Source of the DNA: Mycobacterium heckeshornense
GTDB lineage: Bacteria > Actinomycetota > Actinomycetes > Mycobacteriales > Mycobacteriaceae
Assembly: GCF_016592155.1 (NCBI RefSeq)
Contig: NZ_AP024237.1
Coordinates: forward strand, 1,922,001-1,986,000
Direction: 5' to 3'
DNA: 64,000 nt
Below, piece by piece: positions 1 to 64,000 of this stretch. The notes beneath the pieces were generated by a model. It was not told the DNA's origin. It did no database searches and worked only from the letters and a program-made list of their open reading frames with translations. How positions within the stretch are numbered: position 1 is the stretch's first letter; the number at the start of each line of letters is the position of its first letter. The position numbers and the translations under genes are program-made.

Positions 1-722
1 ATACCCCGGGGCTGCACCGGCCACGCACCCTGTTGGGCAAGCGGCTCAACGACCTGGTCCGCGCCACCTACGCGGAGGTTGACGTCATCGGGCTGTGCAT
101 CCCCGCCGACGAGGCGATCGGCCCGGGGGACAGGTGGATCGTCGACCAGATCCGCTCGGTCGCGCCCACGACCACGCTCGTGGCCGTCGTCACCAAAATC
201 GACAAGGTGTCCAAGGACCAGCTGGCCGCTCAGCTGGCCGCGGTCGGCGAGTTGGTGGGGTCTGGCACCGAGGTGGTCCCCGTCTCCGCGGTCCGTGGTG
301 AGCAGATCGACGTGCTGATCGATGTGCTGGCCGCCGCCCTGCCGCCCGGACCGGCGTACTACCCAGACGGTGAGCTCACCGACGAACCCGAAGAAGTGTT
401 GATGGCCGAGCTCATCCGCGAGGCCGCCCTGGAGGGTCTGGGCGACGAGCTGCCGCATTCGCTGGCGGTGGTGATCGACGAAGTCGCCCCGCGGCAAGGC
501 CGCGACGACCTGATCGACGTGCACGCCGTGCTCTATGTCGAGCGCGACAGCCAGAAGGGCATCGTCATCGGCAAGGGCGGTAGCCGGCTGCGCGAAGTTG
601 GCACCGCGGCGCGTACCCAGATCGAGAAGCTACTGGGCACCAAGGTCTACCTCGACCTGCGCGTCAAGGTCGCCAAGAACTGGCAGCGTGACCCCAAACA
701 GCTTGGTCGGCTTGGGTTTTGA
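1..722 (+). CDS. era: GTPase Era, C-terminal part (5' end outside window)
   Basis: Era is a GTPase with a C-terminal KH domain that binds the 3' end of 16S rRNA and helps mature the 30S subunit. The frame is already open at base 3 and begins within the G3 switch motif (DTPG, then LHRPRTLLGKRLND). G4 is seen as TKID and G5 as SAVRG. The KH domain near the end has the GxxG loop as IGKGG, and the protein ends with the Era-typical VKVAKNWQRDPKQLGRLGF. The N-terminal P-loop lies upstream of base 1, so the gene is cut by the window edge rather than truncated. A short gap separates it from the DUF732 gene on the same strand. Confidence 0.97.
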   Translation, partial: TPGLHRPRTLLGKRLNDLVRATYAEVDVIGLCIPADEAIGPGDRWIVDQIRSVAPTTTLVAVVTKIDKVSKDQLAAQLAAVGELVGSGTEVVPVSAVRGEQIDVLIDVLAAALPPGPAYYPDGELTDEPEEVLMAELIREAALEGLGDELPHSLAVVIDEVAPRQGRDDLIDVHAVLYVERDSQKGIVIGKGGSRLREVGTAARTQIEKLLGTKVYLDLRVKVAKNWQRDPKQLGRLGF

Positions 723-739
723 GCGTAGCCTGAACGAAT

Positions 740-1036
740 ATGCGCGAGACGGTCGCGCTACTTGCCGCATTGGCTGCGACGGCTGTTATCGCCGCCGCCC
801 CGGCACACGCCGACCCGGAGGCCGAGTACTTGGACACGCTGGCCGGTCAAGGCTTCGACCTGACGGCCGTCAATACCCGCCGGCTCATCAACTTCGGCAA
901 GGCGGCCTGCGCCGACATCGGCACCGGCGGCGAAGAGCGAGCCGTGCGACACCTGGCGTCGTTTCCCGGCGCCGACCCGGCGCGGGTGCGTGCGGTGGTC
1001 AGCACTGCACACGAAAAGCTGTGTCCGGGCGCGTGA
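740..1036 (+). CDS. Secreted DUF732 protein
   Basis: A 98-residue protein with a clear Sec signal peptide: hydrophobic residues 5-20, then APAHA and likely cleavage after Ala24. The mature part (about 74 residues, two Cys) resembles the DUF732 family, small exported proteins that are abundant in mycobacteria and have no established function. It starts 17 bp after era and ends 5 bp before the convergent amidase gene. The two Cys (in KAACAD and EKLCPGA) probably form a disulfide after export; that is inference. Start ATG is the first in frame and gives the complete signal peptide. Confidence 0.85.
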   Translation: MRETVALLAALAATAVIAAAPAHADPEAEYLDTLAGQGFDLTAVNTRRLINFGKAACADIGTGGEERAVRHLASFPGADPARVRAVVSTAHEKLCPGA

Positions 1037-1041
1037 GCCGC

Positions 1042-2505
1042 TCAGCGCATCGGGGGCCCGCTGGAGACCGGCGGGGTGTCGGTGCCGGTGTTCCACCACG
1101 TCTCCGGCTGTTTGGCGGCCCAGCCCAGGACGGCCTCCAGCTCGGCGGCCAGCGACACCAGCAGCGGCTCGCTGTTCGCCGGTCCCATCAACTGCACACC
1201 GATGGGCAGACCCTCGGAGGTGAAACCGGCCGGGACGTTGATCGACGGCCAGCCCAGCAGATTCCACGGCCACGTCACCGGGCATGCCTTGATCATGGCC
1301 CGGTCGGTGGCCAGGCCACCCAGGTTGTCAAAGGCGTGCACCGGGGGCGGTGGCTGGGCGGTCGTCGGGGCCAGCACCACGTCGACGATGCGGAAAATCG
1401 AGCCGACTCGGCGCTGATCTGCGGCTTCGTGGGCACGCGCGCGGCGCAGCACCGCCCCGGACAGCAGCCGACCCATCCGCATGTTGGACAGCGTGCGAGG
1501 GTCGTAGTCGACGCCGTCACCGAGCCGCTCGGCCCAGTCGAGCAGCCCGGCGGTGGACCGTGACAGGAAGTTCACGGACAACCGCAGGCCGTAATCGGGG
1601 TTACCGGCCATCACGGTATGGCCGAGCAGCCTGAGCTGCTCGGCGACCGAGTCGAGTGCGGCCCTGATCTCCGGATGCAGTGTGGCCCGAAAACCCGTGA
1701 ACGGGAACAGGGTTGACACGGCGATCTTCAGCGGACCTGGCGCGGTCCCGACGTATTCGGACACCGTCACCGGGGGCGGTTTATGCAGGTCGCCGTCGAC
1801 GTTGCCCGATACCGCATCCAGCACCAGCGCCGCGTCCTCGACGGTGCGGGCCAGCACACCGTTGACCGTGATCCCGTTGAACGCCTCAGGCAGTGGCCAG
1901 GTGGAGATCCGGCCGCGTTGCGGCTTGATGCCCACCAGGTGCGTCCAGGCCGCGGGGATGCGGATGCTGCCCGCGCCGTCGGAGCCGATCGCCGCGGCGA
2001 CCAGGCCCGCGGCCACCGCCGCCGCGCTGCCGCCAGAGGATCCGCCGGGTGTGTGCTTGCGCGACCACGGGTTGCGGGTGTGCCCGAACGCGGGTCCGCT
2101 GGTGAAGGGCCATTGGCCGAGCTCGCAGGTGTTGGTCTTACCGACGATGACCGCGCCCGCCGCCTTGAGCCGGCGCACCACCTCGGAATCGGCGGGTGCC
2201 GGCGGGACGTATCCGGAGGTGCCGAAAGCGGTTGGTATTCCTGCGATATCGACGTCGTCCTTCACCGCGACGGGGATGCCCAGCAGCGGCGCCTGCTCAC
2301 CGGCTGCGCGCCGCCGGTCGGCCTCGGCGGCCTCGGCCAGCGCCGACTCGGCGAGGACCACCCGAAAAGCGTTCAAGCTGGGCTGGCTGAGGTCGATGGC
2401 GTGCAGCGAACGACGCACCAGCTCTTCCGACGTCACCTCGTGGGTGGCCAGCTGGTAGAGCTGGTCGGTCAGGGTAGGGAAGCGAAAAACCGAAGTGCCT
2501 GTCAT
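1042..2505 (-). CDS. amiA2: Amidase, amidase-signature family (AmiA2-like)
   Basis: A 487-residue amidase-signature hydrolase that would cleave carboxamides to acid plus ammonia or amine; the physiological substrate is unknown. The Ser-cisSer-Lys triad is visible: Lys82 in AVKDD, the cis-Ser in GGSSGGSA (about 155-161) and the nucleophile Ser180 in GSDGAGSIRIP. No signal peptide is seen, so it should be cytosolic. Position between era and recO matches amiA2 (Rv2363) in M. tuberculosis. It is convergent with the DUF732 gene and divergent from recO; the start ATG lies 73 bp from the recO start, so the two probably share a promoter region. Confidence 0.92.
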   Translation of the reverse strand: MTGTSVFRFPTLTDQLYQLATHEVTSEELVRRSLHAIDLSQPSLNAFRVVLAESALAEAAEADRRRAAGEQAPLLGIPVAVKDDVDIAGIPTAFGTSGYVPPAPADSEVVRRLKAAGAVIVGKTNTCELGQWPFTSGPAFGHTRNPWSRKHTPGGSSGGSAAAVAAGLVAAAIGSDGAGSIRIPAAWTHLVGIKPQRGRISTWPLPEAFNGITVNGVLARTVEDAALVLDAVSGNVDGDLHKPPPVTVSEYVGTAPGPLKIAVSTLFPFTGFRATLHPEIRAALDSVAEQLRLLGHTVMAGNPDYGLRLSVNFLSRSTAGLLDWAERLGDGVDYDPRTLSNMRMGRLLSGAVLRRARAHEAADQRRVGSIFRIVDVVLAPTTAQPPPPVHAFDNLGGLATDRAMIKACPVTWPWNLLGWPSINVPAGFTSEGLPIGVQLMGPANSEPLLVSLAAELEAVLGWAAKQPETWWNTGTDTPPVSSGPPMR

Positions 2506-2578
2506 CGCTGACCAGGGTATCGGCGTGCCGTCGCGGCCATGTCCCGGCGATGTCTCGGTGCGATGCCAAACTGGTGTG

Positions 2579-3409
2579 ATGCGGCTTTACCGGGACCGGG
2601 CGGTGGTGCTGCGCCAGCACAAGCTCGGCGAAGCCGACCGCATCGTGACCCTGCTCACCCGCGACCACGGGCTGGTGCGCGCGGTGGCCAAGGGCGTGCG
2701 CCGCACCCGCAGCAAGTTCGGCGCGCGCCTGGAGCCGTTCTCGCACATCGACGTGCAGCTGTACCCCGGCCGCAACCTGGACATCGTCACCCAGGTGGTC
2801 TCGATCGACGCGTTTGCCACCGACATCGTCAGCGATTACGGCCGCTACACCTGTGCGTGCGCGATGCTGGAGACCGCCGAACGCCTCGCCGGTGAGGAGC
2901 GAGCCCCGGCCCCGGCGCTGCACCGGCTCACAGTGGGGGCGCTGCGGGCGGTGGCTGACGGGCGGCGGCCCCGCGAACTGGTGCTGGACGCCTACCTGTT
3001 GCGTGCCATGGGTATCGCCGGATGGGCGCCGGCGCTAGAAGAGTGTGCCCGCTGCGCCACGCCCGGTCCGCATCGGGCGTTTCACGTCGGCGCCGGCGGC
3101 AGTGTCTGCAGCGCCTGCCGCCCGGCTGGTTCCACCACTCCTCCGCTGGGGGTGCTGGAACTGATGTCGGCGTTGCGCGACGGGGACTGGGAGGCGGCGC
3201 TGGCTGCGCCGCAGTCGCACCGCAGCCACGTCAGCGGGCTGGTGGCCGCCCACTTGCAATGGCACCTGGAACGACGACTGCGCACATTGCCGCTGGTGGA
3301 GCGGATCGACCGGGTCGACCGTGCGGTCACCGATCGTCGCATCGCGCTGCTCAGGCAGGATGTGGCCCATGGCGAGGAACCGGGGCAACAGCTCAGCGCG
3401 GACGGCTGA
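2579..3409 (+). CDS. recO: DNA repair protein RecO
   Basis: RecO mediates RecA loading onto SSB-coated DNA in the RecFOR pathway. The protein of 276 residues has the N-terminal OB-fold ([20 protein letters not shown]) and a zinc-binding Cys4 cluster at C156/C159 and C177/C180. The frame is open further upstream, to 2495, but the ATG at 2579 matches the conserved N terminus and gives the normal family length. The stop lies inside uppS, whose ATG is at 3369, so the two overlap by 41 bp and are probably co-translated with the following Rv2360c-like gene. Confidence 0.96.
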
Positions 3410-4274
3410 GCGCGCGAACTTTCCGCAGCTACCGCCACCGCCGGCCGACTACCCGACGTTTCCGGACACGTCGACGTGGCCGGTGGTCTTCCCGGAGCTG
3501 CCACCCTCGCCAGACGGCGGACCGCGCCGGCCGCCGCAGCACCCGTCGAAGGCGGTGCCGCCACAGATTCCGGCGGCACAGCTGCCGACTCATGTCGCGA
3601 TCGTGATGGACGGCAACGGCCGGTGGGCCACTCGGCGCGGACTGCCGCGTGTGGAGGGGCACAAGATGGGCGAGGCCGTCGTCATCGATATCGCGTGCGG
3701 TGCAATAGAACTCGGCATCAAGTGGCTAAGTCTTTTCGCATTCTCGACCGAGAACTGGAAGCGGCCCGCCGACGAGGTCCGTTTTCTGATGGGCTTCAAC
3801 CGCGACGTGGTGCGGCGCCGCCGCGAAAGCTTGAACACGATGGGAGTGCGGATACGGTGGGTGGGGTCGCGACCGCGGTTGTGGCGCAGCGTCATCAAAG
3901 AACTCGAGATCGCCGAGCAGATGACCGCCGACAACGACGTTATCACCGTTAACTATTGCGTGAACTACGGGGGTCGCGCCGAAATCACCGAAGCTGCAAG
4001 GGGTATCGCTCGGGAGGCGGCTGCCGGCAAGCTGAATCCGGATCGGATCACCGAGGCGACGATTGCCCGCCACCTGCACCGGCCCGATATACCCGATGTC
4101 GACTTGTTGCTGCGAACGTCGGGGGAGCAGCGGTCCAGCAATTTCATGCTGTGGCAGGCGGCCTACGCCGAATACGTCTTCTCCGACAAGCTGTGGCCGG
4201 ACTATGATCGCCGCGACTTGTGGGCGGCCTGCCAAGAATACGCATCTCGCCATCGACGATTCGGGAGCGCCTGA
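3369..4274 (+). CDS. uppS: Decaprenyl diphosphate synthase (cis-prenyltransferase)
   Basis: A cis-prenyltransferase that elongates an allylic diphosphate with isopentenyl diphosphate to make decaprenyl diphosphate, the lipid carrier for arabinogalactan, lipoarabinomannan and peptidoglycan. The catalytic region [13 protein letters not shown] starts about residue 79; the later [15 protein letters not shown] motif binds isopentenyl diphosphate. A proline-rich extension of about 75 residues precedes the catalytic core, as in Rv2361c. ATG at 3369 was chosen because MARN matches the recalled mycobacterial N terminus; 301 residues. It overlaps recO by 41 bp and the next gene by 4 bp (ATGA), so recO-uppS-Rv2360c form an operon. 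Confidence 0.96.
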
Positions 4275-4690
4275 TGCCCTCATTGCAGGAGCGGCTGGCT
4301 TCGGTGCTTCGCGATGTATTGCCCGTCGAGGAGGAGCCCGACGGCGCGCTGACGATCCGCCACGACGGCACGTTCGCGTCGTTGCGGGTGGTGAGCATCG
4401 TCGAGGATCTCGACCTGGTTTCGCTGACTCAGGTTTTGGTGTGGGATCTTCCGTTGAACAAAAAAATTCGCGACCGGGTGGCCGAGCACGCGCAGGGCGT
4501 CCAGCTGGGCTCGCTGGCCGTGGTGGAAAAAATCAGCGACACGACCGCCAAACGTAACTCCGGCAAGACCGCCGACGTGATGTTGCGCTACAACTTCCCC
4601 GGTGCGGGGCTGACCGACGACGCGTTACGCACCCTGATCCTGATGGTGCTCGATACCGGTGCTGAGATACGGCGCGCGCTAACCCGTTAA
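4274..4690 (+). CDS. Conserved protein, Rv2360c-like
   Basis: A 138-residue cytosolic protein without signal or membrane segment. It corresponds by position and length to Rv2360c, a conserved actinobacterial protein of unknown function; the alpha-beta pattern may be of the YbjN/type III chaperone-like kind, which I cannot confirm by eye. The ATG overlaps the uppS stop (ATGA), arguing for translational coupling. Its own TAA shares the TTAA at 4687-4690 with the stop of the convergent zur gene, so no terminator fits between them. Confidence 0.85.
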   Translation: MPSLQERLASVLRDVLPVEEEPDGALTIRHDGTFASLRVVSIVEDLDLVSLTQVLVWDLPLNKKIRDRVAEHAQGVQLGSLAVVEKISDTTAKRNSGKTADVMLRYNFPGAGLTDDALRTLILMVLDTGAEIRRALTR

Positions 4691-5076
4691 CCCGCGCACT
4701 GCGAGCACGTTCCGAAGATCTCGATGGTGTGGCTGGGATCGGAAAACCCGTGTTCGGCGGCGACTTCGGCAGCCCACGTCTCAACTTCATGATCGCCGAC
4801 CTCGACGGTGGAGCCGCAGCTGCGGCACACCAGGTGGTGATGATGGTCGGTCGAGCAGCGGCGGTAGACCGATTCGCCGGTGTCGCTGCGCAGGGTGTCG
4901 AGCAAACCCGCCGCCGCCATGGACTGCAGCGTGCGATAGACGGTGGTCAGGCCGATGGTTTCGCCGCGACGGCGTAACTCGTCGTGCAGTTCCTGTGCCG
5001 AGCGGAAGTCATCGACGGTTTCCAGCAACGTTGCGATCGCAGCCCGCTGCCGGGTGGAGCGAACACCGTGGTTCAT
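4687..5076 (-). CDS. zur: Zinc uptake regulator Zur (FurB)
   Basis: A Fur-family repressor (129 residues) that uses zinc as corepressor and controls zinc uptake, alternative ribosomal proteins and ESX-3 in M. tuberculosis. The winged helix is at about residues 1-75 (RSAQELHDELR, TVYRTLQSMAAAG). The dimerisation part has the His-rich DHHHH and two CxxC pairs (CRSC and CSQC) of the structural zinc site. It overlaps smtB by 4 bp and is transcribed after it, giving the smtB-zur operon known from mycobacteria, in which SmtB represses the operon when zinc is low. Confidence 0.96.
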   Translation of the reverse strand: MNHGVRSTRQRAAIATLLETVDDFRSAQELHDELRRRGETIGLTTVYRTLQSMAAAGLLDTLRSDTGESVYRRCSTDHHHHLVCRSCGSTVEVGDHEVETWAAEVAAEHGFSDPSHTIEIFGTCSQCAG

Positions 5077-5465
5077 AACCGCCGTTCCTCACCGGCGTGC
5101 GCGACCGCGTCGATGACGATGTGCGCCAGGTGATGGTCGACCAGCCGATAGAGGACCTCGCGACCCGACCGTTCACCGGCGACCACGCCCGCCGCCTTGA
5201 GGATTTTCAGATGCTGGCTCACCAGCGGTTGTGGTACGCCGAGCGCGTCGACCAGTTCGTGCACGCAGCGCTGCGATTCGCGCAACTGCAACACGATGGC
5301 GATGCGCACGGGTGCGGCCAGGGCGCGCAGCAGCTCGCCGGCGGCCTCGAGAATTTCCCGCGGCGGCGGGGCCGGACCTGCCGAGAACCCGCGCTCGTGC
5401 TCACCCACCAGCGCGGGCGCCGGCACGGCGGCGCCGTCGGCGACCGGTGACGTCGAGCGCGACAT
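5073..5465 (-). CDS. smtB: Zinc-responsive ArsR/SmtB repressor
   Basis: A 130-residue ArsR-family repressor, first gene of the smtB-zur operon. The helix-turn-helix is CVHELVDALGVPQPLVSQHLKIL (about 67-88). The alpha-5 zinc site is complete: D-x-H then ten residues then H-x-x-E (DHH...HAGE), exactly the family spacing, so it should release DNA on binding zinc. The N-terminal 35 residues are low-complexity. Upstream, at 5528-5547, lies an 8-bp inverted repeat suited to be its own operator. The ATG at 5465 is the first in frame. Confidence 0.95.
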   Translation of the reverse strand: MSRSTSPVADGAAVPAPALVGEHERGFSAGPAPPPREILEAAGELLRALAAPVRIAIVLQLRESQRCVHELVDALGVPQPLVSQHLKILKAAGVVAGERSGREVLYRLVDHHLAHIVIDAVAHAGEERRL

Positions 5466-5527
5466 CGGATATCACTTTCGAACGGTACAGCGCTGTTGGG
5501 AACCGTTGTCGGTTCGCTTCCACTGTC

Positions 5528-5547
5528 ACATGCATATTGATGCATGT
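5528..5547. promoter_or_regulatory. Probable SmtB operator (8-4-8 inverted repeat)
   Basis: ACATGCAT-ATTG-ATGCATGT is a perfect 8-bp inverted repeat with a 4-bp spacer, 63 bp upstream of smtB and about 95 bp upstream of glyS. It resembles the recalled mycobacterial SmtB-binding repeat in front of Rv2358-furB. It is AT-richer than its surroundings. Confidence 0.8.
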
Positions 5548-5570
5548 CAAAGCCCGCGGCCGGCGATCGC

Positions 5571-5576
5571 TACGAT
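5571..5576 (+). promoter_or_regulatory. Candidate -10 box for glyS
   Basis: TACGAT fits the mycobacterial TANNNT -10 consensus and lies 65 bp before the glyS GTG. No clear -35 is seen. The SmtB operator ends about 24 bp upstream, so SmtB could affect this promoter too; that is inference. Confidence 0.4.
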
Positions 5577-5641
5577 GACTGGTGCTCGCGGCTCACCACC
5601 GTCCGCGTTCGTCCCCACCCGAGACAGGAGTACACCAGCCC

Positions 5642-7021
5642 GTGGCGTCCGTCATCGACACCGTGGTCAACCTCGCCAAACGGCGCGGTCTGGTGTATCC
5701 GTGCGGCGAAATCTACGGCGGGGTCAAGTCGGCGTGGGACTACGGCCCCCTGGGCGTGGAGCTCAAGGAGAACATCAAGCGACAGTGGTGGCGCTCGATG
5801 GTCACCAGCCGCGACGACGTCGTCGGCCTGGATTCCTCGATCATCCTGCCCCGCGAGGTGTGGGTCGCCTCCGGCCACGTCGACGTGTTCCACGACCCGC
5901 TGGTGGAGTCGCTGATCACCCACAAGCGCTACCGCGCCGACCAGCTCATCGAGGCCTACGAGGCCAAGCACGGTCATCCGCCGCCCAACGGCCTGGCCGA
6001 CATCCACGACCCCGACACCGGCGAGCCCGGCCGGTGGACCGAGCCGCGCGAGTTCAACATGATGCTCAAGACCTATCTCGGCCCGATCGAGAGCGAAGAG
6101 GGGCTGCACTACCTGCGCCCGGAAACCGCGCAGGGCATCTTCGTCAACTTCGCCAACGTGGTCACCACCGCGCGCAAGAAGCCGCCGTTCGGAATCGCCC
6201 AGACCGGTAAGAGTTTTCGCAACGAGATCACGCCCGGCAACTTCATCTTCCGCACCCGCGAGTTCGAACAGATGGAGATGGAGTTTTTCGTCGAGCCGTC
6301 TACCGCGCCGGAATGGTTCGACTATTGGGTCGACAACCGGCGACAGTGGTACATCGATCTCGGCATCAATCCGGACAACCTTCGGTTGTGGGAACACCCG
6401 AAAGACAAGCTCTCGCACTATTCGGCGCGCACCATCGACATCGAGTACAAGTTCGGCTTCGCCGGCAATCCGTGGGGGGAGCTCGAGGGTATCGCAAACC
6501 GCACCGACTTCGACTTGTCCACGCACTCAAAGCATTCCGGTGTCGACCTGTCGTACTACGACAACGTCACCGACACCCGCTACATCCCGTACGTGATCGA
6601 ACCCGCAGGTGGTCTGAGCCGGTCGTTCATGGCGTTTTTGATCGACGCCTACAGCGAAGACCTGGCGCCCAACGCCAAAGGCGGGATGGACCGACGCACG
6701 GTGCTGCGGCTCGATCCGCGTTTGGCACCCGTCAAGGCCGCGGTCTTACCGCTGTCACGGCACGCCGACCTGAGCCCCAAGGCCCGCGACCTGGCCGCGG
6801 AGTTGCGCAAATACTGGAACATCGAATTCGACGACGCCGGCGCGATCGGACGGCGCTACCGGCGCCAAGACGAGATCGGCACACCGTTTTGCGTGACGGT
6901 GGACTTCGAGACGCTCGAGGACCACGCGGTCACCGTGCGAGACCGCGACACCATGACGCAGGACCGGATCGCCATCGACGCGGTCGGCGACTACCTGGCG
7001 CCGCGGCTGCGGGCCTGTTAG
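5642..7021 (+). CDS. glyS: Glycyl-tRNA synthetase (dimeric type)
   Basis: A class II aminoacyl-tRNA synthetase that charges tRNA-Gly. This is the single-chain, alpha-2 type: N-terminal [14 protein letters not shown] and WDYGPLG, motif 2 as FRNEI with [13 protein letters not shown], motif 3 as GLSRSF, and a C-terminal anticodon-binding domain. GTG at 5642 was chosen over the in-frame ATG at 5582 because an AGGAG lies 11 bp before it and VASVIDTVV is the conserved N terminus; 459 residues. Monocistronic by context, convergent with the TPM-domain gene. Confidence 0.96.
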
Positions 7022-7034
7022 CGGTCGCGGCAGC

Positions 7035-9038
7035 TCAGAACCGTCCGCCGCCGCCCAGGAACCCGTCGTCGGAGGGCCCCGACGCACCGCCGAACGAGGT
7101 TGGGCTCCAGCCACCATCCCAGCCGTCCCAGCCGCCGCCGAAACCGTCGAAGCCGCCACGCATCGCGCCGCCCAGCAGATCGCCGATGATGATCCCGCCC
7201 ATCATCGCGCCCAAGTCGCCGCCACGGTAGCGGCCGGCGAAGGCCTGCTGCGCGGACTCGACGTCGGCGTTGGCCAACGACAGGGCCTGGTCCGCCAGCG
7301 CGGCGGCGGCGTTGGCGTGGCCGATCGCTCCGTTGACATCACTGCTCCGCTTGTCGTGTGCTGCCTGCAATTGCCGGTTCGCCTCCGCAAGCCGGGTGCG
7401 CGCTTGCGGGCCGATGCTCCCGCGGCGGGTGTCGATGTAGTCGGAGACGGCGCGCACCCGCGCCTGCGCGGTGAACAACGCCTGCTCCAAGGCGCGGTTG
7501 AGGCGCTCGGCGCTTGCCCGCTCCTCGGCGACAACGGCCAGCAGCCGATCCAAATCGGCATCGGCCTTGGTCAACCGGGTGAAAGCGCCAAGGGGATCGG
7601 TGGCGCCGCGGGTGCGTGCGGCGTCGACGGCCTCGACCGCCGCGTCACGCATCCTCGCCAGCTCAGCGGTGTGCGCACCGTCGGCTTTTTGCAGATAGCC
7701 GTCGGCCTGCGCGATCCCCGTTTGAGTGTCGGCGATCACGGATGGCAGTCGTTCGGCGGCGCGACGGATATCGTGTGACGCGTTGTCGATGGCGTCGAGC
7801 AGCGAACGAGCCTGGGCCAGAGCCGATTCCGCAGCGCGCACCGCGTCGACCAAGGCGCTCTGCTGTCCGCTGACCGCCTGCGCCGCCAGCTCGCGTGCCC
7901 GGCTGATGTTCTGCTCGCCAAAGGCCAGCCGTTTTTTGGCGGCGTCGACGTTGCCTGACACCGAAGTCAGTGCGGCAGCGTCGAATTCGCGATGCAACTC
8001 GGCGAGCCGCTGTTCTGCCGGGCCGATGCGGGCGGTGAGCTCGACGACCTGCCGGGTCAGCCCGTCCAGTCGCTCCGGGGCGTTGATCACCAAGTCGCGC
8101 AACTGCTCGAACGCCTGTCGCTGCGATTCCAATTCGCGGTCGGCCCGCGCTGCCGACACGATCACCTTGGTCAGCAGCTCGCGGCGCTGTGCGGGCGTCT
8201 CGGGTATCGCGTCGTCGAGTTGCTGGCGGACGTTGAACGCTTGGGTCAGTGCGGCGTTGGCGTTGTTCACCGCACGGGTGAACGGTTCGGTGCGCTCGGG
8301 GCCGAACTCGTCGATGGCCAGGGCCAGTTCGTTGGCGCTGGTGCGCACCGCGTTGTCGACCTCGACCACCTTCGACCGCGACAGGTCGTCGAGCACGTCC
8401 AGCGGCAGCGCGGCAAGCGCATCGGGATCGGTAAGGTCGGCACGGCGCGCCGCGGCAACCGCGGCGGCGTGGCGTCGCCGGCGGCGGTAGCGCATCACCA
8501 CCACCAGCGCCAGCATCGCGACCGCGATGACGCCCAACGCGACCAGCAGCGGCGCCCACGCCGACGAACCGGATGGTCGATCGAGTCCGGTGGCCGCGGC
8601 CACCGCGGCGCCGCTCCAGTCGCCGCGATGCAGCGCGGGTTCGATCCGGGTGCGCCGCAGGTCGTCGATTCGACGCGAGTCCAGGTTCTTCACCGTTGCC
8701 GGCACGAGGAAGGCATACGCGCGGTCGGCGGTGGCCACTGCCAGCAACGCGTCGTAGTCGCCCAGGTCGCTGGCGCTGCGGGTGCTCTGCGCCCAGCTCA
8801 CCGCGGCCTGCCCGGAGAAGGTGTCGACGTAGACCACCCACAGCCGGATGTGCCGGTCGGTGTAGAGCTTGTTCACCGCGGCCTCGACGGCGTCACGGCC
8901 CGCGCCGGTCAATGCGCCGGCGTCGTCGGTGACGTAGTCGGACAACCGGAATGGCGGTTGCGCGGCCGCTGCCGGGGCAAGCAGCAGCGCGGCAGCCAGC
9001 GTCGCCACGATCACGCCGAACAGGCGAGCGATGCGCAT
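7035..9038 (-). CDS. TPM-domain membrane protein, Rv2345-like
   Basis: A 667-residue exported protein. A signal peptide (residues 1-27, ending APAAAAQP) is followed by a TPM domain (about 30-150, [13 protein letters not shown]), a transmembrane segment near 170-190 ([20 protein letters not shown]) with a basic stop-transfer RRRRR, then about 430 residues of heptad-like alpha-helix rich in Ala, Arg and Glu, and a Gly/Trp-rich tail ending GGGGRF. The tail is reminiscent of other TPM proteins. Function is unknown; TPM domains occur in thylakoid and envelope proteins. ATG at 9038 was preferred to the TTG at 9047. It is divergent from dgt with 52 bp between starts. Confidence 0.9.
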
Positions 9039-9090
9039 GCTCGCCAATGTAGCCGGGGGACGGCGGTCGGCCCTGGCAGACTGTCGTTCG

Positions 9091-10338
9091 ATGAATCCGC
9101 AGGACCCCTACGACGACTTCGACCGCCAGCGGCGGGTGGCCGAGGCCCCCAAGACCGCGGGATTGCCGGGCACCCAAGGCCAGCACCGCACCGACTTCGC
9201 CCGCGACCGGGCCCGGGTATTGCACAGTGCCGCGCTGCGCCGGCTGGCCGACAAGACCCAGGTCGTCGGGCCGCGGGAAAGCGACACCCCGCGCACCCGG
9301 CTGACCCACTCGCTGGAAGTGGCGCAGATCGGCCGCGGCATGGCAATCGGACTGGGATGCGACGCCGACCTCGTCGACCTGGCCGGGTTGGCCCACGACA
9401 TCGGCCATCCGCCGTACGGCCACAACGGCGAGCAGGCGCTCGACGAGGTCGCGGCCGATTGTGGGGGCTTCGAGGGCAATGCGCAAAACTTCCGTATTCT
9501 CACCAGCTTGGAACCCAAAGTCCTTGATTCCCAAGGCCGTAGCGCCGGACTGAACCTGACCCGGGCGGCGTTGGATGCGGTCACCAAATATCCGTGGACG
9601 CAGACCCAGAGCCGCGACAAGTTCGGTTTTTACGACGCCGACCGCGACCCGGCGGCCTGGGTGCGTGACGGCGCACCGGCCGGGCGGGCCTGCCTGGAAG
9701 CGCAGGTGATGGACTGGGCCGACGATGTCGCGTATTCGGTACACGACGTCGAGGACGGCGTCATCTCCGGCCGTATCGACCTGCGTGTGCTCGCCGACGA
9801 CGACGCCGCCGCTGCGCTGGCCAAGTTGGGTGAGACCGCGTATCCGCGGCTAAGCGCCGACGATTTGGTGGCCGCCGCCCAGCGGCTGTCCGGGCTGCCG
9901 GTGGTCGCTGCGGTCGGTAAGTATGACGCCACACTGGCGGCGTCGGTCGCGCTCAAGCGGCTGACCAGCGAGCTGGTGGGCCGGTTCGTCTCCGCGGCGA
10001 TCACCGCCACCCGCGCGGCCGCCGGATCCGGGCCGCTGGCGCGGTATGCGGCCGACCTGCATGTGCCCGACCTGGTTCGTGCCGAAGTGGCGGTGCTGAA
10101 GACGCTGGCGCTGCAGTTCATCATGTCCGATCCACGGCACCTGGACATGCAGGCCCGGCAGCGCGAACGCATCCACCGGGTGGCGCAATGGCTGCTGGCC
10201 GGCGCGCCGCGAACCCTGGACCCGATCTTTGTCCCGGCGTTCAACACCGCCGCCGACGACCGCGCCCGGCTGCGGGTCATCGTCGACCAGATCGCTTCCT
10301 ACACCGAGGGACGATTGGAACGCATCGAGGCCCCATAG
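9091..10338 (+). CDS. dgt: Deoxyguanosinetriphosphate triphosphohydrolase-like (dGTPase)
   Basis: An HD-domain hydrolase that splits dNTPs, classically dGTP, into nucleoside and triphosphate. The HD metal site is clear: [11 protein letters not shown] gives the first His and [15 protein letters not shown] the HD pair. 415 residues, normal for the short bacterial type. The ATG at 9091 was chosen because [15 protein letters not shown] is followed directly by the conserved [20 protein letters not shown]; the frame is open to 9031. Position before dnaG matches Rv2344c. A candidate -10 (CAGACT) lies just upstream. Confidence 0.94.
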
Positions 10339-10375
10339 CCCCGGCATCACCGCGGCATCACCGCCCGGCCGGCGG

Positions 10376-10978
10376 TTATCCGGTGCCGATCACCCCGCAG
10401 GCCATCCGTTTCTCGGCGTCGGGGGTGTGCTGGGCGCCGTGCAGCACGAGCGCGGTCTTGCTGCCCGCCAACAAATCGGCCTCGGTGAACGCATCGCTGG
10501 TGGTGACCAGCAGCGCCGCGCCGTCCTTGCGAACCTGCAGTGCGGGCAGGTCCCCGCTTGCCGGTTCCCCGGTGTGGCCGGGCGCCTGATAGTGCTCGCC
10601 CGCGGAGAAGAAATCGCCGGCCGGGCCGCCGTTGGGAGCCACGGAGTTGGGTTCGCACTTGCCTACCGAGTGGATGTGCATCATGTGGAAGCCCGGTGTC
10701 AGCACACCCGTCGCGACCGTCTTGACGGTGATGGTGGCATAACCGTTGGCGAACTGGAAGCTGGCGGTGGCAACGGGCCGACCGTCGGCCGTGTTCACTT
10801 GTGCGGTAAGCGTTTCGGCGCCAGGTGCCGGGCTGGTGGGTGAAGTCGCCGGCGAACCGGTGTGCACCGGCGGGGTGGTGCCCGGCTCACTGCTGGGGTG
10901 CTGGTTGGGGCTGCAGGCAATCAGGAAAGCGACGGGCACGCACAGCAGGGTGGCGGACATGGTGGTGGGCTTGGTCAT
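10376..10978 (-). CDS. Divergent SodC-like lipoprotein
   Basis: A 200-residue exported lipoprotein: residues 1-21 are hydrophobic and LIAC gives the lipidation Cys22, followed by a Ser/Thr/Pro linker to about 55. The rest is a Cu/Zn superoxide dismutase fold: HIH (101-103), Cys108, GEHY (His129), PGH (His135), GD (Asp143), a late His180 and RMACGVIG (Arg191, Cys194). Compared with mycobacterial SodC (Rv0432) the loop between His180 and the last Cys is only about 11 residues instead of more than 40, and the second His of HYH is Gln131. Copper binding is plausible; zinc binding and dismutase activity are doubtful. Divergent from dnaG with 59 bp between starts. Confidence 0.85.
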
Positions 10979-11025
10979 GGATCGACCGTAGTCGGCGGGG
11001 CCGCGATCATGTCGCGTGGCCGCTC

Positions 11026-11031
11026 TACACT
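11026..11031 (+). promoter_or_regulatory. -10 box of a leaderless dnaG promoter
   Basis: TACACT matches TANNNT and is followed after 6 bp by the dnaG GTG, so transcription would begin at or next to the start codon. Confidence 0.5.
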
Positions 11032-11037
11032 AAGCCG

Positions 11038-12933
11038 GTGGCCGGCCGTATCTCCGATCGTGATATCGCCGCCATCCGCGACCGCGTCCGCATCGACGAG
11101 GTCGTCGGCGACTACGTCCAGCTGCGGCGGGCCGGCGCCGACTCGATGAAGGGCCTGTGCCCGTTCCACGACGAGAAGTCGCCGTCGTTTCATGTGCGGC
11201 CCAACCACGGGCATTTCCACTGCTTCGGCTGCGGGGAGGGCGGCGACGTCTATGCATTCGTGCAGAAGATCGAGCACGTCAGCTTTGTCGAGGCCGTCGA
11301 ACTGCTGGCCGACCGGATCGGCTACACGATCACCTACACCGGTGCGGCGACCAGCGTCCAGCGCGATCGCGGCACCCGCAGTCGGCTGGTCGCTGCCAAC
11401 GCCGCGGCTTCGGCGTTCTATGCCGAGGCCCTGGAGTCCGAGGAGGCCGCCCCGGCCCGCCAGTACCTCGCCGACCGGAATTTCGACGCCGACGCCGCCC
11501 GCCACTTCGGGTGCGGGTTTGCGCCCTCGGGTTGGGACTCGCTGACAAAGCACTTGCTGCGCAAGGGCTTTGACTTCAAGGAGCTGGAGGCCGCGGGCCT
11601 GTCGCGGCAGGGGCGTCGCGGCCCGATCGACCGCTTTCACCGGCGGTTGCTGTGGCCGATCCGCAGTACGGCCGGCGAGGTGATCGGGTTTGGGGCGCGG
11701 CGGCTCTTCGACGACGACCCGATGGAAGCCAAGTACGTCAACACCCCCGAGACGCTGCTGTACAAGAAGTCGTCGGCGCTGTTCGGCATTGATCTGGCCA
11801 AGCGCGATATCGCCAAGTGCCATCAGGCTGTCGTGGTCGAGGGCTACACCGACGTGATGGCGATGCATCTGGCCGGGGTCACCACTGCGGTCGCGTCGTG
11901 CGGTACCGCGTTCGGTGACGAGCACATGGCGATGCTGCGCCGACTGATGATGGACGACAACTTCTTTCGCGGCGAACTGATCTATGTGTTCGACGGCGAC
12001 GAGGCGGGCCGGGCGGCAGCGCTGAAGGCGTTTGCGGGTGAGCAGCACCTGGCGGGCCAGTCGTTTATCGCGGTGGCCGGCGACGGCATGGACCCCTGCG
12101 ACCTTCGGCTGGCGCACGGTGACGGCGCGCTGAGGGATCTGGTGGCGCGGCGAACCCCGTTGTTCGAGTTCGCGATTCGCTCAGCGCTGGCCGAATTCGA
12201 CCTGGACAGTGCCGAGGGCCGCGTGGGTGCGTTGCGCCGCTGTGTGCCGATGGTCGCCCAGATCAAGGACCCCACGCTGCGCGACGAGTACGCCCGCCAG
12301 CTGGCCGGCTGGGTCGGTTGGGACGACGTCGCCCAGGTCGTCGGCCGGGTGCGTGATGAGGCGAAGCACCGACGCCGACGGCGCCGGCCGGCTTCGGCGC
12401 CGGCCGAAACCGGCGCGGCCGAGCAGGCCGCCCTTCGTCCCGACCCGCGGGACCCGACGTTGTGGCCGCAGCGTGAGGCGCTCAAGTCGGCGCTGCAGTA
12501 CCCGGCGCTGGCCGGGCCGGTGTTCGACGCGCTGCCGGTGGAGAGCTTCACCCACGCCGGCTACGCGGCCGTCCGCGCCGCCATCCAGGCCGCGGGTGGC
12601 ACGGGCTGCGGGGTCACCGGTGCCGAGTGGATCGATGCGGTGCGCCGGCATGCCGCATCGGCGGTGGTGGCCGGGCTGGTCAGCGAATTGGGCGTGGAGG
12701 CGATCCGTGTCGACGACGACGACAAGCTGCCGCGCTATATCGGCGGGGTGCTGGCCCGCCTGCAGGAGGTGTGGATCGGTCGGCAGATCGCCGAAGTCAA
12801 GTCGAAACTGCAGCGCATGTCGCCGGTCGAGCAGGGGGATGACTACCACGCGCTGTTCGGCGACCTGGTGGCGATGGAGGCTTACCGGCGCAGCCTGCTC
12901 GAGCAGGCCAGCGGCGACCACTTGAGCGCTTAG
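11038..12933 (+). CDS. dnaG: DNA primase DnaG
   Basis: Synthesises RNA primers for lagging-strand replication. The CHC2 zinc finger is at about 41-66 (CPFHDEKSPSF...CFGCGEGGD). The TOPRIM core is seen as VVVEGYTDVMA and YVFDGDEAGR. The C-terminal helicase-binding domain, after an Arg/Ala-rich linker near 440-465, ends LEQASGDHLSA. GTG at 11038 gives VAGRISDRDIAAIRDRV, the conserved N terminus; the frame is open 213 bp further upstream, overlapping the SodC-like gene, but that part is not conserved. 631 residues. Stop overlaps the convergent Rv2342-like gene by 4 bp. Confidence 0.96.
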   Translation: MAGRISDRDIAAIRDRVRIDEVVGDYVQLRRAGADSMKGLCPFHDEKSPSFHVRPNHGHFHCFGCGEGGDVYAFVQKIEHVSFVEAVELLADRIGYTITYTGAATSVQRDRGTRSRLVAANAAASAFYAEALESEEAAPARQYLADRNFDADAARHFGCGFAPSGWDSLTKHLLRKGFDFKELEAAGLSRQGRRGPIDRFHRRLLWPIRSTAGEVIGFGARRLFDDDPMEAKYVNTPETLLYKKSSALFGIDLAKRDIAKCHQAVVVEGYTDVMAMHLAGVTTAVASCGTAFGDEHMAMLRRLMMDDNFFRGELIYVFDGDEAGRAAALKAFAGEQHLAGQSFIAVAGDGMDPCDLRLAHGDGALRDLVARRTPLFEFAIRSALAEFDLDSAEGRVGALRRCVPMVAQIKDPTLRDEYARQLAGWVGWDDVAQVVGRVRDEAKHRRRRRRPASAPAETGAAEQAALRPDPRDPTLWPQREALKSALQYPALAGPVFDALPVESFTHAGYAAVRAAIQAAGGTGCGVTGAEWIDAVRRHAASAVVAGLVSELGVEAIRVDDDDKLPRYIGGVLARLQEVWIGRQIAEVKSKLQRMSPVEQGDDYHALFGDLVAMEAYRRSLLEQASGDHLSA

Positions 12934-13214
12934 GTCGCGCCACTGCGTTTCTGCGGCTCGACGACACTGGTGGTGGCATCGACCTCGGTTAACGTGACCA
13001 TTCCCGCGTCAGGGGAGACCCGGTTGGCGATCTTGCGCCGTCCCGCTTCGATCATCGACTTGACCGCGGGGCTGCCGGTGATGGCGCGATACGTGCCGAC
13101 GATCTGCTCGTAGCGGCGTCGTCCGGCCTTTGCGCCCAGCACGTAGCCCAATCCCAGCACAACGGCATACCGGATCAAAGCGGTCCTTTCGACGACGGTG
13201 TGATCAGATTCCAT
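12930..13214 (-). CDS. Small membrane-associated protein, Rv2342-like
   Basis: A 94-residue protein with one short hydrophobic segment (IRYAVVLGLGYVLGAKAG, about 14-31) followed by the basic GRRRYEQI, a pattern common to small actinobacterial YtxH-like proteins. The rest is helical and polar. The true start may be the Val or Ile codons just before the hydrophobic segment; ATG at 13214 is the longest form. It corresponds to Rv2342 by position after dnaG. Function unknown. Confidence 0.75.
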   Translation of the reverse strand: MESDHTVVERTALIRYAVVLGLGYVLGAKAGRRRYEQIVGTYRAITGSPAVKSMIEAGRRKIANRVSPDAGMVTLTEVDATTSVVEPQKRSGAT

Positions 13215-13247
13215 CCTGCCCTATCGGCCCGGACCCGATCCGTCTGG

Positions 13248-13277
13248 TTGGGCCCCGGCGGCTCAGTAAGCTAGAGT
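13248..13277 (+). promoter_or_regulatory. Candidate promoter of tRNA-Asn
   Basis: TTGGGC (13248-13253) and TAGAGT (13272-13277) are separated by 18 bp and precede the tRNA by 28 bp, the expected distance for a stable-RNA promoter. Confidence 0.5.
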
Positions 13278-13305
13278 CATCCCCCGGTCCGCGCGGATCG
13301 GGCAG

Positions 13306-13378
13306 TCCCCTGTAGCTCAACTGGCAGAGCGTTCGGCTGTTAACCGAAGGGTTGAAGGTTCGAGTCCTTCCGGGGGAG
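13306..13378 (+). tRNA. tRNA-Asn (GTT)
   Basis: A full cloverleaf: acceptor TCCCCTG pairs with CGGGGGA (one G-U pair), D arm GCTC...GAGC, anticodon stem TTCGG/CCGAA with loop CTGTTAA and anticodon GTT, T arm with GGTTCGAGTCC, discriminator G. CCA is not encoded. It sits where M. tuberculosis has its tRNA-Asn after Rv2342. The downstream genes to 18365 differ from that genome. Confidence 0.95.
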
Positions 13379-13453
13379 CTTCACCGGAGCGAGCAGAGCC
13401 GAAGACCCCCGTTTCAGCTAGAAGGGACCGACCCTGCGTGTCGGCTCGCCGGG

Positions 13454-15394
13454 TTAGCGTGACAGGTTTTCCGGGTGCAGCATCTCGGCGTAGCGCAGCG
13501 GCTCCGGAATCCCGAAGCCGTCGACCAGCGTCTGGGCATACGGTCGCAGCGCCCGGCACCGGTCGTTGATACCGCGGGTGACGGCTTTGGCCCGGTCGGT
13601 GGACAAAAACCGGTGCTCGACATACCACGCCTTGTCGTCTTCGATCACCGACAGCGCATACAAGTCGCACACCAACTCGAGCACATGGCGGGCTTCCTCG
13701 TCCCGGCATGAGTCGATGCCGGCGACGAACGCTTCCAGCACTACCCGGTCGACGTGCGCACTGGCGGCGTGTAGCACGTGATCCTGCACGGCGTTGAACG
13801 CGTCGAACGCCGACATCTCCTCGGACTTGGCCTGCAGCCGGCGCGCAACCGACGACAGCAGATATTCCTCGCGGTCTTCGAACATTTTGACCTGCGTGCC
13901 GCGGTTGAACAGGCTGCCCTCTTCTTCGCTGTCTTGTCTGGCATCGACGATGGTTTGGATGATCGCCTCGGCCGCAGTCCGTTTCAGCACCCGGGTGCCG
14001 ACAGTGTTGGCGGCGAAGCGTACCCATTCGACCGGACTCATGCTGCGGATGTCGTCGGCATAGGCGGTCAGCAGCTCCTTGGCCACCAACTGGGTCAGTA
14101 CGTGGTTGTCGCCTTCGAACGTGGTGAACACGTCGGTGTCGCCACGCAATGCGATCAGCCGGTTCTCCGCCATGTAGCCCGCACCGCCGCACGCTTCGCG
14201 GGCCTCCTGGATGGCCCGGGTGGCGTGCCAGGTGTTGGCGGCTTTCAGCCCGGCCGCACGTGACGCCAGCTCGCGCTGTTCCTCGGCGTCGGGTTCGTCG
14301 GCCGTCTGGATGTCGTGGCATTTGGCGACCAGCTCATTCTGCGCAAACTGCAGCGCATACGATTTGGCGATCAGCGGCAGCAGTCGCCGCTGATGCACCA
14401 GGTAGTCCATGATCAGCACCTCTTCGCCGTCATCGGGTGCGCTGAACTGCTTGCGCTGCAACGCATATCGGGTGGCGATGTCCAGTGCTACGCGAGCGGC
14501 GGCGGCCGCGCTGCCACCGACGGTGATGCGGCCGCGGACCAGCGTGTCGAGCATGGTGAAAAACCTGCGGTTGGGGTTTTCGATCGGCGAGCTGTAGGTC
14601 CCGTCGGGTGCGACGTCGCCGTAGCGGTTCAGCAGGTTCTGCCGCGGGATGCGGACGTGGTCGAACACGATGCGGCCGTTGTCCACGCCGGGCAGGCCAC
14701 CCTTGTAGTCGCAGTCCGAGGTCGTCACACCGGGTAGGTCGTTGCCGTCGGCATCTCGGATCGGAACCAGGAAGCAGTGCACCCCGTGGTTGACCGGAGC
14801 ACCGTTTTGTTGGGTGATCAGTTGTGCGAATACCGCTGCGACGGTAGCGGTTTGGGCTGCCCCGCCGATGTAGTCCTTGCGCGCGGTCGGGGTGGGGGAG
14901 TCGAGGACGAACTCTTCGGTGGCGGCGTCGTAGGTGGCCGTGGTCTCCAGCGACTGCACATCGCTGCCGTGGCCGGTCTCGGTCATCGCGAAACAACCGT
15001 GGAGCTCCAAAGCGATGATCTTTTTCACATACGCCTGGTGGTGGCGTTCGGTGCCCAGGTTTTCCACCGCCCCGCCGAACAGACCCCACTGCACCCCGGC
15101 TTTGACCATCAGCGACAAATCCGACATCGCCAGCATCTCGATCGCCGTGATCGCCGCCCCGAGATCCCCGGTGCCGCCATGCTCTTTTCTGAAGGCGCTT
15201 TCGGCGGCCCCTGCAGCCGCCATGATCTTCATCTGTTCGGCTACCTTGGTGCGCGCGATGACGGTGTTGGGCGTGTAGTGCGGCCGGAATATCTCGTCGG
15301 TGAGCCGGGCCCGCATCTGGTTTTTTGCGTCGCGCCAACGCCCGTCCAGTGCGTTGCGCAAATGGTCAGCAGTGGTGATCGGGTTCGACGCCAT
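13454..15394 (-). CDS. Acyl-CoA oxidase/dehydrogenase (ACOX-like)
   Basis: A 646-residue flavoenzyme of the acyl-CoA oxidase-type branch of the acyl-CoA dehydrogenase superfamily: longer than ordinary FadE proteins (about 400) and with the ACOX pattern FAMTETGHGSDVQSLETTATYD and a proline-rich FVLDSPTPTARKDYIGG region. The C-terminal catalytic region has ACGGAGYMAENR and TFEGDN, whose Glu corresponds to the catalytic base of peroxisomal oxidases. It would introduce the trans-2 double bond in an acyl-CoA, using oxygen or an electron-transfer partner. Alone on its strand just after tRNA-Asn. The ATG at 15394 is followed by the conserved DHLRNALDGRW. Confidence 0.9.
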   Translation of the reverse strand: MASNPITTADHLRNALDGRWRDAKNQMRARLTDEIFRPHYTPNTVIARTKVAEQMKIMAAAGAAESAFRKEHGGTGDLGAAITAIEMLAMSDLSLMVKAGVQWGLFGGAVENLGTERHHQAYVKKIIALELHGCFAMTETGHGSDVQSLETTATYDAATEEFVLDSPTPTARKDYIGGAAQTATVAAVFAQLITQQNGAPVNHGVHCFLVPIRDADGNDLPGVTTSDCDYKGGLPGVDNGRIVFDHVRIPRQNLLNRYGDVAPDGTYSSPIENPNRRFFTMLDTLVRGRITVGGSAAAAARVALDIATRYALQRKQFSAPDDGEEVLIMDYLVHQRRLLPLIAKSYALQFAQNELVAKCHDIQTADEPDAEEQRELASRAAGLKAANTWHATRAIQEAREACGGAGYMAENRLIALRGDTDVFTTFEGDNHVLTQLVAKELLTAYADDIRSMSPVEWVRFAANTVGTRVLKRTAAEAIIQTIVDARQDSEEEGSLFNRGTQVKMFEDREEYLLSSVARRLQAKSEEMSAFDAFNAVQDHVLHAASAHVDRVVLEAFVAGIDSCRDEEARHVLELVCDLYALSVIEDDKAWYVEHRFLSTDRAKAVTRGINDRCRALRPYAQTLVDGFGIPEPLRYAEMLHPENLSR

Positions 15395-15579
15395 ACCCGA
15401 CGGTAACCCGCCGAGTGCCCGAGCATGGTCTTCTCGGCCAGCCCCCGCCGTAATTGCGTTTGCCTTGGATCAGCGAAGATCGCCCAACCCACCATCCGGC
15501 ACACGTCGACACCGTGCGGCTAGCCTTGTCCAACAACGGAATTGGCGAGCACCCCAGGCTACGCAGCCTTGCGGCAAGT

Positions 15580-15840
15580 CTATTCGGCGGCCAGTTGGTC
15601 ACTGTCGACGAAGACCAGCTGGCCGCTGTCGAGCAGCACAGCCCACCGCCTGGCCGGATCGGCGATGTGCTGGCTGCCGATGTCGACGGCGTGTCCCGCC
15701 GCTTCGCCGAAATCTTCGACGATGGTCCCGCGATCCTCGTGTTCGGTTCCCGGGTATACGCGTACCCGGGAATCCACCGCTAGCTCGCCGTCGCGATCGT
15801 CGCTGGCCGTTTGCGCGTCGCGCTCCACTAACACCCCCAT
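15580..15840 (-). CDS. Small acidic conserved protein
   Basis: An 86-residue acidic protein, no signal peptide or membrane segment. It reads like a small beta-barrel (VDSRVRVYPGTEHEDRGTIVEDF...RWAVLLDSGQLVFVDSDQL), reminiscent of SH3-like or KOW folds, but I recognise no family. It lies downstream of the FHA-ABC gene on the same strand (56 bp gap) and could be its partner. Coding potential rests on composition and regular secondary structure only. Confidence 0.6.
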   Translation of the reverse strand: MGVLVERDAQTASDDRDGELAVDSRVRVYPGTEHEDRGTIVEDFGEAAGHAVDIGSQHIADPARRWAVLLDSGQLVFVDSDQLAAE

Positions 15841-15896
15841 ATGCCATCCCCCGCCCGAATTCTCCGGTCACACTATATTTGGCGAACCGCGCGTCG

Positions 15897-18365
15897 TTAC
15901 CGACCCGCGGCCTCGACCTGTCGCGGCCGGCTCGGTGGCCGAAGCCACCACCACAGCAAGCCCGTGCCTACCACCGCGAACACGAGCAGCATCGCCATGT
16001 CGAACAGCCACTGCCCCGCCGAGTGGCCCCAAAGCGCGTCGCGCTCGGCCAGCGGATCGATCGAGTGCAGGTCGACGGTGGAAGCCTGAGCAGCGAACCC
16101 CCACCGGGACGGGAACAGCCACGAGACCTGCTCGAAGCCATCCCTGGCGGCCAGCGGGAACAAGCCGCCGGAGAACACCAGCGAGAGCAGCACGACCAGC
16201 ACGGCGATCGGCAACAGCAATTGCTTGTACCGCGCCAGCGCCGAGAGCACCAGGCCCACGATCACCGAGACGATTGCCGTGGCCGCACCGGTCACGTACA
16301 CCTCGACGGTGCCGCTGCCCAGCACATCGGCCCCGCGCGCGGGCGCGCCCTTGCCGAGCACGACGACGGTGATGACGAACGCGGTTTGCACCGTCGCAAG
16401 CAGGCCGAACACCAGAATTTTGGCGCCCAGATACGCCGAGGTCGCCAACCCCAGGTATTGCTCCCGGCGGAAGATGTTGTTTTCGCTGATCAGGTCGCGG
16501 ATGGTCAGCGCGGTGCCGATGCAGACGGCCGCCAGGGTAAGCACCGTCAGAAGCTCGACGGGTTCGTCCGGGCCGTTGCCGTACGGATCGGCGGCGCCCA
16601 GCCCGGTTGTGCCCGGCGTGACCAGGGCCAGCGCCGCGAAGAACAGCGGCAGGATGGTCAGGAAGATGGCGTAGCGCTGATCACCGAACACAAGCCATGC
16701 CTGGCGACGGGCGGCCACAGCGATCTGACGAACCAGGCCTAAACGGGCGGGACGGCCCAGCGGCGGCGCCGCAGCCGGGGCCGCCGGAGCGCCCTGTCGA
16801 CGCTGCAAAAAAGCGTTGTGGGCGCCGTGTGGATCGGTGCTGACCCGCCGCAGGATCTGCGACCAGTCGGTGGTGCCCATCGCCGCGTCGATCTCGTGTG
16901 GCGGACCGGCGAAGGCCGTCGTACCGGTCGAGGTGAGCAGCACCACCTGGTCGCACAGCTCGAGATGACGCGGCGACGTCGTCGCCAGCACCACGATCTG
17001 GCCGGCGTCGGCGAGTTCCCGCAGCCGCGTCATCGTCTGACGTTCCTGGGCCGGGTCGAGTCCCGCGGTCGGTTCGTCGAGAACCAGCAGTGGCGGCCGG
17101 GTGAGCAATTCCACTGCCAGCGTTGCGCGTCGGCGCTGCTCGTCGGAGAGGCTGCCCACCTGGGCCGTGCGCTGCGGGAGCAGCCCGAGTTCGCGCAGAA
17201 CCTGCTCCACCAGCTGTCTGCGCACGTCGGCGGGGGTGCCGGGCGGCAGCCGCAGCTCGGCGGCATAGCCGACGGCCTGTTCGACGGTGAGCTGGCAATG
17301 GAGGACATCGCCTTGCGGCACGATCCCGACGTACCGGCGCATGTACTCGGCGTGCACGTCGTGGCCGTCCAACCTGACCTGGCCGACGGTGGGTGTTACC
17401 GCTCCGGCGACGATGCCGACGAGTGCGGACGGAGCCGCGCTGGTCGGCGCGACAACGGCGGTCAGCGTGCCGCCGGTGGCCGTGAATGACACGTCGTCGA
17501 GTAGCGGATGCCCGTCGCCGGCCAGCCCGACATGGTAGGCCACAAGCTCCCGGGCGCCGGGTGCCGGACGGGACACCGGAGCGTCGCCGGCCGCCTGGTC
17601 GCCCGCCGGCAACCGACTGGTGGGGACCTGCTCATGGGGTCGGACCGCCGCGGCGGGCAGCAGGTTGTGTTCGGGCGTCGGCGGCGGCGAGGGCCACTGG
17701 GGCGGGGCCGGTGCCGGCACGGGCCGGGTGGGCAGCTCCGAGGGCGGCCGCGGTCGTGGTGGTGTCGTATCTGGACGCGGTCCGTGGGGCGGCGGTGCTT
17801 CTGCCTGGGGTGGCGACAACCGGACCGGCTGCGTCGGCGTCTGAGACGGCGGTTGGCCGTGCGGTCGGCGGGGCGGGTGTTGTGGCGGCGGACCCGGCCG
17901 CATCGCAGCGGCGGCTTGGCCGAACGGCGCAGGCGGCGGACGCCAGCTTGTCTGGGTGGGCGGTTGCGGTGGAGGCGGTGTGCGCGGAGCTGGCCGGCCG
18001 TGCGTCGCGGGGGGTGCCGGCCTTGCCGGCCCGGCTGCGTGTGCCGAGGCACCCAGGCGGAACAGCAGCCGAGGCCCGTACTGCGGATCACCGACAGCGA
18101 TGGTCTGGCCGTCGCGGATGCGTACCATCGGCACCCGCACGCCGGCGAGGTAAATGCCGTTTCGGCTCTGGTCGATTGCCACCCAGTGGTCGCCGGCGAA
18201 CCGCAGCACGAGATGCACCGGCGCGATCCACCGGCCGCCGCCGTCATCGAGGCGGAGATCGGACCGGCTGTCGTGCCCGACCGTGATGTCGCGGCCCGGC
18301 TGGAACGTGTAACTTGTGGATCCAACCCAAACGGTCAACGGGGAAGCGAACGCCTCGGTCCGCAT
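15897..18365 (-). CDS. FHA-domain ABC protein with degenerate ATPase, Rv1747-like
   Basis: An 822-residue protein: N-terminal FHA-like domain (about 11-103), a Pro-rich linker (107-270), an ABC nucleotide-binding domain (273-500) and an ABC2-type membrane domain with about six helices (560-815). The order is that of Rv1747, an exporter regulated by PknF, but with one FHA domain instead of two. The ATPase core is eroded: the Walker A position reads APTSAAPS (306-313) without the Lys, the signature is LSDEQ (406-410), and the H-loop is ATTSP without His. Walker B (LLVLDE, 426-431) remains. In the FHA domain the GR arginine is His31 and the SR pair is Ala48-Pro49, while His51 and Asn69-Gly70 remain. 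The frame is intact over 2.4 kb, so it is maintained. Likely a regulatory or heteromeric subunit; no transport function can be assumed. Confidence 0.85.
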   Translation of the reverse strand: MRTEAFASPLTVWVGSTSYTFQPGRDITVGHDSRSDLRLDDGGGRWIAPVHLVLRFAGDHWVAIDQSRNGIYLAGVRVPMVRIRDGQTIAVGDPQYGPRLLFRLGASAHAAGPARPAPPATHGRPAPRTPPPPQPPTQTSWRPPPAPFGQAAAAMRPGPPPQHPPRRPHGQPPSQTPTQPVRLSPPQAEAPPPHGPRPDTTPPRPRPPSELPTRPVPAPAPPQWPSPPPTPEHNLLPAAAVRPHEQVPTSRLPAGDQAAGDAPVSRPAPGARELVAYHVGLAGDGHPLLDDVSFTATGGTLTAVVAPTSAAPSALVGIVAGAVTPTVGQVRLDGHDVHAEYMRRYVGIVPQGDVLHCQLTVEQAVGYAAELRLPPGTPADVRRQLVEQVLRELGLLPQRTAQVGSLSDEQRRRATLAVELLTRPPLLVLDEPTAGLDPAQERQTMTRLRELADAGQIVVLATTSPRHLELCDQVVLLTSTGTTAFAGPPHEIDAAMGTTDWSQILRRVSTDPHGAHNAFLQRRQGAPAAPAAAPPLGRPARLGLVRQIAVAARRQAWLVFGDQRYAIFLTILPLFFAALALVTPGTTGLGAADPYGNGPDEPVELLTVLTLAAVCIGTALTIRDLISENNIFRREQYLGLATSAYLGAKILVFGLLATVQTAFVITVVVLGKGAPARGADVLGSGTVEVYVTGAATAIVSVIVGLVLSALARYKQLLLPIAVLVVLLSLVFSGGLFPLAARDGFEQVSWLFPSRWGFAAQASTVDLHSIDPLAERDALWGHSAGQWLFDMAMLLVFAVVGTGLLWWWLRPPSRPRQVEAAGR

Positions 18366-18468
18366 GGGCCGCCACCTTTCATTACCCGTCGGGGCCGATC
18401 GATGGTTGTCTACCCACCGCCACGATTATCTATCGAACAGCGCCGCTCAGCCGGGTGCGAGCCCGCCG

Positions 18469-18969
18469 CTAACGGGTGGCGGTGTGCGGAGGTGGCGAGG
18501 CGTCGTCGAGGATCCGCCGCAACACCGCCACAGCCTCGGTCAATACCCGCCGCTCCGCGGGCTCGAGACGAGCCAGCTGCGGTGCGATCGCAGACGCGCG
18601 GTCGGCGCGGACACGGTCCAGAGCGCGCACGCCCGCGGGAGTAATGCGGATCCGCACGGCCCGCGCGTCTCGTGGATCGACCGTGCGGGTAACCAGACCG
18701 GCGTCCTCCAACCGTCGCACCTGTGTGGTCATCGTGGGCTGTGAGCAGTGGTCCATGGCGGCCAGGTCACAGATGCGGGCTTCGCCGTGGGCCTCGATGG
18801 TCGCCAGCAGCCGGGCCTGCGCCACCGGCAGGGGCAGCTGGATGCGTTGGGTGGCCAGCCGATTGAGCCGGGCGACGACGGCCAGAAGCTCCGCTCCCAG
18901 CCCGGAGTGGGCTTCGACGCTCGCGTCATCGCCCAGCGCGGCACCGTTAGTGGTGCCAGATGAAGACAT
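18469..18969 (-). CDS. MarR-family regulator, Rv2327-like
   Basis: A 166-residue winged-helix regulator: RICDLAAMDHCSQPTMTTQVRRLEDAGLVTRTVDPRDARAVRIRITPAG is the recognition helix and wing, flanked by dimerisation helices. ATG at 18969 gives MSSSGTTNG and the usual length; an ATG at 18984 and a much longer frame exist, but a palindrome at 18982-18997 would then lie inside the coding region. Divergent from the ECF transporter gene (104 bp between starts), the arrangement of Rv2327/Rv2326c, so it probably controls that transporter and itself. Ligand unknown. Confidence 0.88.
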   Translation of the reverse strand: MSSSGTTNGAALGDDASVEAHSGLGAELLAVVARLNRLATQRIQLPLPVAQARLLATIEAHGEARICDLAAMDHCSQPTMTTQVRRLEDAGLVTRTVDPRDARAVRIRITPAGVRALDRVRADRASAIAPQLARLEPAERRVLTEAVAVLRRILDDASPPPHTATR

Positions 18970-18981
18970 ACCCCATGATTG

Positions 18982-18997
18982 CATAGCTTTGCTATGT
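18982..18997. promoter_or_regulatory. Candidate MarR operator
   Basis: CATAGC-TTT-GCTATG is a perfect 6-bp inverted repeat (18982-18996) in the divergent MarR/ECF intergenic region, 13 bp upstream of the chosen MarR start. Size and position suit an autoregulatory MarR site. Confidence 0.55.
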
Positions 18998-19073
18998 AGA
19001 ACAACGTGGTGCTGAGCCCTGGGCGGACGCCGGGGCACCTGCGACACCCTCGTTGACTGGCAGAATCGGTGCA

Positions 19074-21113
19074 ATGGAGTCGACCATCCGGGGTGGCGCG
19101 CCCCAAACGCGGGCCCGCGCACTGCGGGCCGCGGAATTGTCGCAGGCCTCGGTTATGGCGGCGTTGTGTGCGGCGACCGCGATTATCGCGGTGGTCCTGC
19201 CGTTCGGGGCTGCGCTGGCGCTGTTGGGCACGGTGCCCATGGGACTGCTCGCCTACCGCTACCGTCTGCGGGTGCTGATCGCCGCGGCCGTGGCCGCCGG
19301 CATGATCGCCTTCTTGATCGCCGGTGTGGGCGGCTTCATGACGGTCGTCAACAGCGCCTATGTCGGCGGCCTGACCGGCATCGTCAAACGCCGGCACCGC
19401 GGCACCCCGACCGTGATCGCCGCTTCTGTTGTCGCCGGGGCAGCGTTCGGCGCCGCGATGATCGTGGCTCTGGGTGCGCTGGCTCGGCTGCGCCATCTGC
19501 TCTTCGACACGGTCACCGCAAACATCGACGGCATCGCGTCGGTGCTGGCGCGGCTGGGTCTCGAGGTGGCCGCCGACCATCTGAGGCGGTTTCTCGCCGT
19601 CGTGCTGCATCACTGGCCGTGGCTGGTGCTCGGCAATGCCGTCGTGACCGTCGTCATCGTGTCGCTGGTCGGTTGGTGGGCGCTGTCGCGGGTGCTGGAC
19701 CGGATGCGGGGCATCCCCGATGTGCACAAGCTGGACGCCTCGGCCGACAGTGGTCCGATTGCGCCGGTGCCGGTGCGGCTGGACCGCGTCCGGTTCCGCT
19801 ACCCGGGCACCGACCACGACGCATTGCCGCCGGTGAGCTTGGAGGTAGGGACCGGCGAACACATCGCGGTCACCGGCGCCAACGGCTCGGGAAAAACCAC
19901 GCTGATGCTGATCCTGGCGGGTCGCGAACCCACCTCGGGCACGGTGGAGCGACCCGGCGCGGTGGGACTGGGTCGGATCGGCGGCACCGCTGTGGTCATG
20001 CAACACCCGGAAAGTCAGGTGCTTGGCAGCCGTGTCGCCGACGACGTGGTGTGGGGGCTGCCGGCCGGCACGACCACCGACGTGAGCCAGCTGCTGAGCG
20101 AGGTCGGCCTCGACGGATTGGCTGAGCGTGATACCGGAAGCTTGTCCGGCGGTGAGTTGCAGCGGCTGGCCTTGGCGGCCGCGCTGGCACGCGAACCCGC
20201 GCTGCTTATCGCCGACGAAGTCACCAGCATGGTCGACCACCGGGGCCGCGACGCCCTGCTCGGCATTCTTTCCGGGCTGACCAAACGCCACCGCACCGCG
20301 CTGGTACACATCACCCACTACAACAACGAAGCCGAGTCGGCCGACCGGGTGATCAACCTCAGCGATACGCCGGACAACACCGACATGGTCGAAACCACGG
20401 CAGCACCGCCGCCAACTGCCCCGGTCGGTGACGAGTTTGCGGAGCCGGTACTCGAATTGCGCGGCGTCGGCCACGAATACAGCAGCGGCACACCGTGGGC
20501 CAAGACCGCGTTGCGCGACGTCAGTTTTGTGGTCCACCAGGGTGACGGCGTACTGATCCACGGCGGCAACGGCTCGGGTAAGTCCACGCTGGCCTGGATC
20601 ATGGCCGGACTGACGATTCCGACCATGGGCACATGTCTGCTCGACGGGCGTCCCACCCACGAGCAGGTGGGTACGGTGGCGTTGTCGTTCCAGGCCGCCC
20701 GCCTGCAGTTGATGCGCAGCCGCGTCGACCTGGAAGTGGCTTCAGCAGCGGGGTTTTCGCCGCACGATCACCACCGCGTAATCGCCGCACTAGGCGCTGT
20801 CGGATTGGATGCCTCGCTGGCAAAGCGGCGCATCGACCAACTCAGCGGTGGCCAGATGCGGCGACTGGTGCTGGCCGGGCTGCTGGCGCGCTCGCCCCGG
20901 GCCTTGATCCTCGACGAGCCGCTGGCCGGGCTGGACGCCGCCACCCAGCGTGGTCTGCTGCGGCTGCTGGAAGATTTGCGCCGCGACCGGGATTTGACGG
21001 TGGTGGTCATCTCACATGACTTCACCGGGCTCGAGCAGTTGTGCCCGCGCACCTTGCACTTGCGCGACGGTGTGCTCGAACCGGTGTCGGCCGCGGCCAG
21101 AGGCATGTCATGA
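19074..21113 (+). CDS. ECF-type transporter: fused S-component-like membrane domain and two ATPases (Rv2326c-like)
   Basis: A 679-residue protein. Residues about 25-205 form a five- to six-helix membrane domain of DUF2232/S-component type, followed by two complete ABC ATPases. ATPase 1: Walker [10 protein letters not shown], signature LSGGE, Walker B LLIADE. ATPase 2: Walker [10 protein letters not shown], signature LSGGQ, Walker B ALILDE. This fuses the substrate-binding part and the A and A' subunits of an energy-coupling-factor vitamin or metal importer in one chain. ATG at 19074 replaces the upstream in-frame start at 19053. It overlaps the EcfT gene by 4 bp (ATGA). Confidence 0.9.
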
Positions 21114-21952
21114 CAGCGGCCACGTCAGCCCGACGTCCTACTCGCCGACCCGCCCGGCCGGTTGTGCTGCTGCGCCCAGTGCCCGGTAGCTCACCCGTTC
21201 ACGAACTGTGGGCTGGCACCAAACTGCTTGTGGTGTTCGGCATTTCGGTGCTGCTGACGTTCTATCCGGGGTGGGTGTCGATCGGTTTGGTGGCGGCGAT
21301 GGTCTTGGTGGCTGCCAAGGTTGCGCACATTCCGCGCGGAGTGCTGCCCTCGGTGCCGCTGTGGCTGTGGATCCTGATCGCGTTCGGCGGCATCACCGCG
21401 GCGCTGGCGGGCGGGAGCCCAGTGATCCAGTTGGGAGCGGTCTCGGTCGGGCTGGGCGGGCTGCTGAATTTCTTGCGGATTACCGCCCTGTCGGTGGTAT
21501 TGCTGGGGCTGGGAGCGATGGTGTCATGGACTACCAATGTTGCTGAAATCGCCCCCGCCGTAGCAACTTTAGCCGCTCCGCTGCGACTGCTGCGGATCCC
21601 GGTCGACGAGTGGGCGGTCGCACTGGCGCTCGCGCTGCGCGCTTTCCCGATGCTGATCGACGAATTCCGGGTGCTCTACGCTGCCCGGCGACTGTGCCCC
21701 AAGCGAATTCCGCGCAGCCGCAGAGCTCGGCGCAGGCGCCGAGCTCTGGAGCTGATCGACCTGACCTCCACCGCGATCGCCGTGACGCTGCGACGCGCCG
21801 ACGAGATGGGCGATGCGATCACCGCACGCGGTGGCACCGGCCAGATTTCGGCAGCTCCGTCGCGGCCGAAGCGGACTGACTGGGTCGCACTGTCGATCGC
21901 CGCGGTGGTGTGCGGTGCCGCGTTGGCAGCCGAGCTGCTGTTGGGCGCCTAG
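21110..21952 (+). CDS. ECF transporter transmembrane subunit EcfT (CbiQ-like, Rv2325c-like)
   Basis: A 280-residue integral membrane protein with about five helices. The cytoplasmic part has two Ala-Arg motifs (AARRLCP and TARGG) of the coupling helices through which EcfT docks the two ATPases. The ATG overlaps the stop of the fused S/A/A' protein, so both subunits are made together. With that gene it gives a complete ECF importer in two polypeptides; the substrate (vitamin, metal or other) cannot be told from the sequence. Convergent with the DUF222/HNH gene. Confidence 0.9.
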
Positions 21953-21975
21953 CTGCGGACAGCATCCGACGCCTG

Positions 21976-23334
21976 TCACGGGTCGTCGTCGCACAGCAAC
22001 TCCTCGGGATGGTGGAACATGTTGACGCGGGGTTGTCCGTAGTCCAGATCTGGCGGCGGAATCCATTCGGTGCGCCCGTAGGCGCGTTTGCGGGTTTGCC
22101 ATCCACCGGGTGTGACGAGCTTGTGGTTGGGTCCGCAGGCGAGGGTCAAATCGTCGATGTGGGTGGTTTTGGTCGTCGCCCAGGGCGTGACATGGTGTAC
22201 CTCGGTCAGGTAGCCGGGCACGTCGCAGCCCGGCGCCGTGCACCCACGGTCCTTGGCGTACAGCACTATTCGCTGAGCTGGCGACGCAATCCGCTTGGTG
22301 TGATACAGGGCCAATGCCCGGCCATTGTCGAAGATGGCTAGGTAGTGGTGAGCATGCTGCGCCAGCCGGATGACCTCGCTCATCGGCAGCAACGAACCGC
22401 CGCCGGTGAGGCCTCGTCCGCATGCGGCCTGTAGCTCCCGCCAAGTGGTGGTCACGATGATGCTGGTCGGCAATCCGTTGTGGTGGCCCAATTGTCCGGA
22501 GGCGAGCATGGCGCGCAGCACCGCAGCGAGCGCGTCGTGGTTTCGTTGACCCGCGCAGCGGGTGTCGGAGTCGATGGCTTCTTGCGAGGGGGTGCCGTCG
22601 ACCACCGGCGCGCCGACACCATGCGGGTTGCACATGCCGGGCGCGGCCCAGCGGGCCAAAACGGCCTCGAGGCTGGCCCGCACGGCCGGGGTCACCCAGC
22701 CGCGGATCGGTGACATGCCGTCGACGTCCTGCTTGCCCAGCGTGAGCCCGCGGCGTCGGGCGCGATCCTCGTCGCTGAAGTTGCCGTCGGGATTGAGGCA
22801 ATCGGCCAGTTTGTCGGCGAGCTTTGCCACGTGCTCCGGGCGAAACTGGGCGGCGAGCTTCGCCAAATGCGCTTCGGCCTGCTCGCGCGTTGGCTCGTCG
22901 ACCCAGCATGGCAGGTGGTGCAGGAACGTGCGGATGACCGCCACGTGGGCGGCGCCGATCGTGCCGGCGCGTTGCCCGGCGGCGACGGCAGCCAGCCGCG
23001 GCTGCAAGGGCTGGCCGGTCAGCGCGCGACGCTGCCCGAGGTCTTCGGCTTCCCGGATCCACCGCGCCGCCTCGGCGCGACTGATCCGGAGCCGATCAGC
23101 CAGCGCATGCGAGACTTTGCCGCCGATCTCGGCCGGGATGGCTTCGTGGCGGATCCCGTTGACCAACTCATGACGCGGCACCGGCAGGCGCCGCGTTTCT
23201 CGCTCCAACCGATCCAACAGCTGGAAGCGCTGGCGGGTTGTTAGCCCGTCGAATGACAGCCCGACCAGCCCCGACACCGCTTCGTGGAGCGCGTCGAGAC
23301 GCTGCTCGATCGCTTCCAACCCAATCGAAGACAT
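21976..23334 (-). CDS. DUF222/HNH endonuclease-domain protein (13E12 family)
   Basis: A 452-residue member of the mycobacterial 13E12 family: N-terminal helical DUF222 domain (about 10-300) and a C-terminal HNH nuclease motif ([11 protein letters not shown]...HHVTPWA...ACGPNHKLV). These proteins are numerous and variable in copy number in mycobacteria, and some are in the SOS regulon; a DNA role is likely but unproven. ATG at 23334 was preferred to 23367 because a -10 (TACCAT, 23341-23346 on the reverse strand) sits 6 bp before it, giving a leaderless transcript, and a LexA-type box covers this point. Confidence 0.88.
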
Positions 23335-23340
23335 GTTCGA
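23325..23340. promoter_or_regulatory. LexA (SOS) box
   Basis: TCGAAG-ACAT-GTTCGA matches the mycobacterial SOS box TCGAAC-N4-GTTCGA at 11 of 12 positions. It covers the start codon of the DUF222/HNH gene and abuts its -10, so LexA bound there would block initiation. Confidence 0.75.
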
Positions 23341-23422
23341 ATGGTATCGGCGAGCACCGACACCCAACTATCCGCAAGGCCCGCGCTGTGGATGAATTCC
23401 CAACTGTGGATTAACAGCCGCG

Positions 23423-24745
23423 CTAGCGACGTGCCGCGGCGTTGGCCGCGGCTTGCGCCTGGCGCAGGGTCACCGCGACGTCGCTTCGGCCCAAAAACAT
23501 TTCGTCGAAGTAAGGTTTGAGAGCCTGATAGCCGGCCGGGAACCCGGCCCCGCCGGGTGCCGCAATACGCGGGCCGTTCAGCACCGCGAAGAACGGTGTG
23601 ACGTCGACGCCCCGGCTGGCCCAGTAGTCGAAGTACACCCGCTGAGCCGAACGCACCGCGGGCACCGCGCTGCCGCGCCGGCCCAGGTAGGCGTTGCCTT
23701 GCCTGCTGCCCATCCAGGCCAGCACCTGACGCACGGCGGCGGGGTGTTTGGACGCGGCATTGCCCGCCGCCGCAATACCATTCGTGACACTGACCCGTCC
23801 TTTGGGGCCGGCCGGCAGCATGGCGACTCCCCAGTGGAAGCGGGCATGCTCAGCCACCGCAGCGAGATTGTAGGTCCCGGACTGAAACAGCGCCATCTTG
23901 CCGGCGAGGAACTGGTTGCGCGAGAAATCGCCGTTGTCGTTGGTGGCGGAGGCCGGTGGGGCGACGTGGTCGGTGTTGATCAGCTCGACCAGGTAGCCGA
24001 ACGCGGTCACCGCTGAGGGGTTGTCAAACGCGAAGCGATCACCGTCCTGGAACACGCCGCCGGCCGATCCGATGTAGTTGAGGTAGATGCCTTGCGGGTC
24101 GTTGGCCGCGTTGTATCCCCACTGCCGTACCCGTCGAGCGTCGAAACCCACTGTGGCCGAGGTGCGTCCGTCGGCATCGACGGTGAGCTGAGCCAGCACG
24201 GGGCGCAGGGTGTCGCCGCCGTCAGGGCTCCACCGCAGCGAGTTCACTGTCGCGGGGTCGATACCGGCGGCGGCAAGCAGATCGGCGTTGTAGTACACCG
24301 CGATGCCGGCGTCGGTCAGCTGGGGCACCCCCCACAGCACGCCGCCTCGGGTGAACTGTTCAACCACCGAGGGCTCCCAGTCGGGTACCGCTTGGATCTT
24401 CATCAGGCGTCCGGCATCGGCATACCCGGCGAGATAGGCGTTGGACAGCCAGAAGATGTCGTCAGCACTGCCGCCGGCCACGTCGGTGCGCAGCGTCTCG
24501 AAGTAGCTCGAATAAGCCACCACATTGACGCGCACCTCGATATCGGGATTCGCGCGGGTGAACGCGGCAAACGACTGCCGGTACGCCTCTGCCACCTGAT
24601 CATCCCATAGCCGCACCGTCACAACCGTTTTGCCGCCACGAGGTTCAAACGACCGATCCAGCAGCACGGCTGTCGCAGCGAGCGACGCAGCCACCAGCAC
24701 CACTGCCGTCGTCACCAACGTGGAAAACCTTGGCCGCCAGCTCAC
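23423..24745 (-). CDS. uspC: Sugar ABC importer substrate-binding protein UspC
   Basis: Extracellular substrate-binding protein (440 residues) of the UspABC importer, which in M. tuberculosis is linked to amino-sugar uptake. An N-terminal hydrophobic segment (about 9-30) is followed by a bacterial extracellular solute-binding family 1 domain (LWDDQVAEAYRQSFAAFTRANPDIEV). No lipobox Cys is visible, so it may be a signal-anchored rather than lipidated protein. GTG at 24745 overlaps the uspB stop by 3 bases; upstream in-frame sequence is not conserved. Last gene of uspA-uspB-uspC. Confidence 0.93.
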   Translation of the reverse strand: MSWRPRFSTLVTTAVVLVAASLAATAVLLDRSFEPRGGKTVVTVRLWDDQVAEAYRQSFAAFTRANPDIEVRVNVVAYSSYFETLRTDVAGGSADDIFWLSNAYLAGYADAGRLMKIQAVPDWEPSVVEQFTRGGVLWGVPQLTDAGIAVYYNADLLAAAGIDPATVNSLRWSPDGGDTLRPVLAQLTVDADGRTSATVGFDARRVRQWGYNAANDPQGIYLNYIGSAGGVFQDGDRFAFDNPSAVTAFGYLVELINTDHVAPPASATNDNGDFSRNQFLAGKMALFQSGTYNLAAVAEHARFHWGVAMLPAGPKGRVSVTNGIAAAGNAASKHPAAVRQVLAWMGSRQGNAYLGRRGSAVPAVRSAQRVYFDYWASRGVDVTPFFAVLNGPRIAAPGGAGFPAGYQALKPYFDEMFLGRSDVAVTLRQAQAAANAAARR

Positions 24746-25557
24746 TTCAGCCCCGTAACGACGATCGACCGCGCAATGCGCCGCTGAAACACCACAAATA
24801 GCACGATCAGCGGCACGATCGCGACGGTTGTCGCGGCCATCACCAACGTCCACTGGGCGTTGTACTGGGACTGCAGTGCGGCCGTGGCCACAGTCAGCAC
24901 GCGCCACTTCGGCCCACTGGTGATCACCAACGGCCACATGAAGTTATTCCACTGCGATACGACGGTTATCAGTGCCAGGGTCACCAGCACCGGCCGACTG
25001 GCCGGCAACACCACATGGACGATCACGTCCAGGGTGGTGGCGCCGTCGAGGCGGGCGGCGTTGACCAAATCGTCAGGAATCGTGCGAAAGTGCTCCCGCA
25101 GCAAGAAAATCGCGTATGGTGAACCGAATACGAATGGCAACACCAACGCCCAGAACGTGTTTCGCAGCCCTAGCTGGGCCAGCATCAGATAGAGCGGAAC
25201 GACCGTCACCGTGGTGGGCACCATCAAGGTCGCGACATAGACCCAGAACAACGCATCCCGGCCCGGAAACCGCAGCTTCGCGAACGCGTAAGCGCCCAAC
25301 ACCGAAAAGCTCAATTGGCCAAGCACGATGAGCGTCGTCATCAGTGCGGTGACGGCTAACGCGCGGCCGAACCCGGCACCACCCAGGTCGACGTAGTTGG
25401 CCAGGGTGAAGGGTCGCGGCCACGCCAGCGGCCCGCCGGTCGCGAACTGGTGCGCGGACGTGAACGAAGTCAGCAAGCCAAGCGCGAACGGCGCCAATGT
25501 GATTACCCCGCCGAGCGTCATAGCAACATATAGGAGAGCAGCTCTAAGCAAGGTCAT
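24742..25557 (-). CDS. uspB: Sugar ABC importer permease UspB
   Basis: A 271-residue permease with six membrane helices and the MalG-type EAA-like loop (AARLDGATTLDVIVHVVLP) that contacts the ATPase. Overlaps uspA by 14 bp and uspC by 4 bp, so the three are translationally coupled. No ATPase gene is present in the operon; a shared ATPase elsewhere in the genome must serve it. Confidence 0.94.
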   Translation of the reverse strand: MTLLRAALLYVAMTLGGVITLAPFALGLLTSFTSAHQFATGGPLAWPRPFTLANYVDLGGAGFGRALAVTALMTTLIVLGQLSFSVLGAYAFAKLRFPGRDALFWVYVATLMVPTTVTVVPLYLMLAQLGLRNTFWALVLPFVFGSPYAIFLLREHFRTIPDDLVNAARLDGATTLDVIVHVVLPASRPVLVTLALITVVSQWNNFMWPLVITSGPKWRVLTVATAALQSQYNAQWTLVMAATTVAIVPLIVLFVVFQRRIARSIVVTGLK

Positions 25558-26413
25558 AGCTGATCCGTCGCCTGAAATAGAGATGCTGGACGACCGTTAC
25601 CCCAACCAGGATGACGAACAACAACACCGCCATGACGGCGGCGCGTCCTATCGTCGCGGATCCAAACGCCTCGGCGTAGATGCGCATGGCTACCAGATCG
25701 GTGTGTCCTCGCGGGCCCCCACGGGTTAGGGCATATACGGTGTCGAAAACCTGCGCGGCACTCACGATCCCGGTGATCAGCACAAAGGACATGGTCGGTC
25801 GCAGCATCGGCAACGTAATGTGGCGGAACCGTCGCCATGCGGTCGCACCGTCGGTGCTTGCGGCGGCGTAGACCTCGGCGGGGATGGCCAGAATGCCCGC
25901 CACAAAAAACAACGCGACATAGCCGACGTTGGTCCACACCACCACCGCCGACACCACCGGCAGGGCCAATCCGGGATCGGTGAGCCACTCGATGCGCTGT
26001 CCCAACAGGGCGCTGAGGGCGCCGTCGGTGGGTGCCAGGATCCATCGCCACAACACTGCGATCGCGAGCGGGGCGCAAATCCACGGCAGCACGTAGACCG
26101 TGCGAAACACTCCGCTGCCGGGCAATCCGCGGGTGAGCATCCAGGCCGCCAGGAGTCCGAGCACGGTCTGCGTGGGCACCACGATCGCCACGAACGCCAG
26201 CGTCACCAGCAGCGAGTTGCCGAATACCCGATCGGTCAGCACTGAACGCCAATTGTCCAGTCCGACATACTCGATCGGACCCAGCAGATCCCAGCGGTGC
26301 AGGCTAAGCCAGACCACGACCATGATCGGCAGGAGCAGGAACGCGACCACCGCGAACAGACTCGGGGCGAGCAGCGCGTAGCCCAGCGCGGTCGATCGCC
26401 GTGCGTTCGTCAT
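25544..26413 (-). CDS. uspA: Sugar ABC importer permease UspA
   Basis: A 289-residue permease of MalF type with six helices and an EAA-like loop (STDGATAWRRFRHITLPML). First gene of the usp operon. ATG at 26413 (MTNARRSTALGYALLAPSLF) gives the conserved N terminus; the frame runs on upstream through the divergent TldD gene but that part is a shadow. Only 33 bp separate this start from the divergent TldD start. Confidence 0.94.
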   Translation of the reverse strand: MTNARRSTALGYALLAPSLFAVVAFLLLPIMVVVWLSLHRWDLLGPIEYVGLDNWRSVLTDRVFGNSLLVTLAFVAIVVPTQTVLGLLAAWMLTRGLPGSGVFRTVYVLPWICAPLAIAVLWRWILAPTDGALSALLGQRIEWLTDPGLALPVVSAVVVWTNVGYVALFFVAGILAIPAEVYAAASTDGATAWRRFRHITLPMLRPTMSFVLITGIVSAAQVFDTVYALTRGGPRGHTDLVAMRIYAEAFGSATIGRAAVMAVLLFVILVGVTVVQHLYFRRRISYDLA

Positions 26414-26434
26414 GAAGGTATTAAAGCCGGTCGT

Positions 26435-26440
26435 TACCGT
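26435..26440 (+). promoter_or_regulatory. -10 box of a leaderless tldD-like gene promoter
   Basis: TACCGT lies 6 bp before the GTG at 26447, inside the 33-bp uspA/tldD divergent gap. Confidence 0.45.
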
Positions 26441-26446
26441 GGAGCC

Positions 26447-27958
26447 GTGACACCTGTAATCGATGCCGAATTTGTGCAACTGCCGCGCCACGAGCTGGCC
26501 GACGCTGCGCTGTCGGCGGCCACAGCCGCCGGCGCCAGCCATGCCGACCTGCGGGTACACCGCATCATGACCGAGCTCATCCGGCTGCGTGATGGGGAGC
26601 TGGAGACCGCGGTCGTCAACCGCGAGATCGGCTTGGCGGTCCGGGTTATCGTCGAGGGCACCTGGGGCTTCGCCTCGCACGCGGAGCTGGCGCCGGATGT
26701 CGCGGCCGACACCGCGCGGCGGGCCGCTCAGGTCGCCGCCACCCTGGCCGCGCTGAACGCCGAGCGGGTGGAGCTGGCGGCGGAGCCGGTGTACGCCGAT
26801 GCTACCTGGGTGTCGAGCTATCAGATCGATCCGTTCACGGTGCCCGTGGCTGACAAGATCGCCGTGCTGGAGGACTACTCGGGCAGGCTGCTGGCCGCTG
26901 ACGGGATCGACCATGTGTCGGCCGCCCTGAGCGCGGTCAAGGAGCACACGTTCTACGCCGACACCTTCGGATCGTCGATCACCCAGCAGCGGGTGCGGAT
27001 AATGCCCGTCTTGGAAGCGGTGACGGTCGACACCGCAACGGGTGGCTTCGACACCATGCGCACACTGGCGCCGCCGACGGCCCGCGGCTGGGAGGCGGTG
27101 GCCGGCGACGAGGTGTGGAACTGGAGCGACGAGCTCGCGCAGATACCGTCGCTGCTGGCCGAAAAGGTCAAGGCGCCCAGCGTGACACCGGGGCCGACCG
27201 ATTTGGTGATCGACCCGACCAACCTGTGGCTGACCATTCACGAATCGATCGGGCACGCCACCGAATACGACCGCGCGATCGGTTACGAATCCGCGTACGC
27301 GGGTACGTCGTTCGCCACCCCAGATAAGCTGGGCAGCCTGCGGTACGGTTCGCCGGTGATGAATGTGACTGCCGACCGTACCGTCGAGTTTGGTTTGGCC
27401 AGCGTCGGTTACGACGACGAAGGCGTGGCCGCACAGAGCTGGGATCTGGTGCGCGACGGGATCTTTGTCGGCTATCAGCTCGATCGGGTGTTCGCGCCGC
27501 GGCTCGGGCAGCCACGGTCCAACGGCTGTTCGTATGCCGACTCGCCGCATCATGTTCCGATCCAGCGGATGGCCAACGTGTCCCTGCAGCCGGGTGCCGA
27601 GGACCTCAGCACCGACGATCTAATCGGCCGGGTCGACGACGGCATCTATATCGTCGGCGACAAATCATGGTCAATTGACATGCAGCGCTACAACTTCCAG
27701 TTCACCGGTCAGCGGTTCTTCCGTATCCGCGGCGGCCGCCTCGACGGCCAGCTGCGTGACGTCGCCTACCAGGCCACCACCACCGACTTCTGGAACTCCA
27801 TGGAAGCCGTTGGCGGGCCGTCGACGTGGCGATTAGGTGGCGCCTTCAACTGCGGCAAGGCGCAGCCCGGCCAGGTGGCACCGGTCAGCCACGGCTGCCC
27901 ATCGGCGCTGTTCCGCGGCGTCAACGTGCTCAACACCCGCACCGAGGCCGGCCGATGA
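26447..27958 (+). CDS. tldD: TldD-family metalloprotease subunit (Rv2315c-like)
   Basis: The metalloprotease half of a TldD/TldE (PmbA) pair, which in E. coli processes microcin B17 and degrades CcdA. 503 residues; the zinc site is H265-E266-S-I-G-H270 (HExxxH) in TIHESIGHATE. GTG at 26447 (VTPVIDAEFVQLP) was chosen because it follows a -10 at leaderless distance and gives the usual length; the frame is open to 26297 within uspA. It overlaps the TldE gene by 4 bp. The substrate in mycobacteria is unknown. Confidence 0.93.
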   Translation: MTPVIDAEFVQLPRHELADAALSAATAAGASHADLRVHRIMTELIRLRDGELETAVVNREIGLAVRVIVEGTWGFASHAELAPDVAADTARRAAQVAATLAALNAERVELAAEPVYADATWVSSYQIDPFTVPVADKIAVLEDYSGRLLAADGIDHVSAALSAVKEHTFYADTFGSSITQQRVRIMPVLEAVTVDTATGGFDTMRTLAPPTARGWEAVAGDEVWNWSDELAQIPSLLAEKVKAPSVTPGPTDLVIDPTNLWLTIHESIGHATEYDRAIGYESAYAGTSFATPDKLGSLRYGSPVMNVTADRTVEFGLASVGYDDEGVAAQSWDLVRDGIFVGYQLDRVFAPRLGQPRSNGCSYADSPHHVPIQRMANVSLQPGAEDLSTDDLIGRVDDGIYIVGDKSWSIDMQRYNFQFTGQRFFRIRGGRLDGQLRDVAYQATTTDFWNSMEAVGGPSTWRLGGAFNCGKAQPGQVAPVSHGCPSALFRGVNVLNTRTEAGR

Positions 27959-29316
27959 TCCCCGCCTCCCGGGTTGTCGACCTGGTGCTGGATGCCGCCC
28001 GCGCCGACGAGACCATCGTCTTGGTCACCGACCGCACCGAGGCGTCACTGCGTTGGGCGAACAACTCGATGACCACCAACGGGGTGTCGACCAGCCGCAG
28101 CACGACGGTGATTTCCATTCTGCGCGAGGGCGATAGCGCGCAAGTCGGCTCTCTACGATCAACGGAGGTCGACCCGTCGCTGATTCCCGCGCTGGTGGCG
28201 GCGTCGGTGGAGGCGGCTCGGTCCGCACCCAAAGCGCGCGATGCCGCACCCCTGCTCCCCGGTAGCGGTGCGCCCGACGATTGGGATTCTCCGGTGCCGG
28301 TCACCGAAGCCGAGGTGTTCGCCGGTATCGCGGACTCGTTGAGCCGGGGGTTTCGGGGCGCCGACCAGCTGTACGGGTTCGCGCATCACATGGTCGAAAC
28401 GACGCTGCTGGCATCCTCGGCCGGGCTGCGCCGGCGCTACACCCAGCCGACCGGCTCGGTGGAGATCAATGCCAAACGTGACGCGGCCAGCGCGTGGGCA
28501 GGTGTCGGTACACCCGATTTCGCCAATGTGCCAATGGATTTGCTGCTCGAGCAGCTCTCTACCCGACTGGGCTGGGCAGCGCGGACCGTCGAGCTGCCCG
28601 CCGGTCGCTACGAGACGATCATGCCCCCGTCCACGGTGGCCGACATGATGATCTACATGGCGTGGACGATGAGCGGCCGGGGGGCGCAGGAAGGCCGGAC
28701 CGCGTTCTCGGCGCCCGGCGGCGGCACCCGGGTGGGGGAGCGACTGACCGATCTGCCGCTGACGCTGTACTCCGATCCGCTGGCGCCCGGCCTGGCGTGT
28801 TCACCGTTCGTCGCGACGAGCGCGTCGTCCGAGACCGTGTCGGTGTTCGACAACGGGATGGATATCGAGCGGGTGGATTGGATCCGGGACGGAGTGATCA
28901 ACGCGCTGGCCTACCCGCGGGCTGTCGCCGCCGAGTTCGGCGCCCCGGTCGCGGTGGCCGCCGACAACCTGCTGATGACCGGCGGCAGTGCCGCGCTGGA
29001 CGAAATGGTCGCCAGCACCGAGCGCGGGTTGCTGTTGACGACGCTGTGGTACATCCGCGAGGTTGACCCGACCACACTGCTGTTGACCGGGTTGACCCGC
29101 GACGGCGTCTACCTGGTCGAGGACGGCGCAGTGACGGGCGCGGTCAACAACTTTCGGTTCAACGAGAGCCCGCTCGACTTGCTGCGCCGGGCCACCCAGG
29201 CCGGTGTCAGCGAGGTGACTCTGCCGCGGGAATGGGGCGATTGGGCCACCCGGGCAGCGATGCCGTCGCTGCGGATACCAGACTTTCACATGTCGTCGGT
29301 GAGCCAGGCGCAATAA
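27955..29316 (+). CDS. pmbA: TldE/PmbA-family subunit (Rv2314c-like)
   Basis: The non-catalytic partner of TldD, 453 residues, with the same two-domain fold but no HExxxH. The ATG overlaps the TldD stop (ATGA), as expected for an obligate heterodimer. C terminus is typical ([18 protein letters not shown]). The next gene follows after 7 bp, so an operon of three genes is likely. Confidence 0.92.
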
Positions 29317-29323
29317 TGCTGGG

Positions 29324-30154
29324 ATGGACGTCCGCAGCGAGTTGGCTCGTATGGTCGCGCTTGCTGGTGGCCCTATCGGGGCATCAGTCCGCCGAATCTG
29401 CGCGGCAGCATTGTCGTTGCCGCCGCTGCCCATCGACGCCGCGGTGATCGAGGAGGATATTGACGACACTGTCGCGTCGTTCGCCGAACAATTCAGCGTC
29501 GACGTGTCGAGGATCGATGACCAACAGCGTTCCGCACTGTTTTCTGCGCTGGGCGATAAGGCATTTGGCGCTGTCGTGCACATCTACATCGCCGACTTCG
29601 TACCCCGGGTGCGCGCGGGTTTGGAGGCCCTCGGGGTGGGGAATGAGTATCTGGCATGGGTTTTGGGCCCAGTCCCGTGGGATCACCGCACCGATCCATC
29701 CGACGCGCTGTTCAACGGGTTTTTGCCCGCGGTGGCCCGGATGCGTGCACTCGACCCGCTGACCTCTGAGTTGGTTCGGCTGCGTGGCGCGGCGCAGCAC
29801 AACTGCAGGCTGTGCAAATCGCTGCGCGAGACGTCGGCGCTGGATGCTGGCGGGTCGGAATCGCTGTACGGCGACATCGAACACTTCGAGAATTCTCGGC
29901 AACTAACCGATCGCCAGAAGGCGGCACTGCGGTATACCGATGAGCTCATCTGGTCGCCGGGTGATATCAGCGCGGACGTCGCCGCCGGGGTGCGTAACCA
30001 CTATGGCGAAGCCGAATCCGTCGAGTTGACCTTCGACGTCATGCGAAATGCCAGTAACAAGATTGCCGTCTCACTGGGCGCCGATGCCCCACGGGTCGAG
30101 CAGGGCACCGAGCGGTATGAGATCGACGCCACTGGCCAGACGGTGTTCAGCTGA
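29324..30154 (+). CDS. AhpD/carboxymuconolactone decarboxylase-like protein (Rv2313c-like)
   Basis: A 276-residue helical protein with a redox CxxC, C161-R-L-C164, in the AhpD-like context [18 protein letters not shown] followed by [16 protein letters not shown]. Such proteins act in thiol-disulfide peroxide reduction or are uncharacterised oxidoreductases. Located 7 bp after the TldE gene and corresponding to Rv2313c. No signal peptide. Confidence 0.85.
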
Positions 30155-30255
30155 CACCGTGCGCGGTGGTGCGCGCCGTGCGACGATTGGTGCCGCCCGC
30201 GGGTTGCACGCTGTAACCCTTCGAAATTCACGGAAGGCTGGTACCGCGCGAAACC

Positions 30256-30432
30256 ATGTCAGCCAAGCAAGCGCAGCATGAGGCCGCCGAAGCCCTGTTT
30301 GGAGCCATCATCGCTCTGCTGGACAAACATGAGCACGCCCACACGTTGACCGAAGCGGTCGTCGAGGAGCTGGCTCGAGCGTATGCGGCAGTATCAACGA
30401 ATGTCCCGGAGCAGGAACGACTAGGACCGTGA
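30256..30432 (+). CDS. Small helical protein, 58 residues
   Basis: Reads M-S-A-K-Q-A-Q-H-E-A-A-E-A-L-F-G, then an amphipathic helix rich in Ala, Leu, Glu and His, ending QERLGP. An AAGG precedes the ATG at about 20 bp. No family recognised. Composition and regular helix periodicity suggest a real gene, but it is short and the start is weakly supported. Confidence 0.5.
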   Translation: MSAKQAQHEAAEALFGAIIALLDKHEHAHTLTEAVVEELARAYAAVSTNVPEQERLGP

Positions 30433-30549
30433 GGGTGCCGCGGCTGCTCGCGCGCGGGGCGGTTGCCGGGACGTATCGGTGTTATTCAGCGCGTGCGCAC
30501 TTACCCGGAGCGACATGATATTTCGCGCGAGCAATGACCTCCCGCAGCG

Positions 30550-30866
30550 TTACTGAGGTATCCAGACCGGCCCTTCCCAAATGCCCCACGCCTGATGACC
30601 GGGATCCCATCCGACCGAAGGTGCCCACTGCGGCTGCGGAGGGGCGGCGGCACATCCGGGGGCGCGAACGGCGGCGCGTACGGGGGCGGGGCCTGGTACC
30701 ACGCGGGCACCGGCGGTGGCGGTTTGCACTCGCCGGTCCACACATTTCGCGACCAGTTGCGGTCGCATTGCGCCGAGCTGACACCGGGCGTCGCGATCAT
30801 CACGGCGGCCGTCGGTGCCAACATGAGCGCGACAACAGCGGCGAGGCGACGGACGAACCACCTCAT
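30550..30866 (-). pseudogene. Secreted proline-rich protein, frameshifted
   Basis: The ATG at 30866 (MRWFVRRLAAVV) opens a signal peptide of about 33 residues (ending VSSAQ), then CDRNWSRNVWTGECKPPPP and a Pro/Ala/Tyr-rich part. At the GGGG run 30641-30644 the reading must move to another frame to continue as PPQPQWAPSVGWDPGHQAWGIWEGPVWIPQ, ending at 30550. One extra base in that run would restore a single frame of 105 residues. The C-terminal part looks conserved (Trp-rich), so this is a recent frameshift or a sequencing error. Function unknown. Confidence 0.65.
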
Positions 30867-31089
30867 CGCAATCCTCCTTGGCGGACCCGAGCTCGGACGG
30901 TTCCAGCTTATGCGCGCAGTCAGGCCACAACGAGGATTTTCGTCGGCGGCCACGGCATCCTCGCGTCTTGGTGGACGCTAGTCTCAAGCACGTGCCGATG
31001 CGCTCGGCTACCCGACAGCGGTGATGTCAACGGCTCTGCGTTAGCGCCGCGGTATGCCGGAGCGGGCAAGCACAAAGCGAGTGCCGCAC

Positions 31090-31163
31090 GGGGCGGTAGC
31101 TCAGTTGGTTAGAGCCGCGGACTCATAATCCGTTGGTCGCGGGTTCGAGCCCCGCCCGCCCCA
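31090..31163 (+). tRNA. tRNA with CAT anticodon (probably elongator Met)
   Basis: Acceptor GGGGCGG pairs with CCGCCCC; D arm GCTC...GAGC; anticodon stem GCGGA/TCCGT with loop CTCATAA; T arm GCGGG TTCGAGC CCCGC; discriminator A. The anticodon CAT means elongator Met, or Ile2 if C34 is modified to lysidine; by position near Rv2312 it is most like metV. It lacks initiator features. Confidence 0.9.
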
Positions 31164-31405
31164 CCGTAAAAGCGGTGGTCAGGGCCTATGTGTGACAGTT
31201 AGCTCAGCTAAGTAGGGTGCGATTTACCGGCGTCGTTCCGGCGCGTGGCGCGGCACGTGCGGTGCTAGGGCGGTGCTGTTTTAGTCGCTGACTTTCGGCG
31301 TGCCTGAGCGGATTTCGCGTGGTGGTCGACGAGAGTCTGATGTGTGGCTTTGGGACGGGAGAATCGGCAGGGCCGGTTCGATGACGTGATGCTGCTGGTG
31401 GGTGA

Positions 31406-31654
31406 TCAGCTGCCGGCGGGCAGCACTTCACGTGCGAAGCCGTGGGTCGTGACGGACCAGAATTCGCCGTTGGTGGCCGAGTGCGTCCACGCCACAGGAT
31501 GAGCATGGCGTGCCACCTGCCACACCGTGAACCGGTCGGGCGCGGCGTGAAAGGCGGGCGCGGCCGGGTCGACGGCTGTGATGTCAGGCTGCCAGACGGG
31601 CGAGCGCTCGTTAGGCCCACCGAACGGGTAGTCGGGCACATTCCGCTGGTTCAC
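31406..31654 (-). pseudogene. Possible cytochrome P450 N-terminal remnant
   Basis: The 82-codon frame reads like the first 80 residues of a P450: ...DRFTVWQVARHAHPVAWTHS, then NGEFWSVTTHGFAREVL, then stops. In P450s this segment (PVAW...GFWSVT) precedes helix B. Nothing after the stop continues a P450, so I interpret it as a remnant. It is the only recognisable content of 31164-31707; the rest of that stretch shows no gene. Confidence 0.4.
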
Positions 31655-31707
31655 TGAACGCCTCGTTTTTCAAACTGCTTTCCCACCGGCGTCGGCGGGA
31701 TTACCGA

Positions 31708-32679
31708 TCAGCGACGACCAAGTCTGTCCCGAACCATCTCGGTGAGAAAACGCCTCGTCGGCACCGGACGGAACGCGCGAGCCGCTTCGGTGAGCGCGTC
31801 GCGCGAATCCGCGCTCAGCTCGATGTCCGCGGCGGCGACGTTGAACTCGAGCTGCTCGACGCTGGACGCTCCCGGGATCGCGACAACGCCGGGCAGGCTG
31901 ATCAGCCAGGCCAGCGCCACCTGTGCCGGCTTGGCGTCGACCGCATTGGCGACCTCGCGCAGCGTCTGCAGCAGTGGCTCGATCCGGCGCAAGTTCTCGG
32001 TGCCGAAGAGCGGATTGATCGCACGCACACCACCTGGCCGGTTGTCGACGCCATACTTGCCCCCCAATAGTCCCTGCGCCAATGGGCTATATGCGATCAC
32101 GAGACGCTTCTCGCGCTGCGCAAACGGAACCAGGTCGTCGAGCGGCGCGGGATGCGCGAGCGAGAAATGGACCTGGTTGCTGATCACCGGGCGGCCCAGC
32201 GCGGCGTCGGCCTTCTGCCAACGCGACAACGAGTAGTTCGAAACCCCGGCCGCGCCGATGGCGCCGCGGTCGAGCAAGTCGCGCATCCCCGGCATGATCA
32301 CCGAATCGGGGAAGACCGGGTTGGGCTGGTGAACCTGGTAGAGCGGGATGCGCTCCAGCCGCAGCCGTCGCGCGCTGGCGCGCTCGCGCTGCTTGACCAC
32401 GGCGGGAAAAGGCACGATCGGCATGATCTTGCTGGCCACCACGACCTCGGCCCGCCGATCCCCGAGTGCCTCGCCGAGAATCCGCTCGCTCTTACCCAAC
32501 CCGTAGATCTCGGCGGTATCAAACAGGGTGACCCCTAAGGCGAGTGCGCGCCGAACGATATCACGAGCCGCGCCGGAGGCGTAGCGGTCACCGTAACCCC
32601 ACTCGAACGATCCGAACTGCCAGGTCCCCAGCCCGATGCGGCTGACCTTCCCGATTCCGTCGACGTCCAGATACTTCAT
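31708..32679 (-). CDS. Aldo-keto reductase (Rv2298-like)
   Basis: A 323-residue NADPH-dependent aldo-keto reductase of the (beta/alpha)8 fold. The catalytic tetrad can be followed as Asp and Tyr in LFDTAEIYG, Lys in VVASK and His in LYQVHQPN; AIPGASS near the C terminus binds the 2'-phosphate of NADPH. Same length as Rv2298. ATG at 32679 has a -10-like TACGGT 7 bp upstream (leaderless) and the conserved KYLDVDGIGKVSRIGLGTW. Divergent from the SDR gene. Substrate unknown. Confidence 0.92.
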   Translation of the reverse strand: MKYLDVDGIGKVSRIGLGTWQFGSFEWGYGDRYASGAARDIVRRALALGVTLFDTAEIYGLGKSERILGEALGDRRAEVVVASKIMPIVPFPAVVKQRERASARRLRLERIPLYQVHQPNPVFPDSVIMPGMRDLLDRGAIGAAGVSNYSLSRWQKADAALGRPVISNQVHFSLAHPAPLDDLVPFAQREKRLVIAYSPLAQGLLGGKYGVDNRPGGVRAINPLFGTENLRRIEPLLQTLREVANAVDAKPAQVALAWLISLPGVVAIPGASSVEQLEFNVAAADIELSADSRDALTEAARAFRPVPTRRFLTEMVRDRLGRR

Positions 32680-32756
32680 ACGATCCACCGTACTGAGCCC
32701 ACCCGGTGGCCGATACGCTGTGGGCTGCAGTGACCGCGTTACAAGGAAGGGCAAAA

Positions 32757-33536
32757 ATGTCAAGGACCGTGGTGATCGGCGCCTCCAGTGGGCTCGGGCG
32801 CTGCATCGGTGTCGGGCTCGCCCAGCGCGGCGCCCGTGTCGCGCTGCTTGCCCGGCGCCGAGAGCGCATCGAAGCCGCGGCGAAGGAGGCGGGGTCCGGC
32901 GCCGTCGCCGTCGAGTGCGATGTCACCGATGAGTCCTCATGTCGATCGGCCATCAGCGCTGCGGCCGACGCGCTGGGCGGCATCGACCACCTCATTTACG
33001 CACCCGCCGTCGGGCCGCTGGTCCGCATGATCGATACCGACGCCAAAACGTGGCGGCGGGTCTTCGATACCAACGTCATCGGCGCTGCGCTGGCGACGGC
33101 CGCTGCGGTACCGCACCTGACGGCCTCGACGGGCAAGGTGGTGTATCTCTCTTCTGACGCAGGCACTTTCGGCCCGCCGTGGCCGGGCCTCGGCGCGTAC
33201 GGTGTCAGCAAGGCGGCTTTGGAGAGGCTCGTCGAGGCCTGGCGGGCCGAACACCCGGATATCGGTTTTACCTGTCTGGTCGTCGGTGAGTGCGCGGGCG
33301 GCGAGGGCGACGCGGCGACGGGAATGACCGTCGGGTGGGACCCCGAGCTTGCCAAACAGGCTTACCCGCTTTGGTTGTCGCGCGGATGCATGCCCGGAAA
33401 GCTGATGCCGGTCAAGGACCTCGTCGAGGTCGTGGATACGATTCTGCGCACCGATGCCTCGACGTCGATGCCGCTTGTCGTCGCGAGAGGCGCGCCAGCT
33501 AACGGCCCGGCGTTTTCGGATTCCGGTCGGCCCTAG
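32757..33536 (+). CDS. Short-chain dehydrogenase/reductase
   Basis: A 259-residue SDR. Cofactor motif GASSGLG (residues 8-14) with the basic ARRRERI suggesting NADP(H); active site S-Y-K as LSSDAG...AYGVSKAAL. Start ATG at 32757 has an AAGGAAGG Shine-Dalgarno sequence just before it. The following SRPBCC gene starts 8 bp later, so the two form a pair. The substrate is unknown; the partner SRPBCC protein suggests a hydrophobic ligand. Confidence 0.9.
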   Translation: MSRTVVIGASSGLGRCIGVGLAQRGARVALLARRRERIEAAAKEAGSGAVAVECDVTDESSCRSAISAAADALGGIDHLIYAPAVGPLVRMIDTDAKTWRRVFDTNVIGAALATAAAVPHLTASTGKVVYLSSDAGTFGPPWPGLGAYGVSKAALERLVEAWRAEHPDIGFTCLVVGECAGGEGDAATGMTVGWDPELAKQAYPLWLSRGCMPGKLMPVKDLVEVVDTILRTDASTSMPLVVARGAPANGPAFSDSGRP

Positions 33537-33544
33537 GAGATTTC

Positions 33545-33979
33545 ATGGTCGAGCTGCATGTGGAGCGGACAATTGCCGCACCTCCCGAGAAGGTGTTCGA
33601 CTGGCTGGCGGACCCGGCCAGTCTTACGGCCGCTCCGTTGGTCCTCAAGGCTAGCTGGGCGCACGGTGCGTCGGGGCCAGCAGTGGGGGCGCTGCGCGAA
33701 GTGATCGGGGTCGGCAACTGGTTCCGCGAAGAGATCACGGCCTACGACAGGCCCCGCACTTACTCCTATCTCATCGTCCGCTCGTTCCCGCCGTTCGATC
33801 ACGAAGGCGGCACACTGACCTTCACTCCGGCCGGGGCCGGCACCCACGTCGACTGGCTGACCAACTACACCCATCCGCTGCGCACGGGGGGAAAGTTCAT
33901 GGAGGCGGTCACCCGCCCGCTGCTGCGCTCGAGTTTCCTTGCGATCCTTGCGGCTTGCGCGAAGAAACTCGAAACCTGA
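33545..33979 (+). CDS. SRPBCC (START-like) ligand-binding protein
   Basis: A 144-residue protein with the START/polyketide cyclase-like pattern: VERTIAAPPEKVFDWLADPAS at the N terminus, a central beta-sheet with YDRPRTYSYLIVRSFPPF, and a C-terminal long helix (FMEAVTRPLLRSSFLAILAACAKKLE). These bind lipids or polyketides in a deep cavity. AGGAG 4 bp before the ATG. Coupled to the upstream SDR. Confidence 0.85.
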   Translation: MVELHVERTIAAPPEKVFDWLADPASLTAAPLVLKASWAHGASGPAVGALREVIGVGNWFREEITAYDRPRTYSYLIVRSFPPFDHEGGTLTFTPAGAGTHVDWLTNYTHPLRTGGKFMEAVTRPLLRSSFLAILAACAKKLET

Positions 33980-34085
33980 CGCCTTGCTGCCGGTAGACGA
34001 CCCGGTGAACTGGGTCGATAACCTGACTATGACGTCGATTTGCTGTGGCTTCAGCGTCACCGAAGTGACCGGCTGGGGTGGGGGC

Positions 34086-35336
34086 CTAGTTGTTTGTGGG
34101 TGGGGGTTGTGGTTGGAAGGGTTCGTACCACCACCAGTTGGCGCGTTCGCCGGTGGGCCCTCGGCAGGGTGGGGCGGCCGGCGGGGGACGGTTGGGTGTT
34201 CGGGCCAGCGATCCGGCGCGAAGCCGCCGGCCGGTGCTGTCGGTGACGATGAGATTGTCGGCGGATCCGGTGATGGTGATCACCCCGCGGTGGTGTAGCC
34301 GATGGTGGTACGGGCAGACCAGCACCAGGTTGGCCAATTCGGTGGCGCCGCCGTCTTCCCAGTGCCGGATGTGGTGGGCGTGCAGCCCGCGGGTGGCCCC
34401 GCAGCCGGGAACCGCGCACGTTGGGTGGCGGTGCTCGAGGGCGCGACGCAGCCGCCGGCCGACTACCCGGGTGGCGCGCCCGGCGCCGATGGGCTGCCCA
34501 TGGCGTTGAAACCACACTTCACGGGTGGCATCACAGGTCAAATATTTCCGGTCGGCCTCAGATAGCAGTGGACCCAGATGCAGCGCCGCGGCGCGCTGGG
34601 CCACGTCGAGGTGCACCACCACCGTGGTGTGCTGCCCGTGGGGCCGGCGGGTGGCCTCGGCGTCCCATCCGGTCTCGACCAGCCGCAGAAACGCCTCCAG
34701 CGTGCTTGGCACCGGCGGGCGATTCGCTAAGGCGCGCCCACCATTGTCGTGGTCGCGCTTCCACTCGGCGACCAGCGCATCACGATGCGCCGCCAGGGCC
34801 GCATCGAACGTGGCCGCCTCGTGGTGGGGAAGGGTGATCCGCCAGCAGGTGGACTGCTCGCCGCTGGTCTTGGTGATCGAACGCGGCGCTAGCCGCTGCG
34901 GCTCAGGTTCGGGGCGCGGTTCGAGCCGCACCGCGGTGCGCAACTGGTTGACCGTGGCCACCGCCGCCAGCGCCGCGTAATGCTCATCGGAGCCCGCGGC
35001 AGCCCCCGCGGCGATCACCCCAAGCTGATCCAGCGACAGCTGGCCTGCGACCAGGCCCGCCGCGCAGCGGGGAAACTCTTCTAGCCGGCGCGCCATGGTG
35101 GTCACGGTGTGGGCAGTGGCCGACGAGGCGCCCAGCTTCCAGGCCACCAACGCCGCCACCGAACGCGCACCCGTGCCACCCCACAACTCGTCGCGGTCCA
35201 GCTCGGCGACGATCTGCACAATGCGCCCATCAATCGCGTTGCGCTGACCGGCCAACACCGCCAACTCCTCAAACAACACCTCGACCCGCTCGGCAGGACT
35301 CAACCCGGTGGCAGCAGGCGCTGCGGTCGACGACAT
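34086..35336 (-). CDS. DUF222/HNH endonuclease-domain protein (second 13E12-like)
   Basis: A 416-residue relative of the protein at 21976-23334: DUF222 domain and a C-terminal HNH motif (CAVPGCGATRGLHAHHIRHWEDGG...CPYHHRLHH) with a proline-rich tail ending QPPPTNN. The sequence is clearly different from the first copy, so it is a separate family member, not a recent duplication. ATG at 35336 (MSSTAAPAA) was chosen over 35402 because the extra residues look non-conserved. No LexA box is seen at its start. Confidence 0.85.
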   Translation of the reverse strand: MSSTAAPAATGLSPAERVEVLFEELAVLAGQRNAIDGRIVQIVAELDRDELWGGTGARSVAALVAWKLGASSATAHTVTTMARRLEEFPRCAAGLVAGQLSLDQLGVIAAGAAAGSDEHYAALAAVATVNQLRTAVRLEPRPEPEPQRLAPRSITKTSGEQSTCWRITLPHHEAATFDAALAAHRDALVAEWKRDHDNGGRALANRPPVPSTLEAFLRLVETGWDAEATRRPHGQHTTVVVHLDVAQRAAALHLGPLLSEADRKYLTCDATREVWFQRHGQPIGAGRATRVVGRRLRRALEHRHPTCAVPGCGATRGLHAHHIRHWEDGGATELANLVLVCPYHHRLHHRGVITITGSADNLIVTDSTGRRLRAGSLARTPNRPPPAAPPCRGPTGERANWWWYEPFQPQPPPTNN

Positions 35337-35659
35337 ACCGTCATCATCACAGCCGGGTCTGACAAAACTCGGCTGCCGATCCACACCGGGACGGGCCGTC
35401 ATCGTCTGCTACACGGCACAGCCTCAGTGGTCGCCAAAACCACCGCGGCTCGCGTCGAAGGCGGTCGTCACCACTTGGCTAGAACAGCCCGGGTCTGACC
35501 CCGTATTTAGTGCGCAGATCCCGGCACTCCAAACCGAAAACAACGGGTCGACACCCGGCGATTACCGCGACCCAACGGCCGTCACCGCCTGATCGGAGAT
35601 CGACGACCCATTCGGCCTGTGAGTTTGACTGCGGCAGTGCGCTTTTGGGCTAGGCAGCC
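35337..35659. other. Intergenic stretch, no gene recognised
   Basis: About 320 bp between the divergent DUF222/HNH gene and the DUF2237 gene. A plus-strand frame through 35592 has no recognisable protein and looks like chance. No repeat or hairpin stands out. Confidence 0.5.
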
Positions 35660-36046
35660 TTACAGTCCGCCCAGGTCGTCGGGCACGTCGACGGCATGCT
35701 CACGCAGTGCCTCCAAGGGCACCACGTCGAGGGTGCGCTCGTGGGTGCAAGCCAGCACCACTGGTGCGGCGCAGCCGTCGTGATAGGCCAGCAGCCAGTT
35801 CCTGGCAGTGACGCACCAGCGGTCACCGGGTGTGAGGCCCGGAAACCTGTACTCGGGCCGCGGCGTCACCAGGTCGTTGCCGATCGAGCGCTGGTGTTGC
35901 AGGAACTCAGCAGTCACCACAGCGCAGATCGTATGCAGGCCAAGGTCTTCCGGCCCGGTGGAGCAGCAGCCGTCGCGGTAGAAGCCGGTGAGCGGATCGG
36001 TGCCGCAGGGTTGCAGCGGACCGCCGAGCACGTTGCGTTCAGGCAT
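35660..36046 (-). CDS. DUF2237 family protein
   Basis: A 128-residue cytosolic protein with the family sequence MPERNVLGG...CGTDPLTGFYRDGCC...DLGLHTICAVVTAEFL and a C-terminal ATHER-like ACTHERTLDVVPLEAL. Found in many bacteria; function unknown. The Cys pair in DGCCSTG could bind metal. ATG at 36046 (MPERN) chosen over the longer frame, which has a non-conserved N terminus. Confidence 0.85.
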   Translation of the reverse strand: MPERNVLGGPLQPCGTDPLTGFYRDGCCSTGPEDLGLHTICAVVTAEFLQHQRSIGNDLVTPRPEYRFPGLTPGDRWCVTARNWLLAYHDGCAAPVVLACTHERTLDVVPLEALREHAVDVPDDLGGL

Positions 36047-36086
36047 CGACCCCAGTATCCACTGCGCCGGGCGCGCGGTGGACGGG

Positions 36087-36692
36087 CTAGGCGGGAAGCC
36101 CGTTCTTGATGGCGGCGTCCTGTTTTTGCCCCACATCGGAGACGAACTCCGGCGGAGCGGGTACGCCGGTGGGACCGTCGAATTCGAGCGTGACGAACGC
36201 CTTGCCCTCGGTGAACAGCAACACCGTCACTCCCTTGGACTTATCCGGCAGGTCCCCTGAGATCGTGACGCCGCCGGTGCCCACGGTGGCTTTGACCGGC
36301 GTTCCGGTAATGGGACCCGGCGGTGTGGCCTTGGTTGCGTTGAGCGCCCCGGCCGCAGCGGCGGGGTCGGGCAGGATCTCGATGGTGTCGTGGATGACGT
36401 GGCTGCCGTCGTCGTCGGTGAACGTCGTCGCCGCACCGGGTTTGCCGTTGGGGTTCTGGATTGGTGGGCCGGCCTTGAAGGTCACCGGCGCGTTGATATC
36501 TGCGGCGCGGATCAGAAGCCTGGTGTAGTCGCCCGGCTGCTGTGTCGTCGAGGGGCGGGTGGCGCTGCTGGATGCGACTGGTCCCGACGTGGGCGGCTTG
36601 GAGCGTGAATGGCTGCCGCAGCCCGCGACCGATGCTCCCACCACCACCGCCGCCGTGGTAAGTCCTGCGATTGCCACCTGTGAAGTCCTCAT
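36087..36692 (-). CDS. Lipoprotein
   Basis: A 201-residue lipoprotein: hydrophobic residues 6-23 and lipobox VAGC with Cys25, then a Ser/Thr/Pro linker (28-55) and a globular domain (60-200) of mixed beta-sheet (YTRLLIRAADINAPVTFKAG...TEGKAFVTLEFDGP). It resembles mycobacterial Lpp/Lpq families but I cannot name the family. ATG at 36692 gives the canonical signal. Function unknown. Confidence 0.85.
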   Translation of the reverse strand: MRTSQVAIAGLTTAAVVVGASVAGCGSHSRSKPPTSGPVASSSATRPSTTQQPGDYTRLLIRAADINAPVTFKAGPPIQNPNGKPGAATTFTDDDGSHVIHDTIEILPDPAAAAGALNATKATPPGPITGTPVKATVGTGGVTISGDLPDKSKGVTVLLFTEGKAFVTLEFDGPTGVPAPPEFVSDVGQKQDAAIKNGLPA

Positions 36693-36827
36693 TGCCGGGC
36701 AACTATAGCCGAACTCGCACGACGGCATCGGTGTTCGGGCCTTGCAAATCGCCGTCGCCTAAGCCATCCGCCGCAACGGGCGGGCGATATACACGAATTA
36801 GACTGTGCACCAATCTGTTACGGACGA

Positions 36828-38426
36828 TCACTCGGAGTCGGCAGCATCAAGAAGTGCCACCTCCTCGAGATCCATCTGCGCTTGCAGTTCGCGCAGGACG
36901 ATATCGTCGATGCGGTTTTGGTCACGCAGCTCGGTGACGGCCCGGCGCTGGTATTCGAGCACACCCAGGCGCACCCGCCGAACCAGATCGTGCTGCTCGG
37001 CGGCGGATTTGCCGGCCGGACCGTCGGGATTGGCTGTGGCGAGTGCGGCGTGTTCTTCGTATTCCTTCTCCAGCCGGCTCAGCAGCTGCGGGCTGACGCC
37101 GACTTCATCGGCCACCCTGGGCAACGCGTCCAGGGCTGCCTCAGCGCTGCGGCTACGGGCCAGCTGCATTTCGCCGGCATGCGCCACGTCCTCAGGCATC
37201 CGGGCCCAGCGCACGACGAGGGGCAGCGTGCTGCCTTGCACCAACACCGTTACCAAGATCACGGCGGACACGACGAAGATGATCAGGCTGCGGTCGGCAA
37301 ACGGTGCGCCGCTGCGGGTGGTCAGCGGTACGGCCAGCGCCGCGGCAAGCGAGACCGCACCGCGGAATCCCGCCCAGCTGGACACCGTGCGCTGGCGCCA
37401 GTCGACGCGACGAGCGCGCTGCACCGCACGCCGGTCCACCGCGCGAATCACCACCGTGGTGATTTCCATCCACGCAAACCGGGTCACGACGACGACGCCG
37501 GTCACCGCCAGTGCCACCAACGCAGCATGACGGAGCCCGCCGTCGGCGCCCGCGATGCCGCGCACCGCACCGGGGATCTGGACACCGACGAACACCCACA
37601 GCGAGCCGTTGATCAGGAAAGTCGACAGGTCCCAGAATGCGAAAGCCTGCAGCCGAGAGCGGGCCCTGATCACCCGCGGCCCGACGTAACTGAGCACCAG
37701 GGCGGCCACCAGCACCGCAACCACACCGCTGCAGCCGATCGTCTGGGCGAGCAGAAACGCCGCGAATGGCGTAAAAATGCTCAGCGCGCCCTCCTCCAGC
37801 GGCGCGTCAAGCCGGTGGCGCAGCAGCGTCACCACCAGGCCGACCGCCAGCCCCGCGACGATGCCGCCGAGATACGAGCCGACGAAACGGCCGACCAGGG
37901 CGGCCGGGCCGATCGCAGGGCTGCCGGTCGCGACGGCGACGGTCACCGCAAACAGCACCAGCGCCGTCCCGTCGTTGATGATGCTCTCGGCGCGCAGCAC
38001 CGTCAGCGGCCGGCGCGGCAACCGTTTGGCCAGGCCCGCCACGGCGGCAGCGTCGGTTGGCGAGAGCACGGCGCCGAGCACTGCCGCAGCATGTGACTCC
38101 ATTCCCATCGCGCGCGCGGTCCACGACACCGCGACCGCGGTGGCAATCACCAGGCCGACGCTGATCAGCACGATCACCCGCATGTTCGCGCGGATCTCGC
38201 GGAAGCTGGTGTTCATGCTCTCCCAGTACAGGATCGCGGGCAAAAACAGCAGCAGCACGAGCTCCCCGTCGAGATGTGTCCGACCGAACCGCGGAATCAG
38301 CCCCAGCAGGGCGCCCAGCAGGATGAGCAGCACCGGCGGGCCGACCCGGTAGCGCTTGCCCAGGACCGTCCCCACGATGACGGTGGCAACCAGCGCGACG
38401 ATGACGACAAGCCCGAACACCAGCAC
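36828..38426 (-). CDS. Na+/H+ antiporter, CPA1 family (Rv2287-like)
   Basis: A 532-residue monovalent cation/proton antiporter. About twelve membrane helices (1-400) include the CPA1 landmarks FLPAILYWESM, SPTDAAAV and ESIINDGTALVLF, then a cytosolic C-terminal helical tail (about 410-532). Exports Na+ or K+ in exchange for protons. The start is GTG at 38426; the overlapping ATG at 38428 is out of frame. Followed on the same strand, 48 bp away, by the P450 gene. Confidence 0.92.
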   Translation of the reverse strand: MLVFGLVVIVALVATVIVGTVLGKRYRVGPPVLLILLGALLGLIPRFGRTHLDGELVLLLFLPAILYWESMNTSFREIRANMRVIVLISVGLVIATAVAVSWTARAMGMESHAAAVLGAVLSPTDAAAVAGLAKRLPRRPLTVLRAESIINDGTALVLFAVTVAVATGSPAIGPAALVGRFVGSYLGGIVAGLAVGLVVTLLRHRLDAPLEEGALSIFTPFAAFLLAQTIGCSGVVAVLVAALVLSYVGPRVIRARSRLQAFAFWDLSTFLINGSLWVFVGVQIPGAVRGIAGADGGLRHAALVALAVTGVVVVTRFAWMEITTVVIRAVDRRAVQRARRVDWRQRTVSSWAGFRGAVSLAAALAVPLTTRSGAPFADRSLIIFVVSAVILVTVLVQGSTLPLVVRWARMPEDVAHAGEMQLARSRSAEAALDALPRVADEVGVSPQLLSRLEKEYEEHAALATANPDGPAGKSAAEQHDLVRRVRLGVLEYQRRAVTELRDQNRIDDIVLRELQAQMDLEEVALLDAADSE

Positions 38427-38474
38427 ATCATCCGGTACGCGGCCTGCGCACCAGCGGCGGCCCCTCGGCGCCGA

Positions 38475-39743
38475 TCACCACGGGCGCGGCGTTGCCCGCG
38501 ACGATCCGGGAGTGAAGGTGACCGGGAGCCTGCCCAGCCCGGTCATGCTCGGGTTGCCGAGATATTCATAGACACCGCCGGCGTCGACCCGATAGTCCGG
38601 GATGCGGTCGAGCACCACCCTGAGCATCACCTCGAACATCACGCGCGCCAGATGCGATCCGATGCAGCGATGCGGCCCGAGCCCGAAGGCCACATGGCGA
38701 TTGGGCGAACGGTCCAGAACAACTTCGTCGGGACGTTCGAATTCATGCTCGTCGTGGTTAGCGGCCAGCCAGCTGATGATGACGCGGTCGTTGCGCCGAA
38801 GCCGTTGTCCGCCAAGGACGATATCGCGCGTCACCGTCCGGCTCAGTTGCTGATTCACCGAAAAGTAGCGCAAAAACTCGTCCACTCCGGTGCGGTAGAG
38901 GTCCGGGCGCTCGATGAGTTGTCGACGCAAAGCGGGATGGGTGCCCAGGTGCAGCAGGCTCAGCGCGGTCAGCGACGTCGTGGTGTCGACGCCGCCGCCG
39001 ATGAGATTCCAGAGAATGTCGAGCACCTGGGCGTCGTCGAGGCGCTTGCCGTCGAATTCGAACCGAACCAGAAAGCTGGTCAGATCGTCGCGCGGGTCGG
39101 CTCGCCGGGCCGCCGCGAACTTCAGCAGCCCGTCCATCATTGCCGGGACGTCGGCGACGGCGGCGGCGTATTCGGCGCTGTCCTGGCTCACGGCCATGAC
39201 GGAGTGAAACAGGTTGGCATAGCGCCGCCAGTTGTCGTAGGGCAGGCCCATCAACCTCATGGTCAGGATGGCCGGCACCGGGCTGGCGTAGTCGAGCACC
39301 AAGTCCATCTGCCCGTCCCCGACGTGCTGGTCGAGGAACCAGTGTGCTGACTGCTGCATGAACGGCCGCATCCGCTCGACCGCCCCGGGCGAAAAGAACG
39401 GAGCGAGCGCGCGCCGCAACGCCTGGTGATAAGGGCCGTCGACCTCACCGATGCCCAGCGCCGGCTGGCCCTCGGGACGCGGCACACCCATCTCGCCCTG
39501 GTAATCGATGCCGTCGGCGGCGTTCGGCTCGTATTTGTGGGCGAATGTGTCACCGTCCCGGGCGATCTGCGCGACCGCATCGTAGCTGGTGACGAACCAG
39601 AATCCGCCGTAGTTCTCGTTCCAGGCGACCGGACAGCGGCGCCGAAGCTCGGCGTTGATCTGCCGTTCGTTGAGGTTGAACTCGTCGGAGTGATGATCGA
39701 AGTCGACGACCACCTCGGCACTGATATCAGGACGGGCGGTCAT
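38475..39743 (-). CDS. Cytochrome P450
   Basis: A 422-residue class I P450: I-helix GGGVDTTTS (249-257), ExxR at E289-R292, and heme ligand Cys360 in FGLGPHRCIG. The family cannot be assigned by eye; not CYP124. A strong GGAGG lies before the ATG. It is divergent from the M24 operon with 125 bp between starts, so the two are likely regulated together. Needs ferredoxin and reductase encoded elsewhere. Confidence 0.93.
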   Translation of the reverse strand: MTARPDISAEVVVDFDHHSDEFNLNERQINAELRRRCPVAWNENYGGFWFVTSYDAVAQIARDGDTFAHKYEPNAADGIDYQGEMGVPRPEGQPALGIGEVDGPYHQALRRALAPFFSPGAVERMRPFMQQSAHWFLDQHVGDGQMDLVLDYASPVPAILTMRLMGLPYDNWRRYANLFHSVMAVSQDSAEYAAAVADVPAMMDGLLKFAAARRADPRDDLTSFLVRFEFDGKRLDDAQVLDILWNLIGGGVDTTTSLTALSLLHLGTHPALRRQLIERPDLYRTGVDEFLRYFSVNQQLSRTVTRDIVLGGQRLRRNDRVIISWLAANHDEHEFERPDEVVLDRSPNRHVAFGLGPHRCIGSHLARVMFEVMLRVVLDRIPDYRVDAGGVYEYLGNPSMTGLGRLPVTFTPGSSRATPRPW

Positions 39744-39868
39744 CGGAAAGACCTCCAGCGCAAGGAAACTGGTGAAAGGCCACCCCGCGGGTTGCGACGT
39801 GGCTAAGCTTTGAAGTCTATTACGCTATCTTTGCGATTTTACGCGTTTCGACGTACACGGGAGCAGGC
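39744..39868. promoter_or_regulatory. Divergent promoter region of the P450 and M24 operon
   Basis: 125 bp, with an AT-rich core (39809-39844) unlike its surroundings, holding the promoters of both directions. No clear palindrome is seen. Confidence 0.4.
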
Positions 39869-41113
39869 GTGGCCTCCGGGAACGGCAGCACCGATCGGCC
39901 GGCCGCAGCGACGATCGGCGGCCAGGCGATTCCGGATCAGCCGGATCTTGCCCGCATGCGCGCGCAGCGCTGGCAGCGGTTGCAGCACGAGCTCACGACA
40001 CGCGACCTCGACGGCTTGGTGCTGCTCGGGTCCAGCGCGGTCACCTATGCCACGGGCGCCGAGATGCCCGGTCACGACGGTGACCGTGCCGCACTGTTTC
40101 GCGCGGTCGCAGTGGCGGTCGCCGGTGACGCGGCGCCGCACCTGTACACCTGTTACGACGACGGGGCACCGGCCGACCTGCCCGACGACCACCTGCACGG
40201 CCCGCTGTTCCCGGATCTTGACGACGGTGTCGACCAGCTGGCCGAGGCGCTCGGCGAGCATTTCGCGTCCGGTGCGCGGATCGGGATCGACCATCAAACC
40301 CACGCGATGCGCCGGGGCGTGCCGGGCTTCGAGTGGGTCGACGCAGCCGACGTGATCGCCGCGGCCAAGGTCATCAAGACACCGGACGAGGTGGCCTGCA
40401 TCCGCTACGCCCAGCACCTCAACGAGCTTGCCATGGTCGATGCGTTGCGAGCCCTGCGTCCGGGCGTGCGGCAGATCGATTTAAGTGCAACGTTTCTGCG
40501 CCGGGCCTTCGAGCTTGGCGCTTCCGCCGGCGGGATCGACCCGATCTGGCAGGTGATGGCCCCGACCCGCGAGTGCGGTCCCTGGACCGTGCACGGCGAT
40601 CTGGCCTACCCGACCGTCACCACCGACCGGTTCTTGCGCGACGGCGACGTCATCTGGGTCGACGCCGGAATCACCTGGCAGGGTTACGTCTCCGATTACG
40701 GCCGGACGTGGCTCGTCGGCGCAAAGCCAAACAATCGCCAGCACAACCAGTTTCGTCGCTGGCGAATCGTGGCCGATGCCGTGCTGGGCATTCTCAAGCC
40801 CGGCGTTTCGGCGCTGCAGCTATGCTACGCTGCTACCGAAGCCAATGACGGCGTCCGGCCGTGGATCGAGCATTTCTATCTGGCTCACGGCGTCGGTACC
40901 GAAAGCGCCGAAATGCCCTTGATTGGTACTGATTTCGGCGAGCAATTCGATCGGCAGCTCATCATGCAACCCGGAATGGTGGTGGTGCTCGAGCCAGTCA
41001 TCTGGGACGAGGGGGCAGCTGGATATCGCGCGGAAGACATTGTCGCCGTGACCGATAACGGCTGGGTGAAGCTGAGTGGCTCAGCCTACGATCCGTATGG
41101 GCTTGAAGCATGA
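39869..41113 (+). CDS. M24-family metallopeptidase (Xaa-Pro dipeptidase-like), catalytically intact
   Basis: A 414-residue pita-bread enzyme with N-terminal creatinase-like domain (about 30-165) and C-terminal M24 domain. All five metal ligands are present: Asp265, Asp276, His340, Glu375, Glu389. It would cleave an Xaa-Pro-like or other amide bond with two metals; the substrate could be a small molecule, since some relatives are creatinases or ring-opening hydrolases. GTG at 39869 has a GGGAG 7 bp upstream. Its stop overlaps the next ATG (ATGA). Confidence 0.9.
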   Translation: MASGNGSTDRPAAATIGGQAIPDQPDLARMRAQRWQRLQHELTTRDLDGLVLLGSSAVTYATGAEMPGHDGDRAALFRAVAVAVAGDAAPHLYTCYDDGAPADLPDDHLHGPLFPDLDDGVDQLAEALGEHFASGARIGIDHQTHAMRRGVPGFEWVDAADVIAAAKVIKTPDEVACIRYAQHLNELAMVDALRALRPGVRQIDLSATFLRRAFELGASAGGIDPIWQVMAPTRECGPWTVHGDLAYPTVTTDRFLRDGDVIWVDAGITWQGYVSDYGRTWLVGAKPNNRQHNQFRRWRIVADAVLGILKPGVSALQLCYAATEANDGVRPWIEHFYLAHGVGTESAEMPLIGTDFGEQFDRQLIMQPGMVVVLEPVIWDEGAAGYRAEDIVAVTDNGWVKLSGSAYDPYGLEA

Positions 41114-42276
41114 GCCCGGTGCCCCGCGACCGCGGCGTGCTCATCGGCGCGATGGGTTTGGAAGACGATGCTCGGGTCGACTTTGCCCGGCTGCGTGCAC
41201 AGCGACGCGCAAAGGTGTTCGCCGGCATGGAAACCCATCACGTCGATGCGTTGATGCTGGGCGCCGTCGGCAATGTGCGCTACGTGTCCGGAGCCCGAAC
41301 GCTGGGCCGCTTCGGAGTCCTTCCATTCGCCCCGCTGGCCGTTGTGGTCGCCGAAACCGCGCGGGTGCATGTGCTTTCGACGTGGGACGAGGGCGTTCCG
41401 CCAGAGATCGGCCGCGACCAACTGTACGGCATGAGCTGGAACCCGGTTAAGCTGATGGAGGCGCTCGCCGCCATTCCCGGCCTGCGCCAGGCGCGGCGGG
41501 TGGGCACCGACGGACTGACCCCGACGATCGCCGGCCTGCTTTCGCAACTGGTCACCACCGCTGAACTGGTTGACGCCGGGCCGGTGATGGCGGCGGCCCG
41601 GCGAATCAAGACGCCGGATGAGATCACCTGTCTGGAAGTCGCGTCGGCGATCGCGGAGGCAGCGCTGACGGCCCTGGACGAGGCCTTGGCGCCGGGCATC
41701 ACCGAGCGTGAACTACTCGGCGTCTACTACGAGCATGTGTCCCGCCTTGGAGTGCCGTACCCACCGTCGGAAAGCGTGTGTTTTGCCACGCCCACCCGCG
41801 GCCCGGTGCGGTATCGCCATCTGGTATCCGATCGCCCGGTCGGGCAGGGCGAATTGGTGGTGCTCGCACCCGGTGCGCTGTACGCGGGATACGAGGCTGG
41901 TTTGGCCCGCACGCGGCCGGTCGGCGAATCCGTGCCGCCTGACGCGGGAAAGCTGGCGAGTCGATGCGCCCGCGGCATGGATGCACTGCTGGCTGCGTGC
42001 CGTGCGGGCAACACCGGCGCGGATCTGTATCGAGCGTGGCAGGACGCCGGCAACCGTGAGGCGCCGCTGCCGCTGGCCCACGGGCTGGGACTCGGCGCCG
42101 AGCCGCCGCTGATCGGTCTGGGCCGTGGCAGCAGGGCCACACTCGAGGAAGGCATGATCCTCTGCGTGCAATCCTGGGTCGCCGAGGAAGGCGTCGGTGG
42201 ATGCCTGGAGCGTGCCACCGTCCTGGTCGAAGACCGCGGATCGTCAACACTCACCCGGTATGAAAGGCTGAAATGA
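41110..42276 (+). CDS. M24-family paralogue with missing metal ligands
   Basis: A 388-residue protein of the same fold as the upstream gene, but three of five metal ligands are replaced: the first Asp is Ala253, the second Asp is Gly264, and the first Glu is Gln354. His324 and Glu367 remain. It cannot be a normal dinuclear metallopeptidase. ATGA overlap on both sides (with the intact M24 and with the VOC gene) indicates a coupled operon, so a role as a non-catalytic partner is plausible; that is inference. Confidence 0.85.
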   Translation: MSPVPRDRGVLIGAMGLEDDARVDFARLRAQRRAKVFAGMETHHVDALMLGAVGNVRYVSGARTLGRFGVLPFAPLAVVVAETARVHVLSTWDEGVPPEIGRDQLYGMSWNPVKLMEALAAIPGLRQARRVGTDGLTPTIAGLLSQLVTTAELVDAGPVMAAARRIKTPDEITCLEVASAIAEAALTALDEALAPGITERELLGVYYEHVSRLGVPYPPSESVCFATPTRGPVRYRHLVSDRPVGQGELVVLAPGALYAGYEAGLARTRPVGESVPPDAGKLASRCARGMDALLAACRAGNTGADLYRAWQDAGNREAPLPLAHGLGLGAEPPLIGLGRGSRATLEEGMILCVQSWVAEEGVGGCLERATVLVEDRGSSTLTRYERLK

Positions 42277-42725
42277 TTAGTCACCGAACGGTTTTCAATC
42301 ATGTCGGGTTATGTGTCGCCGATCGCGGGCGGTCGCGCCGTTTCTACGAAGACCTGCTCGGCTTTCAGTTCTGGTGGGAAGCCGAACCGCCCGACGACGG
42401 CACCGACCGGCTTCTGCAGTTGGACAAGCCGCTTGGGCTCCACGCCACCTATCTGATTCGCGACGGATTTGTGCTGGAACTCCTCGACTATTCCCACCGC
42501 GAAGTGCGCGCCGCACCGCCGCGTGGCATGGACCACGCCGGACTGACGCATCTCTCGCTATCGGTGTCCGACCTGGGCGCCGTACTGCAGTTGGTCGACG
42601 GCTTTGGGGGATCGGTGCTACGCGAGACGGTGTCCGAGCAATCAGCGATGATCCGCGACCCGGATGGCCAACTGATCGAACTGCTCTCGGATTCGTGGCT
42701 GGCGGTGCTGCCTCCGCGTCCTTAG
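42273..42725 (+). CDS. VOC/glyoxalase-family protein
   Basis: A 150-residue vicinal-oxygen-chelate protein: two beta-alpha-beta-beta-beta units (HVGLCVADRGRSRRFYEDLLGF and LTHLSLSVSDLGAVLQLVDG). Four candidate metal ligands: His10, Glu69, His93, Glu136. Could be a lyase, dioxygenase or isomerase. ATGA overlap with the M24 paralogue. Its TAG shares TTAG at 42722-42725 with the stop of the convergent kinase. Confidence 0.88.
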   Translation: MISHRTVFNHVGLCVADRGRSRRFYEDLLGFQFWWEAEPPDDGTDRLLQLDKPLGLHATYLIRDGFVLELLDYSHREVRAAPPRGMDHAGLTHLSLSVSDLGAVLQLVDGFGGSVLRETVSEQSAMIRDPDGQLIELLSDSWLAVLPPRP

Positions 42726-44536
42726 CGCGACGTTTGCCGCAGCGCCAGCACCTTGTTGTTGTGGCCGGCGACGTAGACGGTGCCCATGTTGTCGACCGCC
42801 AAACCCCACGGATAGTCCAGTCCGACGAAAGGCAACTTGACCTGCGTGGTCGACCCGACCGGGAGTTTGAGCGCACGATTGTTGGCGCTGTCGGTGACGT
42901 ACACGGCGCCCTGGCTGTCGACGGTCACACCGCCCGGTTCACTGAGGCCGTCGAAGGGCAGCACGGACTGCACCGAAGACCCCTGCGGCAATGCCAGGAC
43001 GCGATCGTTGCCGCCATCGGCCACGTAGACGGTTCCGCTGCCATTGACCACCACACCGGTCGGATTGTTGAGGCCGGCGAACGGCAGCTCGCTTTGCCTG
43101 TTGGACCCGGCCGGGAGGGCCACCACCCGGTTCTTGGTGGTGTCGGTGACGTAGACCGTGCGGCTGCTGTCCACCGTGACACCGGTCGGGTTGCCGAGAT
43201 CGCTGAACGGCAATTCGGTTTGCGCCGCAGAGCCCGCCGGAAGCACCACCACCCGCTTGTGGCCGGAGTCGGTGACATACACGGTGCCGCTGTTGTCCGC
43301 GGTCACCCCGGTCGGATTCTTCAGGCCGTCAAACGGCAGTACGGCGGGTGTGGTTGACCCCGCGGGCAGTGACAATATCCGATTGTTCAAAGTGTCGGCC
43401 ACATACACCGTGCCGCCGTTATCCACCGTCACACCATCGGGATTGCTCAGGCCGGTGAAAGGCAGTGTCGTCTGGTCGGATTGGGCGGATTCTTGGCGTG
43501 GATGACGCATGACGACAAGGCCGACAGTCAGCGCAACAGCGAGCATGGCAGCGGCCGAGATGACGACGCCCTTCCGGCGCCACCACCGCTGCGACGGTGA
43601 CTGCGCTATTCCGGGTAGCCGCCCACCTGCGGGCTTTCGCCCCGGAACGGTGATCATTCTGGGCCGCGGTTGGCGGACGGTTGTCGGCTGGGCGCGAGCA
43701 GACCCTTGCCGGTGGCCACCCGGCGCGGCCAGGGCGTCGCGGGCCGCGCGCGCCAGATCCACTGCGGTCCCGTAGCGTTCGGCGGGATTTTTGGCCATGC
43801 CCTTGGCGATGACCATGTCCAAGCCCGCCGGCACCGCAGTGTTGGTCATCGACGGCTGCGGCGGAGGGCTCATCAGGTGCGCGGTGAGCTGTCGCTCCAT
43901 GCTGTCGCCGGGGAACGGATGCTGCGCGGTCAGGCACTCATACAGCACGCAAGCCAACGCATAGATATCCGATCGAGCGTCGACTTGGCCCGTGCTGAAC
44001 CTCTCCGGGGCCATGTAATGAAAGGTGCCAATCACACCACCCGCTGTTGTCAGCGCCAATTCGCCCGTGGCACGGGCGATTCCGAAGTCGATCAAATACG
44101 CGAAGTCGTCTTCGTCGACCAAAATGTTAGAAGGCTTGACATCACGGTGCACTAAGCCCACTTTGTGCGCCGCATGCAGCGCCTTGGCTACCTGCTCGAT
44201 GACATGCACCGCCCTGGCTGGTTCCAGCGGTGACCCGGCCTCCAGGATGGCTTGCAGGTCGCGGCCCTCGATCAGCCGCATGTCGACGAACAAGTGCCCG
44301 TTTATTTCACCGTGGGTGTGAATCGGTATAACGTGCGGGCTGCTGAGTCGGGTGGCTGCGTGAGCTTCGCGGCGGAACCGTTGTTGGAAAACTTCGTCCT
44401 GCGAGATCTCGGGAGGCAGGATCTTAATCGCGACGATCCGGTCGATCACGGTGTCGTAGGCACGCCACACCTCGCCCATGCCGCCGCGGCCGAGCAACTC
44501 GATCAGTCGGTACTTCCCGAACGAAGTTCCCTGCAA
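42722..44536 (-). CDS. PknD-like Ser/Thr kinase with extracellular NHL propeller
   Basis: A 604-residue receptor kinase. The kinase domain (about 8-270) has GRGGMGEV, Lys38, HRD (130-132), Asp150 of DFG and APE; the activation loop has Thr163, Thr164 and Thr171. A linker, one membrane helix (324-343), then six NHL-type repeats of about 42 residues (356-600; consensus LPF-GL-NP-GVTVD--GTVYV-D--NNRVLALPAGS). The layout is that of PknD, a sensor kinase; this is a separate copy from Rv0931c by locus. The TTG at 44536 is chosen because GGGAGGG stands 4 bp before it; the frame is open further. Confidence 0.92.
   Translation of the reverse strand: MQGTSFGKYRLIELLGRGGMGEVWRAYDTVIDRIVAIKILPPEISQDEVFQQRFRREAHAATRLSSPHVIPIHTHGEINGHLFVDMRLIEGRDLQAILEAGSPLEPARAVHVIEQVAKALHAAHKVGLVHRDVKPSNILVDEDDFAYLIDFGIARATGELALTTAGGVIGTFHYMAPERFSTGQVDARSDIYALACVLYECLTAQHPFPGDSMERQLTAHLMSPPPQPSMTNTAVPAGLDMVIAKGMAKNPAERYGTAVDLARAARDALAAPGGHRQGSARAQPTTVRQPRPRMITVPGRKPAGGRLPGIAQSPSQRWWRRKGVVISAAAMLAVALTVGLVVMRHPRQESAQSDQTTLPFTGLSNPDGVTVDNGGTVYVADTLNNRILSLPAGSTTPAVLPFDGLKNPTGVTADNSGTVYVTDSGHKRVVVLPAGSAAQTELPFSDLGNPTGVTVDSSRTVYVTDTTKNRVVALPAGSNRQSELPFAGLNNPTGVVVNGSGTVYVADGGNDRVLALPQGSSVQSVLPFDGLSEPGGVTVDSQGAVYVTDSANNRALKLPVGSTTQVKLPFVGLDYPWGLAVDNMGTVYVAGHNNKVLALRQTSR
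42730..43480 (-). repeat. Six tandem 126-bp repeats encoding the NHL propeller
   Basis: The propeller of the kinase at 42722-44536 is encoded by six head-to-tail units of about 126 bp (42 codons). They diverge at the DNA level, so recombination is not recent, but the unit could still be subject to copy-number change. Confidence 0.8.
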
Positions 44537-44776
44537 CGAGCCCTCCCACAGCAACCTGTCAGCAACTTGCCAGCACCCTAACGCGTTCCCATTCACCGTC
44601 GCAGGCGTTTCGTCGCCCCATGACGGCGGGTGAGGCTCGGTTCGGTCGGGCACCGATGTTGCTGGTGGGTGCTTCAGCGACGCGCGGGCGCCGTGACTGG
44701 GCCGACCGTTGGATGTGGCGGCAGCCGACCCGGATTGCGGAGCCGCCTGTGGCTACTGCGAGATCCGGGACCGGGG

Positions 44777-45523
44777 CTACTCTCCTTCGGGCGGGGCCGG
44801 CGGGGCCGGCGGAGGTGGTGGGGGCGAAGCCGGGGTTGCGCCGGGTGGCGGGCCGAGGCGGCTCGCGGCGAAGGCTGCTCCTTTGTCGATCATCGTATTG
44901 TCGTTGGCATATGTGTTGTGTGCGGCGAAATTCAACCCGTCCGAGCAAACCGGGTCCTCAGGTGCGCAGACCTTGAGGGTCTTGGCCTGATACGCGGGTC
45001 CGATGACGACCGTCGGCTCGCCGAGGAAGTTCATGGCCCGGGCATTCGGTGCCCCGAACAGCACGACGGCGGCGACGTGGTCGGCCACCTCCGGTTGCAG
45101 CGGTTTAGGCACTGTCGCGGGATCGACCCCATCGGGCACCGCAGGCGAGGTGACGAAACCCATCACAGCCGCACCCTGAGAAAAACCGCCCAGCACCATT
45201 TTGGTCTTGGGGCAGTTCGTCGCTGTGGACTGGACGTGAGCTCCCGCGTCTCTAATGCCGTCGATGCCGGTATCCCACTGCTCGCTTGCCGGATAGTCCA
45301 CCGGATACACATCCATCGACCGACCGCCCAGGCGTGGACGCAGCGCGTCGACGAATGCCTGTCCGGTCGGTCCCAGCCCGGGTGGTTCGCCGGTTCCGCG
45401 GGCGAACACCACTTCGACATCAGGACAGGACTGCGCGGATGCAATGGGCGTCAAGGCATCCGGTAGTGCCCATGTCGATGCCACAGCAACAGCAAGCAAT
45501 CGAGCAACGATGCGGAGGTGCAC
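44777..45523 (-). CDS. Cutinase-family serine esterase (Culp)
   Basis: A 248-residue secreted esterase: signal peptide 1-30 (ASAQ cleavage), catalytic Ser115 in GGFSQGA, Asp190 between Cys186 and Cys193, His202, and the conserved disulfides Cys33-Cys104 and Cys186-Cys193. It hydrolyses lipid or small ester substrates. A Pro-rich tail follows (225-245). Similar to Rv2301. Start is the GTG at 45523; no clear Shine-Dalgarno. Confidence 0.92.
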   Translation of the reverse strand: MHLRIVARLLAVAVASTWALPDALTPIASAQSCPDVEVVFARGTGEPPGLGPTGQAFVDALRPRLGGRSMDVYPVDYPASEQWDTGIDGIRDAGAHVQSTATNCPKTKMVLGGFSQGAAVMGFVTSPAVPDGVDPATVPKPLQPEVADHVAAVVLFGAPNARAMNFLGEPTVVIGPAYQAKTLKVCAPEDPVCSDGLNFAAHNTYANDNTMIDKGAAFAASRLGPPPGATPASPPPPPPAPPAPPEGE

Positions 45524-45797
45524 GTTACCAATGCTGACATATCCACGCGCACCGCGGCGATCACGTTCGCCACACCTGACCTATCGTGTCGGCAACCAAT
45601 GCGCAAACATGCGCCGCCGCAGCTACTTCCGCCGAATTTGCCAACCTCGCCCTCGCGGTGTTCGTAACGTCATCGGTTCGTCCGTTGCAGACGGCTACGC
45701 ATTGCACCCGGCCCCCGCCTCCGCAGCCTAGCCGGTGCGGGCCGAATGTCTCTGTCGGAGAAGGACAAAGCGAACACAAGATAGTCGCAACCTGGCA

Positions 45798-47096
45798 CTA
45801 ATGCGCGCGTACGTCGCTGGGGGGTGTCCACGTGATGGGAAGTGTTTTGACGCCGTGGATGAACGGCGAGAGCAGCCGGGCAGGCTCTCCCGCGGCAACC
45901 ACGTCAGGGATCTCGCGATGCAGTTCGTCGAATATGACGCTGATCTCACGGCGAGCCAGGTTGGCGCCCAAGCAGAAATGGGCGCCTCCACCGCCGAATC
46001 CGACGTGCGGGTTCGGGTTTCGTGCCACGTCGAACGTCCACGGGTTGGCGAACCTGTCTTCGTCGCGATTGGCCGAGCAGTACCACATGGTGACCTTGTC
46101 GCCGGCTGCCATCCGCACACCCCTGCGCTCGATGTCCTGAGTGAGGGTGCGGCGCATGTAGACTACCGGCGAAGCCCACCGCACGATCTCTTCGACTGCT
46201 GAACGGGTCAAACGGTCGAAATCGGCCCACCATTTTTCCCGCTGTTCGGGGTAGTGGGTGAGCGCCAGCACCCCATGGCTGATGGCGTTGCGTGTTGTCT
46301 CGTTACCGGCCACCACCAGCAGGATGAAGAATGAGGCGATCTCAGCCGATGACAACCGATCGCCGTCGACTTCGGCCTGCACCAGCGCAGTTGTCAGGTC
46401 GTCGTGGGGATTAGCCCGGCGGTCTTCGGCCAGCGCGGTCGCATAGCCCCCGATCTCCAGCGAGACCTTGGTGAATTCCTCGAAATCGGTGCCCAAGTCA
46501 GGATCCCCGAAACCGAGAATCACATTGGTCCAGTGGAAGATTCGCTCGTGGTCTTCCTCGGGAATCCCCATCATGTCGCAGATCACCTGCAACGGCAGTG
46601 GACCGGAAAGCTCGGTGACGAGCTCGCCCTTTCCGTCCGGGTGCCTGGCGATCATCTCCGCGACCAGCCGTTGCGCCCTGTCCCGCACCGACGCCTCGGT
46701 GCGTGCCACCACTTTCGGGGTGAAGGCGCGGCTCACGATCGAACGCAGCCGCTGGTGTCGCGGATCGTCGAGCGCGATCATCGAACCGAAGTATTCGGCG
46801 ACCTCGACCGGCTGGTCGGCAATTGTGATGTTGGGATGAGAGCTGAAGATCTCCGGGTGCCGGCTGGCGTAGAAGACGTCGTCGTATTTGGTCAGCGCCC
46901 AGTGCCCGGCACCGACGGGGAACCCCGGTTGCGCAGGCTCGCCCCAAAACGAGATCGGCGACTCCCGTCGCAGCGTCGCAAACGCCCCGTCGCGGAAATC
47001 GTCATCGCAAGCCCAGAAATCCCACGAACCCAGGTCGATATCGGCCAGCGGCACCTCGGGCGGCGCAGTGCCGTTGACGCGCATCGCGATGCCCAT
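45798..47096 (-). CDS. cyp124: Cytochrome P450 CYP124
   Basis: A 432-residue P450 whose sequence matches CYP124 (Rv2266) over nearly its whole length as recalled: MGIAMRVNGTAPPEVPLADIDLGSWDFW, I-helix AGNET (263-267), and heme ligand Cys375 in FGGGGAHFCLG. CYP124 is an omega-hydroxylase of methyl-branched lipids, including phytanic acid, cholesterol derivatives and vitamin D3. ATG at 47096 is preceded by GAGGGAGGAA. It follows the nuclease-like gene with a gap of 97 bp. Confidence 0.95.
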   Translation of the reverse strand: MGIAMRVNGTAPPEVPLADIDLGSWDFWACDDDFRDGAFATLRRESPISFWGEPAQPGFPVGAGHWALTKYDDVFYASRHPEIFSSHPNITIADQPVEVAEYFGSMIALDDPRHQRLRSIVSRAFTPKVVARTEASVRDRAQRLVAEMIARHPDGKGELVTELSGPLPLQVICDMMGIPEEDHERIFHWTNVILGFGDPDLGTDFEEFTKVSLEIGGYATALAEDRRANPHDDLTTALVQAEVDGDRLSSAEIASFFILLVVAGNETTRNAISHGVLALTHYPEQREKWWADFDRLTRSAVEEIVRWASPVVYMRRTLTQDIERRGVRMAAGDKVTMWYCSANRDEDRFANPWTFDVARNPNPHVGFGGGGAHFCLGANLARREISVIFDELHREIPDVVAAGEPARLLSPFIHGVKTLPITWTPPSDVRAH

Positions 47097-47193
47097 GCGC
47101 GGTTCCTCCCTCGTGCGGGCTATTCGTCGCGAGCCTAGGCCGACGCCAGCCGGACGTGAAGACCCAAACGGCGTGCCGATCAAGATGAGCTGA

Positions 47194-48132
47194 TCACTGG
47201 TTTCGCCCGCCGCAGCAGCCGACGTCGGATAGCCGGTTTAACTGCTCCAGGGCCTGATGTGCGTTGGTATACGCGTCAGCGGTAGGCGCGTTTTGACACG
47301 GCATCTTTCTCAGCTCAGCTGCGGCGATCCCCAGGCGCACCAGCACCTCGGCGACAGCCGCCCGCGGAATGTCAACCCTGGCGCCACGATAGTTGCTCAA
47401 GATGCACTGGATTGCCTTGGGCAGCCGCTTGGGGTCGGGGGCGCCGTCAGCTAAGCGGTAGGGCAGCTTCCAGGTGCGCGTGTTGTCGGCGGCACCTACG
47501 TAAGCGAAGCACTGCATACCCAGGGCGTACTTTGGATGGCGCAACTCGCCGTCGGCCACGACACTCACGGTGGTGGCATCAGACGGTACCGCCTCAAAAT
47601 CTGCCGCCGCGGACGAGCATGGGCGGTAAATGCCGTGGACCGAGATCCACCACAGCGCCTCGGGAGCGCGATCGGTGTCAAGCGCAACAAGAACACGGTC
47701 ACGCAGTCCGCCTTCGACGACATCGGCCGCATACAGCATTGTGGCGTCGCTGACTGCGACCGCTCCGACCCGTTGGTTGGCGGCATAGCGGCGCGCCTGA
47801 CTCAACGCGGAGTCGACCGCCGGTCTTCGCCAGATCAACGAGCCGGGCCGCTTTATCTCGAGGACGAGACGTTTGATCCCCAGCCCGGACAACACCACAT
47901 CTGCCCGCCCCACTTGAAGATTGACGTCGGCAAGTGACCAATCCAAAACGGTGGTGAACAAGTCCTCAAGAATGTTCTCTGCGATTTTTTCAACCGGCGC
48001 ACCAAACCCGCCCTGCTGAAGCCGTTCACGCCGGCGAGCAGCGAACCCCGGCCAGGTGTCCCTGATCCGGTCGACACATTTGCGGTAGGCCGCGAGCTGC
48101 TTATAGAAATCAGCGTCAGCGCGCTCGCTCAT
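47194..48132 (-). CDS. PD-(D/E)XK nuclease-like protein of unknown function
   Basis: A 312-residue cytosolic protein. The N-terminal half has the restriction-type HsdR-N core: Glu56 (AENILEDLF), Asp78 (RADVVLSGLG), E92-I-K94 (VLEIKRPGS) and QxxxY at 112-116 (QARRY), the expected spacing for a PD-(D/E)XK nuclease. The C-terminal half (170-312) has no recognised domain. No methylase or specificity gene is nearby, so it is not an ordinary restriction system. Located upstream of cyp124 on the same strand. Confidence 0.75.
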   Translation of the reverse strand: MSERADADFYKQLAAYRKCVDRIRDTWPGFAARRRERLQQGGFGAPVEKIAENILEDLFTTVLDWSLADVNLQVGRADVVLSGLGIKRLVLEIKRPGSLIWRRPAVDSALSQARRYAANQRVGAVAVSDATMLYAADVVEGGLRDRVLVALDTDRAPEALWWISVHGIYRPCSSAAADFEAVPSDATTVSVVADGELRHPKYALGMQCFAYVGAADNTRTWKLPYRLADGAPDPKRLPKAIQCILSNYRGARVDIPRAAVAEVLVRLGIAAAELRKMPCQNAPTADAYTNAHQALEQLNRLSDVGCCGGRNQ

Positions 48133-48413
48133 TCGCTGAGAGTATGCACAAAACCGGTCGGCAATCCAGATGTCACCGCTGTCCGGGCCACGCGCGAGAA
48201 GCAGCGCGCCCTGCGTAGGAACAGCCGAAGATACCGCCTACCGCATCGGGCGCGGTCGTCGGTGCTGTCACATCCGCGTGGCTGGGGCTGAGCAGGCGGG
48301 TCGCGTCGTCGACCATCGCGTTGTGGCCGGCGGACGGGTGGTGGCTGGCTGTTGGCAACCTTCGCCACAGTTGCTTACCCGACCCAAAGTCGCGAAATCT
48401 CTGTCCGGACGTA

Positions 48414-48836
48414 TCAGTGCGAACAGGCAGCCCTTGCGGGTGTTGCGGTCGACGACACGTGGCTTACAACTTTGCCGTCGATCGCGATCGTGCAGCTGAT
48501 CGAACCGGTCCCACTGCCTTGTGCGCTCAGGACATAGACCCGGCCAGGCGGTGCGGTGAACTGCTTGGTCCAGGGCAACGGCACAGTCGATTCGTACTGT
48601 TGGCCGTAGTCAATCGCGTAGCTGATGTATTCGGCCGCGCCCGGGCTGCCGTTGACCTGGTAGCGAATCGTCTCGGTACCGGGCGGCGGAACAAGTGGCC
48701 GATTGGCTGCCGCACTGCCGGCCGTGGCACCGCCGACGACGGCGACGGCTGCGAAGAGGGCGGCCCCGAACAGGCAAGACGCCCGGGTGCGACGACGCGG
48801 ACCGCGGGGCCGCTGGGGTGACGAGTGACTGGTCAT
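48414..48836 (-). CDS. MmpS-like secreted/membrane protein, without mmpL
   Basis: A 140-residue protein with a basic N terminus and one hydrophobic segment (20-42), followed by a beta-rich exported domain (YQVNGSPGAAEYISYAID...LPWTKQFTAPPGRVYVLSAQGSGTGSISCTIAIDGKVV) typical of MmpS proteins; two Cys probably pair. MmpS proteins assist MmpL lipid exporters, but no mmpL lies next to it. ATG at 48836 chosen by signal position. Confidence 0.75.
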   Translation of the reverse strand: MTSHSSPQRPRGPRRRTRASCLFGAALFAAVAVVGGATAGSAAANRPLVPPPGTETIRYQVNGSPGAAEYISYAIDYGQQYESTVPLPWTKQFTAPPGRVYVLSAQGSGTGSISCTIAIDGKVVSHVSSTATPARAACSH

Positions 48837-49040
48837 CGTGGTGCTACATGGTGTCACGGGGAAGCGGAGTATCTGCGCGTTTTCGGCAGGGAAGTTGGCG
48901 TGGCCCATTTGGCGGACCGCGGCAAGTCCGAAATGTCAGCGAACCGTATATCGCCTGAAACGCGTCGTGATCAATGCTCCCGATGCAGCCGGCGGCCGCC
49001 CACTTAGGGTGATCGGAGGTGGTGAAACGAAAGGCGGCTG

Positions 49041-50114
49041 ATGTCCAAACGCATCGTGGTATGGGGCACCGGATTCGTCGGCAAGCTGGTGATCGCCGAA
49101 ATCGTCAAGCACCCGCTGTTCGAGCTCGTCGGCGTCGGCGTCAGCAACCCCGCCAAGGTCGGCCGCGACGTCGGCGACATCTGCGGGCTCCCTCACCCCG
49201 TCGGCATCACCGCCACCGATGACGTCGACGCTCTGATCGCACTCAAGCCCGACGCGTTGGTGCACTACGGGCCGACCGCGGCGCACGCCGACGACAACAT
49301 CGCGCTGATAACCCGGTTCCTGCGGGCCGGCATCGACGTGTGCTCGACCGCGATGACGCCCTGGGTGTGGCCCACCATGCAGTTGAACCCGCCCAACTGG
49401 ATCCAGCCGATCACCGAGGCATGCGAATTGGGGGAGTCGTCGTGCTTCACCACCGGTATCGATCCCGGTTTCGCCAACGACCTGTTGCCGATGACGCTGA
49501 TGGGGGTGTGCTCGGAAGTACGCAAGGTTCGCGCGGCCGAGCTACTGGACTACACCAACTACACCGGCGATTACGAAACCGAGATGGGCATCGGGCGCGA
49601 CCCCGAATTCCGGCCGGTGCTGCAAAACCGCGACGTGCTGATCTTCGCGTGGGGCGCCACCGTCCCGATGATCGCCCACGCCGCGGGCATCATGCTCGAC
49701 GACATCACCACCACCTGGGACAAGTGGGTGACGCCAACGAAGCGCACCACGGCCAAGGGCGTCATCCAGCCGGGACAGGTCGCCGCGATCCGGTTCACCA
49801 TCAATGGCATCTACCGAGGCAAGACACGCATCCAACTTGAGCATGTCAACCGCATCGGCCACGATGCTGCGCCCGACTGGCCGAAGGGCAACCGGGACGA
49901 CGTCTACCAAGTCGAAATCGATGGAACGCCAAGTATCTTCACCGAAACCGCGTTCCGGTTCACCGACGGCTCAGGACGCGATGCCGCCACCGCCGGCTGC
50001 CTGGCAACCGGGATGCGGGCGCTCAACGCGGTCCCGGCCGTCAACGACCTGCCGCCCGGGTGGGTCACCGCGCTGGACCTTCCGCTGATCGCCGGCGCCG
50101 GCGCCATCCGCTGA
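49041..50114 (+). CDS. DapB-like NAD(P)H-dependent reductase
   Basis: A 357-residue protein: Rossmann motif GTGFVGK at 9-15, with a C-terminal domain like that of 2,4-diaminopentanoate dehydrogenase-type dihydrodipicolinate reductase relatives. Mycobacteria have many such paralogues, some linked to steroid or lipid degradation. GAAAGGCGG precedes the ATG. Substrate unknown. Confidence 0.85.
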   Translation: MSKRIVVWGTGFVGKLVIAEIVKHPLFELVGVGVSNPAKVGRDVGDICGLPHPVGITATDDVDALIALKPDALVHYGPTAAHADDNIALITRFLRAGIDVCSTAMTPWVWPTMQLNPPNWIQPITEACELGESSCFTTGIDPGFANDLLPMTLMGVCSEVRKVRAAELLDYTNYTGDYETEMGIGRDPEFRPVLQNRDVLIFAWGATVPMIAHAAGIMLDDITTTWDKWVTPTKRTTAKGVIQPGQVAAIRFTINGIYRGKTRIQLEHVNRIGHDAAPDWPKGNRDDVYQVEIDGTPSIFTETAFRFTDGSGRDAATAGCLATGMRALNAVPAVNDLPPGWVTALDLPLIAGAGAIR

Positions 50115-50207
50115 CCCGCGCCTGCGCGCCGGCGATGAGGCCTGCCGATACATTGGTGGCCGGCGCGCACCGCGTGCCCGAGGCTGGCCACGACTGGATA
50201 GGACGAC

Positions 50208-51944
50208 ATGGCAAACGGACACCGCCCGGCGATAGGCCTGTCGATCGGTGCCACCAACCTGGCAGCGGTGACCGCCGAGCGGGCCATAACCCGCAAGCCG
50301 GTGCTGACCCTGTATCAGGGACGTCCACCCGAAGTCGGTGTGCCCGTGGAGAACCCGAACCTCACCGAACCCGGCCTGGTGATCACCGACTTCGTCGACC
50401 GGGTGGGCGACCCGGTCGGGATCGTGGTTGCCGACGGCACGACACATCATGGCGAGACGCTGGTCGCCGAGGCGCTGCGCGCACTTGCCTACGGCGCGAC
50501 CGGCGGGCGCGCGCTGCCGGAGGCGGTGGCCGTCAGCTATCCGGGGCACTGGCCGGCGCCCTCGGTGGAGGCGCTGCGCGGCGCGCTGAGCCGGGTCGCC
50601 GAGTGGTCGCGCGGCCCCCAGCCGGTGGCGCTGGCCCCCGACGCGCTGGCGGCTCTGGTTGCGCTGCAGGCTAACCCTGGCCTGCCATCCCGCGGGATCA
50701 TCGCGGTGTGCGACTTCGGGGGCAGCGGCACCAGCCTCACCCTGGCCGACGCCGCCGGTTATCAGCCCGTCGCCGCGACGGTCCGCTACACCGACTTCTC
50801 CGGCGACCGGATCGACCAGGCCCTGCTCAATCACGTCGTCGCCGACCTGTCGGCCGCGGGTTCGTTCGACAGCGGTGGCACCGCAGCGATCGGGTCGCTG
50901 GCGCGGCTGCGGGCCCAATGCCGAAACGCCAAGGAACAGCTGTCGTCGAGCACGCTGAGCACGCTGTCGGCGGAGTTGCCGGGATTTCGCGGCGACATTC
51001 GGCTGACCCGGTCCGAACTCGAAGAGCTGATCCGTCAGCCGCTGGACGGTTTCGTGGCTGTGGTCCAAGAGACTCTGCAGCGCAATGGAATTCGTGCTAC
51101 AGATGTTGCTGCGGTCGCGTTGGTGGGCGGTGGTGCCAATATCCCGGCGGTCACTACGACGCTGTCCGGACAGCTGGGGGCCCCGGTCGTCGCCGCACCG
51201 CGGCCGCATTTAACGGCGGCGATCGGTGCGGCACTGCGGGCCGCACGCGGCCCCGCCGACGACAGCCAAACCACACTGGCCCCGACCGCCGCCGCGGCGT
51301 TGGACCCCTTCGCAGGTGCGACTGTGCTTTCCGACGCCGTCCCGGAGTCGAGCGGCGCCCCGGCCCTGGCGTGGTCGGAGGCCGACGACGACTCGGGGAT
51401 CATGCCGATCCGCACCGGCGAGTACCCGGCGCCGCAAGACAGTGCGGCATCCGAGCACCCTCGGGCGGGAGTCGAGCACGAGCAACGCCCGCGTGAGGCC
51501 GCCCGGCCCGCGATTCCGTGGTATCGGCGCGAGGCCGTGCTGATCACCGGCGTTGTCCTGGTGGTACTGGCGCTGGGAGCGGTGATAGTCATCGCGCTAC
51601 GACATGCCGCCGGTGGCGGCGCGCCCGCCCCGGCGCCGCCCAGCGTGAGCACGACTCCCGCGCCAAGCGAGACCTCCGCTCCCGTGACCGAAAGCCCGAG
51701 TACCCAGACCACGACGGTGACCGAGACAGCGTCGACAAGCCAGCCTGCGCCGTCAACGGAATCGACGACCACGCCGCCGTCCACGCAGTCGACGACCACG
51801 GAGCCCACCACGACGACTCAGACCTCCACGGTCACCACCACGACCACGACGACGTCGGCTCCGGCCCCGGTCGGTCCGCCGTTCCCGAGAATCCCGGGCA
51901 TTCCGCGGTTGCCGCAGCCGGGCCCCGGTGGGCCGCCCGGCTAG
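50208..51944 (+). CDS. Hsp70-like ATPase with membrane anchor and Thr/Pro-rich tail (Rv2264c-like)
   Basis: A 578-residue protein: N-terminal actin/Hsp70-like ATPase (about 8-350) with IGLSIGATNLA (phosphate 1), DFGGSGTSL (phosphate 2) and VGGGANIPAV (adenosine); no substrate-binding domain. A Ala/Glu-rich linker, one membrane helix (about 440-461), then about 110 residues of Thr/Ser/Pro repeats. Same arrangement as Rv2264c and Rv0312. The tail would be outside the membrane and may be glycosylated. Function unknown. Confidence 0.88.
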   Translation: MANGHRPAIGLSIGATNLAAVTAERAITRKPVLTLYQGRPPEVGVPVENPNLTEPGLVITDFVDRVGDPVGIVVADGTTHHGETLVAEALRALAYGATGGRALPEAVAVSYPGHWPAPSVEALRGALSRVAEWSRGPQPVALAPDALAALVALQANPGLPSRGIIAVCDFGGSGTSLTLADAAGYQPVAATVRYTDFSGDRIDQALLNHVVADLSAAGSFDSGGTAAIGSLARLRAQCRNAKEQLSSSTLSTLSAELPGFRGDIRLTRSELEELIRQPLDGFVAVVQETLQRNGIRATDVAAVALVGGGANIPAVTTTLSGQLGAPVVAAPRPHLTAAIGAALRAARGPADDSQTTLAPTAAAALDPFAGATVLSDAVPESSGAPALAWSEADDDSGIMPIRTGEYPAPQDSAASEHPRAGVEHEQRPREAARPAIPWYRREAVLITGVVLVVLALGAVIVIALRHAAGGGAPAPAPPSVSTTPAPSETSAPVTESPSTQTTTVTETASTSQPAPSTESTTTPPSTQSTTTEPTTTTQTSTVTTTTTTTSAPAPVGPPFPRIPGIPRLPQPGPGGPPG

Positions 51945-52037
51945 TCCGGCGGCTCGCGCTGCACGGCGGGATCGCCGGATTTCGGGTTGCCGTCGCCGTC
52001 AGGCCACTCGTTGATCGCGGTACCGTTGCCGCGGTGC

Positions 52038-52991
52038 TCAGGTCGGCATCGGATAGCTGACGCCGGTGAGCTGCTCCGAAATCTCCCACAGCCGCCGGCC
52101 GTCGGCGTCGCTGCGGGCCTGCGCGGGCACTTTGGCCGCCGTCACGCCACCGCCGAACGCTTCATAGGGTCCGCGCGGTCCGTAGAATGCGCCGCCCTCA
52201 GCCTGCGGGTCGAGGGCGGCGTAGAGCACGGGCAGGATCCCCTCGTCGACTTCTTGCCAAATAAACGGGGTCAGCTGCCACGACAGCTTGTACAAGCGTT
52301 CCATCAGCGACGGTTTCGACCGGCCACGTGACGGCCCGCTGATCTGCAGGTTGGTTTTGGTCAAGCCCGGGTGCGCGGCGTTGGACATGATGCCCCAGCC
52401 CGCCTCGCGGCTGCGGCGGTCCAGTTCGCGGGCAAACATCAGCACCGCCAGCTTCGACTGCCCATAGGCCTGCATCGGGGCATAGGACTTCTCGAACTGC
52501 AGGTCGTCGAAGTGGATGCGGCCGCGGCGGGCCGCGAGGCTGCTCAACGAGACGACCCGGGCGGTGCCGGCGGCACGCAGTACCGGCAAAAGATGTCCGG
52601 TGAGCGCGAAATGGCCGAGATGGTTGCTGCCGAACTGCAACTCGAACCCGTCGGCGGTGGCGTCGCGTTCCGGTGGGGTCATGACACCGGCGTTGTTGAT
52701 CAAGATGTCGATCGGGCGCCCCTCGGCGTTGAGCTGCTCACCCAGCGCCGCGACGCTGGCCAGCGACGACAGGTCGAGATTCTTGATGGTTAGCTTGGCG
52801 TCGGGGACCGTCGCGCGGATCTCGGCGACCGCCGCCTCGCCCTTGGCGCGGTTGCGGATCGCCATGACGACGTCGGCGCCAGCTGCTGCCAGCCGGCGGG
52901 CCAGGCCCAAGCCGAGGCCGCTGTTAGACCCGGTGACGACCGCGCGCTTTCCGGACAGATCCGGCACGCTGACTTCGAGGTTGGTTGCCAT
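52038..52991 (-). CDS. Short-chain dehydrogenase (Rv2263-like)
   Basis: A 317-residue SDR of retinol dehydrogenase type: cofactor GSNSGLG (21-27), NNAGV, and active site S with YGQSK. The same length as Rv2263. ATG at 52991 has AGGAG 9 bp before it. Convergent with the Hsp70-like gene; divergent from the SHOCT protein (93 bp). Substrate unknown. Confidence 0.92.
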
Positions 52992-53084
52992 GGCACGCTC
53001 CTGATGTCCGGTGTTCCTGCACCGTAACGCTCTGGCGTGCCCATCGGCCAGCGCGGCGGCGGCCCGGTGTGACAGACTGCGGCG

Positions 53085-53795
53085 GTGACCGGCGCCAAAG
53101 CCGCGACGAGGCTCGCGGTGGTGATGTCCGTGGTGGCGATGGTGGTGGGTGCCGTCGGATTCGTCGCCATGCTGCTGCTCAACGTGTTCGTGCTGGACAG
53201 GTACAACGCGTACGGCGAGGTGCCCGTCCCGGGATCGGGCAGCCTGCAGCTGCCGGCCGGTGAGGTCACCGTCAGCTTCCACACCCAGGTGATCGGTAGT
53301 GCCAGCAGCGGCCTGCCGGTACCGCGGCTGGGCATGACCATCATCCCGCCGGCCGGGGCCCCCGACCCGGTGGTGACCGAAAGCTACGGCAGCACAACGA
53401 CAGTCAACAACGACGCACACCGCCGGGTCTGGTTGGTGCGCGTTCCCGCGGATGGTACCTACACCATCAAAACCAGCGGGCAGGTCGGCGGGTTCATCAG
53501 CCCGCGCCTGGCATTCGGGCACCGTAGTTCCTATGACTCCCTGGCGTGGGTCTTCGCGGTGTTGTTCGTGCTGGGTCTGCTGAACCTGATCTGCGCGCTG
53601 TGGTGGTCGGCGCGGATTAGGCGCCGGCCACAGCCGGTGACCACCCAGCCACCGGGGCCAGACACCGCCTATACCCCCGGCGAGGAGGGTGTACGCGTCG
53701 AACAGCTGAAAACGTTGGCGGCGCTGCGGGATTCAGGCGCATTAACTGAAGCAGAGTTCGAGGCCGAGAAACGCCGGATCCTTGACGGCCGGTGA
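53085..53795 (+). CDS. Two-helix membrane protein with SHOCT motif
   Basis: A 236-residue protein: membrane helices at about 12-36 and 150-170 with an extracytoplasmic beta-rich domain between them, then a C-terminal SHOCT-like motif ([28 protein letters not shown]). SHOCT motifs are short protein-interaction helices. GTG start at 53085; no strong Shine-Dalgarno. Confidence 0.8.
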
Positions 53796-53859
53796 CCGTC
53801 CGACTTGCCGCGGACGGGCGTGCCGGTGCCGCCGCAATTGTGCGTGCGCTCGCGGGGAA

Positions 53860-54483
53860 CTAGTGGCCGCGCGCCACCCATTCGTCGTAGTGGACGATCT
53901 CATCGCCGACGGTGGTGCTGTCGCCGTGGCCGGTGTAGACCACCGTGTCGGCGGGCAGCGTGCCGAGCCGGCTCGAAATCGACTGCAGGATGGTCGGAAA
54001 ATCGGAGAACGAGCGGCCTGTCGCACCGGGTCCGCCCTGAAACAGGGTGTCGCCGCTGAACACCGCACCCAACTCGGGGGCATACCAGCACACCGATCCG
54101 GGCGAGTGGCCCGGGGTGTGCAACGCGCGCAGCTGCGTCCCGGCGACGCTGAGGGTTTCTTCATCGGCCACGGCACGAAAGTCCTTGTCCGGGTGAGTCA
54201 TCCGCCACAACACGTCGTCAGCGGGATGCAGCAGCACCGGGGCGTCGAGCGTCTTGCCCAGCTCCGGGGCCACCGTCACATGGTCGTTGTGACCGTGCGT
54301 GCACACCACCGCGAGCACATTGCGGCCGCCGACAGCCCGGACGATCGGGTCGGCAACGTGCGCGGCGTCGAAGACCACCACATCGGAGTCGTCGCCTACG
54401 ATCCAGATGTTGTTGTCGACTTCCCAACTGCCGCCGTCGAGTTCGAAGGTGCCGTGGGTCACCACCCGCTGGATGCGCGTCAC
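53860..54483 (-). CDS. Metallo-beta-lactamase fold hydrolase (Rv2260-like)
   Basis: A 207-residue MBL-fold protein: H63-x-H65-x-D67-H68 (THGHNDH), a later His in TPGHSPGS and Asp in FSGDTLF, and a final His in TGHGDS. It is encoded right after mscR, overlapping it by 4 bases (GTGA), and is thought to be the mycothiol counterpart of glyoxalase II or S-formyl-thiol hydrolase. GTG at 54483 chosen for this overlap. Cytosolic. Confidence 0.9.
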
Positions 54484-55565
54484 AGCATCACCACCGAGCG
54501 CAATACCTTGCCCGCATGCATCCTGTGGAACGCCTCCTCGACGTCGCCGAGACCGATGCGCTCGGAGACGAATTTCTCCAGCGGCAACCGGCCCTGCAGA
54601 TACAGGTCGATCAGGGTGGGGAAGTCGCGTTCGGGTAGACAGTCGCCGTACCACGACGACTTCAGTGCCCCGCCGTGGGAGAAGAAGTCCAGCAGCGGCA
54701 TGTCGATGCGCATCTGCGGTGTCGGAACACCAACCAGCACAACGGTTCCCGCGAGATCACGGGCGTAGAAGGCCTGTTCCCAGGTCTCCGGCCGGCCGAC
54801 TGCGTCGATCACCACGTTGGCGCCGAACCCGTCGGTGAGATCCTGGATGGCCTTGACGACATCGGACTCCCGCGCGTTGACGGTGTGGGTGGCGCCGAAG
54901 CCGCGCGCCCAGTCCAGCTTGGTGTTGTCGGTGTCCACGGCGATGATGCGCCTGGCCCCGACCAGGGCTGCGCCCGCGATCGCGGCGTCGCCCACGCCGC
55001 CACAGCCGATCACCGCGACGCTGTCGTCGCGGGTGACACCGCCGGTGTTGATCGCCGCGCCGAGGCCGGCCATGACCCCGCAGCCCAGCAGGCCGGCCAC
55101 CGCCGGGTCGGCCGCGGGATCGACCTTGGTGCATTGCCCCTGGTGCACCAGGGTTTTGTCGGCGAACGCCCCGATTCCCAGCGCCGGTGTCAACGCGGTG
55201 CCGTCGGTGAGCGTCATCTTCTGTTCGGCGTTGAAGGTGTCGAAGCACAAATGCGGCCTGCCGCGTTTGCACGCCCGGCATTGGCCGCAGACCGCGCGCC
55301 AGTTCAGGATCACGAAGTCGCCGGGTTGCACCGCGGTCACATCCGGCCCGGTCGATTCGACGGTGCCGGCGGCTTCATGGCCGAGCAGAAACGGGTAGTC
55401 GTCGGTGATGCCGCCTTCCCGGTAGGTCAAGTCGGTGTGGCATACCCCGCAGGCGATCACGTCGACCACCACTTCACCCCGGCCGGGGTCGGGAATGACA
55501 ACGTCCACCAACTCGACGGGATCGCCCTTTTTGCGTGAAACCACGCCCCGCACTGTCTGACTCAT
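54480..55565 (-). CDS. mscR: Mycothiol-dependent formaldehyde dehydrogenase / S-nitrosomycothiol reductase
   Basis: A zinc alcohol dehydrogenase of class III type (361 residues), matching Rv2259 in length and sequence as recalled. It oxidises S-hydroxymethyl-mycothiol and reduces S-nitrosomycothiol. Catalytic zinc Cys42, His63, Glu64 region; structural zinc Cys93, Cys96, Cys99, Cys107; NAD motif GCGGVGDAA. Upstream a -10-like TAGGTT lies 7 bp from the ATG (leaderless), overlapping a 16-bp palindrome. Forms an operon with the MBL gene. Confidence 0.92.
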
Positions 55566-55576
55566 GGGCTCTAACC

Positions 55577-55592
55577 TAACGCCGGGGCGTTA
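55577..55592. promoter_or_regulatory. 16-bp palindrome between divergent promoters
   Basis: TAACGCC-GG-GGCGTTA is a perfect 7-bp inverted repeat with 2-bp spacer. It overlaps the -10 elements of mscR (TAGGTT, 55573-55578, reverse) and the serine hydrolase gene (TACGCT, 55591-55596), so one bound protein would block both. Confidence 0.55.
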
Positions 55593-55604
55593 CGCTCTGC
55601 CGCG

Positions 55605-56429
55605 ATGGCTGCACTCGACGCGCTAGACGACTGGCCGGTCTCCGCCGCGGCCGCCGCGGTCATCGGGCCCTCCGGAGTGTTGGCCAGTCACGGCGACGTC
55701 GACCGGGAATTCGCGCTGGCGTCGGTGACCAAGCCGTTGGTAGCCCGGGCCGTGCAGGTGGCCATCGAGGAAGGGGTCGTCGAGCTCGACACCCCCGCCG
55801 GCCCGCCCGGGTCGACGGTGCGCCATCTGTTGGCGCACGCGTCGGGGCTGGCGATGCACTCCGACCACATCTTGGCCCGCCCTGGCACCCGTCGGGTGTA
55901 CTCCAATCACGGTTTCACCGTGCTCGCCGAAACGGTGGAGCAGGCATCGGGCATCGAATTCGGGCAGTACCTCACCGAGGCGGTGTTCGAGCCGCTGCGG
56001 ATGACCGCCAGCCGGCTGGGCGGCGGCACGTGGGCCGCCGGATTCGGCGCCACCTCGACCGTCGCCGACCTGACGGGGTTCGCGGCCGACCTGCTGCGCC
56101 CGGCGATCGTCTCGGCGCAGATGCACGCCGAGGCCACCAGCGTGCAGTTCCCCGGCCTCGACGGGGTGCTGCCGGGCTACGGCGTGCAGCGGCCCAACGA
56201 CTGGGGCCTGGGTTTTGAGATCCGCGACGCCAAGTCGCCGCACTGGACCGGTGCCTCGAACTCGGAACGGACCTACGGCCATTTCGGCCAGTCCGGCAGC
56301 TTCATCTGGGCCGATCCCGACGCTGAGCTGGCCCTTGTCGTTCTCACCGACCGCGATTTCGGCGACTGGGCGCTGCCGGTGTGGCCGGCGCTATCCGACG
56401 CGGTGATTTCTGAACACCGCGCCCACTAG
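55605..56429 (+). CDS. Serine beta-lactamase-like hydrolase (Rv2257c-like)
   Basis: A 274-residue class C beta-lactamase/DD-peptidase fold: S40-V-T-K43, Y99-S100-N101, and a third motif HFGQSG. No signal peptide, so probably a cytosolic esterase. ATG at 55605 lies 8 bp after TACGCT, suggesting a leaderless transcript. Divergent from mscR. Confidence 0.88.
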   Translation: MAALDALDDWPVSAAAAAVIGPSGVLASHGDVDREFALASVTKPLVARAVQVAIEEGVVELDTPAGPPGSTVRHLLAHASGLAMHSDHILARPGTRRVYSNHGFTVLAETVEQASGIEFGQYLTEAVFEPLRMTASRLGGGTWAAGFGATSTVADLTGFAADLLRPAIVSAQMHAEATSVQFPGLDGVLPGYGVQRPNDWGLGFEIRDAKSPHWTGASNSERTYGHFGQSGSFIWADPDAELALVVLTDRDFGDWALPVWPALSDAVISEHRAH

Positions 56430-56548
56430 CGCAACAGGGGTATCACGAGGCACAATAGACACGCAAAGCACAACTTTATTCCGGGCTGCTCATCGGGTTC
56501 ACCAGGTCGTTGGGGAAGACGTCCCTCGTGGAGCCGAAGGAGCAGCAG

Positions 56549-57061
56549 ATGCGTGCGTCGAACCAATTCGCCGACGCGACCACCGGCGTGGTGTACATCC
56601 ACGCCTCGCCGGCGGCGGTGTGCCCACATGTCGAGTGGGCGTTGTCGTCAACTCTGGGGGCCCCCGCCAACCTGAAGTGGACCCCGCAGCCGGCCATGCC
56701 CGGACAGCTGCGCGCGGTGACCAACTGGGTCGGCCCGGTGGGCACCGGGGCCCGGTTGGCCAACGCGCTGCGCTCGTGGTCGGTGTTGCGGTTCGAGGTC
56801 ACCGAGGATCCCAGTCCCGGCGTTGACGGTCAGCGATTCAGCCACACCCCGCAGCTGGGACTGTGGAGCGGGACGACGAGTGCCAACGGCGACATCATGG
56901 TCGGTGAGATGCGGCTGCGCGCGATGATGGCCTCAGGCGCGGACGCCCTTGCGGCCGAACTAGATTCGGCGCTGGGCACGGCGTGGGATGAGGCCCTCGA
57001 GGTGTACCGCGACGGCGGCGACGCCGGCGAAGTGGCCTGGCTCAGCCGGGGAGTGGGCTAG
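56549..57061 (+). CDS. DUF3145 protein (Rv2256c-like)
   Basis: A 170-residue actinobacterial protein (MRASNQFADATTGVVYIHASPAAVCPHVEWAL), DUF3145 family, function unknown. AAGGAG is 8 bp before the ATG. Shares CTAG at 57058-57061 with the stop of the convergent dagK gene. Confidence 0.88.
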   Translation: MRASNQFADATTGVVYIHASPAAVCPHVEWALSSTLGAPANLKWTPQPAMPGQLRAVTNWVGPVGTGARLANALRSWSVLRFEVTEDPSPGVDGQRFSHTPQLGLWSGTTSANGDIMVGEMRLRAMMASGADALAAELDSALGTAWDEALEVYRDGGDAGEVAWLSRGVG

Positions 57062-57993
57062 GTTTTTGTCTGCTCGCCAACCGGCCGCAGCACCTGCAGC
57101 GCGCCGGGCACCGCGAAGATCTGCACCGGCAGCGCGCAGATGTATTCGCCGTCGGCGTAGGCGTTGATGCCGGGCGACTCCACGTCGACGGAGCGGGCGC
57201 GCGCCGTGCTCACCTCGTCCAACTCGACGTGGGTGCCTTTGAACACGGTGGGAAACAACCGGACCAGCCGGGTTCGCGACGCCGAGTGCACCATCGTGAT
57301 GTCGAGCAGGCCGTCGGCGTGGTCGGCGTGCGGGCAGATGCGCATGCCGCCGCCGTAGCTGCGGGTATTGCCGAACGCCGCCAGCGTGAGGTCGGTGACG
57401 ATCTCGCGCTGGCCGTCGAGCATCAGCCGAAACGGCAGCAGCCGCAGCTGCGACAGCTCGGCGAGCATTGCCAGGTTGTAGCGCATGCGTCCGCGCGGCC
57501 AGCGCATTCGGTTGGCCCGGTCCGTGACCAGCGAATCGAAGCCCGCTGCCGCGACCGTGCCGAACCAGGTGGCGGTGCCCGCGCGGTCGCGGATCTGGCC
57601 CAGGTCAACGGTTTCCGTCCAGCCGTCGGCGACGACGTCCGCTGCACTCGCCGGGTCCTTGGGGATTCCGTATTCGCGGGCGTGGTCGTTGCCGGTTCCG
57701 GCTGGCACGATGCCCAGCGGAATGTCGTTGCCCGCCAACGCCTGTAGTGCCAGGCCGATCACCCCGTCGCCGCCGGCGACCACTACGGCGTCGGTGCCGC
57801 GGCCGAGGGCCGCATCGAGCAGGCGTCGTGCATGCGTGGCGTCGGTTCCGATGATCTCGACAACGTCGACGCCGCGCTTTTGCAAGCGGGCACTCGCTTG
57901 GTGGGCGGCATGCGGCGCGTTTCCGTGCCCCGACGCCGGATTGGTCAGCATGGTTACCTGGCCGATCTCGCGGCGGCGCAACGGCCCGGTCAC
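57058..57993 (-). CDS. Diacylglycerol kinase (Rv2252-like)
   Basis: A 311-residue lipid kinase of the DagK/sphingosine-kinase fold: NPASGHG and AGGDGVIG near 70-85, GTGNDHA. Rv2252 phosphorylates diacylglycerol and is linked to phosphatidylinositol mannoside synthesis. GTG start overlaps the FAD gene's stop by 4 bp, so the two are coupled. The first Thr of GGDGT is Val in GGDGVIG, as also seen in some relatives. Confidence 0.9.
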   Translation of the reverse strand: MTGPLRRREIGQVTMLTNPASGHGNAPHAAHQASARLQKRGVDVVEIIGTDATHARRLLDAALGRGTDAVVVAGGDGVIGLALQALAGNDIPLGIVPAGTGNDHAREYGIPKDPASAADVVADGWTETVDLGQIRDRAGTATWFGTVAAAGFDSLVTDRANRMRWPRGRMRYNLAMLAELSQLRLLPFRLMLDGQREIVTDLTLAAFGNTRSYGGGMRICPHADHADGLLDITMVHSASRTRLVRLFPTVFKGTHVELDEVSTARARSVDVESPGINAYADGEYICALPVQIFAVPGALQVLRPVGEQTKT

Positions 57994-59594
57994 GGAATCA
58001 GCTTGCCGGGGTTAAGGATTCCGGCCGGATCGAGCGCGGACTTGACGGCACGCAATATCTGCACGCCCAAGTCGCCGATCTCGTCACGCAGCCACGGCCG
58101 GTGATCGGCGCCGACGGCGTGGTGGTGGGTGATGGTGCCGCCGGTGGCCATGATCGCGTCGCAGGCGGCGGCCTTGGCGGCACGCCACTGCTCGATCGGG
58201 TTGCCGCGCTGGCCGGCAACGACCGTGAAATACAGCGATGCGCCGGTGGGATACACGTGCGAAATGTGGCATAACACCAGGGCCGGTGTGCCGGATTCGG
58301 CTAGCGCGACAGTCAGCGCATCGGTGACTGCGGCCTTCAGCGCGGCAATGTTGGACCAGTCGGTGGCGGTCTCCAAGGTCTCACACAACGCGCCCGCGGC
58401 CAGCAGCGAATCGCGCAGGTAGGGTGCGCTGAACCGGCCACGCTGCCAGGCCCGCGCCGGCTCTTCGCCCAGCGACGTGCCGCCGTGGGCTTGCAGTAGC
58501 GCCCGCGTCTCGGCGTGCCTGCTCTCGGCGTGGGCCGCGGTGCCCACGAACACCGTGATCGCCAGGCAGCCCCCGGTGATCTGCTGCTCGCCGATCGCCT
58601 CAGTGGTGGCGAGGTTGACCCCTGTCTCGGCCTCGTCGGAAAGCCGGATGACGGTCGGTCCGGTGCCGGTTTGGCTGACGGCGCGCAGGGCGTCGGCTCC
58701 CGTGGCGAAGTCCGGAAACGACCACGCCTCGTAGATACTGGCCTCAGGTATCCGGTGCACGCGCAGCCGCACCCGGGTGATGACACCAAACACGCCTTCC
58801 GAGCCGATCAACAACTCTCGCAGGTCCGGTCCGGCCGCCGACGCCGGGGCGCGGCCCAGCTCCAGCGCGCCCGCCGGAGTGATGACCCGCAGCCCGCGAA
58901 CCATGTCGTCGAAGCGCCCGTAGCCCGCCGAATCCTGACCCGACGAGCGGGTGGCCGCGAAGCCGCCGATGGTGGCGAACTCGAAGCTCTGCGGAAAATG
59001 CCCCAGCGAAAAGCCGTGCTCGCCGAGCAGGCTTTCGGCCTGCGGGCCGGTGACGCCGGCACCGAGCTCGGCCACGCCGGATACCTCGTCGAGCGCGTGC
59101 AACCGGTCGAAGCGGCGCAGATCCAGCGACACCACGGCGTCGAACCGGCCGCGAATCGGGTCGAGCCCGCCCACCACGCTGGTGCCACCGCCGAACGGGA
59201 CGACAGCGATGCCACGCTGCGAGCAATACCGCAGGATGGCCGCCACGTCGTCCTCCTTGCCGGGCAGCAGCACCGCGTCGGGAGCCTCCTGCACACCGGC
59301 GTCCTTGCGCCGCAGCAGATCCAGCGTGGACTTGCCGCCGGCGTGGAGCAGTCGGTCCCGGTCACCGACCCGGCAGAAATCCGGGCCGACGATGGCCGCC
59401 AGCGCGTCGTAATCGGCCTGCCCCAGCGCGCTCGAAGACAGCCGGACCCGGTCTGCGTCGAGCTCGGCCGCATCCGAATCCTGCACGCCCAGCGCCTGTT
59501 TCAGCAGTGACCGGATACTTTCCGACAGCGGTTTGGCTGCCGCCGGATCCCCCCACGCGTTCCATTTCATCGGCGGCAGGAGCTCCTCGGCCAT
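57990..59594 (-). CDS. FAD-linked oxidase, alkyl-DHAP synthase-like (Rv2251-like)
   Basis: A 534-residue FAD_binding_4 flavoprotein. PFGGGTSVVGGL binds FAD; the C terminus has GGTITHHHAVG with a His triplet (490-492), the motif of alkyl-dihydroxyacetone-phosphate synthase. The chain length also fits. The true substrate may be different. ATG at 59594 is used; MKWNAWGD, 8 residues in, is an alternative. 17 bp separate it from the divergent TetR gene. Confidence 0.88.
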   Translation of the reverse strand: MAEELLPPMKWNAWGDPAAAKPLSESIRSLLKQALGVQDSDAAELDADRVRLSSSALGQADYDALAAIVGPDFCRVGDRDRLLHAGGKSTLDLLRRKDAGVQEAPDAVLLPGKEDDVAAILRYCSQRGIAVVPFGGGTSVVGGLDPIRGRFDAVVSLDLRRFDRLHALDEVSGVAELGAGVTGPQAESLLGEHGFSLGHFPQSFEFATIGGFAATRSSGQDSAGYGRFDDMVRGLRVITPAGALELGRAPASAAGPDLRELLIGSEGVFGVITRVRLRVHRIPEASIYEAWSFPDFATGADALRAVSQTGTGPTVIRLSDEAETGVNLATTEAIGEQQITGGCLAITVFVGTAAHAESRHAETRALLQAHGGTSLGEEPARAWQRGRFSAPYLRDSLLAAGALCETLETATDWSNIAALKAAVTDALTVALAESGTPALVLCHISHVYPTGASLYFTVVAGQRGNPIEQWRAAKAAACDAIMATGGTITHHHAVGADHRPWLRDEIGDLGVQILRAVKSALDPAGILNPGKLIP

Positions 59595-59611
59595 GCGTTA
59601 CAGTATTACAT
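59595..59611. promoter_or_regulatory. 17-bp divergent promoter with overlapping -10 elements
   Basis: The whole gap between the flavoprotein and TetR starts is 17 bp. TACAGT (59599-59604) is 7 bp before the TetR ATG; TACTGT on the other strand, at the same place, is 5 bp before the flavoprotein ATG. Confidence 0.5.
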
Positions 59612-60178
59612 ATGCCGTCAATCAGTAATGCCCCGGAAACCGGGGACAAGATCCTTCGGGCCGCGGCCAGCTGCGTGCGCGATTTCGGGGTGGAGCGGGT
59701 GACCCTGGCCGAAATCGCGCGCCGGGCCGGGGTGAGCCGACCGACGGTCTACCGTCGCTGGCCCGACACCCGGTCCATCCTGGCCGCGCTGTTGACCCGC
59801 CACATCACCGCCGCGGCACGCGACGTTCCGGCGCGCGGCCACGGTCGTGAGGCACTCGTCGAGCGGATCGTGGCAGTTGCCGAACGGTTGCGGCGCGACA
59901 AGCTCGTCATGGCCGTGCTGCGCTCGGAGTTGGCGATGGTCTACATCACCGAGCGGCTGGGCACCAGCCAGCAGCTGCTCATCGACGCCTTGGCCGACGA
60001 ACTGCGCGCCGCGCAGCGCCATGGCAGCGTGCGCTCCGGTGACCCTCGTCGGCTCGCCGCGATGGTCTTGCTGATCACCCAGTCCACGATCCAGTCCGCG
60101 CGGATCGTCCGGCCGATCCTGAACGCCGACGCGCTCAGCGCCGAGCTGGCCTACTCGCTGAACGGATACCTGTCCTGA
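59612..60178 (+). CDS. TetR-family regulator (Rv2250c-like)
   Basis: A 188-residue regulator: helix-turn-helix TLAEIARRAGVSRPTVYRRWPD (about 30-52), then a helical ligand domain. Divergent from the flavoprotein gene and followed directly by glpD (TGATG overlap at 60176-60180), so it likely regulates this glycerolipid group and itself. ATG at 59612 was chosen by the -10 and conserved HTH distance. Confidence 0.9.
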   Translation: MPSISNAPETGDKILRAAASCVRDFGVERVTLAEIARRAGVSRPTVYRRWPDTRSILAALLTRHITAAARDVPARGHGREALVERIVAVAERLRRDKLVMAVLRSELAMVYITERLGTSQQLLIDALADELRAAQRHGSVRSGDPRRLAAMVLLITQSTIQSARIVRPILNADALSAELAYSLNGYLS

Positions 60179-61712
60179 TGCCCGTCGCTCTCAATGCGAC
60201 CCGCCGCACCGCCGACCTGCAGGCGCTGGCCGATGGCGCGCCGGTGGACGTCATCGTCATCGGCGGCGGCATCACCGGCGCCGGCATCGCCCTGGACGCC
60301 GCGGCGCGGGGGGCTGCGGGTGGCGCTGGTAGAAAAGCATGATCTGGCGTTCGGCACCAGTCGGTGGAGTTCCAAGTTGGTGCACGGTGGCCTGCGCTAC
60401 CTGGCGAGCGGCGATGTCGGTATCGCCCGCCGCAGCGCAATCGAACGCGGAATCTTGATGACGCGCAACGCACCCCACCTGGTTCGGGCGATGCCCCAGC
60501 TGGTGCCGCTGCTGCCGACGATGGGGCGTGCCGAGCGGGCGCTGGTGCGCACCGGGTTTCTGGCCGGTGACGTGTTGCGCAGGCTGGCGGGCACGCCGGG
60601 ATCCGTGTTGCCGCGCTCGCGCCGAATGTCGGCCCAGCGTGTTGTCGACCTGGCGCCGACCGTGCGGCGCGACGGGCTCGACGGCGGTCTGCTGGCCTAC
60701 GACGGGCAACTCGTCGACGACGCCCGACTGGTCACCGCGGTCGCGCGGACCGCGGCACAGTACGGGGCCCGGATTCTCACCTATGTGGCCGCATCGCAGG
60801 CCACCGGCACCTCGGTGAGGTTGACCGACCAGCGCTCCAGCGGATCCTTCGACGTCTGCGCGCGTGCCGTCATCAACGCGACAGGGGTGTGGGCGGCCGA
60901 CATCGACCCGTCGTTGCGGTTGCGGCCCAGCCGCGGCACCCATCTCGTCTTCGACTCCGCCGCCTTCGGCAATCCGACTGCGGCACTGACCATTCCGATA
61001 CCCGGCGAACTCAACCGCTTCGTGTTCGCGATGCCCGAGCAGCTGGGCCGGGTCTACCTTGGCCTGACCGACGAAGACGCGCCCGGCCCGATTCCCGATG
61101 TGCCGCAACCGGCTTCGGACGAAATCAACTTCCTGCTCGACACGGTGAACACTGCCCTGAGCACTGCGCTGGGGCCCCCCCGACGTCATCGGCTCCTATG
61201 CCGGCCTGCGGCCGCTGGTCGACACCGGGGCGGGACGCACCGCCGATGTCTCGCGCGACCACGCGGTCGTCGAGTCGCCTTCCGGTGTCATCAGCGTGAT
61301 CGGCGGCAAGCTCACCGAATACCGGTATATGGCGCAGGACGTCCTCGATCGTGCGATCCGGTTGCGCGGTCTGGTTGCCGGCGCGTGTCGCACGCGCAAC
61401 CTGCCGCTGGTCGGTGCTCCGGCCAACCCGGGATCGACGGCCCGGCCGGTTACCGGGCTGCCGGCGTCGTTGGTCGCGCGCTACGGGGCAGAGGCGCCCA
61501 GTGTCCTCGCCGCCGCGACCTGCGAGCGTCCCACCGGCCCGGTAGCCGACGGCATCGACGTGATCCGCGCGGAGTTCGAATACGCGGTGACGCACGAAGG
61601 TGCCCTGACCGTCGACGACATCGTCGATCGCCGGACTCGCATCGGCCTGGTTCCGGCCGACCGGGAGCGAGTTGTCGACGTGGCGAAGGAGTTCGTGGCG
61701 TCGTTGGGCTAG
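60178..61712 (+). pseudogene. glpD: Glycerol-3-phosphate dehydrogenase (GlpD), two homopolymer frameshifts
   Basis: An FAD enzyme that oxidises glycerol 3-phosphate to DHAP at the membrane. The ATG at 60178 opens MPVALNATRRTADLQALADG and the FAD motif IGGGITGAG, but a G6 run (60308-60313) has one base too many and the frame ends soon after. The next segment, GLRVALVEKHDLAFGTSRWSSKLVHGG..., runs to a C7 run (61175-61181), again one base too many; then DVIGSYAGLRPLVDTG... continues to the TAG at 61712. Removing one base in each run gives a single frame of exactly 510 residues. Either a real (possibly reversible) inactivation or two sequencing errors. Confidence 0.9.
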
Positions 61713-61726
61713 CCAGGACAAAAACA

Positions 61727-61754
61727 ACAGTTGCTACTATATGGTAGTAACTGT
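61727..61754. promoter_or_regulatory. Operator-like 28-bp inverted repeat
   Basis: ACAGTTGCTAC (61727-61737), TATATG spacer, GTAGTAACTGT (61744-61754): an 11-bp inverted repeat with one mismatch, 27 bp upstream of the monooxygenase ATG. Suits a TetR- or MarR-type repressor. Confidence 0.6.
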
Positions 61755-61780
61755 CACTTTATGCCCAGGCGAGGTGAGCG

Positions 61781-63394
61781 ATGCCGACTGTCACGCGTGT
61801 TCCTGTACTCATCGTCGGCGCCGGCGCAGCCGGGCTGGCCACGTCGGCGCTGCTGGCCAAGCACGGCGTCCGCTCGCTGCTGGTGGAAAAGCGGCGTGAG
61901 ATCTTCATCTACCCGAAAGCCCGCAACCTGAGTTTCCGCAGCCTGGAGATCCTGCGCGGCCTGGGCCTCGGGGACGAGGTGCACGCGGTGGCCGAGCATG
62001 TTTCGGACATGGTGGCCAAGCCGACACTGAACAGCCCGGAGGAACACAAGGCTATGGACCTGGACGCTATCTTCGGCGGCCTTGCGCACCTGAGCCCGGA
62101 GCCGCCCGCCCAGTACTGCCCGCAGAGCCGGCTTGAGCCGATTCTGCTGGCCGACAGTCGCCGGCATGGCAACGAAGTTCGCTACCGCACCGAATTGTCG
62201 TCGTTCGAGCAAGACGACACGGGCGTCACGGCGATCCTGCGTGATGTGGCCTCTGGCGAGTCGCAGACTGTGCGCGCCGACTATCTCGTCGCGGCCGACG
62301 GTGTGCACAGCCCGGTCCGCGAGTCGCTGGGAGTCGCAACGTCGGGGTATGGGGCGCTGCCCATCTTCGTCGTCTTCATCTACTTTCGGGCACCGTGGCG
62401 GCAGTTTGTCCCGCATCTCGGCGACGGCGATGCCGTGCAAGTCCAAAACCCTCACGTCGAGGGGATATTCGTGGTCGCCCAGGGCGATCTCGGCGTGTTC
62501 ATGACGACCTACTTTCCCGACAAGGGCGAGACGGCGGAGCAGTTCACTCCGCAGCGCTGTGCCGAGATCCTGACCAAGGCGATCGGCCAGCAGATCGACA
62601 CAGAGATCGTCGACGTCGCCGCCTGGCAGCCCTACGAGCGGGTGGCCAACCAATTCCACTGCGGGCGAGTCTTTCTCGTCGGCGACGCTGCACACACCAT
62701 GCCGCCGTTCAAGGCGGGGGGAGCCAACGCGGCGATTCAGAGCGCACACAACTTGGCGTGGAAGCTCGCCGCCGTCTTGAACGGCACCGCCGGGCCGGCG
62801 TTGTTGACAACCTACGACGCCGAAAGGCGCCCGGTCGGGCGGTTTTCGGCCCGCCAGTCGCTGACCGGACCGGCTTTGGAGTTCCTGAAGTTGGACGACA
62901 ACAGGCCGCAGTTGCCGCCGGAGGAGGAAGCGCCGATGTTCGCGCTGCTCGTCGGGTACCAATACCGCTCAGCCGCAGTGATTTTCGACGAGAAGGCACC
63001 GGCGAACCCGGATGACGTGCTGGTGGTGGACGAGCTTCGCGGGCAGCCCGGCACCCGGGTGCCGCATGCCTGGGTGTATCGCGATGGCCAGCAGGTTTCC
63101 ACCCTGGACCTGCTCGCTTCTGGGTTCACTCTGTTCATCGGGAATGACGGTGCCCCATGGGCCGACGCCGCAGACCGGGCGTCGGAAGCGACAGGCGTCC
63201 CAATAAGCGTGCAGCGCATCGGAACTGAAGTCGACGTCGACGGCACCTGGGCAGCCGTCACGGGACTTGCGCCCGACGGTGCGTTGTTGGTGCGCCCGGA
63301 CGATTTCGTCGGGTGGCGGGCTGAGAGGCTCCCCACCGACCCCACGAACGAACTTCGCACGGTGATGTACCAGATCCTCGGTCGCATCCCGTGA
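61781..63394 (+). CDS. FAD-dependent aromatic monooxygenase (PheA/TfdB type)
   Basis: A 537-residue flavoprotein monooxygenase: GxGxxG at 13-18 (GAGAAG), the DG motif in VAADGVHSPVR, the GD motif in VFLVGDAAHTMPP, and a C-terminal thioredoxin-like domain typical of phenol or polyketide hydroxylases. Substrate unknown. ATG at 61781 (GAGGTGAG before it). A 28-bp palindrome lies just upstream. Confidence 0.9.
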   Translation: MPTVTRVPVLIVGAGAAGLATSALLAKHGVRSLLVEKRREIFIYPKARNLSFRSLEILRGLGLGDEVHAVAEHVSDMVAKPTLNSPEEHKAMDLDAIFGGLAHLSPEPPAQYCPQSRLEPILLADSRRHGNEVRYRTELSSFEQDDTGVTAILRDVASGESQTVRADYLVAADGVHSPVRESLGVATSGYGALPIFVVFIYFRAPWRQFVPHLGDGDAVQVQNPHVEGIFVVAQGDLGVFMTTYFPDKGETAEQFTPQRCAEILTKAIGQQIDTEIVDVAAWQPYERVANQFHCGRVFLVGDAAHTMPPFKAGGANAAIQSAHNLAWKLAAVLNGTAGPALLTTYDAERRPVGRFSARQSLTGPALEFLKLDDNRPQLPPEEEAPMFALLVGYQYRSAAVIFDEKAPANPDDVLVVDELRGQPGTRVPHAWVYRDGQQVSTLDLLASGFTLFIGNDGAPWADAADRASEATGVPISVQRIGTEVDVDGTWAAVTGLAPDGALLVRPDDFVGWRAERLPTDPTNELRTVMYQILGRIP

Positions 63395-63417
63395 GCGAGT
63401 CGACTGCCCCGCCGCAA

Positions 63418-63449
63418 AAGCCGCCAATTCACAAAAGAATTGGCGGCTT
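63418..63449. terminator. Bidirectional hairpin terminator
   Basis: AAGCCGCCAATTC, loop ACAAAA, GAATTGGCGGCTT: a perfect 13-bp stem between the monooxygenase and accD6, which converge. On the accD6 strand it is followed by a short T run. Confidence 0.85.
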
Positions 63450-63470
63450 CTGCGTCTGTCCGCGCTATCC

Positions 63471-64000
63471 CTACAGCGGGATGTTCTTGTGGCGGCCGCG
63501 GCGCGCCGGCGCTTCAGCCAGCGCCTCGGTCAGCTTGCTGCGGGTGTGCGCGGGGTCGATCTTTTCGTCAACCACGCCGATATCGATGGCGCTGTCGACC
63601 CCGCCGGCGATGCGCTCGTGCTCGGCCGCCAGCTGATCGTGCAAGGCCTCGCGTTCGTGCTCCGGCGCGGCAGCCAGCTTCTTGCGGTGCAAGATCCCGA
63701 CAGCTGCCTTGGCGCCCATCACCGCGACCTCGGCGTCGGGCCACGCGAACACCTTGGTGGCGCCCAGCGAGCGGGAGTTCATCGCAATGTAAGCCCCGCC
63801 GTAGATCTTTCGGGTCACCAGCGTTACCCGAGGGACCGTGCACTCGCCGAACGCGTGCAACAGTTTGGCGCCGCGGCGCACCACGCCGCCCCACTCTTCC
63901 CCGACACCGGGCAGATATCCCGGCACGTCGACCACACAGATCAGCGGAATCCCGAAGGCATCGCACAACCGCACGAAACGCGCTGCCTTCTCGGCACTTT
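63471..64000 (-). CDS. accD6: Acyl-CoA carboxylase beta subunit AccD6, C-terminal part
   Basis: The carboxyltransferase that makes malonyl-CoA for fatty acid and mycolate synthesis; usually last gene of fabD-acpM-kasA-kasB-accD6. The visible 176 residues match AccD6 as recalled: EKAARFVRLCDAFGIPL, DVPGYLPGVGEEWGGVVRRGAKLL, YGGAYIAMNSRSLGATKVFAWP and the C terminus RRGRHKNIPL. The 5' part lies beyond base 64000. Confidence 0.96.
   Translation of the reverse strand, partial: SAEKAARFVRLCDAFGIPLICVVDVPGYLPGVGEEWGGVVRRGAKLLHAFGECTVPRVTLVTRKIYGGAYIAMNSRSLGATKVFAWPDAEVAVMGAKAAVGILHRKKLAAAPEHEREALHDQLAAEHERIAGGVDSAIDIGVVDEKIDPAHTRSKLTEALAEAPARRGRHKNIPL

What the first reader, a model, noticed from the sequence alone, without database searches (positions are those of the whole stretch)
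15897..18365. FHA-ABC protein with three ATPase signatures lost but an intact frame
Walker A reads APTSAAPS (no Lys), the signature is LSDEQ, and the H-loop lacks His, while Walker B and the six-helix membrane domain are kept. The single FHA domain has also lost the Arg and Ser that contact phosphothreonine. Active Rv1747 has a normal Walker A and two FHA domains. An 822-codon frame without a stop implies selection for some non-ATPase role: a dominant partner, scaffold or phospho-independent sensor.
Basis: partly seen in the sequence, partly recalled or inferred. Interest (0 to 1): 0.75.

Follow-up and report, generated by a model that had tools for sequence, protein, structure and literature searches.

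The report
Conserved ATP-less FHA-ABC pseudo-transporter
A mycobacterial membrane pump gene has lost nearly all of its ATP-burning machinery yet is kept intact, beside the same regulator gene, in related species, so it probably does a job other than pumping.

Summary
ORF 15897-18365 (-), 822 aa, reads APTSAAPS at Walker A, LSDEQ at the signature and Thr at the H-loop His. Walker B, six membrane helices and one FHA domain (Arg to His, Ser to Ala) remain.

It is not a private decay. Of 208 near database relatives read, 194 lack the H-loop His; 187 of these also lack the Walker A Lys and 186 carry Glu/Asp at the second signature Gly. The canonical FHA-ABCs are one side of a branch (100/100). In 4 of 9 genus genomes sampled (4 of the 6 near-complete) an FHA-ABC lies behind MarR and the ECF gene, and all 4 copies are dead. 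Three canonical paralogues sit elsewhere in this genome.

dN/dS in one clade-II pair is 0.23 for the NBD and 0.22 for the TMD; canonical NBDs give 0.03-0.08: purifying selection with catalytic constraint relaxed.

Best reading: a fixed pseudo-ABC half-transporter. Both dead halves of the ATP site lie on one chain, which favours an ATP-independent homodimer over a Pdr5-like asymmetric pump. The ligand is unknown; nothing was tested at the bench.

The parts
15897..18365 (-). FHA-ABC pseudo-transporter, 822 aa
18051..18344 (-). single FHA domain, residues 8-105; nearest solved structure Rv1747 FHA-1 (6ccd)
18273..18275 (-). residue 31, His where the FHA Arg (GR) stands in 16 of 17 canonical rows
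18222..18224 (-). residue 48, Ala where the FHA Ser stands in 16 of 17 canonical rows
17562..18050 (-). Pro-rich linker, residues 106-268, mostly pLDDT under 50 (second FHA of the canonical form absent)
16866..17552 (-). ABC nucleotide-binding-domain fold, residues 272-500
17427..17450 (-). lost Walker A, APTSAAPS, residues 306-313
17136..17150 (-). lost signature, LSDEQ, residues 406-410
17067..17090 (-). retained Walker B, LLVLDEPT, residues 426-433
16977..16979 (-). H-loop position 463, Thr in place of His
15930..16730 (-). ABC-2 / ABCG-type membrane domain, residues 546-812, six helices
18469..19122 (-). MarR-family regulator, same strand, 103 nt upstream of the FHA-ABC start (true start codon not settled); linked gene in 4 of 4 syntenic copies

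Best explanation
The gene encodes a fixed ABC pseudoenzyme: an ABCG-type half-transporter descended from Rv1747-like FHA-ABC exporters, in which the signature and H-loop were lost in a common ancestor and Walker A was lost later, most simply in two lineages. SHOWN: the motif losses, their spread among near relatives, conserved synteny behind a MarR gene in four genomes, purifying selection on NBD and TMD in one clade-II pair, and a predicted ABCG fold. INFERRED: it does not bind and hydrolyse ATP productively; it assembles as a homodimer whose NBDs no longer cycle with ATP; MarR controls its expression; the membrane domain still binds the envelope lipid or lipid-like ligand of the active paralogues, so it acts as an ATP-independent receptor, buffer or brake rather than a pump. 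The homodimer argument: in an ABC dimer the Walker A of one chain faces the signature of the other. In Pdr5 and ABCG5/G8 the dead halves are split so that one canonical site survives. Here both dead halves are on one chain, so they face each other only in a homodimer, while pairing with a canonical paralogue would leave no intact site.
Against: No biochemistry: residual ATP binding (Walker B, Q-loop Gln and D-loop are kept in the query) is not excluded. The homodimer is an argument from geometry; no complex was modelled. The six-row group, 5 with GSGK facing an acidic signature, does not fit simple mutual loss, and the nearest relative, M. xenopi P0002, reads LSDGQ, so the acid at the second Gly is not universal (4 rows with Gly, 4 with other residues among 194). 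dN/dS was measured in clade II (G008/G009); pairs that include the query give 0.46-0.54 at dS 0.85-1.01, higher than the 0.19-0.22 of a canonical orthologue set, so relaxation in the query's own branch is not excluded. Database relatives are open frames by construction; only 4 dead copies were seen as DNA. Ligand and MarR control are inferred; the promoter scan found nothing. 2 of 6 near-complete genus genomes gave no dead copy, so the gene is dispensable across the genus.
Confidence: 0.68

Rival explanations
1. Heterodimer subunit: it pairs with one of the three intact FHA-ABC paralogues of the genome and lowers or tunes its activity (dominant-negative or regulatory partner).
For: Three intact paralogues share 45-53% TMD and 51-58% NBD identity with it; columns in which the canonical group is fixed and the degenerate rows differ lie mostly in the NBD (20 of 30), so TMD pairing surfaces may still match. 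Heterodimers with one degenerate site exist in mycobacteria (MsRv1273c/72c, start of the abstract of PMC12038006 in the listing).
Against: Such a dimer has no complete canonical site: dead Walker A against LSGGQ, live Walker A against LSDEQ. Known asymmetric pumps keep one whole site (passages). No conserved gene pairing with a canonical paralogue was seen: the neighbours are MarR, ACOX and ECF genes.
Confidence: 0.2
2. A decaying gene on its way out, with the frame still open by chance.
For: FHA recognition is also lost, 15 of 123 rows lack the FHA, linker dN/dS is 0.48, one copy (G008) has also lost Walker B (VEGP), and pairs with the query have dN/dS 0.46-0.54.
Against: Frames of 587-953 aa in 194 degenerate database relatives (predicted proteins, so open by construction) over several deep branches, four full-length copies seen as DNA, NBD and TMD dN/dS far below 1 in the pair tested, recurrent replacement residues rather than random ones.
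Confidence: 0.06
3. An ABC protein that still works by ATP binding without hydrolysis, using Walker B, Q-loop and D-loop and a non-canonical P-loop.
For: Walker B Asp/Glu and the D-loop are widely kept; Pdr5's degenerate site still holds nucleotide (passages of PMC8421411).
Against: In the query Lys, three P-loop glycines and the last Thr are replaced together, and the opposite acidic signature would repel the gamma-phosphate (chemistry recalled).
Confidence: 0.12

Closest known systems
Rv1747 and the intact FHA-ABC paralogues of the same genome (L009, L010, L011)
   Same: N-terminal FHA, long linker, NBD then ABC-2 membrane domain; FHA nearest to 6ccd
   Different: The paralogues have two FHA domains and intact Walker A, signature and H-loop (Rv1747's own two FHA domains are in the PDB as 6ccd and 6cah), and L010 lies beside a Ser/Thr kinase; this one has one FHA, no ATPase motif but Walker B and the Q- and D-loops, and lies behind MarR
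Pdr5 / Cdr1 (fungal PDR, ABCG)
   Same: Pdr5's degenerate site has Walker A Lys and H-loop His lost and signature LNVEQ, the same Gly-to-Glu change as LSDEQ here (passages)
   Different: Pdr5 splits the dead halves between its two NBDs and keeps one canonical site, and its degenerate Walker B has lost Glu; here Walker A, H-loop and signature are dead on one half-transporter chain and Walker B is kept
ABCG5/ABCG8
   Same: ABCG fold; signature change accompanied by Walker A change (passage)
   Different: Heterodimer with only NBS1 degenerate; Walker A Lys to Arg
ABCG1 / ABCG2
   Different: Active ATPases (recalled)

Membership tests
ABCG-like ABC half-transporter | NBD before a six-helix ABC-2 membrane domain, ABCG fold | tested here: met
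ABCG-like ABC half-transporter | Walker A with Lys, LSGGQ signature and H-loop His | tested here: not met
ABCG-like ABC half-transporter | Walker B Asp-Glu | tested here: met
ABCG-like ABC half-transporter | ATP hydrolysis and transport | not testable with these tools
   needs protein
Rv1747-type FHA-ABC exporter | N-terminal FHA related to Rv1747 FHA-1 | tested here: met
Rv1747-type FHA-ABC exporter | two FHA domains | tested here: not met
   one in the query, two in each of three paralogues
Rv1747-type FHA-ABC exporter | FHA Arg, Ser, His, Asn of the phospho-site | tested here: not met
   Arg and Ser lost, His and Asn kept
Rv1747-type FHA-ABC exporter | adjacent PknF-type kinase | tested here: not met
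   neighbours are MarR and ACOX; L010 has a Pkinase-domain protein beside it
Asymmetric ABC pump with one degenerate site (Pdr5, ABCG5/G8) | a second, complete canonical site in the dimer | tested here: inconclusive
   none is possible as a homodimer or with the intact paralogues read; an unknown partner is not excluded

The most novel reading that the evidence does not exclude
A family of ATP-independent ABC-fold homodimers in which protein-protein contacts replace ATP between the NBDs: the acidic signature residue (Glu409) faces the rewritten P-loop of the partner (Arg311 in 38 of 38 clade-II rows), giving a permanently held membrane receptor for an envelope lipid, expressed under MarR. The same rows turn the Arg413/Arg456 pair into Cys413/Cys456: of 194 degenerate rows 121 are Cys-Cys (116 of them with Arg311), 56 Arg-Arg, 6 Arg-Gln, 4 Leu-Cys, 3 Arg-His, 3 Leu-Arg and 1 Ser-Cys; this may add a redox switch. 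The window's own protein lacks both the Arg311 and the Cys pair, so for it only the general homodimer claim applies.
Probability: 0.12. Interest if true: 0.85.

Novelty: new variant of a known kind. Interest (0 to 1): 0.6.

Why it matters
Degenerate ATP sites are well known as one half of asymmetric ABC pumps. A selected ABC exporter lineage with Walker A, signature and H-loop dead on the same half-transporter chain is a different case: it asks what an ABC exporter fold can do without ATP. Because intact paralogues sit in the same genome, homodimer, heterodimer and decoy models can be separated by direct experiment. It also warns that records naming such proteins 'ATP-binding' (for example the M. 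marinum E11 entry P0157 and the M. kubicae entry P0096) may describe proteins that use no ATP.

Tried and rejected
NCBIfam gave 157 families for the query; the best 25 shown were all below their curated cut-offs. PADLOC at E <= 1e-10 gave one partial match, mad3, over residues 396-478, i.e. the generic ABC region. The one genome-contig scan found five loci of distant ABC proteins (26-33%). The plasmid search found two canonical FHA-ABC fusions, no dead copy. Promoter and terminator scan of 18300-19200: nothing. Paper searches for a description of such pseudo-ABC proteins: none in the titles and abstract starts listed; three of these searches returned zero papers. A short-peptide PDB search around LSDEQ ranked ABCA4 first and added nothing; the Pdr5 parallel came from papers.

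Corrections to my own output: P0011 was counted in clade II by a loose pattern; the tree puts it on the clade-I side. In one search the three ECF pairs with G009 are invalid (wrong frame, translated across its stops by mistake and discarded); the G008/G009 pair was redone (0.15). The heading that one search printed names a filter (80% one class) that the script did not apply; its 30 columns rest on the other two. L029 was dropped as a duplicate of L054. The kinase beside L010 was first named by eye and then confirmed as a Pkinase-domain protein; 'PknF-like' itself is a label of mine.

Considered and rejected: a single recent decay or sequencing error (family-wide spread), and a chance open frame (dN/dS).

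Full report
WHAT IS THERE. The window holds an intact 822-codon frame at 15897-18365 (-) with one FHA domain, an ABC domain and an ABC-2 membrane domain. The window lies in a one-contig genome of 4,957,188 bases. The nearest named protein is from M. xenopi (84% identity), so the host is probably a slow grower near that species (inference). Against the three other full FHA-ABC genes of the genome (L009 827 aa, L010 820 aa, L011 883 aa), all three with GKS/T, LSGGQ and VTH, this protein reads APTSAAPS, LSDEQ and ATTS, with Walker B, the Q-loop Gln and the D-loop kept. The paralogues have two FHA stretches each; this one has one. Its FHA matches Rv1747 FHA-1 (6ccd) and has lost Arg and Ser of the phospho-site but keeps His and Asn. 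L010 lies beside a Ser/Thr-kinase-domain protein and its N-terminal part matches both solved Rv1747 FHA domains, so it is the likely Rv1747 counterpart.

FAMILY, NOT ACCIDENT. A protein search gave 1723 hits at E <= 1e-50, best 120 listed. With the window protein and three paralogues, and with the duplicate P0001 removed, 123 rows fall into 17 canonical, 6 that keep the Walker A Lys but have lost signature and H-loop, 99 with all three lost, and 1 (P0033) with Walker A and H-loop lost but LTGG kept (whose count of 124 includes P0001). At the second signature Gly an acidic residue stands in 59 of 61, 38 of 39 and 6 of 6 rows of the three degenerate sets; the H-loop His is absent in 106 of 106; Walker B Asp is kept in 104 and Glu in 97 of 106 (one row, P0011, is in the wrong set there). 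The closest relative, M. xenopi P0002, is one of the exceptions: LSDGQ. A second search from a clade-II copy gave 634 hits at E <= 1e-100, best 120 listed; degenerate motifs were read individually in entries named M. marinum, M. ulcerans, M. kansasii, M. asiaticum, M. riyadhense, M. simiae, M. decipiens and M. paragordonae. Over the 208 distinct hits of both lists: 194 without the H-loop His (187 also without the Walker A Lys; 186 with Glu or Asp at the second Gly, 4 with Gly, 4 with another residue), 14 canonical. Both lists are best-hit lists and so are enriched for near kin; they are not a census.

EVOLUTION. With motif columns removed, the canonical rows are one side of a branch in the quick tree of 123 rows and the careful tree of 72. 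Taking the root among canonical proteins (assumed, no outside outgroup), the degenerate rows are one clade with two large branches, I (this protein) and II. The six rows with Walker A Lys fall on the clade-I side. One common Walker A loss is disfavoured (p-AU 0.012, group named after seeing the tree), while clade I with those six rows outside is not rejected (p-AU 0.31). The replaced letters differ (mostly GPSEASTSA in I, GPSAARNSA in II). The simplest order is: signature and H-loop lost first, Walker A lost later, at least twice, or lost once and regained. FHA phospho-residues eroded in parallel: kept in 16 or 17 of 17 canonical rows and 6 of 6 Lys-keeping rows, partly kept in I (Arg 30, Ser 22, His 20, Asn 2 of 44), mostly gone in II (Arg 3, Ser 2, His 2, but Asn 23 of 38); in the query's own small group (3 rows with an FHA) Arg and Ser are gone in 3 of 3, His is kept in 3 and Asn in 1. 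15 of 123 rows have no FHA.

LOCUS. Nine genus genomes were sampled, the window's own included. In four (G000, G001, G008, G009) a dead FHA-ABC lies directly behind a MarR gene, with the ECF-type ABC gene on MarR's other side in all four. The CbiQ gene is seen in G000, G001 and G008 (the G009 contig ends inside the ECF gene), and ACOX in G000, G008 and G009 (the G001 contig ends before it). The MarR stop to FHA-ABC start gap is 103, 59, 68 and 3 nt, same strand. Of 25 FHA-ABC frames read from the other eight genomes, 20 are canonical, 3 are these dead copies and 2 are cut by contig ends but keep the motifs that can be read; two more G009 frames are canonical, and three weaker or partial hits were not read. 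Two near-complete genomes (G002, G006) gave one canonical copy each and no dead copy; G003, G007 and G010 are incomplete (70-84%) and gave no dead copy. The MarR locus itself was not inspected in those five.

SELECTION. For the clade-II pair G008/G009 dN/dS is 0.28 overall, NBD 0.23 [0.15-0.34], TMD 0.22 [0.15-0.31], FHA 0.23 [0.12-0.42], linker 0.48 [0.32-0.70]. Canonical pairs of the same genomes give NBD 0.08 and TMD 0.18, and NBD 0.03 and TMD 0.07; the neighbouring ECF gene 0.15. So the NBD is still selected but no longer more than the membrane domain, as expected of a pseudoenzyme. Pairs with the query give 0.46-0.54 at dS 0.85-1.01, the other two degenerate pairs 0.37 and 0.42, one canonical orthologue set 0.19-0.22, ACOX 0.10-0.17, MarR 0.05-0.29, and the valid ECF pairs 0.24-0.26. 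dS is high, so ratios are rough. On the query's own branch, protein identity to M. xenopi is 89% NBD, 91% TMD, 90% FHA and 73% linker, which also points to constraint.

LIMITS. No experiment, no complex model, no DNA from the M. xenopi copy. Absence of prior description rests (listings of open-licence papers only); the five papers I opened were read in passages only.

Noticed in passing
degenerate rows, residues 311, 413 and 456 (query numbering): Arg413 and Arg456, both Arg in 34 of 34 canonical rows, are Cys-Cys in 121 of 194 degenerate rows (Arg-Arg 56, other pairs 17), and 116 of the 121 also have Arg at P-loop position 311. Spatial closeness was not tested.
   Followed up: partly
L043, L045, L026: Tandem arrays of canonical FHA-ABC genes in three genomes: three genes in G008 and G009, two in G001.
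   Followed up: no
L017:6161-9439 and L018:6065-9367: On plasmids of M. branderi and M. adipatum a canonical FHA-FHA-ABC-TMD protein is fused to a C-terminal PknH_C sensor domain.
   Followed up: partly
L051:1-11980: Two FHA-ABC genes (37-39% to L009) lie between kinase frames in G008; two of the three kinase frames were confirmed by Pfam, one of them with a PknH_C domain.
   Followed up: partly
P0004-P0007, P0048, P0051, P0059, P0062, P0068, P0074, P0095, P0103, P0111, P0114, P0117: 15 of 123 rows are short forms (591-665 aa) without an FHA; whether the FHA is lost or in a separate frame was not checked.
   Followed up: no
L042:6930-9533: The G008 copy has also lost Walker B (VEGPGAGLD in place of LDEPTSGLD).
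   Followed up: no
window 21976-23367 (-): DUF222 plus HNH protein of 463 aa, the 13E12-repeat kind by recall.
   Followed up: no
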